Part shown: positions 1 through 64,000 of the stretch, piece by piece
Position numbering within the stretch: the first letter of the stretch is position 1
Layout: the number at the start of each line of letters is the position of its first letter
Origin: Clostridia bacterium
GTDB lineage: Bacteria; Bacillota; Clostridia; Oscillospirales; QAMX01
Assembly: GCA_017532825.1 (NCBI GenBank)
Contig: JAFXIT010000041.1
Span: 1-64,000, forward strand
DNA: 64,000 nucleotides
Direction: 5' to 3'
Notes under the pieces: generated by a model
The model's input: only the letters and a program-made list of their open reading frames with translations
Told to the model about the DNA's origin: nothing
Databases searched by the model: none
Position numbers and translations under genes: made by a program

Positions 1-1323
1 GATGTTATCCGCACCGTGCTCGGCATAGGTCCTCATGTTATCGTTTAGGACCTCGAGATTGGGATGGAACGCACAGTAGTTATCAAAATTGGTTGTGTAC
101 TCCCATATTGCAAGATGCTCACTTACCTCCGACCAGGCCTTAAGGTCCTCCATAAACTTGCGGTTGAGCTTACACCCGGAGTCGTTCATTGTGTGATTAT
201 AGCAACACTCTATTGCGCAAAGGCGTATCTGCACGTTGTCACGGGGTTTGGTTATAGTCGGGCGGGTACGGGTATACTGATATGCAAGGGTATCAACAAG
301 GACATTGGGATAATCTTCCTCTATCGCCTCAGCGATAGCGTTGACGAATCGAAGCAATGTGCCCATATGGCTTCCCTCTTCGGTGTCTATCCTATGGCAA
401 TTCTCGCAGGAACAGTAGTACTGGTTGTCATTTTGAGATACAGAAATTATCCTTGCATCAGGACTTGCTTCCAAAAGCGCCCTGACTTTTGCCAGCACTA
501 CCTCAAATACCTCGGGATTGCTCAAGCAGGGCTGGGTGTGGTCGTATTTTCCCTTATCAAGCTCCATATGAGAGGAAAACCATTCCGGATGCTCGGCGTA
601 ATATTTCTCTGCAGGGATCAGAGTGGTAAAGGTATGCACAAATAATCCCCCTGCATTCACCGAGCCCTGCAGATTCTTCATCTTAGCCTTGTAGTCTAAA
701 TCTCGGTTTATATCGTACCAATAGGCCTGCCTAAGCCACATCTGCGGTACCTGACGGTCGTTGGTGTCAAGGGGGATCTGAATAAAATCATTTACCTTGA
801 CTACCTCATAATCTCCGTCAAGCCATCTCCAACCGACGTACTCCTCAAGGAAGGTGTATACACCGTACAACGTGCCGGTGTCACTGCTTCCCGAGATTAT
901 CAGGTCATCCCCGACCACCTTGATGTCAAAGCCGTCGTTTACAAGAGCCTCGTCGGGATAGCCGCCGACGTATATCGCCTTGTCGGCTGACTCGGCCTTT
1001 TCAAGTGTCTTTCCCGTGGCAAGCTCGATATACTTGATAAGCTCCTCTGCGGCGTACTGCTCCGCCTCGGCGGGATCTTCCGGCAATACTATTTTATACT
1101 CGGTTATACTGACGTCGCCGATGCGTATCTCGCCTACGTTGTAGGCAGGGTCTCTCGGCGGTATGGGGGTCGTTGCCGCAGTAGTATCAGCGGCGGTAGT
1201 AGCCGAAGACGTTGCGGTTGGTGTCGAGGCGGTAGTTTCGGCAGGTGCTTTCTTTCCGCCGCAGCCTGCGAGCATCGAAAGAATCATAACAAAAAGCAAT
1301 ATTGGGGTTACGGTATTTTTCAT
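1..1323 (-). CDS. DUF4838 lipoprotein, 3'-truncated by the window edge
   Basis: The frame is open from ATG at 1323 to the window edge, giving 441 codons without a stop. A lipoprotein signal with lipobox LAGC (Cys about residue 21) is followed by a Thr/Ala-rich linker of about 30 residues. The body then aligns closely with the next gene (motifs GEIRIGDVSITEYKIVLPED, YGVYTFLEEY, ECCYNHTM), which identifies DUF4838, a family of surface proteins associated with polysaccharide use and related to glycosidase folds. GGAGG lies about 10 bases before ATG, and only 41 bp separate it from the upstream paralogue, so the two are probably co-transcribed. The substrate is unknown. Confidence 0.85.
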   Translation of the reverse strand, partial: MKNTVTPILLFVMILSMLAGCGGKKAPAETTASTPTATSSATTAADTTAATTPIPPRDPAYNVGEIRIGDVSITEYKIVLPEDPAEAEQYAAEELIKYIELATGKTLEKAESADKAIYVGGYPDEALVNDGFDIKVVGDDLIISGSSDTGTLYGVYTFLEEYVGWRWLDGDYEVVKVNDFIQIPLDTNDRQVPQMWLRQAYWYDINRDLDYKAKMKNLQGSVNAGGLFVHTFTTLIPAEKYYAEHPEWFSSHMELDKGKYDHTQPCLSNPEVFEVVLAKVRALLEASPDARIISVSQNDNQYYCSCENCHRIDTEEGSHMGTLLRFVNAIAEAIEEDYPNVLVDTLAYQYTRTRPTITKPRDNVQIRLCAIECCYNHTMNDSGCKLNRKFMEDLKAWSEVSEHLAIWEYTTNFDNYCAFHPNLEVLNDNMRTYAEHGADNI

Positions 1324-1364
1324 GCTTATACGCCTCCGCTTTAAGCTTGAGAGTTACAGGTATA

Positions 1365-3203
1365 CTACCAGGCTCGACCCGACTCTGCGTGTACGACGTT
1401 AAGAGCGCGAGCCTTTTCGATTATTCTGTCAAATATCTCCAACGCCTTGTCCTTGTATGTCCTGTCTAACATACCGTTGTACTGATAATAGCCCCATTCG
1501 GCCATCATGACCGCGATCGAAGCCTGTTCGATATGAAGCTTCTGTGTCTCGTCGGCCAACTCGTAGGCCGCGGCGTACCCGGCCTCAATTTCCTTGACGT
1601 CCTCAAGGCTGAGTCCGCCGTAAGCCGTACCGTTGAATATACCCATGTGTGAATCAAACTCGCCATATCTTTGCTGTATCAGATCAATGGTGTAGCGTAT
1701 ATTCTCCCAACCCGGGCCATAGTAACCCTCCAAAAAGTCATTGATGTGGTATTCGTACTCCTCGCGGGTCATATAGGGATCCCAGTTAAGTTTTGCAAGC
1801 AGGTAGGCCTTCAGTGCGCCGAATTCTCCGCTGATCCCCTGATAGTTGCCCTGCTCCATTATGCCCCTTACGTTGTTTTTTGCAAAGGTGGAGGCGTTAT
1901 CGTAGATGGCGTCAAAGTTAGCAAAGAAGGCACAGTAGTTATGGAAGTTTGCAGTATAATCCCACACGGCAATGTTGTCACAGATCTCCGACCAGCCTGC
2001 GAAATCCTTCATAAAGGCGCGATTGTTTCTGCAGGAATCATCGTCCAGCGCATGGTAGAAACAACACTCTAGGGAGCAAATGCGTACCTGTACGTTGTCG
2101 CGTGGTTTGGCGAGCTTCGGAGGCTTACGCGTATACGTATAAGCAAAGGTATCGATCGTAACGTTCGGATAATCCTCTTCGATATCCTCCGCTATAGCGT
2201 TGACGAAGCGGATCATCGCACCTGCGTGGCTTTCTTCTTCGTGATATACCGCCATGCAGTTTTCGCAGGTGCAGACGTTGCCGTTGTCGTTCTGGGTAAC
2301 CGAAACGAGCTTGGCATCAGGATTCTTTTCAAGTATCTCCCTCACCGAGGCAAGGACGACCTCATATACCTCCGGGTTGGTAAGACAGGGCTGGGTCTGG
2401 CCGTAGTTTCCGTTTCTGATGTCATTATGGGCGGTAAACCATTCGGGATGCTCCTCAAAATACTTCTGCGGAGAGACCAGAGTGATAAAGGTATGGCACA
2501 TGCCTCCGGTATATCCCTCCATGTAGCCAAGATAGTCGGGAGAACTAACTGTCATCCTATTGTTCTTCATTTTGGCGGCGTATTCGGGATGGTTGTTTAT
2601 ATTGTACCAATAGCTTGCCCGAATCTGGTATACCGGGTTCTGACGGTCGTTCAGGTCAATGGGTATCTGTATAAAGTCGCTCACCTTGACTACCTCGTAG
2701 TCGTAATCAAACCAACGCCAGCCGATATACTCCTCAAGGAAGGTGTATACGCCATAGAGGGTGCCTCGAGGTATGCTTCCCGAAATTATCAGGTCTCCGT
2801 CTACGACCTTGATGTCAAAGCCGTCGTCGATATGTGCCGCATCGGGATAGCCGCCAATATAAATGGCTTTGTCGGCAGACTCAGCGATCTCAAGGGTCTT
2901 GCCGGTGGCAAGCTTGATATACTTGATAAGCTCCTCTGCGGCGTACTGCTCCGCCTCGGCAGGATCTTCGGGCAATACTATTTTATACTCGGTTATACTG
3001 ACGTCGCCGATGCGTATCTCGCCTACGTTGTAGGCAGGGTCTCTCGGCGGTATGGGGGTCGTTGTTGCCGCAGTAGTATCAGCGGCGGTGGTAGCCGAGG
3101 ATGTTGCGGTTGGTGTCGAGGCGGTAGTTTCGGCAGGTGCTTTCTTTCCGCCGCAGCCTGCGAGCATTGCAAGGCACAGAACCAAACATAGCATTCTTCT
3201 CAT
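1365..3203 (-). CDS. DUF4838 domain lipoprotein (612 aa)
   Basis: Complete paralogue of the preceding partial gene. Residues 1-17 form a lipoprotein signal ending LAGC, residues 18-50 a Thr/Ala/Ser-rich linker, and the rest a DUF4838-type body with an N-terminal carbohydrate-hydrolase-accessory-like domain (YAAEELIKYIKLATGK) and Cys-rich motifs (CTCENC, SLECCFYH). It is expected to be a surface-anchored protein that binds or degrades a polysaccharide; no catalytic residues can be assigned. The first 80 or so codons are nearly identical in DNA to the downstream copy while later parts diverge. It has its own promoter (TTGACA-16-TATAAT) just upstream. Confidence 0.88.
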   Translation of the reverse strand: MRRMLCLVLCLAMLAGCGGKKAPAETTASTPTATSSATTAADTTAATTTPIPPRDPAYNVGEIRIGDVSITEYKIVLPEDPAEAEQYAAEELIKYIKLATGKTLEIAESADKAIYIGGYPDAAHIDDGFDIKVVDGDLIISGSIPRGTLYGVYTFLEEYIGWRWFDYDYEVVKVSDFIQIPIDLNDRQNPVYQIRASYWYNINNHPEYAAKMKNNRMTVSSPDYLGYMEGYTGGMCHTFITLVSPQKYFEEHPEWFTAHNDIRNGNYGQTQPCLTNPEVYEVVLASVREILEKNPDAKLVSVTQNDNGNVCTCENCMAVYHEEESHAGAMIRFVNAIAEDIEEDYPNVTIDTFAYTYTRKPPKLAKPRDNVQVRICSLECCFYHALDDDSCRNNRAFMKDFAGWSEICDNIAVWDYTANFHNYCAFFANFDAIYDNASTFAKNNVRGIMEQGNYQGISGEFGALKAYLLAKLNWDPYMTREEYEYHINDFLEGYYGPGWENIRYTIDLIQQRYGEFDSHMGIFNGTAYGGLSLEDVKEIEAGYAAAYELADETQKLHIEQASIAVMMAEWGYYQYNGMLDRTYKDKALEIFDRIIEKARALNVVHAESGRAW

Positions 3204-3238
3204 AACACCATTCCCTTCCGAAGATGATTATGCTTTTT

Positions 3239-3266
3239 ATTATACTTATACGGTTTCTTTTGTCAA
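3239..3266 (-). promoter_or_regulatory. Promoter of the DUF4838 gene pair
   Basis: On the minus strand, TTGACA (3266-3261) and TATAAT (3244-3239) are separated by 16 bp, about 35 bp before the start of the 612-residue lipoprotein. Confidence 0.75.
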
Positions 3267-3275
3267 CCGTTTTTC

Positions 3276-3310
3276 GCAAAAAACCCCCGTCCAGAATCGG
3301 ACGGGAGCTT
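3276..3310 (-). terminator. Intrinsic terminator after pepF
   Basis: Stem CCCGTCC/GGACGGG (3286-3292 with 3299-3305), followed on the minus strand by a run of six T. It lies just after the pepF stop. Confidence 0.8.
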
Positions 3311-3329
3311 TTTATATACTATCTGTATA

Positions 3330-5129
3330 CTATGCCAAAAGCTGTTCCATTTCGTCAACGAGCTCCTCAAAGAGCTCAAGGGCCTTGTTTACGGGCTCGG
3401 GGGTATTCATATCGACACCTGCGATCTTGAGCAGGCTGATAGGATCTGCGGTGGAGCCGGAGGAAAGGAACTTAAGGTAGTCATCGACGGCAGGCTTGCC
3501 TTCGGCAAGGATGCGGTTTGCGATGGCGACGGCGGCGGAGAAGCCGGTTGCGTACTGGAAAACGTAGAAGTTATAGAAGAAGTGCGGTATTCTTGCCCAC
3601 TCCATCTCGATCTGCTTGTCGACCTCCATGCCCTCTCCGAAGTAACGGCGGTTAAGCTCGTAGTACTCCTTGCACAGAGCGTCGGCGGTAAGGCTCTGAC
3701 CGCTCTCGACCATACGGTTCATGGTCAGCTCAAACTCGGCAAACATAGTCTGGCGGTAGAGGGTGCCTCTGAACTGCTCAAGGAAGTGGTTGAGCAGATA
3801 CGCCTTTTCACGCTTATCGGTGGTCTTTGCAAGCTTATGACGCATAAGCAGGACCTCGTTACAGGTGGAGGCGACCTCGGCGACAAAGATCACGTAGTGG
3901 GAATAGATGTTGGGCTGATTTTTGATGGAATAGTAGGAATGCAGGGCGTGACCCATCTCGTGAGCAAGGGTAAACTCGCTGTCGAGGGTGTCCTTATGGT
4001 TAAGCAGGACGTAGGGATGGGGACGGCCGCCGGAGGAATAGGCGCCGCTGCGCTTGCCTTCGTTCTCATAAACGTCGATCCAACGCTCGGAAAAGCCCTT
4101 CTTGAGCAGTCCGACATATTCCTCACCAAGCACCTCAAGGGCCTCGAGGACGTCGGTCTTTGCCTGCTCATAGGGGATCTCGCTGTCGGCATCGTCCACA
4201 ACGGGTGTATAAACGTCGTACATATGCAGGGTATCAAGCTTCATCAGCTTCTTGCGGAGTTCGACGTAGCGGTGCATCTTGGGGAGGTTTGCGTTGACGG
4301 CCTCGATGAGATTATGGTAGACGTTTTCGGGAACCTCGGTACGGTCGAGGGCAGCCTCAAGGGTATTGGAGTACTTTCTGGCCTTTGCAAAGAAGGAGAG
4401 CTGACGTACCTGAGCGTCAAGCAGTGCCGCGGCTGTGTTGCGGAAGCCGCCGAAGGTAGCATAGAGGGTCTCAAAGGCGTTCTTGCGGAGAACTCTGTCG
4501 GAGCTTTCGAGCATGGGAACGTAGGAGCCCTGGGTCAGACGGTGGCTGTTGCCCTCACCGTCGATAACGTCGGGGAACTTAAGGTCGGCGTTGCGGAAGA
4601 CCGAGCCGATGTGGTCGGGAGCGTTGGACATCTCGCCTGCGCCTGCAAGCAGCTTTTCCTCGGCATCCGAAAGGATGTGCTCCTTGCGGCGGACGAGCTT
4701 GGAGTACCAGCGTCTGTAGAGCTCGAGCTCGGGCTTTTCCTTGCAGAAATCTTCAAATCTGCTCTCGGGCATGGCAAGGATCTCGGGAACGTCAAAGCTG
4801 GAGGCGCTGTCTATCTCAACGTCAAGGCTCATAAGCTTTGCACGCATATCCTGATAGTAGCTGTTGGAGGTATCCTCGTCGCTCTTGCGCATGGCGTAGT
4901 TTGCAAGGAGGCTGATCTCAAGGCCCATCTTATCGACAAGCTGGAGATAGCTCCAGAAGGTATCTGCACTCTCGCAGAGTCTGCCGCGGAAGGATGCGAA
5001 CTCGGCGGGATAGGCTTTTGCCGCTTCAAAAGCGTCAAACCAGGCCTGATCGCTTTCAAACATATCCTCGGTCGCCCAGGTGTACTGCTTTTCGACTTCG
5101 GAACGCTTTTTTATTTCTTTCTGTGCCAT
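3330..5129 (-). CDS. pepF: Oligoendopeptidase F (M3 family)
   Basis: 599 residues, the usual PepF length. The zinc-metallopeptidase motif HEMGHALHSYY lies near residue 390, with the third metal-ligand Glu in the following helix (VAEVASTCNE). The N-terminal alpha-helical region (YTWATEDMFES) and the C-terminal M3 core match the PepF/M3 family. It is a cytoplasmic enzyme that cleaves medium-length oligopeptides, in peptide recycling or nutrition. It appears monocistronic, with its own promoter and terminator. Assignment to the family is firm; peptide specificity is not visible in sequence. Confidence 0.95.
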   Translation of the reverse strand: MAQKEIKKRSEVEKQYTWATEDMFESDQAWFDAFEAAKAYPAEFASFRGRLCESADTFWSYLQLVDKMGLEISLLANYAMRKSDEDTSNSYYQDMRAKLMSLDVEIDSASSFDVPEILAMPESRFEDFCKEKPELELYRRWYSKLVRRKEHILSDAEEKLLAGAGEMSNAPDHIGSVFRNADLKFPDVIDGEGNSHRLTQGSYVPMLESSDRVLRKNAFETLYATFGGFRNTAAALLDAQVRQLSFFAKARKYSNTLEAALDRTEVPENVYHNLIEAVNANLPKMHRYVELRKKLMKLDTLHMYDVYTPVVDDADSEIPYEQAKTDVLEALEVLGEEYVGLLKKGFSERWIDVYENEGKRSGAYSSGGRPHPYVLLNHKDTLDSEFTLAHEMGHALHSYYSIKNQPNIYSHYVIFVAEVASTCNEVLLMRHKLAKTTDKREKAYLLNHFLEQFRGTLYRQTMFAEFELTMNRMVESGQSLTADALCKEYYELNRRYFGEGMEVDKQIEMEWARIPHFFYNFYVFQYATGFSAAVAIANRILAEGKPAVDDYLKFLSSGSTADPISLLKIAGVDMNTPEPVNKALELFEELVDEMEQLLA

Positions 5130-5170
5130 ATTTCAAAACAGCCCTTTCTTTAAACCGTTACGTTTTCTAA

Positions 5171-5199
5171 ATTGTACCATATTCCGCAAAAAATTACAA
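5171..5199 (-). promoter_or_regulatory. pepF promoter
   Basis: On the minus strand TTGTAA (5199-5194) is 17 bp from TACAAT (5176-5171). The spacer contains TGCGGAATA, a motif that recurs near other promoters here. Confidence 0.6.
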
Positions 5200-5208
5200 G
5201 GTGCAGAC

Positions 5209-5237
5209 TTGACAAGAGTAAAAATATATTATATAAA
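5209..5237 (+). promoter_or_regulatory. GH92 gene promoter
   Basis: TTGACA (5209-5214), 17-bp spacer, TATAAA (5232-5237), divergent from the pepF promoter. Confidence 0.7.
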
Positions 5238-5270
5238 TATGTACGAATACAAAATGAAAGGATATCCGTT

Positions 5271-7376
5271 ATGACAGATCTCGTTAAATACGTTGACACA
5301 AATATCGGCACCATCGGACACCTGCTCACCTCCACCGCCCCTACCGTGCTCATGCCTCACGGTATGATGAAGGCAGAGGCACAGTTCAATCCCGAAAGCA
5401 AGGATCGCTATCTTTCCGACAAGATATACTCCTTCTCCGCCGGATTTTGCTACATAATGCCCACCTACGCCTGCGGCAGTTACCGTGAGAATGCTTCCGC
5501 ATTCGACCACGATTTTGAGACCGCCTCTCCCTGCGAGTACTCCGTGCTTCTTGAGGACAGCGGCATCAACGCCTCCTTCACCGCCGACCGTCACAGTGCG
5601 ATATTCCGTTTTGACCTGCCCAAGGCAGTAAATCTTATGCTCTACGTCCAGGAGGAGGTCCGCTTTGACGGACGCCGTATCACCGTCGGACACGAGGCGC
5701 CCAGAGACGGCCGTGTAGGCGTTGATATCTGGGGCGATAAAAACATGGCCATCGGCGTGATCGAGCTTTCCGAGGACTTTAAGGCACAGAAGGTCGCAAC
5801 CGATCTTCCCCGTCACGACTGCTGGATGCTCCGCATAGACAAGCCCGGCACACTTTACGTAAAGTGTGCAAGGTCGTATATCGACCTCGAGCAGGCAATA
5901 GACAACCTTGAGCGTGAGATCCCCGACTTTGACTACGATGCAGTCCTCAACCGCTGCCGTGCAGCATGGAACGAAAAGCTCGGACGTATCAAGGTCGAGG
6001 GCGGTTCCGAGGACGACAAGAAGTGCTTCTACACCGCCATCTACCGTGCCCTTTCCCGTATGGAGTGCATCTCGGAGTACGGCCGTTACTGGTCGGGCTA
6101 TGACAACTCCGTTCACGACGACGAGGGACACGAGTTCTACACAAACGACGGACTTTGGGACACCTTCCGCTGTGCCCATCCCCTGCAGCAGATGATAGAG
6201 CCCGAGGTACACCGTGACATAATCGAGAGCTACATAAGAATGTACAAGCAGAGCGGCTGGATGCCTCTGTTCCCCCGTGTTACCGGTGAGCTGCCGATAA
6301 TGCTCGGAAACCACACCGCGCCGCTGTTCCTTGACTCTGCGGTACGTGGCATGGATTTCGACCTCAAGACCGCATACGAGGGTGTCAAGCACAACGCTAT
6401 GTGCCGCACCATGCTCCCCTGGTCCAACGCCGAGATAACCGAGCTTGACCGTTGCTATTTTGAAAAGGGCTTCTTCCCTGCCCTCGAAAGAGATCGCAAG
6501 GAGTACGTCCCCGAGGTACACCATTTTGAAAACCGTCAGTGTGTTGCCGTTACATTGGAGAACGCCTTTGACGATTGGTGCATTTCAAAGATGGCCGAAA
6601 TGCTCGGATATACCGAAGATGCCGAGTATTTTGCCAAGCGTGCACAGAACTACCGCAACCTCTTTAACCCCGAGACCAAGTTTATGTCTCCCAAGACCAT
6701 CGACGGCAACTGGCTGCCCGACTTTGATCCCTACTGCGACGGCGGTCAGGGCGGCAGAGCATTCTTTGCCGAAAACAACGCCTGGATATACACCCTCAAC
6801 GTCATGCACGACAACGAGGGGCTTATCGAGCTTTTCGGCGGAGAGGACGAGTTCAACGCAAGACTTGATCAGCTCTACATCGAACAGCCCCGCCCCAGCA
6901 AGTTTACCTACCTCGGTCAGTTCCCCGACTCCACCGGTCTTGTCGGTCAGTTCCCCATGGGCAACGAGCCGAGCTTCCATATCCCCTATCTTTACAACTA
7001 CTCCGGCCAGCCCCACAAGACCCAGCGCAGGGTCAGAGAGCTGATGAAGCTGTGGTTTACCGCAACTCCTCTGGGCATCTGCGGCGACGAGGACGGCGGC
7101 GCGATGAGCGCATGGTTCGTCTACTCGGCAATGGGCTTCTACCCCGTCTGCCCCGGCAGCGGAGTATACGACCTCGGCAGCCCGATATTTGACCGTATCG
7201 TCATCTCCGACGGTAAGACCGAGTTTGAGATCGTCGCCGAGGGCGCATCCGACAGGAGCAAGTACATTGTCTCTGCCGAGCTCAACGGCGAAAAGCTCGA
7301 TGGAGTGCAGTTTGACGTCAACGCCGTTTCCAAGGGCGGCAAGCTACTGCTTAAGATGTCCGAGCGTCCCATGTAA
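5271..7376 (+). CDS. GH92 alpha-mannosidase, cytoplasmic-looking
   Basis: 701 residues from ATG 5271, chosen because GAAAGGA sits at proper spacing. Longer upstream in-frame starts would overlap the promoter. The protein begins with the GH92 hallmark (VKYVDTNIGTIGH) and carries GLWDTFR around residue 280, SGWMPLFPR and the late GH92 block CGDEDGGAMSAWFVYSAMGF with its acidic pair. Family 92 enzymes are Ca2+-dependent exo-acting alpha-mannosidases, mainly 1,2-, 1,3- or 1,4-, that trim N-glycans. There is no signal peptide, so it probably acts on imported mannosides. Linkage specificity cannot be read from the sequence. Confidence 0.93.
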   Translation: MTDLVKYVDTNIGTIGHLLTSTAPTVLMPHGMMKAEAQFNPESKDRYLSDKIYSFSAGFCYIMPTYACGSYRENASAFDHDFETASPCEYSVLLEDSGINASFTADRHSAIFRFDLPKAVNLMLYVQEEVRFDGRRITVGHEAPRDGRVGVDIWGDKNMAIGVIELSEDFKAQKVATDLPRHDCWMLRIDKPGTLYVKCARSYIDLEQAIDNLEREIPDFDYDAVLNRCRAAWNEKLGRIKVEGGSEDDKKCFYTAIYRALSRMECISEYGRYWSGYDNSVHDDEGHEFYTNDGLWDTFRCAHPLQQMIEPEVHRDIIESYIRMYKQSGWMPLFPRVTGELPIMLGNHTAPLFLDSAVRGMDFDLKTAYEGVKHNAMCRTMLPWSNAEITELDRCYFEKGFFPALERDRKEYVPEVHHFENRQCVAVTLENAFDDWCISKMAEMLGYTEDAEYFAKRAQNYRNLFNPETKFMSPKTIDGNWLPDFDPYCDGGQGGRAFFAENNAWIYTLNVMHDNEGLIELFGGEDEFNARLDQLYIEQPRPSKFTYLGQFPDSTGLVGQFPMGNEPSFHIPYLYNYSGQPHKTQRRVRELMKLWFTATPLGICGDEDGGAMSAWFVYSAMGFYPVCPGSGVYDLGSPIFDRIVISDGKTEFEIVAEGASDRSKYIVSAELNGEKLDGVQFDVNAVSKGGKLLLKMSERPM

Positions 7377-7383
7377 GGCTATA

Positions 7384-7422
7384 AAGGGAGTCCCTGTTAT
7401 TGCAGGGGCTCCCTTCGTTTTA
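7384..7422 (+). terminator. Terminator of the GH92 gene
   Basis: Inverted repeat AAGGGAGTCCCTG (7384-7396) with CAGGGGCTCCCTT (7403-7415), then CGTTTT, directly after the stop codon. Confidence 0.75.
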
Positions 7423-7441
7423 AAATTTACCCTCCGAGGTG

Positions 7442-7469
7442 TTGACAAACCCGTAAAATATGTTATAAT
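7442..7469 (+). promoter_or_regulatory. tRNA-Ala promoter
   Basis: Perfect consensus hexamers TTGACA (7442-7447) and TATAAT (7464-7469) with a 16-bp spacer, 18 bp before the tRNA. Confidence 0.85.
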
Positions 7470-7487
7470 ATTTTGGTAGATTCGCAC

Positions 7488-7563
7488 GGGGGTGTAGCTC
7501 AGCTGGGAGAGCGTACGGTTCGCATCCGTAAGGTCGAGAGTTCGATCCTCTTCATCTCCACCA
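7488..7563 (+). tRNA. tRNA-Ala (anticodon CGC)
   Basis: A 76-base cloverleaf: acceptor GGGGGTG/CATCTCC, D arm GCTC...GAGC, anticodon stem TACGG/CCGTA around loop TTCGCAT (anticodon CGC, codon GCG), T arm GAGAG-TTCGATC-CTCTT, and encoded CCA. The third acceptor pair is G3-U70, the established alanine identity element, which agrees with the anticodon. It has its own promoter and terminator. Confidence 0.95.
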
Positions 7564-7565
7564 AT

Positions 7566-7595
7566 AAACGGCAGGTCTGTACCTGCCGTTTTTGC
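7566..7595 (+). terminator. Terminator after tRNA-Ala
   Basis: AAACGGCAGGT (7566-7576), loop CTGT, ACCTGCCGTTT (7581-7591) and a T run. Confidence 0.85.
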
Positions 7596-7620
7596 TTATC
7601 GTGTTTTTGGAGGTGAGACG

Positions 7621-8514
7621 GTGGAAGGTACACTCAGTCAATGCAGGCTTTGTCCACGCAGGTGCGGAGTTGACAGACTGCAGGGCGGTATCGGGCGGTG
7701 CGGTGAGGACAGCCGCATACGCATAGGAAGAGCCTCTCTCCACCGTTGGGAGGAGCCCTGCATTTCGGGTGTTAACGGCTCGGGCACGGTGTTCTTCTCA
7801 GGTTGTGCGCTCGGATGCGTATTCTGCCAGAACTCTGTACTCAGCCGCCCTAAAGGGGCGGGCCGATACGTCGATATCGACGGACTGCAAAGGATATATG
7901 CATCCCTCAAGGACCAAGGGGCGCACAATATTAATCTCGTCACCCCAAGCCACTACACCCCACAGATTGCTCTTTCGCTTGATAAAGACCCCGGGCTTCC
8001 CGTGGTATGGAACAGTTCGGCCTACGAGCTTCCTTCAACCCTTGATATGCTCAAGGGTAAGGTCAGGATATTCCTGCCCGATCTTAAATATTTCGACCCC
8101 GACATTGCCGAAAAATACTCCTCGGCGGGCGACTATCCCGAAATAGCAAAGCGGGCAATAGAAAAGATGGTCGAGCTTGCGGGACCTCCGAGGTTTGACT
8201 GTGACGGAATGATGGTATCGGGAGTGATCGTACGTTACCTTGTCCTCCCCTCCCACTCTTCCGACTCAAAGCGCATCGTTGAATATCTCTATAAGACCTA
8301 CGGCGATAGCATCTACATCAGCATTATGAGCCAGTACACACCCATGCCTTCGGTGAAATACCCGGAGCTTAAGCGCAAGCTTCGTCAGAGGGAGTACGAA
8401 GCGGTTACCGACTACGCCCTTGCGCTCGGACTCACAAACGGATTTTTCCAAGAGGGCGAGGCGGCAAGCGAAAGCTTTATACCCGAATTCAATGGCGAAG
8501 GGGTGGATATATGA
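7621..8514 (+). CDS. PflX-like radical SAM protein
   Basis: 297 residues from GTG, preceded by GGAGGTGA. The N-terminus has a Cys cluster (CRLCPRRCG at residues 8-16, plus GRCG), and the radical SAM motif CALGCVFCQ (CxxxCxxC) lies near residue 60. This architecture matches the PflX/COG1313 group of putative pyruvate-formate-lyase activase homologues. These are 4Fe-4S radical SAM proteins that reductively cleave S-adenosylmethionine; their physiological target is not established. No glycyl-radical enzyme is adjacent. The last four bases overlap the next methyltransferase (ATGA), so the two are translationally coupled. Confidence 0.85.
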   Translation: MEGTLSQCRLCPRRCGVDRLQGGIGRCGEDSRIRIGRASLHRWEEPCISGVNGSGTVFFSGCALGCVFCQNSVLSRPKGAGRYVDIDGLQRIYASLKDQGAHNINLVTPSHYTPQIALSLDKDPGLPVVWNSSAYELPSTLDMLKGKVRIFLPDLKYFDPDIAEKYSSAGDYPEIAKRAIEKMVELAGPPRFDCDGMMVSGVIVRYLVLPSHSSDSKRIVEYLYKTYGDSIYISIMSQYTPMPSVKYPELKRKLRQREYEAVTDYALALGLTNGFFQEGEAASESFIPEFNGEGVDI

Positions 8515-9296
8515 GCGGACTTGAGTGGACGTTTGACACTGTAGCCCCAATCTATGAAAAGATGCGTCCGGGCTATCCCGATGAATTATACAGGACGTTG
8601 TTCGAATATGCCCCCATCAATGCAGACAGCAACGTTGCCGAGATAGGCATCGGCGGCGGTCAGGCTACCCTTCCCCTTCTCGAAACGGGCTGCAGGCTTA
8701 CTGCAATTGAATACGGAGAGCAGTTTTCGAGGCTGGTTCGGGACAAATTCAGTTCATACGTCAATTTTTCGGTCATCACGGGACGTTTTGAGGAGACCGA
8801 GCTTGAGGAAAACTCATTTGACCTTGTCTTTTCGGCTTCGGCCTTTCACTGGATACCCGAAAAGGAAGGGTACGAAAGGGTGTATTCTATGCTCAAAAAC
8901 GGCGGTGTCTTCGCGCGCTTTGCAAACCACCCCTACCGAGACAAGGGTAATCCCGAGCTGTCCCGTGAGATAGATAAGGCGTACAGAGACTTTTACAATA
9001 GGTTTTACAACAAGGAAAGTAAGGCTCCCTCGGAGTACACAGAGGCGCAAGCCCGTGAACGGGCGGAGATTGCGGAAAAGTACGGATTTCGTGAGGTAAA
9101 ATACGCTTTGTTTTACCGTAAACGCACCTTTTCTGCCACCGAATATACCGCTTTGCTTGGCACCTACTCCGACCATATTGCCATAGAAGAGCCGATCAGA
9201 GCGGCGTTTTTTGCCCGTATCGAGGAGGCCATCGACCGTCACGGCGGCTTTATCACCCTCTACGACACGATCGATCTTGAGCTTGCCAGAAAGTAA
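8511..9296 (+). CDS. Class I SAM-dependent methyltransferase
   Basis: 261 residues. Motif I is VAEIGIGGGQATLPLL near residues 43-58, an acidic residue ending beta-2 follows (TAIEYGEQFS), and motif IV-like FDLVFSASAFHWIPE lies near residue 105. This is the Methyltransf_11 type commonly found on small-molecule methyltransferases. Start ATG overlaps the stop of the radical SAM gene, indicating an operon and possibly a shared pathway. The methyl acceptor cannot be inferred. Confidence 0.85.
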   Translation: MSGLEWTFDTVAPIYEKMRPGYPDELYRTLFEYAPINADSNVAEIGIGGGQATLPLLETGCRLTAIEYGEQFSRLVRDKFSSYVNFSVITGRFEETELEENSFDLVFSASAFHWIPEKEGYERVYSMLKNGGVFARFANHPYRDKGNPELSREIDKAYRDFYNRFYNKESKAPSEYTEAQARERAEIAEKYGFREVKYALFYRKRTFSATEYTALLGTYSDHIAIEEPIRAAFFARIEEAIDRHGGFITLYDTIDLELARK

Positions 9297-9298
9297 TA

Positions 9299-9333
9299 TA
9301 AAAAGGACAGACCTTTCAGTCTGTCCTTTTTTC
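9299..9333 (+). terminator. Bidirectional-looking terminator
   Basis: AAAAGGACAGAC (9301-9312) pairs with GTCTGTCCTTTT (9319-9330), flanked by A and T runs, between convergent genes. Confidence 0.85.
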
Positions 9334-9341
9334 ATCAAATA

Positions 9342-10796
9342 TCAATAGCCAAAGAGCTTATCTATCTCGGCCTGCATCCTTTGGGCAAAGGTCTCGCAGA
9401 CGGCATCTGCGGAGTCGGCTCTGAGTATCTCCGGGACCATATCCTTGATTACCTGACGGGTATCCACAGACAGTCTTGCGGTGTTGAAAGACGTATTGGG
9501 GAGGAGGTATTCAAGTATCATCTCGACCGACTCATCGTCCCGCATAAACCCTCTTGCAAAGGTCGCATACTCATCGGGGTCGTTGAGGACGGATGCAAGT
9601 CTGCCCATGATGTATGCAGAGGTATCAACGTTCCTGTTTGCCGTCTCAAGCGAGAAGCCGTAAAGGTCGGGGATAACGTGGCTGTACTCGGTGGCATTGG
9701 GTCCCATCGGGAAGGGAATATAGCCGTAATCTTGGGTCATAACTGTGTTGCATTTGCCATAAATATACCCAAAGTCACCGCACCAGAGGACCATGAAGCC
9801 CTGCTTCCCCGCATAGAAGTTATACCTCCTGTCTCCGCTGCCATATTCATAATCCACTCCGACGCTCACGTCCCGGTCGTTAGCTATTCTGTTGAACCAT
9901 TCGACGGCCGTCTTAAATTCATCGGTGTCGGCATTAGTACGCCATTTGCCGTCGTTTCCGAGGGAATTTATGGGAATATTGGAGGTTATCTCAACGGTAT
10001 CGTTAGTTAAGATCTGATACCCGTCTATCCCCGTACTCTCGTCGGAGACCGCTCGGCATATCTCCTCGAACCTGTCCCAGGTCCAGGCGCGGTCTCTGAC
10101 CATTTGGTAGATGTCCTCGGCGGGATAGCCGGCTTCGGCGCAAAGACGTTTGTTAAAGGCAAGGGCATGACCCCAGGGAGCGCTGAAGTACCGTCCCGAG
10201 ACCGAAAACGCCCAGACGTTTTCGCCGTCAAGCCCAAGGGAGGCGTTTGTCATATGGATATCGACCTGTTCGGGGTCGGATACGTCAAGCCCTGCCGCCT
10301 TTATCTTGTCGGTATTGAGGGGCTTGATATAACCCTTGACCGCAAGGGGTATCCAGTACTGGTGGCGCAGATGGACGAAATCAGCTGTTGCCTTGTTGGC
10401 TCTGCCGTTAGCCGCAATCGTCTCATAGGGAAAGCTATCAAGATTGACAAAGGTGATGACGATGTCGAGCTCGGCCTCAAGGGCTTCATAGGCTCGGATG
10501 AGCTGATTTGTCATAGCGTCGGTGGCAGAGGTGACAAAAAAGGTGTTCTCGCCATGTCCCCGCTCCCCTGCAATAATGAACTCATAGCCGCCAAAGGTAA
10601 GGTCGGTCGGGGGTGTTGTTGTTGCTTCGGTGGTCGCCGCAGTAGTCGTTGCTCTTGGCGTCGATTTAGTAGTGGCGCTCGTTTTGGCGGTGGTCTTCTG
10701 CCAAGGAATGTCTTCCTTGCCCCCACAGGAGGCAAGCAGTGTCATAAGCAAGACAAGGGGCAGCAGGATCTGCAGGACTTTTTTGGTTGTTTTCAT
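9342..10796 (-). CDS. Extracellular solute-binding lipoprotein (orphan)
   Basis: 484 residues. The signal peptide has lipobox LLASC (Cys about 24), then a Thr/Ala/Pro-rich spacer to about residue 65, then a family-1-like solute-binding fold with typical blocks (YEALEAELDIVITFVN, WGHALAFNKRLCAEAGYP, NFYAGKQGFMVLWCGDFGY). This resembles sugar-type ABC-binding proteins of Clostridia. No permease or ATPase gene adjoins it, so the partners must be elsewhere. The ligand is unknown. The promoter carries a perfect 16-bp palindrome at the expected transcript start, which suggests repression by a dimeric regulator. Confidence 0.82.
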   Translation of the reverse strand: MKTTKKVLQILLPLVLLMTLLASCGGKEDIPWQKTTAKTSATTKSTPRATTTAATTEATTTPPTDLTFGGYEFIIAGERGHGENTFFVTSATDAMTNQLIRAYEALEAELDIVITFVNLDSFPYETIAANGRANKATADFVHLRHQYWIPLAVKGYIKPLNTDKIKAAGLDVSDPEQVDIHMTNASLGLDGENVWAFSVSGRYFSAPWGHALAFNKRLCAEAGYPAEDIYQMVRDRAWTWDRFEEICRAVSDESTGIDGYQILTNDTVEITSNIPINSLGNDGKWRTNADTDEFKTAVEWFNRIANDRDVSVGVDYEYGSGDRRYNFYAGKQGFMVLWCGDFGYIYGKCNTVMTQDYGYIPFPMGPNATEYSHVIPDLYGFSLETANRNVDTSAYIMGRLASVLNDPDEYATFARGFMRDDESVEMILEYLLPNTSFNTARLSVDTRQVIKDMVPEILRADSADAVCETFAQRMQAEIDKLFGY

Positions 10797-10823
10797 TTGT
10801 TCTTACCTCCGTTTTGTTATATT

Positions 10824-10874
10824 TGCGGAACTTTCCGCACTTTTATTATAACAGAGGTCAATGTAATCTGTCAA
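10824..10874 (-). promoter_or_regulatory. Promoter with palindromic operator for the orphan binding protein
   Basis: On the minus strand, TTGACA (10874-10869), 18-bp spacer, TATAAT (10850-10845). The palindrome TGCGGAACTTTCCGCA (10824-10839) overlaps the predicted start of transcription. Confidence 0.65.
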
Positions 10875-10896
10875 CACTTTATTGCAGGATTCCAAC

Positions 10897-10922
10897 AAAA
10901 AAGGACCTTACGGTCCTTTTTA
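10897..10922 (-). terminator. Terminator of the MocR gene
   Basis: AAGGACC/GGTCCTT hairpin with a T run on the minus strand, touching the MocR stop codon. Confidence 0.8.
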
Positions 10923-12254
10923 TTATACCTGCCATACTTCCCGCAGCACCGACGCATAGTAAGAGATCTCCGACTCGGTAAGAGAGCCGTAGCCAAGCAT
11001 CACGCAGGAGGTATACTGTTTAGGGATGCCCTGCATAAAATAGGGTGATATCGGATATACCTTTATCCGCTTTTGTGCGGCACGGTCAACAAGCTCGGCT
11101 TCGCTCAGTCCGGGGAGCTTTACGATGATATGGTGACCTGCATTTTCTCCGAATATCTCACAGTCCCTAAAGACGTCGGTCAGCAAAGCACGCTTCTTTG
11201 CATATACCGAGCGCATACGGTTGAGGTGGCGTTCAAAATATCCGCCGTTAATAAACAGTGCAAGGGTCTGCTGTTCAAGTCTTGACACCGCCGAAAGGTA
11301 TACCGGTGAGAATGCCGCAAGAAGCTCTCCGGGAAGCACGGCGTAGCTTATCTTGAGGGACGGTGCGATGCACTTCGAGAAGGTGCCTATATAGACGACT
11401 CTGTCATACCTGTCAAGGCTCTTTATCGGCGGCAGAGGACGGCCTGAGTAGCGAAATTCGCTGTCGTAATCGTCCTCAATAATATACCTGCCGCTGTCGG
11501 ATGCAGCCCAGTTGAGCAATGCCACACGCTCGGCAACGGGAAGGCTGTATCCAAGCGGAAACTGGTGGGACGGTGTAAGATATATTGCCGCAGCTTCGGA
11601 GTCTGACAGCTGTGAGAGATCGTAGAGGGGGTGTGTCTCCCTCCCCATTGCCCTGAAAACCGCTTCGGCACTTCTGTATACAGGCTCCTCGGTTGCTATG
11701 GTCCCCTTGGGAAGTATACCGCAGAGCATTCTGAGAAGGCTTCCCGTGCCACCGCCTACGATGACCGATTCGGGATCGCAGTCGATGCTTCTCGATTGCC
11801 GCAGGTAGGCACATATCGCCGTTTTTAAGGATGCATCGCCCTGCGGCGGAGGTGGCAGGAGCATATCCTCCCCCGTTTGCTCAACGCTCTGCCGCAAAAG
11901 CCTGCGCCAGATAGTGTACGGAAAATGCTCACGGTCTACTCTGTACGGTGAAAAATCGGCCTCGAACTCCTCTTCCCTCTCCGCCTTGGACTTTATCGGG
12001 TCGGCGGTAAAGTGTATCAGCTCGTCAATGGCCTTGACAAAGAAACCGCTTCTCTCCTTCGCCTCGATATACCCCTCGTCCTCAAGCCTTGCATAGGCCG
12101 CAGTAACGGTATTTATGCTCACGCCCAGGCGTGCCGCCATTTCCCGCTTGGATGGAAGCTTGGTTAAGGGAGCGTAGTCGCCACGCTGTATTTGGTCCTT
12201 GAGCTGACTGTAAAGCTGTTCCCACAGAAAACCCTTTTCAATTCCTACGTTCAT
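10923..12254 (-). CDS. MocR/PdxR-type GntR regulator with aminotransferase domain
   Basis: 443 residues from ATG 12254. The upstream ATG at 12278 is rejected because it sits almost at the -10 box. An N-terminal GntR winged helix (residues 5-75: KLPSKREMAARLGVSINTVTAAY) is joined by a linker to a class-I aminotransferase fold with the PLP-binding lysine in YIGTFSKCIAPSLK. MocR regulators sense PLP and often control vitamin B6 genes. This one is divergent from an ECF S component, with three spaced TGGT repeats between them, so control of that transporter is likely. The effector is inferred. Confidence 0.9.
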   Translation of the reverse strand: MNVGIEKGFLWEQLYSQLKDQIQRGDYAPLTKLPSKREMAARLGVSINTVTAAYARLEDEGYIEAKERSGFFVKAIDELIHFTADPIKSKAEREEEFEADFSPYRVDREHFPYTIWRRLLRQSVEQTGEDMLLPPPPQGDASLKTAICAYLRQSRSIDCDPESVIVGGGTGSLLRMLCGILPKGTIATEEPVYRSAEAVFRAMGRETHPLYDLSQLSDSEAAAIYLTPSHQFPLGYSLPVAERVALLNWAASDSGRYIIEDDYDSEFRYSGRPLPPIKSLDRYDRVVYIGTFSKCIAPSLKISYAVLPGELLAAFSPVYLSAVSRLEQQTLALFINGGYFERHLNRMRSVYAKKRALLTDVFRDCEIFGENAGHHIIVKLPGLSEAELVDRAAQKRIKVYPISPYFMQGIPKQYTSCVMLGYGSLTESEISYYASVLREVWQV

Positions 12255-12269
12255 CTCGCCGCCCCCAAC

Positions 12270-12328
12270 TGGTACCATAAATTTATTATAATCTGGTCAT
12301 TTTATTGGTATCAGATATATTATATAAT
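12270..12328. promoter_or_regulatory. Divergent MocR/ECF promoter region with phased TGGT repeats
   Basis: Direct repeats TGGTAC (12270), TGGTCA (12294) and TGGTAT (12306) begin 24 and 12 bp apart, so all face the same side of the helix. Opposed -10 boxes are present: TATAAT on minus (12290-12285) toward the regulator and TATAAT on plus (12323-12328) toward the transporter. The plus promoter lacks a good -35, consistent with activation. Confidence 0.6.
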
Positions 12329-12360
12329 ATCGGCAACAAAAAGTAAAGAGGGCTTAAACA

Positions 12361-12930
12361 ATGAAAGATCGCAAGGCACTGTACGTGACCGTCTACGTAG
12401 CTATTATGGCTGCAATAATATTTGTGGCAACCTATTTTATACGTATTGAGATACCCACTCCGACCGGTCCGACCAACATCAAGATGGGAAATATACTCTG
12501 TCTTGTGGCTGGTATGCTCTTTGGCGGGATATACGGCGGACTGGCTGCGGGAATAGGCAGCGTATTTTTTGACCTTCTCAATCCTGCATATATTTCAAGC
12601 GCACCCTTTACGCTGGTATTTTTCTTTACCATGGGTGCTGTATGCGGCTTTATCTCCCACTCGGGCGGTGCCAAGGGGCTTTCTACGACCCGTAACGCCA
12701 TCGGCGCTATCTGCGGCGCGTTGAGCTATTTTGTCCTCCACATCGGCAAGAACATCGTTATGCTCGTCATTGCAGGAAGCGAATTTATCCCCGCCGTAAC
12801 GGCTAACGTAGCAAAGATGATAACAAGCGGCATCAATGCAGGCATTGCAGTTGTCGTCTCGGTGCTGATCGCAAAACCGCTGAACAGCCTGCTTCGCAAG
12901 GCAGGAGTTCTTGCAAGGATCGGCAAATAA
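12361..12930 (+). CDS. ECF transporter S component (candidate vitamin B6 uptake)
   Basis: 189 residues with five or six hydrophobic segments. The pattern fits ECF S components: a helix near the N-terminus (VYVAIMAAIIFVATYF) followed by IKMGNILCLVAGMLFGG. S components bind a vitamin in the membrane and share the EcfA1-EcfA2-EcfT module, which is encoded at 21.5-24.0 kb here. The neighbouring divergent MocR/PdxR-type regulator points to pyridoxine or a relative as ligand; this is inference, and the sequence itself does not fix the substrate. AGAGGG precedes ATG. Confidence 0.82.
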   Translation: MKDRKALYVTVYVAIMAAIIFVATYFIRIEIPTPTGPTNIKMGNILCLVAGMLFGGIYGGLAAGIGSVFFDLLNPAYISSAPFTLVFFFTMGAVCGFISHSGGAKGLSTTRNAIGAICGALSYFVLHIGKNIVMLVIAGSEFIPAVTANVAKMITSGINAGIAVVVSVLIAKPLNSLLRKAGVLARIGK

Positions 12931-12942
12931 CAGAAAAAAACA

Positions 12943-12977
12943 AACCGTCCGCAGTAAAAGCGGACGGTTATTTTTTA
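12943..12977 (+). terminator. Bidirectional terminator
   Basis: AACCGTCCGC (12943-12952) pairs with GCGGACGGTT (12960-12969), with T runs on both sides, between the convergent S component and NlpC/P60 genes. Confidence 0.88.
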
Positions 12978-12988
12978 TGTAGTCTGAT

Positions 12989-13882
12989 TTAGTCGTTGGG
13001 CTCGGTGATGAGGCGTCTTGCACAAACGAAGGTGTTCTTGTAGTAACCGGAGGCCATATTGGTTATCTGGACAGGCTTTCCGACCTTGGGTGCGTGGATA
13101 AACTGACCGTCTCCGACATAGATACCGACGTGGCTTATACCGCCGTTGCCGTTGGTGGAGAAGAACACGAGGTCGCCCGGCATAAGGTCTTCATAATCTA
13201 TGGCGACACCGTCGAGGTACTGCTGGACACGGTATCTGATGGTGTAACCGCATTCATTGTAGACCCACTGGGTAAGTCCGCTGCAGTCAAAGCCCTGGGT
13301 AGGAGTCGATCCGCCCCAAACGTACTTGATGCCGAGATACTTCTTTGCGGTCTCGACGATACGCATACCCTCTTTGAGCAGCCAGTCGCTGTTATCGTCT
13401 TCCTCGTTTACGCCTATGGGTTCAAGGTACTGACCGTACATATAACCCGTGACGTTGTTGCTTTCGACCTTATACCAGCCGTTTTCAATGCCGAGGACCT
13501 TGACGGTCATGCCCTGGGAAAGGACACGCATTGCAATGGAGGCGGTGGTAGGCTTACTGCGAAGGTTTACGAAGGATCCGGTAACGGTTGCATATCCGAG
13601 GTCAGCCTCGGTAGATACCATGGGCTCGACGTAGTCGGCACTCATATATCCGGTAAGACCGTTGTAGCTTATGTTGTACCAGTTGCCCGTCTTTCCGAGG
13701 ATAACGAGCTTGGTTCCCTTGGGGAGAGTCTGCAGCCATTTCCCGCCGATGGATGCGGAAGCACGTACGTTGACGTACGATCCGGTGACAACACCGCCCA
13801 TAACGTCCGCAAAAGCAGAAACAGTCAAAACAGACACAAGTATAATAATAAGAAGCAGGTACTTTATTCCCTTCCTGTTCAT
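12989..13882 (-). CDS. Secreted NlpC/P60 endopeptidase with two SH3b domains
   Basis: 297 residues. Signal peptide 1-25 (cleavage near AFA-D), two bacterial SH3 repeats (about 33-90 and 95-155, each containing VNVRASAS- or VNLRSKPT-like strands), then a catalytic NlpC/P60 domain with Cys in FDCSGLTQWVY, His in GGISHVGIYVGDG and a third polar His in FIHAPKVG. Family members cleave gamma-D-Glu-diamino-acid bonds of peptidoglycan stem peptides. It is monocistronic with a clear promoter upstream. Confidence 0.93.
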   Translation of the reverse strand: MNRKGIKYLLLIIILVSVLTVSAFADVMGGVVTGSYVNVRASASIGGKWLQTLPKGTKLVILGKTGNWYNISYNGLTGYMSADYVEPMVSTEADLGYATVTGSFVNLRSKPTTASIAMRVLSQGMTVKVLGIENGWYKVESNNVTGYMYGQYLEPIGVNEEDDNSDWLLKEGMRIVETAKKYLGIKYVWGGSTPTQGFDCSGLTQWVYNECGYTIRYRVQQYLDGVAIDYEDLMPGDLVFFSTNGNGGISHVGIYVGDGQFIHAPKVGKPVQITNMASGYYKNTFVCARRLITEPND

Positions 13883-13958
13883 ATTACACCCTCCAAATAT
13901 ATACTAATCATCAGTAGTAAACAGTCCTTATTAATCCCATACCTATGAGACTAAAGGT

Positions 13959-13987
13959 AGTATATCATTTTGTTACTCTTTTGTCAA
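13959..13987 (-). promoter_or_regulatory. NlpC/P60 gene promoter
   Basis: Minus-strand TTGACA (13987-13982), 17 bp, TATACT (13964-13959). The rest of 13883-14081 is AT-rich without a recognisable gene. Confidence 0.75.
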
Positions 13988-14081
13988 TCTTTTTTTCGAC
14001 GGGAAAGTCGCAACAGCGATTTTTTGTGATTGTGCATAAAATGCGACAGCAAGATTTGTGCAGTTTCGCCAATATAATATC

Positions 14082-14747
14082 CTATTTTCTCCTGCTTTGT
14101 CTAATCCCGGGAAGCGTAACACCTGTAAAGGGAGGGTTGTCCCTTTGTCTTTTTATGCTCAGGACGAACTGAGCAATGCAGCCGAGGAAGAAGGTAAATA
14201 TCACCGCAACCGCAAGTACGACAAGGTCTACCACCGCCTTTTCACGGATGATGAGTCCTGCATTTACATCAAACATAAACGCAACTACGGTATTGAGCAT
14301 ATCAAGCAAAAGGTAAAGAAAGCTTGCAGGTACCGTATAGAGAAGTGTGTTAAAGAAGTAGTACTTTTTATTTTTCATATTGTAGCCAAGGTGCAATATG
14401 AAAAGCAGCAGCGGGACGCCCACCGCCCCGACAAAGGAATTGCCGAGCATCAGCATGTCTCTTGCGGCGACTGCGAACTCAAGGGTCGACGGAAAGAAGG
14501 CAAGCACGCTCGCTCCGAACCAAAGAACGCAATACACCAGATAAAGCGCCATAACCGGCAGATAGGTAATAAAGGTCAGCGGAGAGGAGTCCCTCCAGAT
14601 ATGCAGCGTTGCACGGAGCAAGCCCATATCTGCATACTTCTCCCCCAGCTCCTCCTCGGTGGGAGGCGGTACGACCGGCTTTGGCGGTATGTATTTTTTC
14701 GGCTGATGGCCCGAACGGTTCCTGCCTGGATGTTTCTTATTTGCCAT
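14082..14747 (-). CDS. Uncharacterised membrane protein
   Basis: 221 residues from ATG 14747. The N-terminus is basic and proline-rich (KYIPPKPVVPPPTEEELG), followed by about five hydrophobic segments (for example FITYLPVMALYLVYCVLWF and VVDLVVLAVAVIFTFFLGC) and a basic tail. No family is recognised. It is the last gene of the long minus-strand run that begins at 24.9 kb and follows the deacetylase-like gene by about 10 bp. An integral membrane role is the only safe statement. Confidence 0.7.
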   Translation of the reverse strand: MANKKHPGRNRSGHQPKKYIPPKPVVPPPTEEELGEKYADMGLLRATLHIWRDSSPLTFITYLPVMALYLVYCVLWFGASVLAFFPSTLEFAVAARDMLMLGNSFVGAVGVPLLLFILHLGYNMKNKKYYFFNTLLYTVPASFLYLLLDMLNTVVAFMFDVNAGLIIREKAVVDLVVLAVAVIFTFFLGCIAQFVLSIKRQRDNPPFTGVTLPGIRQSRRK

Positions 14748-14757
14748 AATCAAGATC

Positions 14758-15915
14758 TCACTTTATAAGCTCACAGAGCGTATTTATAACGTCCGCCTTG
14801 ACAAGGCGGTCTCTTTTGGGCAGCTGCAGGTCGATATCTCTACCCTCACAGATCCGCTCAAGTATCCCTGCGAATTCCGAGGGGGTCAGTGCCTTGTACT
14901 TCAAGCGTGTATCCCAACCGTTTGCGCAGGCGTAGAACAGCCCTGCTGTAGTTGCCCTGCAGGGCGGAGAGAAGAAGTCCTTCTCGCTTTGACGGTTGAC
15001 TTCAAACTCGGGCTCTGTCTTAAATACCCTTGAGCGGAAGTAATCGAGCATTATCTCCCGAGGGGTAAGCATAGCATACACCTCTGCGGCAGATATTGCG
15101 GAGCCCGGTCTGAGGGTATTGTCACGGCAGAGAACGGCCCGTCCCTGCATAAGCATTTGGTATGTCGCTTCGAAGCAGGAATGCCCCTCCGATATATCGG
15201 AAAAGGGTGCCCTTGCAAGAAGCTCCGATGCCGACAGGGCCTTGTAGCCGTGTTTTTTTAGTACGGCAAGAAGTGCCTTAAGCGCGGAGCTTCCGCTTAC
15301 GGCAATGACCCACCCCGTTATCATATTAGGTATTTTATCAAGCGACTCCGAAAGCTTCGCTATCTTATCCGGCTTGTCCTCCGAAAAGGTCTGACGCGGG
15401 CAGATATACTGCGCTCCGAGTGCCGAAAAAAGGTCGAATATGCTGTACTCGTCGGCAGTAAGCTCGGTGTTCCCGACGGCCGTAACAAATGGCAGGTCGC
15501 CTGCAAGGGTACAAAGCCTCCTGCGGTCAGCCGCCGCATCCTCAAGGGAGGAAAAGCCCTTTTTTCCAAAGAAAAGCTCTGATTTAAGGGGACTGTAGCT
15601 CCACCCCGCTCCCGCAAGGTCGTGTCCCTCGGAGACTATCCTTTGGGCGAGCTCGGGACACTCCGAAAGAGCACCGTTTTGCGGCGGAATGTGATGGTAT
15701 CTTCTCCCCTGCGGATTTTCCGAGGTCGAACCGAACACCTCAAACACAGCCTTAGCGGAATACTCAGAGAGTATCCCAAGCTGTTCCTCTACCGTTGCGC
15801 CTGCGTACGAGGGCTTGATAAGCAGTATGACTTCCTTTTTATCCGTCCTCACCCGTTCGATACGGCGGCAGGCGGACAGTATGTGGGCTCCCGAGAGACG
15901 TTGGAAACGGTTCAC
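14758..15915 (-). CDS. Degenerate polysaccharide-deacetylase-like protein with SLH-like tail
   Basis: 385 residues from GTG 15915, 18 bp after the ClpE-like gene. The N-terminal half has the outline of a NodB fold: a hydrophobic strand, AKAVFEVFGS, then ELAQRIVSEGHDLAGAGWSYS, which corresponds to the usual His-containing 'EGHEIGNHTWSH' block. Here the catalytic or metal His residues of that block are absent. The middle contains DNTLRPGSAISAAEVYAML, which resembles an S-layer-homology repeat. No signal peptide is evident. Possibly a non-catalytic carbohydrate-binding relative; assignment is tentative. Confidence 0.5.
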   Translation of the reverse strand: MNRFQRLSGAHILSACRRIERVRTDKKEVILLIKPSYAGATVEEQLGILSEYSAKAVFEVFGSTSENPQGRRYHHIPPQNGALSECPELAQRIVSEGHDLAGAGWSYSPLKSELFFGKKGFSSLEDAAADRRRLCTLAGDLPFVTAVGNTELTADEYSIFDLFSALGAQYICPRQTFSEDKPDKIAKLSESLDKIPNMITGWVIAVSGSSALKALLAVLKKHGYKALSASELLARAPFSDISEGHSCFEATYQMLMQGRAVLCRDNTLRPGSAISAAEVYAMLTPREIMLDYFRSRVFKTEPEFEVNRQSEKDFFSPPCRATTAGLFYACANGWDTRLKYKALTPSEFAGILERICEGRDIDLQLPKRDRLVKADVINTLCELIK

Positions 15916-15933
15916 TTTGCCATCAGGCCTTCC

Positions 15934-18240
15934 TTAGTTTAGAGTGTTTACGGCTATGTCGCCGTCCTGCACGGATACGGCTATACCGATCACCGGTGTG
16001 TCATAACCGGCAATTATTGCGCCGGCGGCAGGGTCTTCTATCTTCTTTTGGATGAGTCTGCGGAGATTTCTTGCACCGTACTTGACCGAGTAGGACTCTC
16101 TTGCAAGGTACTCCACCGCTTCGTCACTGCAGGTAAATGCGATCCCCCGCTCGGAGAGATTGTCCTTGAGCTCGCCAAGCATTATCCTTGCGATAGACTC
16201 AAAGTCCACCTGCGTGAGCTGGTTGAAGGTTATTATCTCGTCAACACGGTTGATAAATTCCGGACGGAGGAACTCCTCAAGAGCCTTGGAGGTCTTCTCT
16301 CCGGTCTTATCCGACACCGTTCCTCCAAAGCCGGCCGAGCCGCTGGAGCGGGTACTTCCCGCATTAGTGGTCATAACGAGGATGGCGTTTTCAAAGCTTA
16401 CAAGCCTTCCGTGGGAGTCGGTGACTCTGCCCTCGTCAAGTATCTGAAGCAGGATATTCAGCACGTCGGGGTTTGCCTTTTCTATCTCGTCAAAGAGCAC
16501 CACGCTGTAGGGCTTTCTTCTGATCTTTTCGGTCAGCTGTCCCGCTTCGTCGTAGCCTACGTATCCCGGAGGCGAGCCTATAAGACGGCTTACGCTGTGC
16601 TTTTCCATAAACTCCGACATATCCAGCTTTATAAGGGCCTCGGGAGCATCAAAGAGGTCCATGGCAAGACGGCGTACAAGCTCGGTCTTTCCCACGCCCG
16701 TCGGCCCCGCAAAGATAAAGGATACCGGCTTGCGCTTGGGCGAGATGCCCGCACGGCTGCGCTTTATGGCGGCGGCGACCGCCGAAACGGCGGTGTCCTG
16801 ACCGACAATGTGCTCCTTTAGGCGTTGTTCAAGCTTATCTATCTTTCCGAATTCGGTCTGGGTGACCTTGGAGGCGGGTATCTTCGTCCAGAGCTCTATG
16901 ACCCTGGCAAGGTCCTCTACGGTCATATTGGGGCGTGTACGGTCGATGCCGTCAAGCTCAAGCTGCAGCCTTATCTCGCTGCTTCTGAGGTCGGCAAGCT
17001 CCCTATAGCCCTCCTCGGAGGTATCGTTTATCTTCTCGTCACGCTTGGCACGTACCTCGGCAAGCTCTTTTTCAAGGCATACCGCCTTTGCAAGGGCGGC
17101 ATTTCCGAGGTTGACCGAGCTTCCCGCCTCGTCTATAAGGTCGATGGCCTTATCGGGCAGGAATCTGTCGGTAATATACCTCTCGGAAAGCAGTACGGCG
17201 TAACGGGCGATCTCGGAGGAGATATTGACGCTGTGGAAGTCCTCATAGTAGCTTTTGATTCCGTTGAGTATCTTCACGCTGTCCTCTACCGACGGCTCGT
17301 TTACTGTCACCGGCTGGAATCTGCGCTCTAAGGCAGAGTCCTTTTCGATGTGCTTGCGGTATTCGTTAAAGGTCGTCGCACCGATGACCTGGACATCTCC
17401 CCTGGAAAGGGCGGGCTTGAGTATATTTGCGGCGTTCATCGAGCCCTCGGCGTCCCCCGCTCCGACAAGGTTGTGTACCTCGTCAATAACGAGAATGACG
17501 TTTCCAAGCTTCATTACCTCGTCAATAAGACCCTTCATACGGCTTTCGAACTGTCCGCGGAACTGAGTTCCTGCGACACAGGCGGTAAGGTCAAGAAGCC
17601 AGACCTCCTTGTCGGCAAGCTTGGAGGGGACGTCGCCCGACGTGATGCGAAGCGCAAGACCCTCTGCAATGGCGGTCTTACCGACACCCGGTTCGCCTAT
17701 AAGGCAGGGGTTATTCTTCTGACGGCGGTTGAGTATCTGCACAACACGCTCGATCTCCTCTTCCCTGCCTATTATCCTGTCGATACGTCCTGCCGCCGCC
17801 TTTTGGTTGAGGCTGACGCAGTAGGTATCAAGGAATTTGTACTTTTTCTTTTCCTTGCCGTTTTTGGGCTCGGAGGGCTGTACGGGACGGGGACCAGACG
17901 ACGGAGTCTGGGAGTCCTGGGGACGGCCGCCGAACAGACGGTCAAGGAAGGGAAACGTCGCCTTATTGCTGGCATCCTCTTCTCCGTCATCGGAGTCAAC
18001 GGGCATTATTGCAGACATACCGCCCTCGCCGCCAAGAGCCTCCATCATCTCGTTTGACATTCTCTCGAGATCCTCGTCGGTGATGCCCATATGCTGCATA
18101 AGGTCTCCGACCTGCTTTATTCCGAGTTCCCTTGCGCACTTGAGGCAGAGCCCCTCGCTTTTGGGAACGTTATCTTCCATTCTGGTTATAAACACCGATG
18201 CAAAATTCTTTTTGCACCTTGCACAGAGCATTCTGTCCAT
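15934..18240 (-). CDS. ClpE-like AAA+ unfoldase with N-terminal zinc finger
   Basis: 768 residues. The N-terminus has a CxxC...CxxC zinc finger (CARC at 6-9, CLKC at 32-35), as in ClpE, and lacks the Clp_N repeat domain of ClpC. A linker rich in Pro and charge (about 85-135) precedes AAA1, with Walker [10 protein letters not shown] at 182-190, a short coiled middle domain (near 395-430), and AAA2 with Walker [10 protein letters not shown] near residue 500 and a C-terminal D2-small domain. It should unfold proteins for ClpP; no clpP is nearby. It is translated from the pgsA-containing run, three bases after pgsA. Confidence 0.88.
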
Positions 18241-18243
18241 TTG

Positions 18244-18825
18244 CTAAAAGCTCTCCTTCTCATCCGCAGAGGTTGGCTGGCCGGTCAGCAGGTCACGTTT
18301 TTTGAGCATTACCTTGACGTAAAGAACAAAGTAATTGACAAGCGCCGCTATCGCCAGTACCGTCACCACCGCAAAGATGTGGGGTATGGCAGGCTTGATA
18401 AATGCGCCGAAGATTATCGTAGATGCTATCGAAAAGCTGACTATAAAGGATACGATCTTTCCGAATTTGTTGGAGGGCATGACGTCCTCAAATTTACCTG
18501 CCATTCTGACGCCGCCGAGCATCATCATAAGCTCCTTGGTTATAAGTATGCAGAAAAGTATCCAGGGCATTATTCCGTCTACCGCAAGGCAGGCGAGTGC
18601 CGTAAGCTGTAAAAGCTTATCTGCCAGAGGGTCAAGCATTCTTCCGAGCTTTGTCACCTGGTTGTACTTTCTTGCAATGTATCCGTCCACTATGTCGGTA
18701 AGCGATGCAAGCACGAAAATAATACCTGCGATAAGGTAGCTCTGTTCAATGTTTGAAAGATACACTACCGCAAAGCAGGGTACCATTCCCAGTCTGATCA
18801 TGGTAAGTATGTTGGGTATATTCAT
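18244..18825 (-). CDS. pgsA: CDP-diacylglycerol-glycerol-3-phosphate 3-phosphatidyltransferase
   Basis: 193 residues. It contains the CDP-alcohol phosphotransferase signature DG-AR-G-D-D (DIVDGYIARKYNQVTK then LGRMLDPLADK) near residues 35-65 and about five transmembrane helices. It catalyses the committed step of phosphatidylglycerol synthesis. GGAGAT precedes ATG. It lies between a CvpA-like gene and the ClpE-like gene on the same strand, with gaps under 20 bp. Confidence 0.95.
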   Translation of the reverse strand: MNIPNILTMIRLGMVPCFAVVYLSNIEQSYLIAGIIFVLASLTDIVDGYIARKYNQVTKLGRMLDPLADKLLQLTALACLAVDGIMPWILFCILITKELMMMLGGVRMAGKFEDVMPSNKFGKIVSFIVSFSIASTIIFGAFIKPAIPHIFAVVTVLAIAALVNYFVLYVKVMLKKRDLLTGQPTSADEKESF

Positions 18826-18841
18826 TTAAAAAGCATCTCCT

Positions 18842-19519
18842 TTACCCAAGCAGTCCGTTCAGCGGATTTACCGAATTGAACATTCGTATTAAAAATGATC
18901 TCTCTGCAAAGGACTTCGTAAGCTCAAGGTCGAGTCCCGCATCAAGAAGCGGAAACAGCCAGCTTACCGTATAGGTAGTCACGGCCAGCATAAGAGCACC
19001 TATGACTATACCTGCGGCAAGACCGCACGCCTTATCCACTGAGCTGATTATGGGGAACTCTATCGCACGGTCGAGAAGGGATGTTATAAGCGAGGCGCTT
19101 ATGCAAAGCAGTATTACTAAGAACACAAACACTATCGCCTCTGCAAGCAGCTTGTCAAGCTCGGGAGTGAGCTGTCTTGAGACCGACTCACCCACGTTCT
19201 CGGCAGAACGTTCAAAATAGCGTTCTATCTTTTCAGCCGCCGCCTGAGGTATGCCCCAATCCGAAAGCACCTCGGCAAGGTCGGACTCTCCCGCCTTGAA
19301 GTTTATATTCAGATACGAGGCAAGCTTTGTGCCGATACCCGGCATGGGCAGAGCAGATGCAAGGGTCGGTGCAAGAGCCGTAGCGGTAAATTTAGAGACC
19401 AACACCGCTCCGACAAACAGCACCAGCCTTACGGCAGTTTTGAGTATCCCTCTTCTGTATCCGCTCCAAACGGTAAGCACAAAGAGTACCACGAGTATGA
19501 TGTCAACGACTATTGCCAA
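18842..19519 (-). CDS. CvpA family membrane protein
   Basis: 225 residues from TTG 19519, preceded by AAAGGAG. CvpA-like architecture: an N-terminal hydrophobic pair (IILVVLFVLTVWSGYRRG is the family's typical opening), a polar middle, and a second hydrophobic pair (IVFVFLVILLCISASLI; GLAAGIVIGALMLAV). CvpA proteins are linked to envelope homeostasis and colicin V export in E. coli; the molecular role in Clostridia is not settled. It sits between a DUF5711-like gene and pgsA. Confidence 0.8.
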   Translation of the reverse strand: MAIVVDIILVVLFVLTVWSGYRRGILKTAVRLVLFVGAVLVSKFTATALAPTLASALPMPGIGTKLASYLNINFKAGESDLAEVLSDWGIPQAAAEKIERYFERSAENVGESVSRQLTPELDKLLAEAIVFVFLVILLCISASLITSLLDRAIEFPIISSVDKACGLAAGIVIGALMLAVTTYTVSWLFPLLDAGLDLELTKSFAERSFLIRMFNSVNPLNGLLG

Positions 19520-19535
19520 AGGACTGTTTCTCCTT

Positions 19536-20741
19536 TCAGTAGGCTAAAAGCTCGTTATCCGTGCGAAGCAACAGCCTAAGGCCGTCAATGATCAGCACGG
19601 AATGCGGCTCGAGCTTGGTAGGTGTCAATATCTTTTCAAGCTTAAGATCTTTTCCGTAGAGATATACCGAGCCTGCCCTGAGCAGCGCCGTATGCTCCCC
19701 GTAGGCGGCTACATCGGTCACGTCGTCGTTTGCAACGGACATCGTCTCTGCCTCGCCCTTTTTGGATATGCGAAGCAGACGGAAGCGCTCTGCGCTTTCC
19801 TGCGGCGAAAGCAGAAGGGCTATGCCTCCATCACCGTCAAAATCAAACTCTGCAAGAGGTGCTCCAAAGGGGTGGTAGGTCTTTTCCTCCGCAGAGGTAT
19901 CTATCATTGCAACGGCATTGTCAAAAAGCATTCCAAAGCCGTTTTGCACAGGCCAGAGGCTCATGCACAGCCCCTCATAGTCACTACTTTGGGCGATCAC
20001 GCCCTCGGCATCCAGCGAAAAGAGCTTCACAGCCGAGCAAAGTCCGTCGTTTTTAATATACACCGTTGCGGCGGCGAGAAGCCCGCCGTCTTCGGATACG
20101 ACTGCCGAGGTGACGTAGTGCTCCGGTGTCTGCCAACGGTAGATCAGCTTTAGGTTTTTATCGTAGACCGATACCTCCGAGCGGTATCCCGTCACCGACG
20201 ATACCACCGCCACCCTTCCCGTAGGACTTATCGAGGCGGATACGATCTCTCCGGAGACCTCTGCGGATGCAAGCTTGCCGTTTTTATCGGCAGTCAGAAG
20301 GGTCCTTCCGCCGATGTCAAATGCAAGGCAGTATCCGCCCGACACGCTTACTCCGGGTACCGAGAACACGCCCTCAAGCGAAAAGCCCGAGTCACCATCG
20401 ACCGTTTCATAACGCACCTCGGAGGTGCTCACGGCAATAACTCCCTCAAGGAAGGGCGCAAGACGCACCGTTCTGTCGTGTCCGAGGTCGGCCGCGCCGC
20501 CGATGGCGGTATAGGACGAGCTTCCCACAGTGGTTATGCGTCGGACGGTATCTCTGTTAAGTTTCTCCTGATTTACATATATAAATGCAATGATTGCGGC
20601 AACTACGATGATAAGAATTGCAGGCAGGATAAGGCTTCTGAGGAAAAGCAGGATCTTTCTGCGACGGTATCTTTTAAGCAGGGTATCATCGGTCTCCTGC
20701 TGCGGCTCGACCTTAAGGTTGGTATTGTTCTCACCGTCCAC
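19536..20741 (-). CDS. DUF5711-like single-pass protein, beta-propeller type
   Basis: 401 residues from GTG 20741, with AAAGGAGG at good spacing. A basic stretch (KRYRRRKILLF) precedes one transmembrane helix (about 38-58), followed by a large external domain of repeated beta-strand units (GGRTLLTADKNGKLASAEVSG, VAVVSSVTGYRSEVSVYD) like a propeller. Proteins of this layout occur next to CvpA genes in Clostridia and are labelled DUF5711, which I recall but cannot verify here. Function unknown. Confidence 0.65.
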   Translation of the reverse strand: MDGENNTNLKVEPQQETDDTLLKRYRRRKILLFLRSLILPAILIIVVAAIIAFIYVNQEKLNRDTVRRITTVGSSSYTAIGGAADLGHDRTVRLAPFLEGVIAVSTSEVRYETVDGDSGFSLEGVFSVPGVSVSGGYCLAFDIGGRTLLTADKNGKLASAEVSGEIVSASISPTGRVAVVSSVTGYRSEVSVYDKNLKLIYRWQTPEHYVTSAVVSEDGGLLAAATVYIKNDGLCSAVKLFSLDAEGVIAQSSDYEGLCMSLWPVQNGFGMLFDNAVAMIDTSAEEKTYHPFGAPLAEFDFDGDGGIALLLSPQESAERFRLLRISKKGEAETMSVANDDVTDVAAYGEHTALLRAGSVYLYGKDLKLEKILTPTKLEPHSVLIIDGLRLLLRTDNELLAY

Positions 20742-20755
20742 GCCTTTTCCTCCTT

Positions 20756-21520
20756 TTAAAAATCAAGTCCTTCCCTTTCGCCGTACCACACCCGTCTGAG
20801 ATACAGACCCTGAGGCGGCATGGTTATACCGGCAGAGGTGCGCTGTCTTCCTTCGATTATATCGGTAATGCTTTCGGGCTCGATCTTCCCCGCCGAAACG
20901 TAGAGAAGTGTCCCTGCGATTATGCGCACCATGTTGTACAGGAAGCCGTCAGCGGAGATATATACCGCCGTCTGGTCCTCCTCCTGCTCTACCCTGCAGG
21001 AAAACACCGTTCTCACCGAGGTCTTTGCCGATCCGCCCGTAGCACGGAAGGCGGCAAAATCGTGTCTACCCTCCACAAGCCTTGCTGCGGCGTTCATCCT
21101 CTCTACGTCGAGAGGATAGGTCGTAAAGCAGGCACGGTCCCTCTTGAATGGGTCGGGAAAGGGTGCGGAATATATGCGGTAGCAGTACTCCTTTTTTATG
21201 CAGGAAAACCTTGCGTTAAAGTCATCGGGTACCTCCCTTGCCGCCTTGACAGATATATCGGGCGGCAAAAACGGCAAAAGCGCATAGGGCATACGCTCTG
21301 CGGGGACGGTGCTGTCATGGTGGAAGTTTGCAACGTAATTGAGTGCGTGAACTCCCGCATCCGTCCTTCCGCAACCCGTAAGCTCGGGGCTTGGCCAGCT
21401 GCCGGTAAGCTTTTTTATCGCTTCGGAGAGGGTCTGCTGTACCGTCGGCTCATCCTTTTGGATCTGCCAGCCGTGGTAAGCGGTGCCCTCGTATGACAAA
21501 AGAAGGGCGGTATTTCTCAT
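20756..21520 (-). CDS. truA: tRNA pseudouridine(38-40) synthase
   Basis: 254 residues from ATG 21520, chosen because it overlaps the ecfT stop (ATGA) and matches the TruA N-terminus (ALLLSYEGTAYHGWQ). The catalytic aspartate is D54 in GCGRTDAGVHA. It pseudouridylates the tRNA anticodon arm. Its placement after ecfA1-ecfA2-ecfT is the standard order in many Bacillota. Confidence 0.95.
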   Translation of the reverse strand: MRNTALLLSYEGTAYHGWQIQKDEPTVQQTLSEAIKKLTGSWPSPELTGCGRTDAGVHALNYVANFHHDSTVPAERMPYALLPFLPPDISVKAAREVPDDFNARFSCIKKEYCYRIYSAPFPDPFKRDRACFTTYPLDVERMNAAARLVEGRHDFAAFRATGGSAKTSVRTVFSCRVEQEEDQTAVYISADGFLYNMVRIIAGTLLYVSAGKIEPESITDIIEGRQRTSAGITMPPQGLYLRRVWYGEREGLDF

Positions 21521-22323
21521 ATTCCAAACCTTCCAAGCAGTATGATACCGACCTGTATGGCAAGCATCACAAGTCCTGCCGCAAGGTCGACCCCGCCTGC
21601 CTTCATGGCACGGTACTTCGTTCTGCCCTCGCCGCCTCTGTAGCAACGGCATTCCATCGCAAGCGCAAGCTCGTCGGCACGTCTGAAGGCGCTGACAAAC
21701 AACGGTACAAGCAGCGGCACAAGCGCCTTGGCCCTGCGCAGCAGGTTTCCGCTTTCAAAGTCGGCACCTCTTGCCCTTTGTGCAGACATTATCTTGTCGG
21801 TCTCCTCAATGAGGATGGGTATAAACCGAAGGGCAATGGTCATCATCATTGCAAGCTCGTGAACGGGAAAGCGCAGCTTTGCAAGGGGCTTGAAAAGCCG
21901 TTCGACACCGTCAGTCAGCATCGTGGGCGAGGTGGTGTAGGTAAGCATCGAGGTCCCTGCGACGAGGAACATTATCCTAAGCACCATATAAAGTGCTCTG
22001 AGGAGTCCCTCCTGCGTGATGGTGATAAACTTCCAGCTCCATAATACCGTCTCTCCTCTTGCGTAAAGCAGGTTGAGAACGGCGGTAAATATCATAAATA
22101 TGAGTATGGGCTTCAGGCTTTTCAGAATGAGCTTTACCGATATTTTGGATATAAGGACGGTATAGAGCAGGAAAAGAAAGACAAGAGCGTATCCGCAGGG
22201 GGTGCTTGCGGTGAATACCATCACTATAAACCAAAGCGTATATACGATCTTAAAGCGAGGGTCTACACGGTGGACGGCGCTTTGTCCCGGAAAGAACTGG
22301 CCTAAAGTGATGTCCTTAAGCAT
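21517..22323 (-). CDS. ecfT: Energy-coupling factor transporter membrane subunit
   Basis: 268 residues from ATG 22323, preceded by AGGAGGG. The start overlaps the ecfA2 stop by 8 bp. Multiple helices and the two short A-x-R/G coupling motifs of EcfT are visible as SAQRARGAD and AFRRADELALAMECR. It forms the scaffold that couples the two ATPases to interchangeable vitamin-binding S components, for example the one at 12.4 kb. Confidence 0.93.
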   Translation of the reverse strand: MLKDITLGQFFPGQSAVHRVDPRFKIVYTLWFIVMVFTASTPCGYALVFLFLLYTVLISKISVKLILKSLKPILIFMIFTAVLNLLYARGETVLWSWKFITITQEGLLRALYMVLRIMFLVAGTSMLTYTTSPTMLTDGVERLFKPLAKLRFPVHELAMMMTIALRFIPILIEETDKIMSAQRARGADFESGNLLRRAKALVPLLVPLFVSAFRRADELALAMECRCYRGGEGRTKYRAMKAGGVDLAAGLVMLAIQVGIILLGRFGI

Positions 22324-23185
22324 TGCCGTCCCTCCTTTGCTTGAGAGACATAAGTGCTCTTGCAGCACCCTCGGAGGTATACTCTGCGGTGTCTACGTCT
22401 ATTCCCATTGCGGCAAGACGTGAAAGTACTCTCGGCACAAAGGGAAGCTCAAGCCCCATTTTCTTAAGGCTCTCTCCCATGCGAAAGACCTCTTTCGGGG
22501 TCCCGTCGATGGTCATACGTCCCCCGTCAAGCACTAAAATGCGCTCTGCGACACGGGAAACATCCTCCATGCTGTGGGAAACTATCATAACGGTATTGCC
22601 ACCCTCACGGTGGTATCTGCCGATATAGTCAAGTATAGCATCCTTGCCCTTGGGGTCAAGGCCTGCGGCAGGCTCGTCAAGGATGAGAACCTCGGGTGAC
22701 ATGGCGATAACGCCTGCGATGGCCACACGGCGCTTTTCGCCGCCGGAAAGCTCAAAGGGTGATTTTTTGAGCATAGCCGAGCTTATTCCGGTTATCTCGG
22801 AGGCGTGCTCAACGGCACGTCGGACACCGTCCTCATCAAGGCCCATATTTTTAGGGCCGAAGGCAATGTCCTTTTCGACGGTCTCCTCAAATATCTGGTA
22901 CTCGGGAAACTGGAATACCAGACCTACCCGAGAGCGCACCGAGTGTATCTTCTTAGGCTCCTCCCAGATATCCTTTCCCTCAAGCAACACCCTTCCCGAG
23001 GTCGGCTTTAAAAGCCCGTTAAAGTGCTTTATAAGGGTGGACTTACCCGAGCCGGTATGTCCGATTATACCCGTAAAGCTTCCCTTTTCGACCGAGAGAT
23101 CAAGGCCGTCAAGGGCCTTAAACTCGAAGGGGGTTCCCGGACTGTATATATGGGTTAATTTTTCACACTGAAGGATAACTGACAT
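22316..23185 (-). CDS. ecfA2: ECF transporter ATPase 2
   Basis: 289 residues. Walker A GHTGSGKST near 43, Q-loop FQFPEYQIFEE, signature LSGGEKRR and Walker B VLILDEPAAGLDP. The FPE(Y/H)Q block is characteristic of EcfA2. It pairs with EcfA1 to energise vitamin import. It shares one base with the preceding ecfA1 stop (23185) and overlaps ecfT. Confidence 0.93.
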   Translation of the reverse strand: MSVILQCEKLTHIYSPGTPFEFKALDGLDLSVEKGSFTGIIGHTGSGKSTLIKHFNGLLKPTSGRVLLEGKDIWEEPKKIHSVRSRVGLVFQFPEYQIFEETVEKDIAFGPKNMGLDEDGVRRAVEHASEITGISSAMLKKSPFELSGGEKRRVAIAGVIAMSPEVLILDEPAAGLDPKGKDAILDYIGRYHREGGNTVMIVSHSMEDVSRVAERILVLDGGRMTIDGTPKEVFRMGESLKKMGLELPFVPRVLSRLAAMGIDVDTAEYTSEGAARALMSLKQRRDGNA

Positions 23186-24039
23186 TACTTCTCATTCAAC
23201 CAATCGTATATCGCATTTGCGCACCGCTCATCCCCAAACGCATCTAACGGGACGTCGGCACCGAGCTTTCGCAGATTATACAGCAGCAGTGTCGCATTCG
23301 GCACCGTCAGCCCTATCTGCGAGAGCCTTTCGGGGTCGGAAAAGACCTCCGAGGGGGTTCCGTCAAGGTAGATACTGCCCTTATCGAGCACTATCACCCT
23401 GTCGGCCTGTGCCGCCTCACTCATGTGGTGGGTTATCATAACGACGGTCAGGTCGTATTCCTCCCTGAGCCGCTTTACCGTCTCCATTACCTCCCGTCTG
23501 CCCGAAGGGTCAAGCATGGCGGTCGGTTCGTCAAGCACTATGCACTCCGGACGCATTGCAATAACGCCCGCAATGGCTATACGCTGCTTCTGTCCGCCCG
23601 AAAGGAGGTGTGGCGCATGGTTTTTAAATGCGGTCATTCCGACCGCCGCAAGGGCATCGTCCACCCTTTTGACTATCTCCTCACGCTCAAGGCCGAGGTT
23701 TTCGGGGGCAAATGCAACGTCCTCGTCCACGACCGAGGCAACTATCTGGTTGTCGGGATTCTGAAAGACCATACCGACCCTGCGGCGTATCTCATAAAGA
23801 AGCCCGTCATCTGCGGTATCCATACCCGAAACGTAGCAGCAGCCGCCCGAGGGCAGGTGTACGGCGTTAAAATGCTTGACAAGGGTCGACTTTCCCGAGC
23901 CGTTTCTGCCAAGCAGTGCAACGAAGCTTCCCTTGGCTATTTCAAGGTCAAGCCCGTCTATTATAACTCTGCCGGGTATACCCTCTTCTCTTGAGTCGTA
24001 TACGAAGCTGAGCTTTTCTGTTTTAATAATGCTTTCCAT
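23185..24039 (-). CDS. ecfA1: ECF transporter ATPase 1
   Basis: 284 residues. Walker A GRNGSGKST, Q-loop FQNPDNQIVAS (typical of EcfA1), signature LSGGQKQR and Walker B IVLDEPTAMLDP. First gene of the A1-A2-T module. It follows the methyltransferase gene by 12 bp and is probably co-transcribed. Confidence 0.93.
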   Translation of the reverse strand: MESIIKTEKLSFVYDSREEGIPGRVIIDGLDLEIAKGSFVALLGRNGSGKSTLVKHFNAVHLPSGGCCYVSGMDTADDGLLYEIRRRVGMVFQNPDNQIVASVVDEDVAFAPENLGLEREEIVKRVDDALAAVGMTAFKNHAPHLLSGGQKQRIAIAGVIAMRPECIVLDEPTAMLDPSGRREVMETVKRLREEYDLTVVMITHHMSEAAQADRVIVLDKGSIYLDGTPSEVFSDPERLSQIGLTVPNATLLLYNLRKLGADVPLDAFGDERCANAIYDWLNEK

Positions 24040-24051
24040 AGTATTCTTCCG

Positions 24052-24918
24052 TTATTTTGCGCTCCAACGCACGCTTGCGCCGCAGGGAAGCGCAAGACCG
24101 CTCTCTCTTACGGGCAGTCCCAGCTCTCCCGAAACGCAAACTCCCCTGTCCTTGCCCAAAGAGCTTGCAACGATGTATTCCATAGTCGAGGGAGAAAGCC
24201 CCGTCGAGTAGGAGTTCACAAGGAAAAACAGCGGATCGTCCGAAAGTACGCCGACTGCCTTTTTGACGAAGGGTGCTATCTCGTCCTCAAGCTTCCAGAC
24301 CTCGCCCGAGGGACCTCTGCCGTAGGACGGAGGATCCATTATTATGCCGTCGTAACGTCTGCCGCGGCGTATCTCACGGTCGATAAACGCTCCGCAATCA
24401 TCGACTATCCACCTTATGGGTCTGTCTGCGACACCCGAGGAGGCGGCGTTTTCTCTGGCCATGGCGACCATACCCTTTGCGGCATCGACGTGGCAGACCC
24501 TTGCGCCTGCGGCGGATGCGGCAATGGTTGCACCGCCCGTATAGGCAAAGAGGTTTAAAACGTTTATCTCACGGCCCTCGTCGACGGCCTTCTTTATAAG
24601 CCCCGAAAACCAGTCCCAGTTGGTCGCCTGCTCGGGGAATATGCCCGTATGCTTAAAGTTCATAGCCTTGACGTTGAAGGTAAGCTCACGGTAGCCTATC
24701 TGCCAGGATGGAGGCAGACCGTTTTTGTCCCATGCGCCGCCGCCCGACGAGGAGCGGGAGTATCTGGCGTCGTATTTCCTCCAAAGCTCGGGGGATGTCT
24801 TGGGCCAGATCGCCTGCGGATCGGGTCTTACCAGTATATAGCTGCCCCAGCGTTCGAGCCTTTCGCCGCCGCCGCAATCCAGCAGTTGATAATCTTTCCA
24901 TCCGTTACTGATCCACAC
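24052..24918 (-). CDS. SAM-dependent methyltransferase, RlmI-like
   Basis: 288 residues from GTG 24918. Motif I-like LNLFAYTGGATIAASAAGA near 120-138 and catalytic-block DPPSYGRG near 195 match the Methyltrans_SAM/RlmI-type proteins that methylate rRNA bases. It lacks a PUA domain. The N-terminal 100 residues are specific to this group (LLDCGGGERLERWGSYILVRP). First gene of the long minus-strand run toward ecfA1. The modified base is unknown. Confidence 0.8.
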   Translation of the reverse strand: MWISNGWKDYQLLDCGGGERLERWGSYILVRPDPQAIWPKTSPELWRKYDARYSRSSSGGGAWDKNGLPPSWQIGYRELTFNVKAMNFKHTGIFPEQATNWDWFSGLIKKAVDEGREINVLNLFAYTGGATIAASAAGARVCHVDAAKGMVAMARENAASSGVADRPIRWIVDDCGAFIDREIRRGRRYDGIIMDPPSYGRGPSGEVWKLEDEIAPFVKKAVGVLSDDPLFFLVNSYSTGLSPSTMEYIVASSLGKDRGVCVSGELGLPVRESGLALPCGASVRWSAK

Positions 24919-24978
24919 CTATAAACACCCCATTTTTATTAGTATATTTTACCACATACAGCACTTTAAAGTCAAGTC

Positions 24979-25007
24979 TTGCAGCAGGGACAAAAATAGG
25001 TTAAAAT
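24979..25007 (+). promoter_or_regulatory. GH95 gene promoter
   Basis: TTGCAG (24979-24984), 17 bp, TAAAAT (25002-25007), then GGAGGGG before the start codon. Confidence 0.5.
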
Positions 25008-25029
25008 GTAAACACGGAGGGGATATTTT

Positions 25030-27216
25030 ATGAACGATATGCTCAAATACGACACTCCCGCAAAAAACTGGTTTTGCGGTCTTCCCATCGGTAACGGCCG
25101 CCTTGCGGCAATGGTGCAAAGCGGCGACGAAGGTGACCTTCTCACCCTCAACAACGAGTGGCTCTGGCGCGGTCGGTACCGTGAAAAACCCCTCGAGGAC
25201 GTATCCGACCGTCTTGACGAGGTGCGCTCCCTTCTGTTAAACAAGCACTATCCCGAGGCCTCAAAGCTTGCAAACGACCTCTTCGGAGGCAACGGCGGCA
25301 TAAGCGGCATACCCCAGAGGGTGGATGCCTATCAGGTCGCAGCCGATCTCCGCCTCACCCCACACCGCAGCTTCTGCACACGCAGTCTCGATATTACCCG
25401 CGGAGTTGCCTCGGTCTGCCGTGAAGGCGGTCTCAAGGGGGAATTCTTTGCCTCCTGCATCGGAAGCGGAATATATGCAAGATACTCCTCAGACGAGGTC
25501 TTCGACCTTGATGCCGAGCTTACACGTGTGGATGATCCCAACGTCGACCGTTTCATCATCGCACAAAACAGACTTTCTCTCTTTTGCGGATTTAAGGACG
25601 GAATCTCCTTTGAAGTATCGGCAGAGCTGATTACCGACGGGAAAAAGGAGTATTCAAACGGCGTCTGCAGAATTCGCTCGGCGACCTACGTTGAATGCCG
25701 CTGTGACGTGACTACCGATGTCCGTCCGCAGGCAAAGGCCGAATTTCTTCCCTGGTGCGAGGAATTCGCTTCCCACTGCGACAGGTTCTCTTCCGCAATG
25801 AACGCCTTCCGCCTCGAGCTCGATACCGCAGAGGACTCCCCTCTTTCGACCGACGAACGCGTCAGGGCAGTCAAAGCGGGAAACACCGATGTAGGTCTTA
25901 ACCTTTTATACTTCAACTTCGGAAGATATCTCTTCCTTTCGTCCACGATCATAGGCGAGCTTCCGGCAAATCTGCAGGGAAAGTGGAACGATATGATCTC
26001 ACCGCCCTGGGAAAGCGACTACCATTTCGACATAAACCTCGAAATGAACTACTGGGGCGCCGAGACCCTGGGAATGCCCCGCAGCGTTGAGCCGTTAGTC
26101 GACTACCTGCTCTCCTTTATCCCCTCTGCACGTATTGCGGCAAAAAAGCTTTACGGATGCAGAGGAATCTGTCTTCCCCTGCAGACCGATGCATGGGGCA
26201 TTTCCACACCCGAGGCCTACGGTTGGGCGGTATGGATAGGCGCCGCACCCTGGATGGCGCAGCACCTTTGGCGGCACTACACCTATTCGGGCGACGTCGG
26301 ATTTCTTCGTGACAAGGCCTACCTCTTCTTTAAGGAAGTTGCCGAGTTTTACGAGGATTACCTCGTCGACATCGACGGTAGGCTTGAGATACTCCCCTCC
26401 CAATCTCCCGAAAACCGCTTCATCGGTTGCGGCAACATGCCCGTAGCCATCTGCATTTCGGCGGCGATGGACGTCCAGCTTGCATACGATGCCCTGACCT
26501 ACGCCGCAGATGCGGCAAATATACTCGGTATTGACCGTGAAAGGGCCGAAAAGTGGCTTGAAATGCGCTCAAAGCTACCGCCCTTCGGTATCGGCTCGGA
26601 CGGCAGACTGCTTGAGTGGCGGGAGGAATTTGACGAAGACGAGCCCGGCCACAGACATCTTTCCCACCTCTACGGACTCTACCCCGGAGAGCTGTTCACC
26701 CCCGAAAAAAACTCCGCACAGTACCATGCCGCCATACGCTCCCTGCGTTACCGTCTTGCACAAGGCGGCGGCCACACCGGCTGGAGCCGTGCATGGGTAG
26801 CGGCACTTATGGCCCGTATCGGTGATGCCGAGGGCTTTGAGGAGCACTATACCGCCCTTGCGGTCGACTTTGCAACCGACAGTCTGCTCGACATCCACCC
26901 CTACGGCGACGGTAATTTTGTCTTCCAGATCGACGGAAACTTCGGCGGTATGGCGGCGGTATCCGAGGCTCTTGTTTCCAAGGCCGACGGCGTATTCCGT
27001 CTGCTCCACACCCTGCCAAAGTCCTGGCTCAAGGGAGGACGTATGAGCGGAATGCGCCTTGAAGGCGGACACACCCTCGCATTTGAGTGGAAGGACGGCC
27101 GTGTATGCAGGGGCGAATTAAGGCTTGGCTATAGCGGAGCTGCAGGTCTTTCCTTCAACGGAAAGGTTCACCTCTTTGAGGGAAAAGAGGGCGAAGTCCT
27201 GCCTTTTGAGGGCTGA
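25030..27216 (+). CDS. GH95 alpha-L-fucosidase (or related alpha-L-galactosidase)
   Basis: 728 residues without a signal peptide. Family features are the opening LPIGNGRLAAMV, LPSQSPENRF near 457, HRHLSHLYGLYPG near 545, and FQIDGNFGGMAAVSEAL in the catalytic (alpha/alpha)6 barrel. GH95 enzymes remove terminal alpha-1,2-fucose by inversion, mainly from host mucin or milk glycans; some act on L-galactose. The intracellular location suggests oligosaccharide uptake first. GGAGGGG precedes ATG. Together with GH92 and GH127 it implies a glycan forager. Confidence 0.92.
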   Translation: MNDMLKYDTPAKNWFCGLPIGNGRLAAMVQSGDEGDLLTLNNEWLWRGRYREKPLEDVSDRLDEVRSLLLNKHYPEASKLANDLFGGNGGISGIPQRVDAYQVAADLRLTPHRSFCTRSLDITRGVASVCREGGLKGEFFASCIGSGIYARYSSDEVFDLDAELTRVDDPNVDRFIIAQNRLSLFCGFKDGISFEVSAELITDGKKEYSNGVCRIRSATYVECRCDVTTDVRPQAKAEFLPWCEEFASHCDRFSSAMNAFRLELDTAEDSPLSTDERVRAVKAGNTDVGLNLLYFNFGRYLFLSSTIIGELPANLQGKWNDMISPPWESDYHFDINLEMNYWGAETLGMPRSVEPLVDYLLSFIPSARIAAKKLYGCRGICLPLQTDAWGISTPEAYGWAVWIGAAPWMAQHLWRHYTYSGDVGFLRDKAYLFFKEVAEFYEDYLVDIDGRLEILPSQSPENRFIGCGNMPVAICISAAMDVQLAYDALTYAADAANILGIDRERAEKWLEMRSKLPPFGIGSDGRLLEWREEFDEDEPGHRHLSHLYGLYPGELFTPEKNSAQYHAAIRSLRYRLAQGGGHTGWSRAWVAALMARIGDAEGFEEHYTALAVDFATDSLLDIHPYGDGNFVFQIDGNFGGMAAVSEALVSKADGVFRLLHTLPKSWLKGGRMSGMRLEGGHTLAFEWKDGRVCRGELRLGYSGAAGLSFNGKVHLFEGKEGEVLPFEG

Positions 27217-27221
27217 CGGTA

Positions 27222-27250
27222 TTGATTTTGGGCGGGATCTGGTGTATAAT
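27222..27250 (+). promoter_or_regulatory. metA promoter
   Basis: TTGATT (27222-27227), 17 bp, TATAAT (27245-27250), so transcription begins about 30 bp before metA. There is no room for a SAM riboswitch. Confidence 0.7.
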
Positions 27251-27284
27251 ATCCCCCAAAGCATCATCGAAAGGACCTTAAGCA

Positions 27285-28205
27285 ATGCCCATCACAATAC
27301 AAAACGGACTTCCCGCAAGGGAGATCCTTGAAAATGAAAATATATTCGTCATGGACGAGGCCAGAGCAAGCTCGCAGGACATCCGTCCCCTGGAGATCCT
27401 CGTGCTCAACCTTATGCCCACCAAGCAGGTTACCGAGTGCCAGCTCTTCAGGTCGCTCTCAAACACCCCCCTGCAGATAAAGGTCGACCTTTTGCAGACC
27501 TCTACCTACACCTCTAAAAACACCTCCCAGGAGCATCTTCTATCCTTTTATAAGACATTTTCGCAGGTAAAGCATAAAAAGTATGACGGCATGATAATCA
27601 CCGGTGCGCCCGTTGAGCACCTTGAATTTGAAGATGTCGAGTACTGGGACGAGCTCTGCGAGATAATGGAGTGGTCAAAGGAGCACGTTCACTCCTGCTT
27701 CCACATCTGCTGGGGCGCACAGGCAGGTCTTTACTACCACTACGGCGTTCCCAAGCGTCCGCTTCCCGAGAAGATGTTCGGCATCTTCCATCACAGCATT
27801 CAGCGTCCCAAGATGCCCCTTGTCCGAGGATTTAATGACCGATTCCTCGCCCCCCATTCCAGGCACACCGAGACACCCGTTTCGGAGATACTTGCTCGCC
27901 CCGAGCTGGAGCTCGTCGCTCTGTCGGATATTGCGGGAGCCTACATAGTATCTGCCAAGAACGGGAGACAGATATTTGTGACGGGACACTCGGAGTACGA
28001 TGCGCTCACCCTTGATGCCGAATATCGCCGTGACAAGGCAAAGGGGCTGGATATTGCCGTCCCCTATAACTACTATCCAAACGACGATCCCTCCCAGATC
28101 CCCCTCAACACCTGGCGTGCCCACGCAAACCTCCTCTATTCCAACTGGCTTAACTACTACGTATACCAGTCTACCCCCTACGACCTCTCGAAGGTGGACA
28201 AATAA
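27285..28205 (+). CDS. metA: Homoserine O-acetyltransferase (MetA family)
   Basis: 306 residues, standard length. The acyl-enzyme nucleophile is Cys142 (HICWGAQAG), and the GAPVE motif places Glu at residue 111. In this family Glu111 is associated with acetyl-CoA and Gly111 with succinyl-CoA, so the product should be O-acetylhomoserine for methionine synthesis. His and Glu of the triad are expected near HRHTE and GHSEYD, and the GHSEYD block is visible. Single gene with promoter and terminator. Confidence 0.95.
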
Positions 28206-28212
28206 AAGAATC

Positions 28213-28253
28213 AGGAGCTGTGATCCGACACGGAACACGGCTCCTTTGTTTTT
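28213..28253 (+). terminator. metA terminator
   Basis: AGGAGCTGTG (28213-28222) pairs with CACGGCTCCT (28236-28245), followed by TTGTTTTTCTT. Confidence 0.8.
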
Positions 28254-28254
28254 C

Positions 28255-28283
28255 TTGACACGGCGGCCTTCGTGTAGTATAAT
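28255..28283 (+). promoter_or_regulatory. Consensus promoter before the GNAT island
   Basis: TTGACA (28255-28260), 17-bp spacer, TATAAT (28278-28283), all perfect. Confidence 0.85.
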
Positions 28284-28303
28284 CCTTTTGAAAGGAGGGC
28301 CCT

Positions 28304-28420
28304 GTGTTAAGAACGACATATTACATCATCAGTCCAAGAAACCGCTCAGTCTGCTTTACTTTGCAGGGGCTTGCGTGTGTTTTTCTTGGCGTTTTTTATT
28401 GTTCTTTGCACTTTTTGTAA
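28304..28420 (+). CDS. Possible 38-residue small protein or leader peptide
   Basis: GTG start with AAAGGAGGG five bases upstream, directly after a perfect promoter, running to TAA at 28420. The product starts MLRTTYYIISPRNRS and ends in a hydrophobic half, and could be a single-span membrane peptide. An 11-bp repeat at 28341 suggests the 3' part may derive from an insertion, so the ORF may be an accident of that event. Translation is unproven. Confidence 0.35.
   Translation: MLRTTYYIISPRNRSVCFTLQGLACVFLGVFYCSLHFL
28341..28351. repeat. 11-bp direct repeat, left copy
   Basis: ACCGCTCAGTC, identical to 29391-29401. The copies bracket the AT-rich GNAT segment. Confidence 0.6.
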
Positions 28421-28466
28421 CCCTGTATTGTTTATTATATCAACTGTATGTAATGGAGGGTAATTA

Positions 28467-29381
28467 ATGAACGGTACGGATTTTATTATTTGCAAAGCAG
28501 ATCATGAACAACGAAATTATGTTTTGAAGCACTACACTATAAAAGAGGACAAAGAACGATTAAATGCAATCATCTATGTAGCAACCGATAAAGGCAACGA
28601 AATAATCGGAAGGATCATCGTCAAAGAAAGAGTCGTTCCAGAGCCCATAGGAGGAAAATATTGGTACATTGAAAATCTTTTCGTTCATCCAAAACACAGA
28701 CGTAAAGGGGTCGCAACCGCCTTGGTCGACGAAATAAAAAAGAAAGCCTACCTGTCAGACATTGTATATCTTTACGGTTCTGCAAATGCGTCTGTTGAAG
28801 CAAGTATGTTTTGGTTTAATCAAGGTTTTTCGATGCATGCATACGGCAAAAAGGAGACAGATGAAGACAAGCCTCTGCTTTTCGGAAACTACAATCATCT
28901 TTTCAGCTATTGTATCCGTCGAAAAGTCTTGCTCGGAGATAACCCATCTGTCCGTATAAGAACAGCTTCAGAGGACGAGATCCCGCAATTGATAAGCAAA
29001 TACTCAACCGATGAAAGGATAAATACCTTTTTACTGGATAAAATAGAGTCTCTTTTTGGATTCGTTGCAATTGGGGATGAGAATGTTATAAAAGGAGTAA
29101 TACTTGCCTCACCCGACAGCATGAAAGCGCCCTTAGACTGTACTCGGTGGTGGATATTCTTATACGTTGATCCGCAATTCAGACATCACGGAATAGGGAG
29201 ATCGCTTGTATCCGGGTTGTATTGTCGCGCAAAAGAAGAACGGACTGTGCAACTTACGAATTTCTCCGCTGCCGGGGACGATATCGGCTTTTGGTACGAG
29301 CTTGGTTTTGACATCTTTTATTTTGATGCAGATCCGACTACCGGAAAACGCCCCGTCGTGGCAATGATTAGGGTAAACTAA
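28467..29381 (+). CDS. Tandem-GNAT acetyltransferase
   Basis: 304 residues with two GNAT domains. The first has VHPKHRRKGVATALV near 75-90 and the second VDPQFRHHGIGRSLVSGLY near 233-251; both carry the R/Q-x-x-G-x-G/A acetyl-CoA loop. The acceptor is unknown; small molecules including antibiotics are possible for this superfamily. Codon use is clearly more A/T-ending than in all surrounding genes, and the segment lies between exact direct repeats, suggesting recent acquisition. TGGAGGG precedes ATG. Confidence 0.85.
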   Translation: MNGTDFIICKADHEQRNYVLKHYTIKEDKERLNAIIYVATDKGNEIIGRIIVKERVVPEPIGGKYWYIENLFVHPKHRRKGVATALVDEIKKKAYLSDIVYLYGSANASVEASMFWFNQGFSMHAYGKKETDEDKPLLFGNYNHLFSYCIRRKVLLGDNPSVRIRTASEDEIPQLISKYSTDERINTFLLDKIESLFGFVAIGDENVIKGVILASPDSMKAPLDCTRWWIFLYVDPQFRHHGIGRSLVSGLYCRAKEERTVQLTNFSAAGDDIGFWYELGFDIFYFDADPTTGKRPVVAMIRVN

Positions 29382-29390
29382 GCGCAAAAT

Positions 29391-29401
29391 ACCGCTCAGT
29401 C
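29391..29401. repeat. 11-bp direct repeat, right copy
   Basis: ACCGCTCAGTC, matching 28341-28351. Confidence 0.6.
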
Positions 29402-29417
29402 AGGTATTGAAACGGCG

Positions 29418-29456
29418 AAAAGCCGATCTGCGGATTACCGCAGGTCGGCTTTTTGC
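29418..29456 (+). terminator. Terminator after the GNAT gene
   Basis: AAAGCCGATCTGCGG (from 29418) pairs with CCGCAGGTCGGCTTT (from 29438), followed by TT; usable in both directions toward NUDIX. Confidence 0.85.
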
Positions 29457-29465
29457 AATACGAGG

Positions 29466-29909
29466 TTACTTCAGTTGGTATTTCCATTTATCTGCATCTT
29501 TATAGTAAAAAAACTCGCTCAAGCTCTCTTCCGTAAAAACACGGAGCATATCCTTCATATCAAGAGCGAGGTTGAGCTTGGAGAGGTCGTCAAGACCCAC
29601 CCAGCGTACCTCGCCTTCGGCGCTCGAGCGCAGTTGTCCCTCAAAAGATGTAGCCTTGTAAAACAGCACTACGTATCTGCAGTTGTCTTCATACCAATCC
29701 TTGACCCCGCAAAGCTGCGGAGAGCGGATATCGAGTCCCGTCTCCTCCCGAACCTCTCGGATGACCGCATCGGTAAAGGACTCTCCCTCCTCCACGTGTC
29801 CGCCGGGAAAGGTGATGCCGGGCCAGTCCTTCTTTTTTCTGTCAATAACGACGACCCGATTTTCATGGCATATCATGCACATATTTGTAAATTCGACCTT
29901 TTCAAACAT
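29466..29909 (-). CDS. NUDIX hydrolase
   Basis: 147 residues from ATG 29909 (GGGGTGG upstream). A full Nudix box is present: GGHVEEGESF...REVREETGLD near residues 35-57. Small stand-alone NUDIX proteins of this type hydrolyse modified or excess nucleotides such as 8-oxo-dGTP; substrate not assignable. Downstream of serA and separated from it by a hairpin. Confidence 0.88.
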   Translation of the reverse strand: MFEKVEFTNMCMICHENRVVVIDRKKKDWPGITFPGGHVEEGESFTDAVIREVREETGLDIRSPQLCGVKDWYEDNCRYVVLFYKATSFEGQLRSSAEGEVRWVGLDDLSKLNLALDMKDMLRVFTEESLSEFFYYKDADKWKYQLK

Positions 29910-29964
29910 AGTACCACCCCATACTCTGCCTATATAATACCACATTCGGCCGATTTATACAACA

Positions 29965-29996
29965 ACGGGTACAGCAGTTTTGACCGCTGTACCCGT
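29965..29996 (-). terminator. Hairpin after serA (probable terminator)
   Basis: 11-bp perfect stem ACGGGTACAGC (29965-29975) with GCTGTACCCGT (29986-29996). The T tract after it on the minus strand is interrupted, so efficiency is uncertain. Confidence 0.55.
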
Positions 29997-30016
29997 GGCA
30001 TTTATTTGTTCGCAGA

Positions 30017-31195
30017 CTATCCGATGACTCTGACTCTGAGGATGCCGTTGACCGACTTGATCTTTTCAAGGACGGACTCGGTGATCTCGTTCTCGGTCTC
30101 GATGATGGTGCAGGCATTGTCCTTTTTGGACTTATTGATCATGTGCTCGATGTTGACGCCTACCTCTGCAAGAGCAGTGGAGATCATACCGACCATGTTG
30201 GGGATGTTGCGGTGGATAACGCAGAGACGGTACTTGGACTCCTTGGGCAGATAGATGTCGGGAAGGTTGACCGAGTGGCTGATATTGCCGTTGAGCAGAT
30301 ACTCAGAGACCTCGTCGACGGCCATGACTGCACAGTTGTCCTCGCTCTCGGGGGTAGATGCTCCGAGGTGGGGTATACAAACTGTATTCTTCATTGCCAG
30401 AGTGGCGGCATTGGGGAAGTCGGTGACGTAGCCGCCGACCTTGCCCGATTCGAGAGCCTCGGCAATGTCGGCATCGTTAACGAGCTCGCCTCTTGCGAGG
30501 TTGATGATGCGCACACCGTCCTTCATGGTGGCAATGGTGGAGGCGTTTATCTTATTGCGGGTATCGGCGTTGAGCGGCACGTGGATGGAGATATAGTCGC
30601 AGTTTTCGTATATCTCCTTTTCGGAGGATACACGGTTGACAAGTCGGTTCATGGTCCATGCGTTCTCGACGGTGATGAAGGGGTCGTAGCCGTAGACCTC
30701 CATACCCAGGCGGTAGGCAATGTTTGCAAGGGTGGCACCTATTGCGCCAAGGCCGATAACGCCGAGCTTTTTGCCCTTGAGCTCGGGGCCGACAAACTTG
30801 CTCTTGCCCTTTTCGACAAGTGCGGGAACAGCGTCGCCCTCGCCTGCGAGGGTACGTACCCACTCTATGCCGCCCACGATGTTACGGGAGGCAAGCAGCA
30901 GAGCGCAGACGGCAAGCTCCTTGACGGCGTTGGCGTTTGCACCGGGGGTGTTGAAAACGACGATACCCGACTCGCTGCAACGGTCGATGGGTATATTGTT
31001 TACGCCTATGCCTGCACGTCCGATGCAGAGCAGCTCGGGGTTGAACTCTGCCGAGAGCATATCGGCAGAACGAACGAGGATAGCGTCGGGATTTTCGAGC
31101 GCATCGCCGTATTCGAACATTGCCTTGTCAAATCTGTCGGTGCCGATGGCGGCGATCTTATTAAACAGCTTTACCTGATATTTACCGTTTTTCAT
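30017..31195 (-). CDS. serA: D-3-phosphoglycerate dehydrogenase
   Basis: 392 residues: a D-isomer-specific 2-hydroxyacid dehydrogenase core with NAD motif LGVIGLGAIGATLANIA near 145-160, catalytic Arg/Glu/His regions (LARGELVND and CIPHLGAST), and a C-terminal ACT domain (about 320-392) for serine feedback. It oxidises 3-phosphoglycerate in the first step of serine synthesis. Twelve bases follow serC, so the pair forms an operon. Confidence 0.93.
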   Translation of the reverse strand: MKNGKYQVKLFNKIAAIGTDRFDKAMFEYGDALENPDAILVRSADMLSAEFNPELLCIGRAGIGVNNIPIDRCSESGIVVFNTPGANANAVKELAVCALLLASRNIVGGIEWVRTLAGEGDAVPALVEKGKSKFVGPELKGKKLGVIGLGAIGATLANIAYRLGMEVYGYDPFITVENAWTMNRLVNRVSSEKEIYENCDYISIHVPLNADTRNKINASTIATMKDGVRIINLARGELVNDADIAEALESGKVGGYVTDFPNAATLAMKNTVCIPHLGASTPESEDNCAVMAVDEVSEYLLNGNISHSVNLPDIYLPKESKYRLCVIHRNIPNMVGMISTALAEVGVNIEHMINKSKKDNACTIIETENEITESVLEKIKSVNGILRVRVIG

Positions 31196-31207
31196 TTCGA
31201 ACTTCCT

Positions 31208-32290
31208 TTACTTATTGTTTTTTTCGAATTCCTTCATAAACTCGATGAGCTTTTCAACACCCTCGACGGGCATGGCGTTATAGATGGAAGCACGCATACC
31301 GCCGACAGAGCGGTGACCCTTGATGCTGACAAAGCCTGCGGCACCCGCTTCCTTGCAGAAGCGATCGTCAAGCTCGGTATTGCCGGTGACGAAGGTAGCG
31401 TTCATGATGGAACGGCAGTCGGGGCGGACGGGGTTGGAAAAGAGGGACGAGGAGTCGATAAAGTCGTAGAGCATTGCGGCCTTGCGGCGGTTGATCTGGG
31501 CAATAGCGTCTACGCCGCCGATCTCTTCAAGGTACTCGCATACGAGACCCAGCATATAGATGCACCAGCAGGGAGGAGTATTGTACATCGAGGCGGCCTT
31601 GGCCATCTCGCCGTAGTTAAACATAGTGGGGGTGCAGGCCTGGGGATCTCCTATGAGGTCGTTTCTGATGATAACGACGGTAACGCCTGCGGGAGCCATA
31701 TTCTTCTGTGCTCCGGCATAGATGACGCCGAACTTGGTCACGTCAAAGGGCTCCGAAAGGATGCAGGAGGAAAGGTCGGCCACCAGAGGGACGTTGCCGG
31801 TATCGGGAATATAGTTCCACTTGGAGCCGTAGATGGTATTGTTAAGGCAGATATGCACGTAGTCGGCCTCGGGGTCGAGGTCAAGCTCCGACTGTGCGGG
31901 AATGTAGGTAAAGTTCTTATCCTCGGATGAGCCGGCAAGTCGTACGGCACCGTACTTTTTGGCTTCCTTAAAGGCCTTGCCCGAGAACTGCCCGGTGACG
32001 ATATAGTCAGCCTTGCCGTTCTTGGTCATAAGGTTGAGGGGAACCATGGCAAACTGAGAGGACGCTCCGCCCTGAAGGAAGAGAACGGTATAATTATCGG
32101 GGATACACATCAGTTTTCTGAGCTTTTCCTCGGTAGAATTGATGATCGCATCGAAAGCCTTGGTTCTGTGGCTCATTTCCATAACGGACATACCGCTGCC
32201 GTTAAAGTCCATGATCTCGGCGGCTGCCTTACGCAGTACGGCCTCGGGGAGCATGGAGGGACCTGCAGAAAAATTGTAAACTCTGTTCAT
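31208..32290 (-). CDS. serC: Phosphoserine aminotransferase
   Basis: 360 residues from ATG 32290. TTGGAGG lies just before it, so an upstream TTG inside that site is rejected. Begins RVYNFSAGPSMLPE, the classic SerC opening. The PLP lysine is in IYAGAQKNMAPAG near residue 192. It transaminates 3-phosphohydroxypyruvate to phosphoserine. No serB is adjacent. Confidence 0.95.
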   Translation of the reverse strand: MNRVYNFSAGPSMLPEAVLRKAAAEIMDFNGSGMSVMEMSHRTKAFDAIINSTEEKLRKLMCIPDNYTVLFLQGGASSQFAMVPLNLMTKNGKADYIVTGQFSGKAFKEAKKYGAVRLAGSSEDKNFTYIPAQSELDLDPEADYVHICLNNTIYGSKWNYIPDTGNVPLVADLSSCILSEPFDVTKFGVIYAGAQKNMAPAGVTVVIIRNDLIGDPQACTPTMFNYGEMAKAASMYNTPPCWCIYMLGLVCEYLEEIGGVDAIAQINRRKAAMLYDFIDSSSLFSNPVRPDCRSIMNATFVTGNTELDDRFCKEAGAAGFVSIKGHRSVGGMRASIYNAMPVEGVEKLIEFMKEFEKNNK

Positions 32291-32343
32291 TCGCAAAACC
32301 TCCAAAATTCAAGCGACCTACTTAAAATCGCCTATTTTACATA

Positions 32344-32372
32344 ATTATACACTTGATTCGCAGGATTGTCAA
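32344..32372 (-). promoter_or_regulatory. serC-serA promoter
   Basis: Minus strand TTGACA (32372-32367), 17 bp, TATAAT (32349-32344), perfect consensus. Confidence 0.85.
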
Positions 32373-32422
32373 TTTCAACTCTTTCAAAATTGTATCGTAT
32401 TTAGGTCACAATGTTATCTATA

Positions 32423-32451
32423 TTGCCAAATTCGGCAAGTTGTGCTATACT
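32423..32451 (+). promoter_or_regulatory. Promoter of the M42 peptidase pair
   Basis: TTGCCA (32423-32428), 17 bp, TATACT (32446-32451). Confidence 0.65.
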
Positions 32452-32475
32452 ACCTTTCAGAAAGGACTGATATTT

Positions 32476-33495
32476 ATGGACCTTAAAAATACACTTGCCG
32501 AGCTTTCGGCCCTTCCCGGCGTGTCAGGCGGCGAGAGCGACGTGGCAAATTACCTTGCCTCTCGGCTTTCCGACTGTGATATATCCACGGATAGGCTCGG
32601 AAATCTTACCGCTTTGCGCCGTTGCGGAAGGGAAAACGCCCCTCTGCTCATGGTAGAAGCCCACATCGACGAGGTCGGCTTTATAATCACCTCGGTCACC
32701 GACGGCGGATTTTTAAAGTTTGCGCCCGTCGGCTCTCCCGATTTCCGCACCCTGCCCGACAGCGAGGTGCTGGTGCTTTCCGATCCTCCCCTGCCCGGTG
32801 TCGTTTCCTGCCTGCCGCCACACCTGCAGGATCAGTCGGCAATGAATAAATATGCAAAGACCGATTCTATGGCAATAGACGTCGGTCTTTCTCCCGAGAC
32901 CGCCAAAAAGGCCGTAAAACCGGGTACATACGCTATAAGCAAGCCCCGCCACACCCTCGAGCTCATAAACGGACGTATCGGTTCAAAGGCACTTGACAAC
33001 CGTCTTTCCGCGGCCGTCATAGTCGATGCGGCAGAGAGGGTCGGAGACGATCTTAACTGTGACCTTCTTCTTTCCTTCTGCGTTCAGGAGGAGGTCGGCT
33101 GCAGAGGCGCAGGCGCGACCGCCTTTGCAAACCGTCCCGATGCTGCGGTGGTGCTTGACGTTACCTTTGCCTCCGGCATTGACGGAGGAAACGGCTGTTT
33201 TGAGATGGGCAAGGGCGTCACGGTCTGCCTTGGTCCCTACACCGACCGCCACCTCTCCCAGAGCCTTATTGCCGCCTGCGAGCGTGCAGGTGTTGCCTGG
33301 TCTCCCGAGGTCTACGGCTCAAGCACGGGTACCGACGCCACCCCCATTCAGGTCTCGGCATCGGGCGTCCCCGTTGCGGTCCTCTCCACACCCATAAGGT
33401 ATATGCACTCGCCCTGCGAGGTCGTCGACCCGTCTGACATCGAGTCGGCATCGGCGGCACTTGCGGAATTTATCAAAAGCTACGGGAGGGACTGA
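32476..33495 (+). CDS. M42 family aminopeptidase (first copy)
   Basis: 339 residues from ATG 32476, after AAAGGA; an in-frame ATG farther upstream lies in the promoter and is rejected. M42 metal and catalytic residues are present: His in EAHIDEVGF (about 63), Asp in KALDNR (about 175), Glu-Glu in VQEEVGC (about 210), Asp in VLDVTFA and His in RYMHSP (about 318). Dinuclear-metal, usually dodecameric peptidases that trim short peptides. Followed two bases later by a paralogue. Confidence 0.93.
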   Translation: MDLKNTLAELSALPGVSGGESDVANYLASRLSDCDISTDRLGNLTALRRCGRENAPLLMVEAHIDEVGFIITSVTDGGFLKFAPVGSPDFRTLPDSEVLVLSDPPLPGVVSCLPPHLQDQSAMNKYAKTDSMAIDVGLSPETAKKAVKPGTYAISKPRHTLELINGRIGSKALDNRLSAAVIVDAAERVGDDLNCDLLLSFCVQEEVGCRGAGATAFANRPDAAVVLDVTFASGIDGGNGCFEMGKGVTVCLGPYTDRHLSQSLIAACERAGVAWSPEVYGSSTGTDATPIQVSASGVPVAVLSTPIRYMHSPCEVVDPSDIESASAALAEFIKSYGRD

Positions 33496-33497
33496 AA

Positions 33498-34499
33498 ATG
33501 CTTAAACATCTTAAGGCGCTTTGCGCTCTTGACGGCGTATCGGGCAACGAGGATGCGGTAAGGGACTATCTTTACGAGGTCTGCGCCCCTCATGCCGACA
33601 GCATCCGCACCGATGCGCTCGGAAATCTCATAGTCTTCAAAAAGGGTAAGGACTCCTCCCCCTTTATGCTTGCGGCACACATGGACGAGGTCGGCTTCAT
33701 AATCACCTCGGTAACATCCGACGGTTTTTTGAAGTTTGCCTCGGTAGGCGGCTTTGACCGCCGTGTTATCTTGGGCAAGCGTGTACGCATCAACGGAAGC
33801 ATCCCCGGCTACATCGGCTTGGGAGCGATACATCTTGCCCACGACCGTGAAAACGCCCCCGCTCTTGATTCACTTTGTATCGACATCGGTGCAAAGAGCC
33901 GTGACGAGGCTCTCAAATACGTAAAGCCGGGCGATTATGCGGCATTTGATACCGAGCCCGAGGAGTTCGGTGAGAACCTCTTTAAGGCCAAGGCCATTGA
34001 CGACCGTGTCGGATGCGCCGTTATGGCAGGTATAATCGAGGACGAGCTTCCCCTTAAGCGTGACACCTACTTTGTCTTTACGGTATGCGAGGAGGTCGGC
34101 GGGCGTGGTGCCGCCGCCGTATCAAACGCGATCCGTCCCGACTCGGCCGCAGTTCTCGAGGGAACTACCGCCGCCGACATTGACGGTGCGGTAGGACCCA
34201 AGCGTGTATGCGAGCTTACAAAGGGTGTCGTTATAAATCTTATGGACAACGGCACTATATATGACCGCAAAATGTTCTCCGAGCTTTCCGATCTTGCAGA
34301 CTCGAACGGCGTCTCCCATCAGATAAAGCAGATCGTCGCAGGCGGAACCGACGCAGGAAAGATCCACGTCGCCGCCTCGGGAATACCCTGCGCAGGCCTT
34401 GCCGCTCCCGTAAGATATATCCACGCCCCTGCCTCGGTAGTCTCTCTTGACGACGTTGAGGGTATGGACCGTCTGACAAGGCTCTGGATAGGACAGTAA
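33498..34499 (+). CDS. M42 family aminopeptidase (second copy)
   Basis: 333 residues. Same fold and motifs as the preceding gene (AAHMDEVGF, KAIDDRVG, VCEEVGGRGAA, VRYIHAP), but the Asp after the Glu pair is Glu here (VLEGTTAAD), a variation also seen in the family. Close spacing makes a two-gene operon; the pair may form mixed or specialised peptidases. Stop is followed by a strong terminator. Confidence 0.93.
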   Translation: MLKHLKALCALDGVSGNEDAVRDYLYEVCAPHADSIRTDALGNLIVFKKGKDSSPFMLAAHMDEVGFIITSVTSDGFLKFASVGGFDRRVILGKRVRINGSIPGYIGLGAIHLAHDRENAPALDSLCIDIGAKSRDEALKYVKPGDYAAFDTEPEEFGENLFKAKAIDDRVGCAVMAGIIEDELPLKRDTYFVFTVCEEVGGRGAAAVSNAIRPDSAAVLEGTTAADIDGAVGPKRVCELTKGVVINLMDNGTIYDRKMFSELSDLADSNGVSHQIKQIVAGGTDAGKIHVAASGIPCAGLAAPVRYIHAPASVVSLDDVEGMDRLTRLWIGQ

Positions 34500-34511
34500 A
34501 AACGATATAAC

Positions 34512-34555
34512 AAAAGCACCTCCTGCGAAAAGCCTCGCACGGAGGTGCTTTTTTA
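34512..34555 (+). terminator. Bidirectional terminator
   Basis: AAAGCACCTCC (34513-34523) with GGAGGTGCTTT (34541-34551) and T runs on both strands, between convergent genes. Confidence 0.88.
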
Positions 34556-36742
34556 TTATTCTCCCGCCTTAAATTTGCGTATTTCCTCGCACATAAGGTC
34601 GTAATAGAAGGTCCCGTGAGCTTTCGAGGGCTCCATATCCTTGGATATCTCCTCGCTTAACTGTTCGTTTACCGTCCATTCATTCCAGGAAACTATCAGG
34701 GCGACCCTTGCTCCCAGCGCCCTTGCACGTGCAAACTGGGTCTTGAAGGTAAGTCCGTTTTCACGTCCCGCAGGCGCAATGTAGTCGTTGACGTGATCCT
34801 TAAACTGCGCACGGTAGGATGCAACGCAGGTAATAGCCTCCACTACCCCGTCGTCATCGACGGTAAAGGTCTGTGTCCCCCGCTCCTCCCAGCTCCAATA
34901 TCCCGAGGATTTAAGGGTCACTCGTGAGAACAGGTCTCTTTGTTGGCCGATAAAGCCCGTCACCCAACGAACGGTAAATCTGTCATCGGTCCACTCGGGA
35001 TTTCTTCCTACCTGCGTGGGCGTAGAGCCGTAGCATATAAGCAGCGGCTTTTCCTTGTAACGGAAGTACATATCGGCGTATTTCCCGGTGACGTAGCTGT
35101 TATATATCTGATCTACCTTTTTTTGATGGTGACCCTCGTTTATAGCCATCATACCGTCAGGACCGGGTCCCGCAAAGATACATATTTTCGGTGCATTCGG
35201 TATCTCCGACCATATCTCAAAGAGCAGGTCGGTAGACTCCTCTATTATGCGGAAATCCTCTCTTGTCTCCCTCATGGTCTCGGGGTCGTACAGAGAGTTA
35301 TTGGACCAGTCGACGAAGACAAAGTCCACTCCCGCCTGGGCAAGCTGAACTCCGTGGCGGTATATCGCATCACGGTCATCGGAGGTGTATGTGCCGTAGA
35401 GGGGAACGTCCCAGGTGTCGACACCCCAGGCAACCGAGGATCTGATAAAGGTGGAATATGCTATGCCGACCAGCCGCTCGGACGGGTCGGAAACTCCGTA
35501 TTTGCCGACACCCTCGGTGCCAAAGGCCACCTCGGTATCGGAGTATATGACGCTTTCGTACAGCTCATATCTATCCGAAATGGCTTGCTTTTGCTCATCG
35601 GAGACCTCGCCACTGCCGCTTAAGTAGGCAGTGCCCTCCGAAACGGAGGTCGTATACCCGAGCATACGTCCGAAATAATCGGCGCTTATAAACAGACTTC
35701 CCTCCCGCATAAGTACGGTCGGAAAGGCTTTTGCCTTGCCGTTGATAACGACCTTATTTTTGCCCGAAACGAACTCAAGCTCGGCGCCGTCCCTCTTTAA
35801 AACGGCCCTGCCGTCTGCAATATTGCAGGAAAATCCGAAGATGTCGGCCAAAAGTCCTGCCTCGCAGTAGACCGTACCTCCCTCTTCAAAGGCGGGGGTA
35901 TCGCCCTTGAACGCTTCAAGCTCGGCAAATGCGTAGGTATACCCCGAGCGTACTGCCACCCTATCGTATTCGGGCTCATACGGGGGAGCCTCTGCAGAAA
36001 GGCTCATAGATCCCACCGTACCGTTTGCAAAGTGGGAAAAAATCCGCACGTGTCCCATATTATCACCCATTGCGATGTTATCGTAGGGAACGGTACCAAG
36101 TACAGTCCCCTCCCCATCGGTAAGAGTTGTTCCGTCTTCGACGAAATCAACTCTGCCGACCTCCTCTCCGTTGACGTAGAGAACAGCCGTCTCTCGGTTG
36201 TCCTCCACCATTACCTCGAGGCCGTCGGCGGCATCAAAAGGCATATTTTTTCCGAGGTAGGCGGTAAGCCCCGGTTTAACGTAGGCCATTACGCTGTTTT
36301 CACGGAAAACAAACCACAGTCCGCCATCTATATGCAGATCCGCCGCAGAGGGGCATCTGATACCGATCATAATGCCCTGATCGGCTCCGCCCTTTTCGTT
36401 CTCCCCTGCATACAGCTTAGCCTTTGCCGTATACGGCAGGTCGATAAGCTCGGTAAATCCTACCGAGTCCCACACGCCGTTGTTAACGCTTATACCGTCA
36501 CTTCCGGATGTAAACTCCCTGCCGTGAACAAAGCGCAGGCGACTGTCGGCCTTGAGTTCATTCATATCCGCATTTTTAAGATCGTAGATGTATTCAAAGC
36601 CCTTTTTCTCGGACTTCAGAAGCTCTGCCACCGAAGCATCAAACTCCTTTGGCAGCTTTACGGTATCCCCATCCGAGGGACTTCCGCAGGAGGTAAGTAA
36701 CATTGAAAGTATAAAAAAAACGGCGAACAGCCTCTTTGTCAT
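34556..36742 (-). CDS. GH99/WbsX-like lipoprotein with lectin-like and amine-oxidase-stalk domains
   Basis: 728 residues. Lipobox LLTSC (Cys about 19). Residues about 50-250 resemble a concanavalin-type lectin domain, about 255-370 a copper-amine-oxidase-N-like stalk domain (GTVYCEAGLLADIFGF ... VVINGKAKAFPTVLMREGSLFIS), and 385-728 a TIM-barrel region ending in SWNEWTVNEQLSEE, the SWNEW block typical of GH99-like and WbsX proteins. It would act on glycans at the cell surface, perhaps an endo-mannan-type enzyme; catalytic activity is unproven. Confidence 0.7.
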   Translation of the reverse strand: MTKRLFAVFFILSMLLTSCGSPSDGDTVKLPKEFDASVAELLKSEKKGFEYIYDLKNADMNELKADSRLRFVHGREFTSGSDGISVNNGVWDSVGFTELIDLPYTAKAKLYAGENEKGGADQGIMIGIRCPSAADLHIDGGLWFVFRENSVMAYVKPGLTAYLGKNMPFDAADGLEVMVEDNRETAVLYVNGEEVGRVDFVEDGTTLTDGEGTVLGTVPYDNIAMGDNMGHVRIFSHFANGTVGSMSLSAEAPPYEPEYDRVAVRSGYTYAFAELEAFKGDTPAFEEGGTVYCEAGLLADIFGFSCNIADGRAVLKRDGAELEFVSGKNKVVINGKAKAFPTVLMREGSLFISADYFGRMLGYTTSVSEGTAYLSGSGEVSDEQKQAISDRYELYESVIYSDTEVAFGTEGVGKYGVSDPSERLVGIAYSTFIRSSVAWGVDTWDVPLYGTYTSDDRDAIYRHGVQLAQAGVDFVFVDWSNNSLYDPETMRETREDFRIIEESTDLLFEIWSEIPNAPKICIFAGPGPDGMMAINEGHHQKKVDQIYNSYVTGKYADMYFRYKEKPLLICYGSTPTQVGRNPEWTDDRFTVRWVTGFIGQQRDLFSRVTLKSSGYWSWEERGTQTFTVDDDGVVEAITCVASYRAQFKDHVNDYIAPAGRENGLTFKTQFARARALGARVALIVSWNEWTVNEQLSEEISKDMEPSKAHGTFYYDLMCEEIRKFKAGE

Positions 36743-36760
36743 ACTTCACCCCACCTGTTT

Positions 36761-37783
36761 CTACATCTTAAAGCTTTTCCAGGGGATATTCACCCTTTGA
36801 CCGTCGAGTATCTCTCCGACGTGGAGAAGCAACGGGAAGTCCTCGGGAGCTACCTTTCCTGCGGCAATGAGCCGTTTTACGGCGGCGTTGGTGCGCTTTG
36901 CGATGACGAGGGATTCGAGGGTGACCCCGTTTAGTCTTTCGAGCGCCTCGTCAAGAGGCATACCCGTTCCGAGCAGAGTGCCTATCTTTCTTGTCCGTCC
37001 GCCGAATACGGTGACGTAAAGGTCCCCCGCTCCGAGGGCGATATTGTCCTCACCGCCGCCGCAGAGCTTAAGAAGTCTGCGCATCTCGGTGACGCTCTGG
37101 TAAAAGAGGGCCGCCTGGGAGTTGTAGTGCTCAAGCTCACGCCCCTCACGCTTATAGGACATACCTATTGCAAGGCTGACGGCAAGGGCGTAGGCGTTTT
37201 TCATAGCAACGGCGCATTCGACGCCGCGAACGTCGACAGACACCCCGACGTTGTAGTAATCGGTGGCAAAGAGAGCACGTATCTGCTCAAGCTCCTCAAT
37301 ATCACGGCCGCAAAAGCTTACGCAGGTATAGTCTCTGTCGGCAAGCTCATAGCTTGTGCAGGGACCGCCGATGGCGTTAAAGGATATCCTTTTATCGGTG
37401 GAGCCTTCATATACCTCGGGATAGGACACAAGCGAGCCGTCCTCAAGGTCTACCATGCCCTTTGTTACCGAAAGCACGGGAACTCCCTGGGGGAGTCTCG
37501 GAATTATATCGTCCTTGAACCAATCCAGTCCGAAGCTTGAGACCCCTCCGACGATGAGCTCTGCTCCCTCAAGGGCGACCTCAAGCATCGAAAGGTCGTA
37601 TGCCTCCACACCCTGAGGAAGGGTACGCTTTAAGGTAGGATGATATGTGTCAAGGGCGATACGCTTGATTATCTCGCCGTCAAGGGGTGAGCCAACAAGG
37701 CGCACGGTGTGCCCGTTATCGCACAGCGGAAACGCCAGTGCCGAGCCCATCTGACCCGAGCCGATCACGGTAATAATACTCAT
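36761..37783 (-). CDS. GpsA-like NAD(P)-dependent glycerol-3-phosphate dehydrogenase
   Basis: 340 residues. Rossmann motif GSGQMGSALAFPL at the N-terminus, active-site Lys region (SVTKGM and ECAVAMKNAYAL) and GAGDLYVTVFGGRTRKIG near 255, as in GpsA. The substrate-loop GGPC replaces the usual GP-(S/T)-F-A, so it may be a paralogue with altered specificity; the canonical gene may lie elsewhere. Start follows the 57-residue ORF within 14 bp (ACGGAGGT before ATG). Confidence 0.78.
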   Translation of the reverse strand: MSIITVIGSGQMGSALAFPLCDNGHTVRLVGSPLDGEIIKRIALDTYHPTLKRTLPQGVEAYDLSMLEVALEGAELIVGGVSSFGLDWFKDDIIPRLPQGVPVLSVTKGMVDLEDGSLVSYPEVYEGSTDKRISFNAIGGPCTSYELADRDYTCVSFCGRDIEELEQIRALFATDYYNVGVSVDVRGVECAVAMKNAYALAVSLAIGMSYKREGRELEHYNSQAALFYQSVTEMRRLLKLCGGGEDNIALGAGDLYVTVFGGRTRKIGTLLGTGMPLDEALERLNGVTLESLVIAKRTNAAVKRLIAAGKVAPEDFPLLLHVGEILDGQRVNIPWKSFKM

Positions 37784-37796
37784 ATCCTACCTCCGT

Positions 37797-37970
37797 TTAA
37801 GCAAAAAAGGCAATAACTGCCCAGACCGCCGCAAATGCAAGCATTGAAAGCCAGCCTATCGCAGCGGTGAGCAGTTTTTGCCTTGTAGGTCGTTTTTTTG
37901 CAACGGCCGTCAAAACGGCGGTTGCCGCCTCAAGTACAACAAGTACGGCCAATGCAATTAAACTGTCCAA
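37797..37970 (-). CDS. Small two-span membrane protein (57 aa)
   Basis: TTG start at 37970, TAA at 37799-37797. The product has two hydrophobic segments (LIALAVLVVLEAATAVLTAV and IGWLSMLAFAAVWAVIAFF) joined by a basic loop KKRPTRQK, the shape of a membrane miniprotein. It sits between rubredoxin and the GpsA-like gene in a compact run. No family is recognised, and the ribosome-binding site is weak. Confidence 0.5.
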   Translation of the reverse strand: MDSLIALAVLVVLEAATAVLTAVAKKRPTRQKLLTAAIGWLSMLAFAAVWAVIAFFA

Positions 37971-37974
37971 AGTT

Positions 37975-38106
37975 TTAGTCTTCTACTTCCTCGAAGTCGT
38001 CCTTACCGGCTCCGCAAAGGGGGCACTCGTAATCGTCGGGAAGCTCCTCAAAGGGGGTCTCACCGTCATATTCGTATCCGCATATTCTGCAAACGTACTT
38101 TTTCAT
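37975..38106 (-). CDS. Rubredoxin-like protein (43 aa)
   Basis: Forty-three residues with two CxxC pairs, CRICGY at 6-11 and CPLCGA at 28-33, spaced as in rubredoxin, and the conserved acidic segment DDYECP. A single Fe(Cys)4 electron carrier for oxidative-stress or reductase partners in anaerobes. It is somewhat short of the usual 52-54 residues. GGAGAT lies ten bases before ATG. The 57-residue membrane protein and GpsA-like gene follow. Confidence 0.85.
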
Positions 38107-38184
38107 TTTTTCAAATCTCCTTTTAATAGGTTTGGAAATATTATACAACAGACAAAAAATTTTTTCAATAGCAAAGCAGGAGCT

Positions 38185-38820
38185 TTATATAAGTATTTCT
38201 TTGAGCTCCGATGCCGAGGATATTACCTTGATACCCGTTTTTTCAAGCTTTGCTCGGGACTGATGTCCGCTTGCTATAAGCAGACATTCCCCGCCTGCGG
38301 CGGCGGCCGCATCGGCATCGTGTTCGGTGTCGCCGATAAAAAGCAGGCGCTCCGGCTTTACCCTTTCGGCCCAGGAAGCGGCAAGGTCGGTCTTTGAAAG
38401 AGCCTTGATATTGTCAAGACCGAGGATCTCATCAAAATACTCCGTAATGCCAAGTCCCTCTATCTGCCCTCTGAGCATACCGACCTCGGTCGCCGATATG
38501 ACGTTTTGGGAGATGCCCATCCCTTGGATAAGCTTAAGCATCTCTGACACGCCCTCGCACAGTCCCGCTTTGGGGACCTCCGAAAGGTACTCCCTTACCC
38601 ACTCTATTGCAAGGTCGTCATAGCTTTCCTTTTCGAAATCAAAGCCCATCCTGCGGTAGTAGTCTATAACGGGAAACCCGAATACTGCGTGGTAAGCTTC
38701 TACGGATGCAAGCCTTTTAAGACCTCTGCGCTCAAGCAACCGATTTGCACAGGTAATACATACCTCCAGGTCGTCAAGCAGTGTCCCGTTAAAATCCCAG
38801 ACGATGTGAGTAAACTTCAT
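38185..38820 (-). CDS. HAD superfamily phosphatase
   Basis: 211 residues from ATG 38820, one base after the pyrI stop at 38822. HAD motif I WDFNGTLLDD (residues 8-17), motif II-like ISATEVG, motif III Lys (ALSKTDLAASW), motif IV FIGDTEHDAD. Cap type is that of phosphoglycolate-phosphatase-like enzymes. Co-transcription with the pyr operon suggests a nucleotide or sugar phosphate substrate, which is inference only. Confidence 0.85.
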   Translation of the reverse strand: MKFTHIVWDFNGTLLDDLEVCITCANRLLERRGLKRLASVEAYHAVFGFPVIDYYRRMGFDFEKESYDDLAIEWVREYLSEVPKAGLCEGVSEMLKLIQGMGISQNVISATEVGMLRGQIEGLGITEYFDEILGLDNIKALSKTDLAASWAERVKPERLLFIGDTEHDADAAAAAGGECLLIASGHQSRAKLEKTGIKVISSASELKEILI

Positions 38821-38821
38821 C

Positions 38822-39238
38822 TTACTTTCTCTCCGAGTCACAGTAACGGCAACGGTAGACGGGCTTATCCTCACCCGAAAGGTAGAATATCTGGGGTATC
38901 TGAGGCTCGGTGGTGGTTATGCAACGGGGATTTTTGCAGGAGATGACGTTTACAAGCTCCTCCGGAGGCGAAAGCTTGAGCTTTTGGATGCGGACGCCGT
39001 TTCTGATGATGTTTACGGTTATGTCGGGATCAAGGTATCCAAGCACGTCAAGATTTACGTCTATGGCCTCGTCTATCTTGATTATATCCTTGCGTCCCAT
39101 CTTACTGCTTTTTACGTTTTTTATGATGGCAACACTGCAATCAAGGCGGTCAAGGTTGAGAAGCTTGTATATCTGCATACTTTTTCCGGCGGTGATATGG
39201 TCGAGCACGATACCGTTGTTTATGCTGTCTATATTCAT
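38822..39238 (-). CDS. pyrI: Aspartate carbamoyltransferase regulatory subunit
   Basis: 138 residues: N-terminal allosteric domain (NGIVLDHITAGKSMQIYKLL) and zinc domain with four Cys (CKNPRC and CRYC). PyrI binds nucleotides and modulates PyrB. Three bases after pyrB. Confidence 0.95.
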   Translation of the reverse strand: MNIDSINNGIVLDHITAGKSMQIYKLLNLDRLDCSVAIIKNVKSSKMGRKDIIKIDEAIDVNLDVLGYLDPDITVNIIRNGVRIQKLKLSPPEELVNVISCKNPRCITTTEPQIPQIFYLSGEDKPVYRCRYCDSERK

Positions 39239-39241
39239 CTC

Positions 39242-40159
39242 TCAGATCTCCTTTCCAAGAAGCATCAAAATAAGTGCCATTCTGATGTACTTGCCGTATT
39301 TTGCCTGTCTGAAATAGGCGGCACGGGGGTCGGCGTCGACGGCGGTGTCGATCTCGTTGACCCTGGGAAGAGGATGCATTACGCTGAGGTCGGGCTTTCC
39401 GAGCGCCATCTTGTCGGTATCGAGGATATAGGTGTCCTTGAGACGGAGATAGTCGGCCTCGTTAAAGAATCTCTCGCGCTGGATACGGGTCATGTAAAGT
39501 ATGTCAAGCTTTTCCATGCTGCTATCAAGCGACTCTGCTACCTCGTACTCACAGCCGCGGCGCTTAAGCACCGTCTGGGTGATGTAATCGGGCACACGGA
39601 GCTCGGGCGGCGAAATGAGTATGAACTTTACGTTCTCATATCTGGACATGGCAGAGATAAGGGAGTGTACCGTTCTTCCGAACATGAGGTCGCCGCAAAG
39701 ACCGACGGTCATATCCGAGAGTCTCCCCTTTTCACGGTGGATCGTCAGCAGGTCGGTAAGGGTCTGGGTGGGGTGATTGTGTCCGCCGTCTCCTGCGTTG
39801 ATGACGGGAACGTCCGACACCGCCGATGCGACCCTCGGTGCGCCCTCCTTGGGATGGCGCATTGCGATAACGTCGGCGTAGTAGCTGACGACACGGATGG
39901 TATCCGAAACGCTCTCGCCCTTGGCAGACGAGCTTGAGTCGGCAGAGGAAAAGCCCAAAACGTTGCCGCCGAGCTCCATCATCGCCGCTTCAAAGCTCAG
40001 GCGGGTACGGGTACTCGGCTCAAAAAAGAGGGTCGCAAGCTTTTTGCCGTGGCATACCTCGGCGTATTTCTGCGGATCGGCAATTATATCGTCGGCCACG
40101 GCTATGAGGCGGTCTATCTCCTCTATCGAAAGGTCGTTAATGTCGATAAGATGTCTCAT
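39242..40159 (-). CDS. pyrB: Aspartate carbamoyltransferase catalytic subunit
   Basis: 305 residues. Carbamoyl-phosphate loop [12 protein letters not shown] near 53-64 and the HPTQTLTDL motif near 132. It condenses aspartate and carbamoyl phosphate. The start base coincides with the end of pyrE, giving coupled translation. Confidence 0.96.
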
Positions 40160-40794
40160 CAGGCATTCCTCCAGCCCTCATCGGAGGGGTTGTCACGGAA
40201 GCGCTTGAGTCTCTCGACGTCGGCAGGGGCAATGTATCCTTCCTCTGCGGCGGCGGCAATGAGAACGTCAAAGTTGGAAAGGCTGACGTTTTTGACATTA
40301 GCCTCGGCAAGTCTCTCGACCGATTTTTTCATGTTGTAGGTAAATATCGATGCAATGCCCAGCACCTCGGCACCTGCCTCACGCAGAGCCTCGACTACCT
40401 CGATGGAGCTTCCGCCGGTAGAGATAAGGTCCTCGATGACGACTACCTTCTGTCCCTTTTCAAGCTTGCCCTCGATACGGTTATTTCTGCCGTGATCCTT
40501 GGCGCCCGAACGGACGTATCCCATCGGCAGACCCATTATGTATGCTGTGATAGCCGCATGGGCAATGCCTGCGGTGGAGGTACCCATAAGCACCTCTGCA
40601 TCGGGATATTCCCTTGCAACGAGCTCGGCAAAGCCGTGCTCAACGTCGTGTCTGACCTCGGGATCGGAAAGGGTGAGGCGGTTGTCGCAGTAGATGGGAC
40701 TTTTGATTCCGCTTGCCCAGGTAAAGGGCTCGTCGGGACGGAGAAATACCGCCTTTATCTTGAGAAGGTCAAGAGCTATGGTTCTTTCGTTCAT
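40159..40794 (-). CDS. pyrE: Orotate phosphoribosyltransferase
   Basis: 211 residues. PRPP-binding motif [14 protein letters not shown] near residue 118-131 and the OPRTase lysine loop ([16 protein letters not shown]). Makes orotidine 5'-phosphate. Three bases after pyrF. Confidence 0.96.
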
Positions 40795-40797
40795 TGC

Positions 40798-41502
40798 TTA
40801 TATCCCCTTTACAAATTCATTTACACAGCGTTCGTATGCCGCAACCGGGTCGGCGGCGGCAGTAATGGGACGGCCTACGACGATATAGTCGGAGCCTATC
40901 TCTCTTGCCTTTGCGGGAGTGGTCACTCGGGACTGGTCTCCTATGTCGCCGTCGGCAAAGCGTATGCCGGGAGTGACGGTCAGGAATCCCTCACCGCAGA
41001 CACCGTGTACCTTGCCTGCCTCCAGAGGCGAGCAGACGACACCGTCAAGGCCGCTTTCGGCGGCATTTTTGGCGTAGCTCATAACGACCTCGTCGATGGG
41101 ACGGTCGATAAGGAGCTCGTTGCGCATACGCTCCTCGCTGGTGCTTGTAAGCTGGGTAACGGCTATGAGCAGAGGACGGCTTCCGTCGGGACGGGTCAGC
41201 CCCTCGAGAGCCCCCTTCATCATCTCGGAGGCACCCGAGGCGTGGAGGTTTGTCATATCGACGTCGAGGCGGGAAAGCACCGCCATGGCCGACTTTACGG
41301 TGTTTGGTATATCGCAGAGCTTAAGATCGAGGAATATCTTATGTCCTCTCTTTTTTATCTCACGGACGATATCGGGTCCCTCGGCGTAGAAAAGCTCCAT
41401 GCCGATCTTTACGAAGGGCTTTACGTTCTCAAACCTGTCAAGAAATCCCAGCGCCTCGGCACGGTTTTTGAAATCAAGTGCGATGATTACGTCTTTTCCC
41501 AT
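40798..41502 (-). CDS. pyrF: Orotidine 5'-phosphate decarboxylase
   Basis: 234 residues from ATG 41502 (GGGAGGA upstream, one base before the pyrD stop). Catalytic array [11 protein letters not shown] (D-x-K-x-x-D-I) near 60-70. It converts OMP to UMP. Confidence 0.95.
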
Positions 41503-41503
41503 T

Positions 41504-42424
41504 TTATTTATCCTCCCTATGTGCCGCACCGATAATATCGGACAGGCGGTCTATCTTATACTTCTTCATTACCGAAGGCAGGGCTTCGATGATATCCTTG
41601 CATGCCGCAGGATTTACAAGGTTTGCCGCACCCACCTCAACGGCGGTAGCACCCGCCATCATCATCTCGATGACGTCTGATGCGGTAGTGACGCCTCCGC
41701 AGCCGATTATCGGTATAGAGCAGGTCTTATATACGCTCCATATCATTGCAAGTGCTACGGGAAATACCGCGGGGCCCGACAGTCCGCCCGTCACGTTTCC
41801 AAGCAGAGGACGGCGGCGGTTCATATCTATGCGGACACCCTTGAGGGTATTGATAAGGCAGATACCGTCAGCTCCTGCATTCTCACAGGCCTTGGCTATG
41901 GCGGCAATGTCGGTTACGTTGGGCGAAAGCTTCATGACTACGGGCTTTTTGACGGCTTTTTTGACCGCCTCGGTCACCGTTGCGGCGGCAGAGGGGTCGG
42001 TGCCGAAGGCGATACCGCCCGAGTGGACGTTGGGACAGCTGACGTTTATCTCGAGTATACCTATCTCATCGCAGGCATCAAACTTCTCTGCCACGGCGAC
42101 GTATTCTTCGACCGAAAAACCGCTGATGTTTGCAACGGCCGGTTTTTTGAATACCTCACGCATTCTGGGGAATTCCTTCTCGATGACGTAGTCTACACCG
42201 TGGTTTTGCAGTCCGACGGAGTTGAGCATTCCCGAGGCCGTCTCGGCTACCCTTATCCCCTCGTTTCCGTATCGATCGTTGAGGGTAGTGCCCTTTATGG
42301 AAAGGCTTCCGAGGATATTGATGTCGTAAAAGTCGGAATACTCATATCCGTACCCAAAGGTACCCGAAGCGGGTATCAGGGGATTGTCGAGCGTAAGTCC
42401 GCACAGGCTTACCTTTGTGTCCAT
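41504..42424 (-). CDS. pyrD: Dihydroorotate dehydrogenase, NAD-dependent (class 1B)
   Basis: 306 residues. The active-site base is Cys in [12 protein letters not shown] near 131, as in class 1 enzymes, and pyrK lies next to it, which makes it class 1B (FMN, with electrons passed to NAD+ through PyrK). FMN loop [10 protein letters not shown] near 245. It overlaps pyrK by 16 bp. Confidence 0.95.
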
Positions 42425-43149
42425 ATTATATCCTCCCTTTCAAAGACGGGGCCGTCCGAGCAGATGCGCCTTGCACCCGAGGTGGTGTGGCAGGTGCAGG
42501 TAAGGCAGGCGCCCATACCGCAGGCCATACGGCTCTCAAAACTGAGCTCGGCAGGAAGCTCGCTTGCCGAAAGTATCGCCTTGAGCATCGGCTCGGGTCC
42601 ACAGGCGTAGATGTAATCCCCGCCTGCTTCTCCCAGAAGTCCCGTAACAAAGCCCTTATGTCCAAACGAGCCATCCTCTGTGGCAACGTAAACGTCGCAG
42701 TATTTCCCAAGCTCGTCTGTCAGTATCACGTCGGATGCGTTTCTGAAGCCGAGAAGGGCTTTGGGACGGAGTCCTTTTTTGTAAAGCGCTTTTGCAAGCA
42801 GTACAAGCGGAGGTACTCCTACCCCTCCGCCGATAAGAAGCGGCGAGGAAATATTACGTTCTGTATTAAAACCGTTTCCAAGGCCGCTGACAACCGAGAC
42901 GGTATCCCCCGGGAGGTAGTTTGAAAGGCGCTCGGTACCGCCACCGACGGTGCGGTATACCACGGTAAGCTCGTCCCCTTCCACGTCGCAGACCGATATG
43001 GGGCGGCGAAGATAGAAGCCATCAACGGCAATATTTACGAACTGACCGGGTGCGGTCACGGCCGAGGTGTCGCCGGAAAGCAGGGTCTTATATATATCCG
43101 AAGTCAGCTTTTCGACACTTTTTACGGTAAAATTATCTATTCTTTTCAT
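42409..43149 (-). CDS. pyrK: Dihydroorotate dehydrogenase electron-transfer subunit
   Basis: 246 residues. FAD/NAD ferredoxin-reductase fold with FAD motif LRRPISVCD near 50 and NAD block LIGGGVGVPPL near 105, and a C-terminal 2Fe-2S cluster (CGMGACLTCTCHTT and a later C). Overlaps pyrC by 17 bp. Confidence 0.94.
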   Translation of the reverse strand: MKRIDNFTVKSVEKLTSDIYKTLLSGDTSAVTAPGQFVNIAVDGFYLRRPISVCDVEGDELTVVYRTVGGGTERLSNYLPGDTVSVVSGLGNGFNTERNISSPLLIGGGVGVPPLVLLAKALYKKGLRPKALLGFRNASDVILTDELGKYCDVYVATEDGSFGHKGFVTGLLGEAGGDYIYACGPEPMLKAILSASELPAELSFESRMACGMGACLTCTCHTTSGARRICSDGPVFEREDIIWTQR

Positions 43150-44320
43150 AAACTACCTCTTTTCCGTACACTGTGAGGATGGTCTCGCCCTTTAGCTCCA
43201 GCCCTGCAAAGGGTGTGCTTCTTCCCTTTGAAAGGAAGCATTCGGGGTCGACCGTAAAGGTATTGACGGTGTCAAACGCGGTGAAATTCGTCTTTTCACC
43301 GACCTTTATTTGGGCGGGCTCAAGGCCGAATATCCTTCTCGGCAGACGGCTCATACGCTCTGCGAGCATTTCCGGGGAATAACCGTTTGTATAAAGCAGG
43401 GCAAACGCCGTCTCAAGGCCGACGATACCGTTTACGCTTGCGGCATATCCGCCCGATTTTTCCTTGGCGGAATGAGGAGCGTGGTCGGTTGCGATGATAT
43501 CGAGGGTACCGTCCTCAAAGCCCCTTTTCACCGCCTCCATATCCTCGGGTGTACCAAGGGGGGGATTCATTTTGTAATCACCCGAATCCTTCCTGTCCTC
43601 GGTCGAAAGCAGGATATAGTGGGGTGCGGTCTCGGCGGTCACGGGAAGGCCTTCCGCCTTCGCTGCTCTTATCAGTTCAACGCTTTTTTTGCAGGAGATG
43701 TGGCAGGCGTGGTAGGGAGTGCGGTATTTCCTTACAAGCTCAAGGTCCCTTTCAAGGTACCGCCATTCGGCCTCGGGATGGGGATAGGCTTTATCCTCGC
43801 AATGGGATGCAACGAGCATACCGCTTTGCAATGCCGCCTCCATAAGCTCGGCGTTTACCCCGTCGCCGTCGTCGGAGATCGCACATACCCGTCCCTTTAA
43901 ATACCCGTAATCGGCAGGAAGGACTCCCTTCCTCCCCTTCGATATCGTACCTATGGGATAGATCTTTATCCTGCCCTCCCTTTCGATGGGGGCAAGGACC
44001 TCCTTGAGGGTATCCTCGCCGTCGGGGGCGGGAGAAAGGTTTGGCATGGTGCATACGGCGGTATAGCCGCCCTTTGCCGCAGCAAGAGAGCCGGTAGAGA
44101 CGGTCTCCTTATAAGAATACCCGGGCTCACGGAAATGAACGTGCACATCCGCCAGACCGGGTAACAATATACAGTTTCTCAAATCGTAAACGGCGTCATA
44201 TCCTTCGGAAGAAATATTACTCCCTATTTCGGTAATGACTCCGTCGGCATCGGCAATATCGCAATACTCGGTATATCCCTCAAAGCATACCGTCGCACCC
44301 TTGAAAAGTCGCTTTTTCAT
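43133..44320 (-). CDS. pyrC: Dihydroorotase
   Basis: 395 residues, class I type. Metal ligands in DVHVHFREPG (HxH near 59-61) and DHAPHS near 295; SHCEDKAYPH near 175. First gene of the pyr operon and preceded by a consensus promoter with about 35 bases of leader, too short for a PyrR attenuator. Confidence 0.94.
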   Translation of the reverse strand: MKKRLFKGATVCFEGYTEYCDIADADGVITEIGSNISSEGYDAVYDLRNCILLPGLADVHVHFREPGYSYKETVSTGSLAAAKGGYTAVCTMPNLSPAPDGEDTLKEVLAPIEREGRIKIYPIGTISKGRKGVLPADYGYLKGRVCAISDDGDGVNAELMEAALQSGMLVASHCEDKAYPHPEAEWRYLERDLELVRKYRTPYHACHISCKKSVELIRAAKAEGLPVTAETAPHYILLSTEDRKDSGDYKMNPPLGTPEDMEAVKRGFEDGTLDIIATDHAPHSAKEKSGGYAASVNGIVGLETAFALLYTNGYSPEMLAERMSRLPRRIFGLEPAQIKVGEKTNFTAFDTVNTFTVDPECFLSKGRSTPFAGLELKGETILTVYGKEVVYEKNR

Positions 44321-44349
44321 ACTATCACCTCAGCCTGTGTATCTAAGTC

Positions 44350-44378
44350 ATTATACCAATTTTACCGCTCTTTGTCAA
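44350..44378 (-). promoter_or_regulatory. pyr operon promoter
   Basis: Minus strand TTGACA (44378-44373), 17 bp, TATAAT (44355-44350), both perfect. Confidence 0.88.
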
Positions 44379-44396
44379 GGCGGCAGGGACGTAGAA

Positions 44397-44427
44397 AAAG
44401 ACCTGCCCAAGGGGCAGGTCTTTTGGA
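44397..44427 (-). terminator. Terminator of the rhamnose cluster (bidirectional)
   Basis: AAAAGACCTGCCC (44398-44410) with GGGCAGGTCTTTT (44414-44426), loop AAG. T runs on both strands. Confidence 0.88.
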
Positions 44428-44429
44428 TG

Positions 44430-44954
44430 TTATGCTTTGTGTACGTCCTCGGGAACACCCGTGACAAGCTCGGAGGTGTCCTTATAAAACAGCTCACGGC
44501 GCTTGTAAAAGTAGTAGACGTTAAATGCGGCAAAGCCGACCGCAAGCGGATATATCCAACGGTAGACGTCGCTGTAGCTTTCGGGGATACTTCCCGTTGC
44601 GGCAAATGTGACCAGTCCCACCGTCAATGCGCCCAAAACGAGGGTCGCACAGTGGACCATGACCGACCAATATCCGACCTTTCCGAGCATCGGCGTTGCT
44701 GACGAACAAACTACGGCAGCGGCTATCTGGACGACGTTTACCACCGTATACACCCCTGCATAGGTCACGCCCTTGCCCGAAAACATCGTAACGATGCCCT
44801 CCCACATGCTCTCGCCAAGCAGTGCGGATATGGCGGCGTAGGCCTTTGCAACTATATAGAGGTTGATATACACGACGATAAAGATCCGAAGCCAGCCGGT
44901 CTTACGGCGGTCGTAGGCCTGCAGCTTATAAAAGCGATGCTGTCTGTCCCCCAT
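44430..44954 (-). CDS. Uncharacterised membrane protein (four spans)
   Basis: 174 residues with a basic N-terminus (DRRKTGW) and about four hydrophobic segments (GWLRIFIVVYINLYIVAKAY, VYTVVNVVQIAAAVVC, MVHCATLVLGALTVGLVTF, YPLAVGFAAFNVYYFY). It follows the ASRT-like gene by four bases, so it belongs to the rhamnose operon. No family recognised; a transport or small-molecule role is possible but unproven. Confidence 0.65.
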   Translation of the reverse strand: MGDRQHRFYKLQAYDRRKTGWLRIFIVVYINLYIVAKAYAAISALLGESMWEGIVTMFSGKGVTYAGVYTVVNVVQIAAAVVCSSATPMLGKVGYWSVMVHCATLVLGALTVGLVTFAATGSIPESYSDVYRWIYPLAVGFAAFNVYYFYKRRELFYKDTSELVTGVPEDVHKA

Positions 44955-44958
44955 CTGA

Positions 44959-45318
44959 TCAATAGGCGATGGTGCTCATCATCGACATCTCGCTCTGTGC
45001 GGTGACGAGGCGGCTGTACTGGACAACGATATCGACGTCGCTTTCAATGAGGATGGCGTAGGGAACGTCCATGGGGACGCTCTTGCCCTCGGTATTCTTA
45101 AGCTTGTCCATGCGGATATGATGGGTGCGCTCGGCGCCGCACTTGGCAACGAATCCCGTCATCTTTTCGCGGTCCTCAAAGTAGAGGGTCATGGTTATGG
45201 TCGCGTCGGTATCGGTGGTGTTGAGAACACAGACCGATTCGTGGCTGGGATAAAGGCCGTTGGAATGGGAATCCCAAAATCCGTCGCCTATAAACCAAAC
45301 TTTTTTACCGTGTGTCAT
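44959..45318 (-). CDS. Anabaena sensory rhodopsin transducer-like (ASRT) protein
   Basis: 119 residues from ATG 45318 (GGAGGAT upstream; an in-frame ATG at 45339 is rejected). Family hallmarks are GDGFWDSHSNGLYPSHESV, the NTTDTDATITMTLYFEDRE strand region and PYAILIESDVDIVVQYSR. ASRT proteins form tetramers and are best known from Anabaena, but homologues occur widely in rhamnose loci of Bacillota, as here between rhaA and a membrane protein. No rhodopsin is present, so a carbohydrate-related role is more likely. Confidence 0.8.
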   Translation of the reverse strand: MTHGKKVWFIGDGFWDSHSNGLYPSHESVCVLNTTDTDATITMTLYFEDREKMTGFVAKCGAERTHHIRMDKLKNTEGKSVPMDVPYAILIESDVDIVVQYSRLVTAQSEMSMMSTIAY

Positions 45319-45331
45319 ATCGGTATCCTCC

Positions 45332-46585
45332 TTATACACGCTTGGAGGTGACCTCTTTTTCGTAGGCCTTTACCTCTTTTATCCATGCGGCACCGTCGGG
45401 AACATTCTTGCTCTCGCAGTACCAATCCCATACGTCGCCCCAAGGCAGGCTCTTGAGCTCCTCGGTAAGTGCAAGCACGGAGGTGTTGTCACCTGCGTTT
45501 TCGAGGTCCTTGAGAAGCTTGACCGGCTCAAGGTAGGCTCTTAAGAGGGCCTTGCGTGCATTGCGTGCGCCGATGGTCCAGGCAGCGATACGGTTGATGG
45601 AAGCGTCAAAATAGTCAAGACCGATGTTTACTCTGTCCTCTATGCCGCCTCTGACGACCTCGTTCATGATGGCCATCAGCTCATCGTCCATGATAACGAC
45701 GTGGTCGCTGTCCCAGCGTACGGGACGGGAGACGTGGAGCAGGAGCTCGGGAACGAAGAGGAGCATGGCGCTGATCTTGCCCGAGATGGTCTCGGTGGGA
45801 TGGAAGTGACCGACGTCGAGGGTGGCAAGGATGCCTCTGGAGGCGGCGTAGCCCATATAGAACTCGTGGCTGCCGGTGACGTAGGCTTCGCTTCCGATAC
45901 CGAAGAGCTTGCACTCTACGGTGTCCTTGTTGTACTTCTTGTCTATCTTTTCGGCAAATATCTTGTCAAGGGAGTCGACAAGTCTCTCACGGGGAGCGAA
46001 CTTATCTATGGGAGCTTCCTTGCAGCCGTCGTGGATCCAGAGGTTGGTAACGCAGGTCTTGCCGGTCTCCTTGCCGAAGTACTCACCGATCTTACGGCAG
46101 CGCTTGGCGTGCTCGATCCAGAAGTTTCTGACGTTTTCGTCAGCGGAGGAAAGGGAGAAATCTCCCGAAAGAGGATGGGAGAAGAAGGTCTGGTTGAAGT
46201 CAAGACCGAAGCCGCCCTGCTTTGCCCATTCTACCCACGAAGCAAAATGCTTGGGCTCTATGGCGTCACGGTCGACCTTTTCGGGGGTGTCAAGGTAGGA
46301 TGCATGGAGGGATACCTTGTGCTCACCGGGAAGGAGGCTCAGTACCTTTTCGATGTCGGCACGGAGCTCATCGGGAGTGCGGGCCTTGCCGGGATAGTTA
46401 CCGGTAGCCTGGATACCGCCGGTAAGCTCGGCGCCGGGATTTTCAAATCCGCCGACGTCGTCGCCCTGCCAGCAGTGCAGGGATATGGGCTTTTTGTCTG
46501 CAAGGGCTATTGCGGCGTCGGTATCAACACCGTAGGCGGCAAAGCGTTCCTTTGCGATCTCGTAGGCTTTCTGTTTCGTGCTCAT
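45332..46585 (-). CDS. rhaA: L-rhamnose isomerase
   Basis: 417 residues, usual length. Contains the RhaA opening (YEIAKERFAAYGVDTD), HCWQGDDVGGFE near 35 and the metal-binding triose-isomerase-barrel blocks (LDVGHFHPTE near 260, with SRPVRWDSDHVV). Converts L-rhamnose to L-rhamnulose. Second gene of the cluster after rhaB. Confidence 0.95.
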   Translation of the reverse strand: MSTKQKAYEIAKERFAAYGVDTDAAIALADKKPISLHCWQGDDVGGFENPGAELTGGIQATGNYPGKARTPDELRADIEKVLSLLPGEHKVSLHASYLDTPEKVDRDAIEPKHFASWVEWAKQGGFGLDFNQTFFSHPLSGDFSLSSADENVRNFWIEHAKRCRKIGEYFGKETGKTCVTNLWIHDGCKEAPIDKFAPRERLVDSLDKIFAEKIDKKYNKDTVECKLFGIGSEAYVTGSHEFYMGYAASRGILATLDVGHFHPTETISGKISAMLLFVPELLLHVSRPVRWDSDHVVIMDDELMAIMNEVVRGGIEDRVNIGLDYFDASINRIAAWTIGARNARKALLRAYLEPVKLLKDLENAGDNTSVLALTEELKSLPWGDVWDWYCESKNVPDGAAWIKEVKAYEKEVTSKRV

Positions 46586-46614
46586 TCTCTATTGCTCCTT
46601 AATTTGATTTTGTA

Positions 46615-48078
46615 TTATTTGGCCATGCAGACCTTGAGGAATCTTTCGTATGCCGCAGTAAACTCGGTGTCGGTTATCTCGTATACGTCTGTATCGAAGG
46701 AGTCGGCAATAAGCTCTCTTGCCTGATCAACACCCGAGATATCACCCATAGTGATCATCTGTGCGGCAACATTTCCTATCGCGGTAGCCTCGACAGGTCC
46801 TGCAATAACGGGACGGGCAATGGCTGCGGCGGTGTACTTCATCAGCAGCCTGTCTTTACATCCGCCGCCGACGGCACGGAGGGTATCCATACGGTAGCCG
46901 AGTGTCTTTTCAAGGGCCTCAAGCTGGAATCTGTACTTCATTGCAAGGCTCTCAAGCACACATCTGAGGGTCTCTCCCCTGCTTTGAGGGGGTGTCTGAC
47001 CGGTACGGGTGCAGTAATCTGCGATCTTTTGGGTCATATGTCCGGGTGACATAAACTCGGGAGCGTCGGGGTCGATAAAGCGGACAAGTCGGTCTGCCGC
47101 CTCTATCTCGGCGTCGAGGGTACGGTAGTCGGCGTTGCCGGTCTCACGTCTTACCTCGCCGTATATCCACAGTCCCATTATGTTCTTTAAGAAGCGAATA
47201 TTGCCGCCCCAGCCGCCTTCGTTGGTATAATCGGCAGCAAATGCCGCATCGCTTGTGTTGGGAGAATCGGTCTCGGTGCCAAGCAGGCTCCAGGTGCCGC
47301 AGGAAAGGTATGCCGAGCGCTCACCAGGCTTTTTGGGTACTGCAAGGTAGGCGCTTCCCGTATCGTGGCCGCAGACCGAGACCACGGGCAGATCAAGACC
47401 CGTCTCGTCGGCGACCTTGCTTTCAAGTCTGCCTAAAACCCGTCCGGGCATGGTGATGGGCTGAAGCATGGCGGTGTTTATGCCGAGCTTTTCAAGAAGC
47501 TCAAAATCGTAATTGCGGGTACGCACGTCAAGCATCTCGGAGGTGGAGGCCATGGTAAACTCGGCCGAAGGAACGCCCGTGAGCATATAGTTAAACAGAT
47601 CGGGCATGAACAGCAGCGTTTTTGCCGAATCCATCAGCTTGGGATAGCGTCTGTAAAGTGCGGTAAGCTGAAACAGTGTGTTGAACTTAAGATACTGGAT
47701 ACCCGTACGCTCGTAAAGCTCACGCTTTGAAACGCTCTCAAAGACCCTTTCGGCTTCGCCGTCGGTGATGGCGTCACGGTAAAAAAGCGGATTTCCGATA
47801 AGCCTTCCGTCGCTGTCAAGCAGACCGAAGTCGACACCCCAGGTGTCAACGCCCATCGACACGACGTCCTTGGCTCCGGTGGCGGAGAGCTTCTTCATTC
47901 CCTGCTTCATTTCGTGGAAAAGTCGGAGTATATCCCAGGAATAATGCCCGAATGCATAGACGGGGTCGTTAGAGAAGCGGTGAAGCTCGTCAAGCTCGAT
48001 ACGTCTTCCGTTAAACGAGGCAACTATTCCGCGTCCGCTCGAGGCACCGTAGTCAAATGTAAGGTATTTCTTAGTCAT
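46615..48078 (-). CDS. rhaB: Rhamnulokinase
   Basis: 487 residues, FGGY family: phosphate 1 motif FDYGASSGRGI at the N-terminus, catalytic Asp region VDTWGVDFGLLD near 80, phosphate 2 block CGHDTGSAYLAV near 255, adenosine loop VGGGCKDRLL near 413. Phosphorylates L-rhamnulose. The canonical RhaD aldolase is not in the cluster. Confidence 0.95.
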   Translation of the reverse strand: MTKKYLTFDYGASSGRGIVASFNGRRIELDELHRFSNDPVYAFGHYSWDILRLFHEMKQGMKKLSATGAKDVVSMGVDTWGVDFGLLDSDGRLIGNPLFYRDAITDGEAERVFESVSKRELYERTGIQYLKFNTLFQLTALYRRYPKLMDSAKTLLFMPDLFNYMLTGVPSAEFTMASTSEMLDVRTRNYDFELLEKLGINTAMLQPITMPGRVLGRLESKVADETGLDLPVVSVCGHDTGSAYLAVPKKPGERSAYLSCGTWSLLGTETDSPNTSDAAFAADYTNEGGWGGNIRFLKNIMGLWIYGEVRRETGNADYRTLDAEIEAADRLVRFIDPDAPEFMSPGHMTQKIADYCTRTGQTPPQSRGETLRCVLESLAMKYRFQLEALEKTLGYRMDTLRAVGGGCKDRLLMKYTAAAIARPVIAGPVEATAIGNVAAQMITMGDISGVDQARELIADSFDTDVYEITDTEFTAAYERFLKVCMAK

Positions 48079-48093
48079 AGCGTTCCCTTCTCT

Positions 48094-48159
48094 CTGCGGT
48101 ATTCCGCAGTCACAAGATGCTTGGAATTAATTATATCACAAACAGTCTGCTTTGTACAA
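48094..48159 (-). promoter_or_regulatory. rhaB promoter with leader hairpin
   Basis: Minus strand TTGTAC (48159-48154), 18 bp, TATAAT (48135-48130). The palindrome CTGCGGTATTCCGCAG (48094-48109) follows in the leader, just before the ribosome-binding site, and may be an operator or hairpin. Confidence 0.6.
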
Positions 48160-48200
48160 TCATTAAAATAAATTTTTGACAAATATATCCCCTCGCAGGC

Positions 48201-48248
48201 AAAAAATCATGCCGCCGAGCCTGCCTTGGAGGCAGACTTCGACGGCAT
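48201..48248 (-). terminator. Terminator of the amino acid ABC operon
   Basis: ATGCCG...GGCAGGCTCGGCGGCAT hairpin (about 48208-48247) with a T run on the minus strand, after the ATPase stop. Confidence 0.8.
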
Positions 48249-48267
48249 AGGTTGCCTTGACGATATC

Positions 48268-48990
48268 TTAAAGCACCTTCGAAAGGAAATCCTTAAGTCT
48301 GGGAGACTGCGGATTTGCAAAGAATTCATCGGGCGTATTCTGCTCGACGATGACACCCTCGTCCATAAACATTACTCTCGTGCCGACCTCTCTTGCAAAG
48401 CCCATCTCGTGGGTAACGACGACCATGGTCATGCCGTCGTCGGCAAGCTTTTTCATTACCTCAAGCACCTCTCCGACCATTTCGGGGTCAAGGGCGCTCG
48501 TAGGCTCGTCAAAGAGCATAACGTCGGGGTTCATGGCAAGAGCACGGACGATGGCGATGCGCTGCTTCTGTCCGCCCGAAAGCTGTGCGGGATAGCTCTG
48601 TGCCTTGTCGGCAAGATGGACCATCTCAAGCAGCCGCATGGCGTTTTCTTCTGCTTCCTTCTTACCGGCAACACCCAGCTTTACGGGAGCAAGGGTGATG
48701 TTTTTAAGGATGGTCAGGTGGGGAAAGAGGTTAAAGTGCTGAAAGACCATACCCATTCTCATACGCATACGGTTTATATTGGTCTTTCTGTCAAGCATAT
48801 CCACGCCGTCAAAGACTATCTCTCCGCCGGTAGGTGTCTCAAGGAGGTTTAGGCAGCGAAGGAAGGTGCTCTTACCAGAACCCGAAGGTCCGACGATGAC
48901 GACCTTTTCACCCTTATGGATGGTCTCGGTTATTCCCTTGAGCACGAGGTGATCTCCGAAGGCTTTTTCAAGATTTCTAACGTCTATCAC
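48268..48990 (-). CDS. Polar amino acid ABC transporter ATPase
   Basis: 240 residues from GTG 48990. AAAGGAGG precedes it and the ATG at 49011 lies before that site. Walker [10 protein letters not shown] near 38, Q-loop [18 protein letters not shown], Walker [15 protein letters not shown] and H-loop VVTHEMGF: the GlnQ/HisP subfamily. It overlaps the permease gene by 14 bp. Third gene of an importer for amino acids or amine-like solutes. Confidence 0.92.
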
Positions 48991-49702
48991 TCTTGCGAAG
49001 CCTCCTTTCAAGCTTGCCTACGAGGTAGGTAAGAAGCATAACTATCACCAGGTATATTGCCGCAACGGCAAGAAGCGGCAGGAAGGGCTCGTAGGTAAGG
49101 CTCTGGATGATATCGCCGCCCTTTGCAAGGTCGGGCAGGGCTATGTATCCGGCAATGGAGGTCTCCTTCAAAAGGGTTATAAACTCGTTTGCAAGGGCCG
49201 GCAGTACGTTTTTGAAGGCCTGGGGCATAACTATCCTCGCCATGGTGGAGGTATAGCTCAAGCCAAGGCTTCGGCCTGCCTCGGTCTGTCCCTTTTCTAC
49301 CGACATTATGCCCGAGCGCACTATCTCTGCGACGTAGGCACCCGAGTTTACTCCGAAGGCAATGATGGCGACCAAGAGCTTACTGATATCCACCGAGGCA
49401 AAGATGACGTAGTAGGTGATCATAAGCTGTATGACCGCAGGCGTGCCGCGGATGACGGTGAGGTAGACCCTGCAGATGGCGTTGAGTATCTTGAGTCTGC
49501 CCGTCTGCTCGTAGGTAGAGCGTATGATGGCAACGATAAAGCCCAGCACAATACCCAGCAATGCCGCAAAAACGGTTATCTTAAGGGTATTCATAAGACC
49601 GTCGGTGAGGTATCTCCAACGGTTGTCCTTTATGAAGTTGAGGACAAAATCGGCCTTAAGTCCGTTAAACCAATTTCCTATGCTTTGAAAAAATTCAGCC
49701 AT
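48977..49702 (-). CDS. Polar amino acid ABC transporter permease
   Basis: 241 residues, HisM/GlnP type, with about five helices and the cytoplasmic EAA loop ([24 protein letters not shown]). It extends the operon between the binding protein and ATPase genes. A 71-bp gap with a hairpin separates it from the binding-protein gene. Confidence 0.92.
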
Positions 49703-49721
49703 TATTTTCTCCGTATCTGAT

Positions 49722-49758
49722 TAAAAACAGGCGGAACCAAGCAGATCCCGCCTGTTTT
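49722..49758 (-). terminator. Intercistronic hairpin between binding protein and permease
   Basis: AAAACAGGCGG with CCGCCTGTTTT (49723-49734 with 49748-49758), followed on the minus strand by T residues. It could lower read-through into the permease and ATPase genes. Confidence 0.7.
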
Positions 49759-49773
49759 AATTATTGGATCCGA

Positions 49774-50577
49774 TTACTTCTTGCGAACAATTATGACCTG
49801 GGTGGAGGTGGTGTAGGAATCGGAGAAGTTGACGTTCTCAAGGCGGTCGGGTCTGACGGTCATACCGGCAACACCGATGTCAGCCTTGCCGCTCTGAACG
49901 GCGCCGATGATGGCGTTGAAGTCCATGCTCTCAACGACAAGCTCCATGCCGAGGATGTCGGCGATGGCCTGGGCGAGGTCGACGTCAATACCGATTATGT
50001 TCTGATCGGCATCGTAGTACTCATAGGGCTCAAACTCGGCGTTGGTAGCCATCTTGAGGGTGCCGTTGGGTCTTTCAAGACCCTCGGGAGAGGTGTACTG
50101 ATAGGTGCCCTGGGTCTCGTCTCCGATGTAGTTGGAGATGATCTTGTCGATGGTGCCGTTTTCCTTAAGCTGGGCAATGGCGGCGTTGATGTTGGCAAGC
50201 AGCTCGGTGTTTTCCTTGGCGACGGCGATGGCGTACTCTTCAATGGCGAAGGGGTCGTCAAGGATCTTGAGGTCGTCGTTCTTCTCGACGAACTTCTTGG
50301 CAGGCTCGGCGTCGATTATAACGCAGTCGATCTTACCCTGCTTGAGTGCCAGAACGGCGTCTGCGCCCTTCTTGTAGCCCTCAATGACAGAACCCTCTTC
50401 CTCGTAGTCAAGAGCAAACGTCCAACCGGTGGTACCGAGCTGGGTGCCTATCTTCTTACCGGGAAGGTCGTCGATCGAAAACACCTTGTTTGCGGGAACG
50501 CTGTTGCAGGCGCACAGAGTGGTGCAGAGAATTGCAGCTGCGAAAAGCAGTGCAAGAAGCTTAACTGTTCTTTTCAT
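49774..50577 (-). CDS. Circularly permuted SBP_bac_3-type substrate-binding lipoprotein
   Basis: 267 residues. Lipobox LCAC (Cys24). Residues 34-151 correspond to the second half of a normal amino-acid-binding protein (IDDLPGKKIGTQLGTTG, then EEYAIAVAKENTELLANINA and GTIDKIISNYIG), while residues 172-267 correspond to the first half (LKMATNAEFEPYEYYD, GIDVDLAQAIADILG, GMTVRPDRLENVNFSDSY, ending at VIIVRK). In the usual order the second block begins directly after VVRK. The order is therefore swapped, joined by a 20-residue linker. It should still fold as a two-lobed binder. Partners are the permease and ATPase downstream. Confidence 0.9.
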   Translation of the reverse strand: MKRTVKLLALLFAAAILCTTLCACNSVPANKVFSIDDLPGKKIGTQLGTTGWTFALDYEEEGSVIEGYKKGADAVLALKQGKIDCVIIDAEPAKKFVEKNDDLKILDDPFAIEEYAIAVAKENTELLANINAAIAQLKENGTIDKIISNYIGDETQGTYQYTSPEGLERPNGTLKMATNAEFEPYEYYDADQNIIGIDVDLAQAIADILGMELVVESMDFNAIIGAVQSGKADIGVAGMTVRPDRLENVNFSDSYTTSTQVIIVRKK

Positions 50578-50613
50578 GGTATGTATTTTCCCTCCTAATT
50601 TATATCACTGCAT

Positions 50614-50641
50614 ATTATACACTCTTCCCCGCCAAAATCAA
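50614..50641 (-). promoter_or_regulatory. Promoter of the amino acid ABC operon
   Basis: Minus strand TTGATT (50641-50636), 16 bp, TATAAT (50619-50614). Confidence 0.65.
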
Positions 50642-50673
50642 GGGGTAGATTTAATTTTATTCACTTTTTTTGC

Positions 50674-50702
50674 AAATATTTTTCTCTTCGACAAAAATAT
50701 TT
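50674..50702. repeat. AT-rich inverted repeat between divergent genes
   Basis: AAATATTTTT (50674-50683) and AAAAATATTT (50693-50702) form a perfect inverted repeat with a 9-base spacer, midway between the ABC and degV promoters. May be an operator or a bend; nothing else is visible in 50578-50810. Confidence 0.4.
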
Positions 50703-50736
50703 CCTTGATAATTCAACAATTTGTGCCTTTACCCTA

Positions 50737-50765
50737 TTGCAATCGGAGGAAGGATGTGGTATACT
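50737..50765 (+). promoter_or_regulatory. degV promoter
   Basis: TTGCAA (50737-50742), 17 bp, TATACT (50760-50765). Confidence 0.6.
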
Positions 50766-50810
50766 ATTATTCAATGAACAATAGTGTTTTTTCGACAGGA
50801 GATAATGCCA

Positions 50811-51683
50811 ATGAACGATTTTGTAATACTTACCGACTCCTGCTGCGATCTGCCCGCAGAGCTTGCAGGCAAGGAAGGCATCAGCGTCATCCCCCTCACC
50901 GTTACACTCGAGGGCAAGGAGTACCGCAATATGCTTGACGGCAGCGATATAGCCTCCGAGGATTTCTATGCAAGACTGAGAAACGGAGCTCTTGCCACCA
51001 CCTCTGCGGCAAGCGTTGGAATGTTCCAGGACGCTATGGAGCCCATACTCAAGGAGGGCAAGGACATCCTCTGCATTGCATTTTCATCAGGACTCAGCAG
51101 TACCTGCTCCTCGGCGCAGATCGCCGCAGGCGAGCTTTCGGAGCGTTATCCAGAGCAGAAGGTATACGTCGTAGACTCCCTTTGTGCCTCTCTGGGCCAG
51201 GGTCTGCTTGTATATCACGCCTGCCGTAAAAAGGAGTCGGGCGCATCTATAGAGGAGGTTAGAGACTGGCTCGAGGAAAACAAGCTCAGTCTCTGCCATT
51301 GGTTTACCGTTGACAGTCTCTCCCATCTGCGCAGAGGCGGGCGTCTCAGCTCGGCAAAGGCACTTCTGGGAAGCCTGCTCCACGTAAAGCCGGTGCTTCA
51401 CATGGACAATGACGGACACCTTATAAATATGGAAACGGTACGCGGAAGAAATACCGCCCTCAAAAGACTCACCGAAAAGATGGCAGAGCTTGCCACAGAC
51501 CCCCAAACCCAGACGGTATTTATCAGCCATGCGGACGATATCGAAGCCGCAGAGCTCGTCGCATCCGACGTAAGGGAGAGGTTTGGAATAAAGGACATAC
51601 TCATAAGCTCCATCGGACCGGTCATCGGCGCACACTGCGGTCCGGGCACGGTTGCGCTGTTTTTCCTCGGAAAAGAGCGTTAA
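50811..51683 (+). CDS. DegV family fatty-acid-binding protein
   Basis: 290 residues from ATG 50811 (ACAGGAGA at proper distance; an ATG six bases earlier is too close to it). Contains DegV blocks TDSCCDLPAEL at the N-terminus, TTSAASVGMF near 61, CIAFSSGLSSTC near 90, and HLRRGGRLSSAKALLG near 168. DegV/FakB proteins bind a fatty acid and present it to the kinase FakA; no fakA is adjacent. Separate transcription unit. Confidence 0.92.
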   Translation: MNDFVILTDSCCDLPAELAGKEGISVIPLTVTLEGKEYRNMLDGSDIASEDFYARLRNGALATTSAASVGMFQDAMEPILKEGKDILCIAFSSGLSSTCSSAQIAAGELSERYPEQKVYVVDSLCASLGQGLLVYHACRKKESGASIEEVRDWLEENKLSLCHWFTVDSLSHLRRGGRLSSAKALLGSLLHVKPVLHMDNDGHLINMETVRGRNTALKRLTEKMAELATDPQTQTVFISHADDIEAAELVASDVRERFGIKDILISSIGPVIGAHCGPGTVALFFLGKER

Positions 51684-51687
51684 GGTA

Positions 51688-51716
51688 TTGACATTTCTTC
51701 CAAAAGATGCTAATAT
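51688..51716 (+). promoter_or_regulatory. Promoter of the DUF1854/ABC operon leader
   Basis: TTGACA (51688-51693), 17 bp, TAATAT (51711-51716), about 210 bp before the transporter gene. Confidence 0.7.
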
Positions 51717-51755
51717 AGCATCATTAAAATTACAAAGAAAGGAGGCCGCCCAAAA

Positions 51756-51848
51756 ATGATCATAGTAAACGTTAAACTTTTTGCAAGCGATATGGGATCG
51801 GTCTGCCTTTCTGCAGACCGTCATACACGTTTGCCCATGGAGCGTTGA
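51756..51848 (+). CDS. Candidate 30-residue leader peptide
   Basis: ATG 51756 with AAAGGAGG ten bases upstream and TGA at 51846-51848. The product begins MIIVNVKLFASD. Codons 15-22 overlap a perfect 8-bp hairpin (51799-51820), and a perfect 10-bp terminator stem follows the stop codon by 25 bases. This layout matches attenuator leaders such as B. subtilis bmrB. Translation is unproven. Confidence 0.5.
   Translation: MIIVNVKLFASDMGSVCLSADRHTRLPMER
51799..51820 (+). promoter_or_regulatory. Leader hairpin
   Basis: CGGTCTGC (51799-51806), loop CTTTCT, GCAGACCG (51813-51820), inside the leader ORF; a ribosome paused or released here would change downstream folding. Confidence 0.6.
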
Positions 51849-51872
51849 CTGTCGGCTTTTTCTGTTTCTTCG

Positions 51873-51907
51873 ACGGGACACCTTCATGGTGTCCCGTTAT
51901 TTTTTTG
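51873..51907 (+). terminator. Leader terminator (attenuator) upstream of the ABC operon
   Basis: ACGGGACACC (51873-51882), loop TTCAT, GGTGTCCCGT (51888-51897), then TATTTTTTT. A perfect 10-bp stem with T run located before the operon's first structural gene; read-through would be needed for expression. Confidence 0.85.
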
Positions 51908-51927
51908 CTGTAAAGAAAGGAAATCCA

Positions 51928-54216
51928 ATGAACAAAAAAGGACAGCTCTCTCCGGCACTGCTTGAGCTGCTTGGCAGTGCCGGACTGGATACCTCCGAGC
52001 TTATCTGGTCGGTTACGTCGGATATGGACGATGAAGGATGTTACTGTACCGCCTGGATAACCTTCGACAAAAAAGGGCTCTACATTGCATTCGGAAGCGA
52101 GGAGACCGTCCCCGGCAGGCAGGGAAAAAAGGCGACAACAAAATACACTCTGCGCCAACTTCGCAGCTTCCCTGCCGACGAGGTCGGCAAGCTCAAGACC
52201 GAAAGCTACCTCACAACCGCCCGTCTCATCGGAGAAAAGGACGGAAACGAGGTCGCCTATACCTATTTTTCGGTAGGTCTTACCGAAAAGATAAACGACC
52301 TCATCAAGGTATGGGAAACCGTCCGCGAGGGCAAGGACCCCTCCGACGTTATAAAGAGCTTCCGCAAAAGCGACGTATGCCCCACCTGCGGGATGCGCTA
52401 CCCCGACCCCGATCGGGCGGTATGCCCCAAATGTGTCGACAAAAGCTCGACGGTAAAGCGGCTGTTTTCGTTTTTTAACGGCTACTGGGGCAAGGTCGCC
52501 ATTATCATTGCCACAATGCTGCTTGGCACGGCGGTCACCCTTCTTATGCCCCAGATCTCAACAAAAACGCTTTATGATAACGTCCTCAACGCAGGCAATC
52601 CAACGCCCGTCGATCAACTGATAGTATCCTTGGGATACCTCGTACTTGCCATAATCGGAGTAAAGCTCGCCTCCCAGCTTCTGCAGGTGTTTTATTCCTA
52701 CGTTACCGGTGCGATACTGCCCTGGGTCATCTACGACATAAAGCTTAAGATCTTCAACGCAATGCAGCGTATGTCGGTAGGCTTTTACACCGCAAAGCAG
52801 ACCGGCTCCCTTATGGAGCGGGTCACGAGCGACGCCAACAACATCTATTGGTTTATGCTTGACGGTATGTCCAGCCTCATAGTCCACGCCGCAACGATAA
52901 TCGGCATCCTCGTTATAATGTTTATAATGAGCTGGCAGCTGACCGTTATCGCACTTGTCAGCCTGCCGATAATACTGGGAGTATACGTTGCCCTTGAAAA
53001 CGTCTTTCACCGTCTCTACCATAAAAACTGGGCACGAAGCGCCTCCCTTTCGTCGATGGTCAGCGACAACGTCAACGGTCAGCGTGTTATCAAGGCATTC
53101 TCCAAGGAGGACGAGGAAAGCGGAAGGTTTGCCGATATAAGCGGAAAGCTCCGTGACTCCGACATAGAATGCTCCAACACAGAGGCCACCGCCTACCCTC
53201 TTATCTCACTGTTTGTATACATAGCCTCGACGGTCATTCTCGCCGTGGGCGGTATCATGGTGGTAAAGGGTCGGATGACCATCGGCACCCTGCTTACCTT
53301 CGTTATCTATCTCAATATGCTCCAAATGCCCCTCGATACCATTTCCTGGGTCTCAAGCTGGTGGGCAAGATGCTTTGACTCGGCACACAGAGTATTCGAG
53401 GTCATAGACACCGAGCCCGACGTCACCGAGCGTGAGGATCCCGTCATTCTTGAGAACTTCCGCGGAAGCATAGACATATCCGAGCTGGAGTTTGAGTACG
53501 AGCCTGCCCGCCCCGTAATAAAGAAGCTTGATCTTCATGTCAAGGCCGGTCAGATGCTCGGTATCGTCGGAAAGACCGGTGCGGGCAAATCGACCATCGC
53601 AAACCTCATTGCAAGGCTTTACGACCCCAAGGCGGGGGTGATAAAGATAGACGGTGTGGACGTTCGTGACCTTTCGCTCTCACAGTTAAGGGAGAACATC
53701 GGCCTCGTTTCGCAGGAGATATACCTCTTTATGGGTACCATTGCCGACAATATCCGTTACGCAAAGCCCGATGCGACTATGGAGGAGGTCATTGCCGCGG
53801 CAAAGGCGGCAAGCGCCCACGACTTTATAATGAAGCTTCCCGACACCTACGAGACAAGGGTCGGTGCAGGCGGGCAGGACCTTTCGGGCGGTGAGCGTCA
53901 GCGCATCTCCATTGCCCGTACCATCATACAAAACCCCCGCATCCTCATCCTCGACGAGGCAACTGCGGCCATGGATACCGAGACCGAGCGAAACATCCAG
54001 GAGTCTCTGACCGCCCTCAAGAGCGGCCGCACCACCCTCGCCATCGCCCACCGTCTGTCCACCCTCCGTGACGCCGACACCCTTGCGGTCATTGAGGACG
54101 GCAAGGTAGTGGAGTTTGGCACCTACACCGAGCTGATGTACAAAAAGGGCGAGTATTACAAGCTCTACCAGATGCAGGCCGAGGCGTTGAAATACGTCGG
54201 CATCGGCGAGGACTGA
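51928..54216 (+). CDS. ABC half-transporter with N-terminal zinc ribbon (first half)
   Basis: 762 residues from ATG 51928 (AAAGAAAGG upstream). Residues 1-140 form a non-membrane domain rich in beta-strands, then a zinc ribbon CPTCG...CPKC (about 150-168), six helices (about 175-460), and an ATPase domain with Walker A GKTGAGKST near 548, DLSGGERQR, Walker B ILILDEATAAMD and H-loop AHRLST. Type IV exporter-like half. The operon with a DUF1854 gene and a second half suggests a heterodimer. Substrate unknown. Confidence 0.88.
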   Translation: MNKKGQLSPALLELLGSAGLDTSELIWSVTSDMDDEGCYCTAWITFDKKGLYIAFGSEETVPGRQGKKATTKYTLRQLRSFPADEVGKLKTESYLTTARLIGEKDGNEVAYTYFSVGLTEKINDLIKVWETVREGKDPSDVIKSFRKSDVCPTCGMRYPDPDRAVCPKCVDKSSTVKRLFSFFNGYWGKVAIIIATMLLGTAVTLLMPQISTKTLYDNVLNAGNPTPVDQLIVSLGYLVLAIIGVKLASQLLQVFYSYVTGAILPWVIYDIKLKIFNAMQRMSVGFYTAKQTGSLMERVTSDANNIYWFMLDGMSSLIVHAATIIGILVIMFIMSWQLTVIALVSLPIILGVYVALENVFHRLYHKNWARSASLSSMVSDNVNGQRVIKAFSKEDEESGRFADISGKLRDSDIECSNTEATAYPLISLFVYIASTVILAVGGIMVVKGRMTIGTLLTFVIYLNMLQMPLDTISWVSSWWARCFDSAHRVFEVIDTEPDVTEREDPVILENFRGSIDISELEFEYEPARPVIKKLDLHVKAGQMLGIVGKTGAGKSTIANLIARLYDPKAGVIKIDGVDVRDLSLSQLRENIGLVSQEIYLFMGTIADNIRYAKPDATMEEVIAAAKAASAHDFIMKLPDTYETRVGAGGQDLSGGERQRISIARTIIQNPRILILDEATAAMDTETERNIQESLTALKSGRTTLAIAHRLSTLRDADTLAVIEDGKVVEFGTYTELMYKKGEYYKLYQMQAEALKYVGIGED

Positions 54217-54235
54217 GCGAAAGGAGTATAAACTT

Positions 54236-54745
54236 ATGGAAAACAGCTTAAACACCGCAAGTATAGGTCTTCTTGACCCTGCAAAGATAGAATTTTATAC
54301 AAACCCCAACGGTTTTATTGCCATGAAAAACGGTAACGAGGACTTCAAGCGTGTCCGCCTTACCCGTGTTCTCCCCTTTTCGGAGCCCTTTTGCTATATC
54401 GCAGTGAGCGATACCGAGGGCAAGGAGATAGGCATCATAGCCGACCTGAGCGAGCTTTCCCAGGCACAGGCCGAGCTTGTAAAAAAGGAGCTTGACTCCA
54501 GATACTACTGCCCCACCGTTTCCTCCATTTCCGAGATAAAGGAAAAGATGGGATATTTCTACTTTGACGTTATGATCGGCTCCTACAGAAAGATATTTGC
54601 CGTGCGTGACATCTCCCGCAACATCAAGCAGCTTCAAAACGGTGCCATCATCATAACCGACGTAGACGGTAACCGCTTTCTCATCCCCGACATCCATGCG
54701 ATAGGCTCAAAGAGCCGCCGCAAGATCGAGCCCTATCTGTATTGA
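54236..54745 (+). CDS. DUF1854 family protein
   Basis: 169 residues. Typical DUF1854 outline: RLTRVLPFSEPFCYIAVSD..EGKEIGIIADLSELSQ, KKELDSRYYCPTVSSI and a late block ITDVDGNRFLIPDIHAIGSKSRR. The family's role is unknown; in other bacteria it also occurs next to ABC transporters, including cyanophycin-linked ones, which I recall. Situated exactly between the two ABC halves, separated by 19 and 14 bp, so it is probably an accessory subunit. Confidence 0.85.
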   Translation: MENSLNTASIGLLDPAKIEFYTNPNGFIAMKNGNEDFKRVRLTRVLPFSEPFCYIAVSDTEGKEIGIIADLSELSQAQAELVKKELDSRYYCPTVSSISEIKEKMGYFYFDVMIGSYRKIFAVRDISRNIKQLQNGAIIITDVDGNRFLIPDIHAIGSKSRRKIEPYLY

Positions 54746-54759
54746 GGAGGTATATAGCA

Positions 54760-56973
54760 TTGGAAACTCCCTCAAGCACGATCTCATACGATCTTAACGC
54801 TGCGGGCGAATTGATACAGGGTACTTTACGCTTTGAAAACGGCCGTATCTCCGTCTTTGAAGACGGAACGGAGGTCTTTTCCAGAGGAATTGAGGACGTA
54901 AGCGAGCTCTGTCAGTATTCCGATATCGGATGCGGACGGCTTGAGCTTTCGCTCAAGGACCCCTCCGACCCCGAAAAGGCTCTGCCGCAAAGCGAAAATA
55001 TATCCCTCTGCCGCTTCAGTATGAGTCATACCGAGGAGGCGGGCGAGATGTGCAAGGTGGTAAACTACTACCTCCGCAACGGCACCCACAGCGTTATCGA
55101 CTCCTCTGTCAGACTCTGCTGTGAAAAATGCGGCAGACCGCTGATGAAGGGTACCGACGTCTGTCTTTTCTGCCTTGACAAGGGCTACATACTCAAAAGA
55201 AGTCTCCAGCTTATGAAGCCCTTTCTTCCGAAAGTAGCACTCGTAGCAGCCTTTGCGCTGATATCAAATCTTCTTTTTGCCCTCAGACCGGTGATAAACG
55301 CCCGTCTGACCGACGGCTATCTCTCCCCTGCCCAGGGTGTCACCCCCGCATTTTCCCCGATAACGGGCGTTCTTGTGCTGACGGGGCTTATGATAGCGGT
55401 ATACGCCTTAGGGCAGACTATCGGAATAATCGGCCAGCGGATGGCAAACCGTGTGGGCTCGCATTTTTCCGACCAACTGCGGCGGACCGTCTACGACAAG
55501 ATCCAGCGTCTGTCGTTGGCGTCGATGGCGAAGCGTCCCGGAGGAGACCTTATAAAGCGTATCACCCGTGACACCCAGACCGTCCGCTCCTTTTTGACCG
55601 ACCAGGGCGTATACGCCCTTGAAAGTCTTTTTATGTTCACCGTTATCTTCGTGATACTTCTCTTTACCAGTCCCTTCCTTACCCTGCTGGTATTCATCCC
55701 TGTACCGCTGGTATTACTGATAATGAGCAGGTTCTGGAAGCACATTCGCCTCCGCTACGACAAGCAATGGCGTCAGGAATCAAGGTCTACCTCGATACTT
55801 CACGACATCATCAAGGGCATACGTGTGGTAAAGACCTTCGGAAACGAGGCCCGTGAGATAAAGAAGTTCGCCTCCGCAAACGAAAGTCTCGCCAAAGTAT
55901 CGGCCTCCAACGAAAAGCTGTGGGCCGTGACCTTCCCCTTCCTCGGATTTTTCATCGGCATCGGTGAATTTTTGGTGCTCTTCTTTGGCGGACGGATGGT
56001 CCTTGAGGGTACCATCACGCTCGGACAGCTGATGCAGTTTGTGCTGTTTTTGGGGTATATCTACACCCCCCTGCGCTGGCTGACGTCGGTTCCCCGCTGG
56101 CTTGCAAACTTCATGACCAGTATGGTCAAGATCCTCGAGATCATCGACGAAAAGCCCGACATAGCCGACGCCTCCGAGCCCGTCGAGCCCGAGATAAAGG
56201 GTGGGGTCAGCTTTGAAAACGTCACCTTCGGGTATAAATCCTATGAGCCGGTCCTGCGTGATGTATCCCTTGACATCCGCCCCGGCGAGATGATAGGTCT
56301 TGTGGGACACTCGGGTGCGGGAAAGTCGACCATGATAAACCTTATCATGCGTCTTTACGACCCCGGTGCGGGGCGGGTCTGTCTTGACGGCACCGACCTT
56401 CGCAAGCTCACCCAAAAGCATCTTCACGACAGCATAGGCGTCGTTTTCCAGGACACCTTCCTCTTTACCGGTTCTATCTACGACAACATCACCTACGCCC
56501 GTACCGATGCGACCTCTGCAGAGGTCATAGCTGCGGCAAAGGCGGCAAACGCACATGAATTTATCATGCGCCTGCCCGACTCCTACAACACCCTCATCGG
56601 CGAGAACGGCCACGATCTCTCGGGCGGTGAGCGTCAGCGCATAGCCATTGCAAGGGCGATACTGAAGGACCCCAAGCTCCTCATCCTCGACGAGGCGACA
56701 AGCTCGCTTGACCCCGAGACCGAGATAAAGATCCAGGAGGCGCTTGCACGTCTTACCAAGGATCGCACTACCATCGCCATTGCCCACCGTCTGTCCACCC
56801 TCCGCAATGCCGACAGACTCGTCGTGCTTGACAAGGGTCGCATTGCAGAGGTAGGCACCCACCGTGAGCTTTTGGAGAAAAAGGGCATCTACTACCGCCT
56901 TGTTATGGCACAAAAGCAGACCAACAAGCTCCGTGGCGAGGCCGCAAAGGCTTATGCCGAGGCAAATGGCTAA
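54760..56973 (+). CDS. ABC half-transporter with N-terminal zinc ribbon (second half)
   Basis: 737 residues from TTG 54760, chosen for the GAGGAGG at nine bases; the TTG at 54742 lies within that site. An N-terminal beta-rich region of about 120 residues and zinc ribbon CEKCG...CLFC (about 125-143), six helices, and an ATPase domain with GHSGAGKST, LSGGERQR, LLILDEATSSLD and AHRLST. Both ATP sites of the pair look complete. Same architecture as the first half, so a heterodimer is likely. Confidence 0.87.
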   Translation: METPSSTISYDLNAAGELIQGTLRFENGRISVFEDGTEVFSRGIEDVSELCQYSDIGCGRLELSLKDPSDPEKALPQSENISLCRFSMSHTEEAGEMCKVVNYYLRNGTHSVIDSSVRLCCEKCGRPLMKGTDVCLFCLDKGYILKRSLQLMKPFLPKVALVAAFALISNLLFALRPVINARLTDGYLSPAQGVTPAFSPITGVLVLTGLMIAVYALGQTIGIIGQRMANRVGSHFSDQLRRTVYDKIQRLSLASMAKRPGGDLIKRITRDTQTVRSFLTDQGVYALESLFMFTVIFVILLFTSPFLTLLVFIPVPLVLLIMSRFWKHIRLRYDKQWRQESRSTSILHDIIKGIRVVKTFGNEAREIKKFASANESLAKVSASNEKLWAVTFPFLGFFIGIGEFLVLFFGGRMVLEGTITLGQLMQFVLFLGYIYTPLRWLTSVPRWLANFMTSMVKILEIIDEKPDIADASEPVEPEIKGGVSFENVTFGYKSYEPVLRDVSLDIRPGEMIGLVGHSGAGKSTMINLIMRLYDPGAGRVCLDGTDLRKLTQKHLHDSIGVVFQDTFLFTGSIYDNITYARTDATSAEVIAAAKAANAHEFIMRLPDSYNTLIGENGHDLSGGERQRIAIARAILKDPKLLILDEATSSLDPETEIKIQEALARLTKDRTTIAIAHRLSTLRNADRLVVLDKGRIAEVGTHRELLEKKGIYYRLVMAQKQTNKLRGEAAKAYAEANG

Positions 56974-57000
56974 AAATCCCGACAAATATCGCTTTTGCAC

Positions 57001-57029
57001 TTGACTTTTCGGAAAAAATGCGGTATACT
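57001..57029 (+). promoter_or_regulatory. alaS promoter
   Basis: TTGACT (57001-57006), 17 bp, TATACT (57024-57029), ahead of the T-box leader. Confidence 0.75.
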
Positions 57030-57035
57030 TTTATC

Positions 57036-57257
57036 CGTTCTTTGACGAAGGTTAACTGTGTCGCAGGAAAACCAAAGAGAGCCGGGATGGGTGCGAGCCG
57101 GTGTTTTCCGATGCAGAAGCCGCCTTTTGAGAATTCCGTGAGAGCGGACGTTGCTTTGCGTTAAAAAGCGTAAAAGGTGCGGTATCCTACCGCATAAATC
57201 AGGGTGGTACAGCGGTCGATTCGCCCCTGCAACGGGTGAGTCGACCGCAATTTTTAT
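57036..57257 (+). promoter_or_regulatory. T-box riboswitch for alanine
   Basis: Contains the T-box AGGGTGGTACAGCGG (57201-57215) and a Stem I domain whose upper helix is GGAAAAC/GTTTTCC (57066-57072 with 57103-57109). A GCC codon at 57119-57121 is in the plausible specifier loop. The antiterminator competes with a terminator (GCGGTCGA 57212-57219 with TCGACCGC 57241-57248) followed by T residues. Uncharged tRNA-Ala should switch alaS on. The specifier assignment is my fold, not verified. Confidence 0.85.
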
Positions 57258-57274
57258 CGAAAGAGGTTATTATT

Positions 57275-59905
<2,631 letters not shown>

Positions 59906-59920
59906 GGAGATCTTCCGAAA

Positions 59921-62098
59921 ATGATAAAGCTTATAAACCAACCCGTAAGCTTCCGCAACGGCACTCTCTCGGTCGGCAACGGCGACAAAAAGGGGACTAT
60001 GGCCTATTCCATACTCTCTGCCCACAACGTCGGGTCCGACAGCGAACACCTCAAAATAAAGTTTGATGCCATGGCATCTCACGACATCACCTACGTCGGC
60101 ATTATACAGACGGTCCGTGCAGGACTTGAGAGATTCCCCATCCCCTACGTCCTTACCAACTGTCACAACTCTCTGTGCGCCGTCGGCGGTACGATAAACG
60201 AGGACGACCACGTATTCGGTCTCTCTGCGGCCAAGAAGTACGGCGGTATATTCGTCCCTCCCCACCTTGCGGTCATCCACCAGTATATGCGTGAGATGTT
60301 TGCCGCCCCCGGACGTATGCTCATAGGCTCCGACAGCCACACCCGTTACGGCGCACTCGGCGCACTCTCCATCGGTGAAGGCGGTCCCGAGCTTGCAAAG
60401 CAGCTCGTCGGCAAGACCTACGACATCGATATGCCCGACGTGGTAGCCGTCTACCTCACCGGTTCTCCCAAAAAGGGTGTCGGTCCGCAGGACGTCGCCC
60501 TTGCGATCATCGGTGCAGTATACAAAAATGACTTTGTAAAGAACAAGGTCATGGAGTTCTTCGGCCCCGGTCTTGCCTCTCTTTCGGCAGACTACCGTCT
60601 TGGCATAGACGTTATGACCACCGAGACGGCCTGTCTGTCCTCGGTCTGGGCAACCGACGGCGCTGTCAAGGACTACCTTACCGTCCACGGCAGAGGCGAT
60701 CAGTACGCCGAGCAGTCCCCGGCAGAGGGTGCCGAGTACGCCTGCGCCATCGAGGTCGACCTTTCCAAGGTCGAGCCGATGATAGCCCTCCCCTTCCATC
60801 CCAGCAACACCTACACTCTGCGTGAGCTCCTCGAAAACCCCGAGGATATCCTCCACAAGGCAGAGGTAGATGCTCTGAATCTTGGTATGAAGGGACTTGA
60901 CCTCGTTTCCAAGGTCAAAAACGGCAAGATATACGTCGACCAGGGCGTTATCGCAGGATGTGCGGGCGGTATTTTTGAAAACCTGACCGCCGCCGCAGAC
61001 ATTCTCGACTCCGCCTCGACAGGTTGTGACGCCTTCTCGCTGTCGGTCTACCCCGCCAGCCAGCCGGTATATATGGAGCTGCTTGCAAACGGCGCCGCCG
61101 CAAAGCTCGCCGCCGCAGGCGCAGTAATAAAGACCGCCTTCTGCGGTCCCTGCTTCGGCGCAGGAGACGTTCCCTGCAACAACGGCCTCTCCATCCGCCA
61201 CTCCACCCGTAACTTCGAAAACCGTGAGGGCTCCAAGCCCGCAAACGGCCAGTGCGCCGCAGTTGCGCTTATGGACGCACGCTCCATCGCCGCCACCGCC
61301 GCAAACGGCGGATGCCTTACCGCCGCTACCGATCTTGACGTAGACTACACCGCCCACAGCTACAGCTTCAACGGCGGTATCTACCAAAAGCGGGTCTACA
61401 ACGGTTACTCCAAGCCCGACGCCTCTGCCGAGCTTCACTTTGCCCCGAGCATAGTTGACTGGCCGGTCATGCCCGAGCTGAAAAACAGCCTCGCTCTGCG
61501 TGTTGCGGCATACATCACCGACCCCGTCACCACCACCGACGAGCTCATTCCTTCGGGTGAGACCTCGTCCTACCGTTCAAACCCCCTCTATCTTGCCGAG
61601 TTTGCACTTTCGAGAAAGGATCCTGCCTACGTCGGCCGTGCCAAGGCGATCGCAAAGGAGGGCTCCGAGTCGATAAAGGCAGAGCTTGAGCTCTGCGGTG
61701 TAAAGTCCGAGGACACCCTGCTTAAGAGTGCGGTATGCGCCTTCAACCCCGGCGACGGCTCGGCCCGTGAGCAGGCGGCATCCTGCCAGAGGGTACTCGG
61801 CGGCGGCGCCAACCTCACCGTCCGCTACGCTACCAAGCGTTACCGCTCCAACCTCATCAACTGGGGCATGCTTCCCCTGCGTTTCAAAAACCCCGACGAT
61901 ATGAAGTCGGTCTCGGTCGGCTCACTTATAGTCCTGCCCGAGGTCAGGTCGGTCATCGAAAACGGCGGAAGCGACGTAAGCGGCTTTATCGTTGAAAACG
62001 GTGTCAAGACCCCCATCGAGTTTACCCTTGACAAGCTTACCGATGAGGAGCGCAGAATAATCCTCAGCGGCTCTCTTGCAAACTACTGCACCAAGTAA
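59921..62098 (+). CDS. Aconitase-family hydratase
   Basis: 725 residues. [4Fe-4S] ligands match aconitase: Cys347 in AGCAGG and Cys408/Cys411 in FCGPCFGAG, with 61 and 3 residues between them. Substrate block [16 protein letters not shown] at 135-150, and a C-terminal swivel domain. It is distinct from canonical aconitase and closer to a poorly characterised 'hydratase' group found in Clostridia. Substrate unknown. It follows alaS by 15 bp and precedes a HIT protein, so co-transcribed. Confidence 0.82.
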
Positions 62099-62110
62099 AG
62101 GAGCAAGAAT

Positions 62111-62452
62111 ATGAACGACTGTCTTTTTTGCAAGATCATTGCAGGCGATATTCCTTCAAAGAAGGTCTGGTCCGACGAGCTGTGCTACGCCTTTTACGAC
62201 ATAGCTCCTCAGGCTCCGACGCACGTTCTCATCGTTCCCAAGACCCATATCCCCTCTGCCGCAGGCATAAACGCCGAAAACAGCGGCCTTGTCGGTCACA
62301 TCTTTGAGGTGGCCGCCAAGCTTGCAGTTGAACTGGGACTTGAAAACGGCTGGCGTGTTGTCACCAACGTCGGCGAGGACGGCGGTCAGAGCGTAAAGCA
62401 TCTGCACTTCCACCTTCTCGGCGGAAAAAAATTAAGCCTCGAAATGGCCTAA
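62111..62452 (+). CDS. HIT family nucleotide-binding protein
   Basis: 113 residues, standard HIT length. Contains HVLIVPKTH and the histidine triad HLHFHLLGG near 98-106. HIT (HINT-branch) proteins hydrolyse AMP-lysine-type or nucleotide phosphoramidates; the partner is unknown. Last gene of the alaS operon, closed by a terminator. Confidence 0.93.
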   Translation: MNDCLFCKIIAGDIPSKKVWSDELCYAFYDIAPQAPTHVLIVPKTHIPSAAGINAENSGLVGHIFEVAAKLAVELGLENGWRVVTNVGEDGGQSVKHLHFHLLGGKKLSLEMA

Positions 62453-62456
62453 AGTT

Positions 62457-62487
62457 AAAAGAGCTCTCCGACTTGGAGAGCTCTTTT
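62457..62487 (+). terminator. Bidirectional terminator
   Basis: AAAAGAGCTCTCC (62457-62469), loop GACTT, GGAGAGCTCTTTT (62475-62487), between convergent genes. Confidence 0.88.
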
Positions 62488-62496
62488 GTTTTATGT

Positions 62497-64000
62497 TCAT
62501 ATTTTCGGAAGCTCGGTCATTCTCAGCTTTGCACAGCCGTAGGGCCAAAGTGTCAGCTCCTTTTCATCCGAGATGGGCTCGGTCGACTCGGGTATCTTTG
62601 CACAGACGGTCTCAAAGCCGTCCTCATATCCCCAGTTTATCTTTTTGCCGACGGTCTTTATCACCACGGGCGGAAGCTCGCTTGAAAACGGAACGTCAGA
62701 TACCTCACGTTCCTCAAGGACGAGCAGATCTCCGCAGTAGGCGTAGTTCCAATCCGAAAGAGGAATATACTCATAGTCGCAATAGGGGAACCTGCGCTCC
62801 ACCCCGTCACGCTCGTACTCGATCTTTTCAGCCGCATACTTTATCGGCAGAGAGAATACAAGGGAGCCGCACTTTACGGTATTGAGGCCGTTGGGGCGTG
62901 ACTCAAGGTATGCTTCGGCTTCAAATTCCACCGTTATTTCGCGTCTGCTTCCCGCCTTGACCTCAAATACGAGCTCGCCGCAGTCCACACCTTCACCGTT
63001 GACCCTCAGCCTCTTTGCAAAGGAGGGAATTCTGACAACGAAGGTAAAGTCGGTCTTTGCTTCTATGGTATAGCACAGTGAGTTTTTAAAGGGATAATCG
63101 GTCTTGAGGGTAATGTGCTTGTCTACGGTACAAAGCTCGGATGGTATGGGCAGACTGCTGATGACGGTATTTCCGTCCTTCATAAAGACACTCAGGGCGA
63201 GCTTTGGCCAGCCCTGGTTGAAGTTGGCGGTGCAACAGCCGAAGTTCGGCTCAAGCCCGAAAAGATGCGCCTCGGAGTTGTTCGTTCTGAACATCGACCT
63301 GCCGGGGAACCTTTGGCAGGCTATCTGGTTGCTCATCTGGACATACTGATGGGTCCACATATCGTCGCTTATGGTTGCGGGAAGGGCGTTAAAGGCAAGC
63401 ACCTCAAGTCTCTCTGCCCATTTATTATCACCCGTATGGGCATAGAGCAGCTCGTAGGAATACATCTGCTCGACCACCGAGCAGAGCTCTGTACCCTGGA
63501 TTGGGCTGAGACCCGAGAGACACTCGTCGCCTGTAAAGGTCTCAACGGGAGTTCCGTTATACTGTTTGAGCAGACCGTAGAGCCGCTCGGCACTGTCGGT
63601 ATATTCCTCTCCCAGAAGCTCACAGCTGACAGCCTCGTACTTAAGCATCATAGCAAGGTTTACTATATGCGTATCGAATCTCCAACGGTTGAGCGGTCTC
63701 TTCCAGAGCTCGGTAAAGTCATTGTAATCGGCACCCTGCTCCTTTAGTATGACCGCAAGCTCTTTGAGCCAGTCCTCCTTGTATCTTTGATAGGTGAAGT
63801 TGACGGCGATAAAGCCCTCGTACCAACGGAAACGGCCCCAATCAAACAGCTTTATCTCCCCCGAGCTTAACAGCTCGTAGTAGTTTTTAAGTACCTTATA
63901 GATTATTTCGGGGATGCGCTCATCGCCCGAGCAATCGTAATATACCGTAAGTATCTTGCTTATAAGCAGGACGGCCCAGCTGTCGTAGCCCTTTCGCTCC
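62497..64000 (-). CDS. GH127 beta-L-arabinofuranosidase, 5'-truncated by the window edge
   Basis: The frame is open from the right edge to TGA/TAA at 62497; 116 complete codons precede the first internal Met at 63651 (WRFDTHIVNLAM). GH127 signals are all present: TELCSVVEQMYSYELLY, whose Glu-x-Cys would supply two zinc ligands, and PNFGCCTANFNQGWPK, whose Cys pair includes the catalytic nucleophile and a zinc ligand. The enzyme releases beta-L-arabinofuranose from plant glycoproteins or arabinans. No signal peptide is visible because the N-terminus is missing. The gene has a terminator after it. Confidence 0.9.
   Translation of the reverse strand, partial: ERKGYDSWAVLLISKILTVYYDCSGDERIPEIIYKVLKNYYELLSSGEIKLFDWGRFRWYEGFIAVNFTYQRYKEDWLKELAVILKEQGADYNDFTELWKRPLNRWRFDTHIVNLAMMLKYEAVSCELLGEEYTDSAERLYGLLKQYNGTPVETFTGDECLSGLSPIQGTELCSVVEQMYSYELLYAHTGDNKWAERLEVLAFNALPATISDDMWTHQYVQMSNQIACQRFPGRSMFRTNNSEAHLFGLEPNFGCCTANFNQGWPKLALSVFMKDGNTVISSLPIPSELCTVDKHITLKTDYPFKNSLCYTIEAKTDFTFVVRIPSFAKRLRVNGEGVDCGELVFEVKAGSRREITVEFEAEAYLESRPNGLNTVKCGSLVFSLPIKYAAEKIEYERDGVERRFPYCDYEYIPLSDWNYAYCGDLLVLEEREVSDVPFSSELPPVVIKTVGKKINWGYEDGFETVCAKIPESTEPISDEKELTLWPYGCAKLRMTELPKI

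Follow-up and report, generated by a model that had tools for sequence, protein, structure and literature searches.

The locus described here raises the question of whether a short region in front of an ABC exporter operon couples transcription of that operon to translation of a small leader ORF and, if it does, what the switch would sense. The operon lies in the window, by which we mean the whole stretch of 64,000 nucleotides analysed, from a gut-type Clostridia bacterium known only as sequence, and has the gene order ABC1-DUF1854-ABC2, with an attenuator-like leader directly upstream of ABC1. An earlier note had proposed an attenuator of the bmrB type at this position and, from it, antibiotic-inducible expression of the transporter pair. 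Among 5.39 million open papers searched, none names DUF1854, and we found none on the substrate or the regulation of DUF1854-linked ABC pairs. A leader reporting translation status, on both paralogous operons of the family, would be a handle on an uncharacterised transporter, and the cause of the terminator's leak would tell when, and perhaps against what, that transporter is needed. We consider it rather probable, judging from sequence comparison and predicted folds, that positions 51688-51906 are a translation-coupled transcription attenuator of the ABC1-DUF1854-ABC2 operon. The features are as follows.

50784-51683, same strand as the ABC operon: DegV-family gene, the directly upstream neighbour of the leader
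51684-51927: leader region between the DegV gene and ABC1
51688-51716, + strand: sigma-A-type promoter TTGACA-17-TAATAT, with TG before the -10 and 10/12 matches
51706-51722, no strand: 17-bp inverted repeat GATGCTAATATAGCATC over the -10, read directly from the sequence
51738-51745, + strand: ribosome-binding site AAAGGAGG, 10 nt before the leader ATG
51756-51848, + strand: leader ORF of 30 codons, MIIVNVKLFASDMGSVCLSADRHTRLPMER, from ATG at 51756 to TGA at 51846-51848
51799-51820, + strand: 8-bp hairpin inside the leader ORF, arms CGGTCTGC and GCAGACCG, seen in the predicted fold
51838-51855, + strand: candidate 5' arm of an antiterminator, extending over the final codons and the stop codon and pairing with 51870-51886
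51870-51886, + strand: candidate antiterminator 3' arm, overlapping the terminator 5' arm and loop
51872-51906, + strand: intrinsic terminator, 11-pair stem at 51872-51898, 5-nt loop TTCAT, tail ATTTTTTT
51928-54216, + strand: ABC1, an ABC exporter subunit with an N-terminal extension of about 185 aa carrying a CxxC...CxxC element
54236-54745, + strand: DUF1854 protein (PF08909), between ABC1 and ABC2
54742-56973, + strand: ABC2, the second ABC exporter subunit, also with an N-terminal extension

Promoter, ORF, hairpin and terminator do stand in that order before ABC1, and all four parts that the earlier note had named were confirmed. Promoter sites of comparable quality number 2 in 1.4 kb, against 0.9 ± 0.8 expected, and the inverted repeat over the -10 is a possible operator. 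The ribosome-binding site had been called strong, and AAAGGAGG with an ATG 4-12 nt further on occurs only 3 times on both strands of the 64-kb window, one of these sites being the leader ORF and another starting a 268-aa ORF. The terminator had been described as a perfect 10-bp stem with a T run; it has 10 perfect pairs (51873-51882 with 51888-51897) and one G-T pair besides, with a folding energy of -20.6 kcal/mol. The fold of the whole leader RNA reaches -69 kcal/mol, compared with -47.3 ± 4.1 kcal/mol for its shuffles (z -5.25).

The background was drawn from the window itself and from operons elsewhere in the order. Of the 53 other called genes in the window, 6 have a strong terminator within 110 nt upstream of the start codon, so a terminator alone is weak evidence of regulation; for this reason a comparison with relatives was needed, and it is conservation there that makes the case. 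The same frequency speaks for an alternative in which the hairpin would be the ordinary end of the DegV transcript and the ORF a product of chance, with the ABC operon unregulated; the DegV gene, whose last base is 51683, does share the strand. Against this stand the consensus promoter that lies between DegV and the terminator, and the recurrence of promoter, ORF and terminator in relatives behind other upstream sequences, and we hold this alternative to be very improbable.

For the comparison, 118 genomes were searched with ABC1 and 396 with the DUF1854 family, which yielded 120 operons, 115 of them with an ABC1 start. A terminator was counted when its hairpin had -14 kcal/mol or better and a T-rich tail, and when it ended 10-100 nt before ABC1. 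Such a terminator is present in 9/12 operons when the window's family is taken together with one sister family, f2, versus 5/104 elsewhere in the order (Fisher P 5e-8), and in 7/9 of the window's own family alone (P 7e-7). An ATG ORF 16-45 codons long and preceded by a ribosome-binding site was found in 7 of 10 leaders, where dinucleotide shuffles lead one to expect 0.51 (P 3e-8), an excess of about 14-fold, with the reservation that the seven ORF-bearing leaders are not all independent because those of f2 are related to one another. The other attenuated leaders also have a legible TTGAC(A/T)-TATAAT-like promoter upstream, as judged for all but the G001 orthologue, whose promoter region lies beyond the sequence span read. 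On these counts the leader ORF plus terminator is, at the level of sequence, a lineage feature of the window's family and f2. The interpretation put forward by the earlier note stood in part, since the layout recurs on orthologous and paralogous operons and in f2, with an excess of ORFs, whereas its analogy to bmrB found no support; likewise, the comparison of leader ORFs across relatives that it had suggested bore out the layout and the ORF but not the peptide, which is not conserved, and one relative, G009, has no ORF.

Individual relatives show how variable the region is. Orthologous operons occur in genomes G001, G009, G010 and G014, with an ABC1 63-66% identical to that of the window, and a second, paralogous DUF1854 operon, with an ABC1 46-49% identical, occurs in the window's own genome (G000) and in G001, G009 and G010. 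The G001 orthologue has its terminators about 220-270 nt upstream of the gene, the G010 orthologue has no terminator, and the G009 orthologue has promoter and terminator, with no more than some 55 nt of leader ahead of the latter. A DNA search with the window's leader in 21 genomes of the family, 20 of them other than its own, gave no relative beyond short chance matches. Evidently, as far as sequence comparison goes, the terminator stays while the sensing part is often replaced in this lineage. This agrees with the picture of the ABC-leaders in those parts of Naville and Gautheret (PMC2965389) that we draw upon, where in absolute terms no other family has more predicted attenuators, one of them before a multidrug export operon in lactobacilli. 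There, too, premature terminators are predicted before ABC operons and the sensing parts are diverse and unrelated; these sensing parts are mostly undefined, however, and the examples given in those parts include no DUF1854-linked operon.

In the second operons of G000 and G001 the leaders are long and lack an ATG ORF. Their leaders (L130, in G000:C6, and L132, in G001:C10) consist of a promoter, about 165-220 nt of leader and a strong terminator, and both have a motif resembling a ribosome-binding site 7 nt before an ATA (GGGAGGAACATTCATAG and AAGGAGATCAATCATAG, respectively), which is perhaps a non-standard start codon.

In f2, three species (leaders L134 of G095, L136 of G179 and L247 of G063) have leader ORFs of 19, 20 and 20 codons, that of G063 starting with GTG, which encode unrelated peptides and each end at the edge of a 63-nt block. 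Within this block a 34-nt stretch (GACCGGCGCTGTTGCCGGAGACTTGCCGCGATTT) is invariant in all three species. The ABC1 genes of G095 and G179 reach just 79% DNA identity, so conservation is higher in the block than in coding sequence. Downstream of the ORF the block contains GACCGGC, the putative antiterminator segment, also invariant in the three species and complementary to the terminator arm, which is predicted either to sit in a local hairpin or to pair with the downstream terminator arm. A DNA search for the block in 394 genomes of the order gave the three f2 genomes clearly and the rest at chance level, and the block has no match in Rfam. Judged by this pattern of conservation, the f2 block is the clearest evidence of a working switch in the lineage. 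We would also offer, as a conjecture that we think doubtful but worth stating, that this transporter operon keeps swapping its sensing parts, from unrelated ORFs to an ORF-less leader to the nearly invariant 63-nt RNA of f2, and that the f2 block may represent a structured regulatory RNA of a new class, with its state set by the ribosome finishing the preceding ORF or by a ligand.

These cases bear on an alternative in which the ORF is irrelevant and the attenuator is either constitutive, holding the operon at a low basal level, or controlled by a protein or ligand that binds the leader RNA. The ORF-less G009 leader, the paralogous leaders of G000 and G001 without an ATG ORF and the f2 block, conserved independently of peptide sequence, all speak for it, but the roughly fourteenfold excess of short ORFs with ribosome-binding sites speaks against it. 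Nor does it gain from known RNA classes, as Rfam covariance models run on the window, its leader and nine related leaders gave nothing credible for T-boxes, riboswitches or other cis-elements. We consider an ORF-independent attenuator unlikely, and return to translation coupling as the preferred reading.

In a translation-coupled attenuator of this kind, RNA polymerase would start just downstream of 51716 and transcribe the short ORF. A ribosome that arrives quickly at the stop codon would cover 51838-51855 and so prevent its hairpin with 51870-51886, and with this antiterminator blocked, the 11-bp terminator would form and transcription would end near 51906. A late ribosome, or one stalled further upstream, would leave time for the antiterminator to form ahead of synthesis of the terminator 3' arm, allowing read-through into ABC1.

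Several folding results bear on this scheme. Segment 51838-51855 is the best pairing partner of the terminator 5' arm in the window's leader, with a hairpin of -11.8 kcal/mol. Candidate antiterminators that would sequester the terminator 5' arm give a modest signal, with a combined P of 0.009 over ten leaders, and of 0.048 in the window's family alone. The signal is strongest in G014 and f2; in G014 the predicted partner of the terminator arm lies within the ORF, and this duplex, at -29.8 kcal/mol, is stronger than the terminator hairpin at -27.9 kcal/mol. In equilibrium folding with the full terminator, the terminator wins at every ribosome position of the window's leader, so the switch must be kinetic, and since masked equilibrium folds always give the terminator, only folding of the nascent RNA is informative. 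This was modelled with an RNA ending at 51887, before the terminator 3' arm emerges, and with 31 nt masked around the ribosome. With the P site at codons 22-26 the predicted antiterminator probability is 0.67-0.91, and at codons 28-31 it falls to about 0; elsewhere it is 0.9 at codons 1-2, intermediate at 3-8 and low at 9-21, the last of which counts against the scheme. The values at the late codons are the classical attenuator arithmetic, in which a finished ORF gives termination and a lagging ribosome gives read-through. Because the window's own duplex does not stand out from its shuffles (P 0.215) and loses to the terminator at equilibrium, we infer the antiterminator step in this genome, as we do the direction of the switch and its signal; promoter, ORF and terminator, and the fact that they recur together in the lineage, are shown by sequence comparison.

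As to the signal, the leader peptides of relatives resemble one another no more than shuffled peptides do. Those of G000 and G001 give P 0.07 in the same register and 0.47 in free register, other pairs being no better, and the pattern S19-x-D21-R22-x-x-R25 common to these two is not significant. Among the leaders we found neither a conserved cluster of codons for one amino acid nor a run of one codon. Given that the position of the ORF is kept and its amino-acid sequence is not, the signal would most likely be a slowing of translation in general, and slowed translation probably turns the transporter on, so far as predicted folds and comparison can tell, with ribosome-targeting antibiotics as one possible cause of the slowing. 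A general signal of this sort fits the toiL uORF of E. coli topAI, a general stalled-ribosome sensor that needs no special arrest peptide (PMC12121999), and in part bmrB (PMC4191407). Unlike the window's leader with its intrinsic terminator, toiL acts on translation with Rho-dependent termination (PMC12121999).

The transporters match general ABC exporters, and the DUF1854 protein has a confident AlphaFold model (pLDDT 89), mostly beta, for which a comparison with solved structures gave no significant match. The best NCBIfam models are NF052233 and NF052234, of the cyanophycin-associated ABC and DUF1854 families, all below cut-off: the ABC model scores 526 and 536 bits against a cut-off of 880, and the DUF1854 model 66.9 against 150. 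Membership in the cyanophycin-associated DUF1854/ABC system was considered and rejected on these scores and because no TIGR02068 match over the cut-off, that is, no cyanophycin synthetase, was found in the genome. Among the drug-pump NCBIfam models none reached its cut-off, Tet(46) and SmdAB falling far below theirs. Heterodimeric drug exporters, BmrCD among them, typically have a degenerate nucleotide-binding site; both ABC proteins here keep Walker A, LSGGERQR and the Walker B Glu intact, so both sites look canonical and the degenerate site of such exporters seems to be lacking.

The leader of bmrCD resembles that of the window in its promoter, short ORF, intrinsic terminator with predicted antiterminator, and two-gene ABC exporter operon. 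It differs in that bmrB of Bacillus subtilis, for which drug induction has been shown, has about 54 codons with the terminator inside the coding region (PMC4191407), whereas the window's terminator lies outside the ORF, starting 24 nt after the stop codon (stem at 51872, stop ending at 51848); and the operon here, unlike that of the multidrug transporter BmrCD, has a DUF1854 protein between ABC genes with N-terminal extensions. The bmrB/BmrCD analogy of the earlier note is therefore not supported, given the terminator position, the drug-pump models and the canonical look of the ATPase sites. Its claim of antibiotic-inducible expression was left unsupported as well, there being no drug-pump family, no recognisable drug-arrest peptide (because the leader peptide is not conserved) and an orthologue, in G009, without any ORF. 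Antibiotics as the signal are possible but not indicated, and antibiotic induction should not be concluded merely from a short ORF that precedes a terminator. The specific alternative of a bmrB-BmrCD type, in which a drug-stalled ribosome would switch on a drug exporter, has in its favour the order of parts, the ABC exporter operon downstream and the finding that a uORF needs no special peptide to sense several drug classes (PMC12121999); set against the family scores, the intact LSGGE and Walker motifs, the external terminator and the lack of a conserved arrest peptide, it appears unlikely to us.

Cyanophycin is an Asp-Arg polymer, and this, together with the Arg codons 22 and 25 at the model's stall site, is why an amino-acid-sensing variant was considered, with arginine as the best candidate; a shortage of charged tRNA would stall the ribosome at these two codons and cause read-through. 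Arg22, Arg25 and Asp21 do occupy the same codons in G000 and G001, the G014 peptide has RARTR near its end, the modelled antiterminator probability is high at codons 22-26, and the nearest protein families are cyanophycin-associated. Yet Arg accounts for 10% of residues in the eight leaders counted, where base composition alone would give 8%, two paralogous operons have leaders without Arg, the shared register has the P values given above, and the genome has no cyanophycin synthetase over the cut-off. The trp/his leader-peptide attenuators share with this leader a short ORF, alternative hairpins and a terminator, but the window's leader has no run of regulatory codons and its peptide is not conserved. 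We regard arginine sensing as improbable, and general slowing of translation as the preferred signal.

Other strong hairpins occur in the window. Before alaS (57275-59905, + strand) one of -28.5 kcal/mol with a T-rich tail lies at -63 to -26 from the start codon; it is probably the terminator of the ABC operon, and Rfam finds no T-box before alaS. On the minus strand, the gene at 43133-44320, at the start of an apparent pyrimidine operon, has a strong terminator hairpin 78-101 nt upstream, and the gene at 48977-49702 has one 24-53 nt upstream, between a solute-binding protein and its permease.
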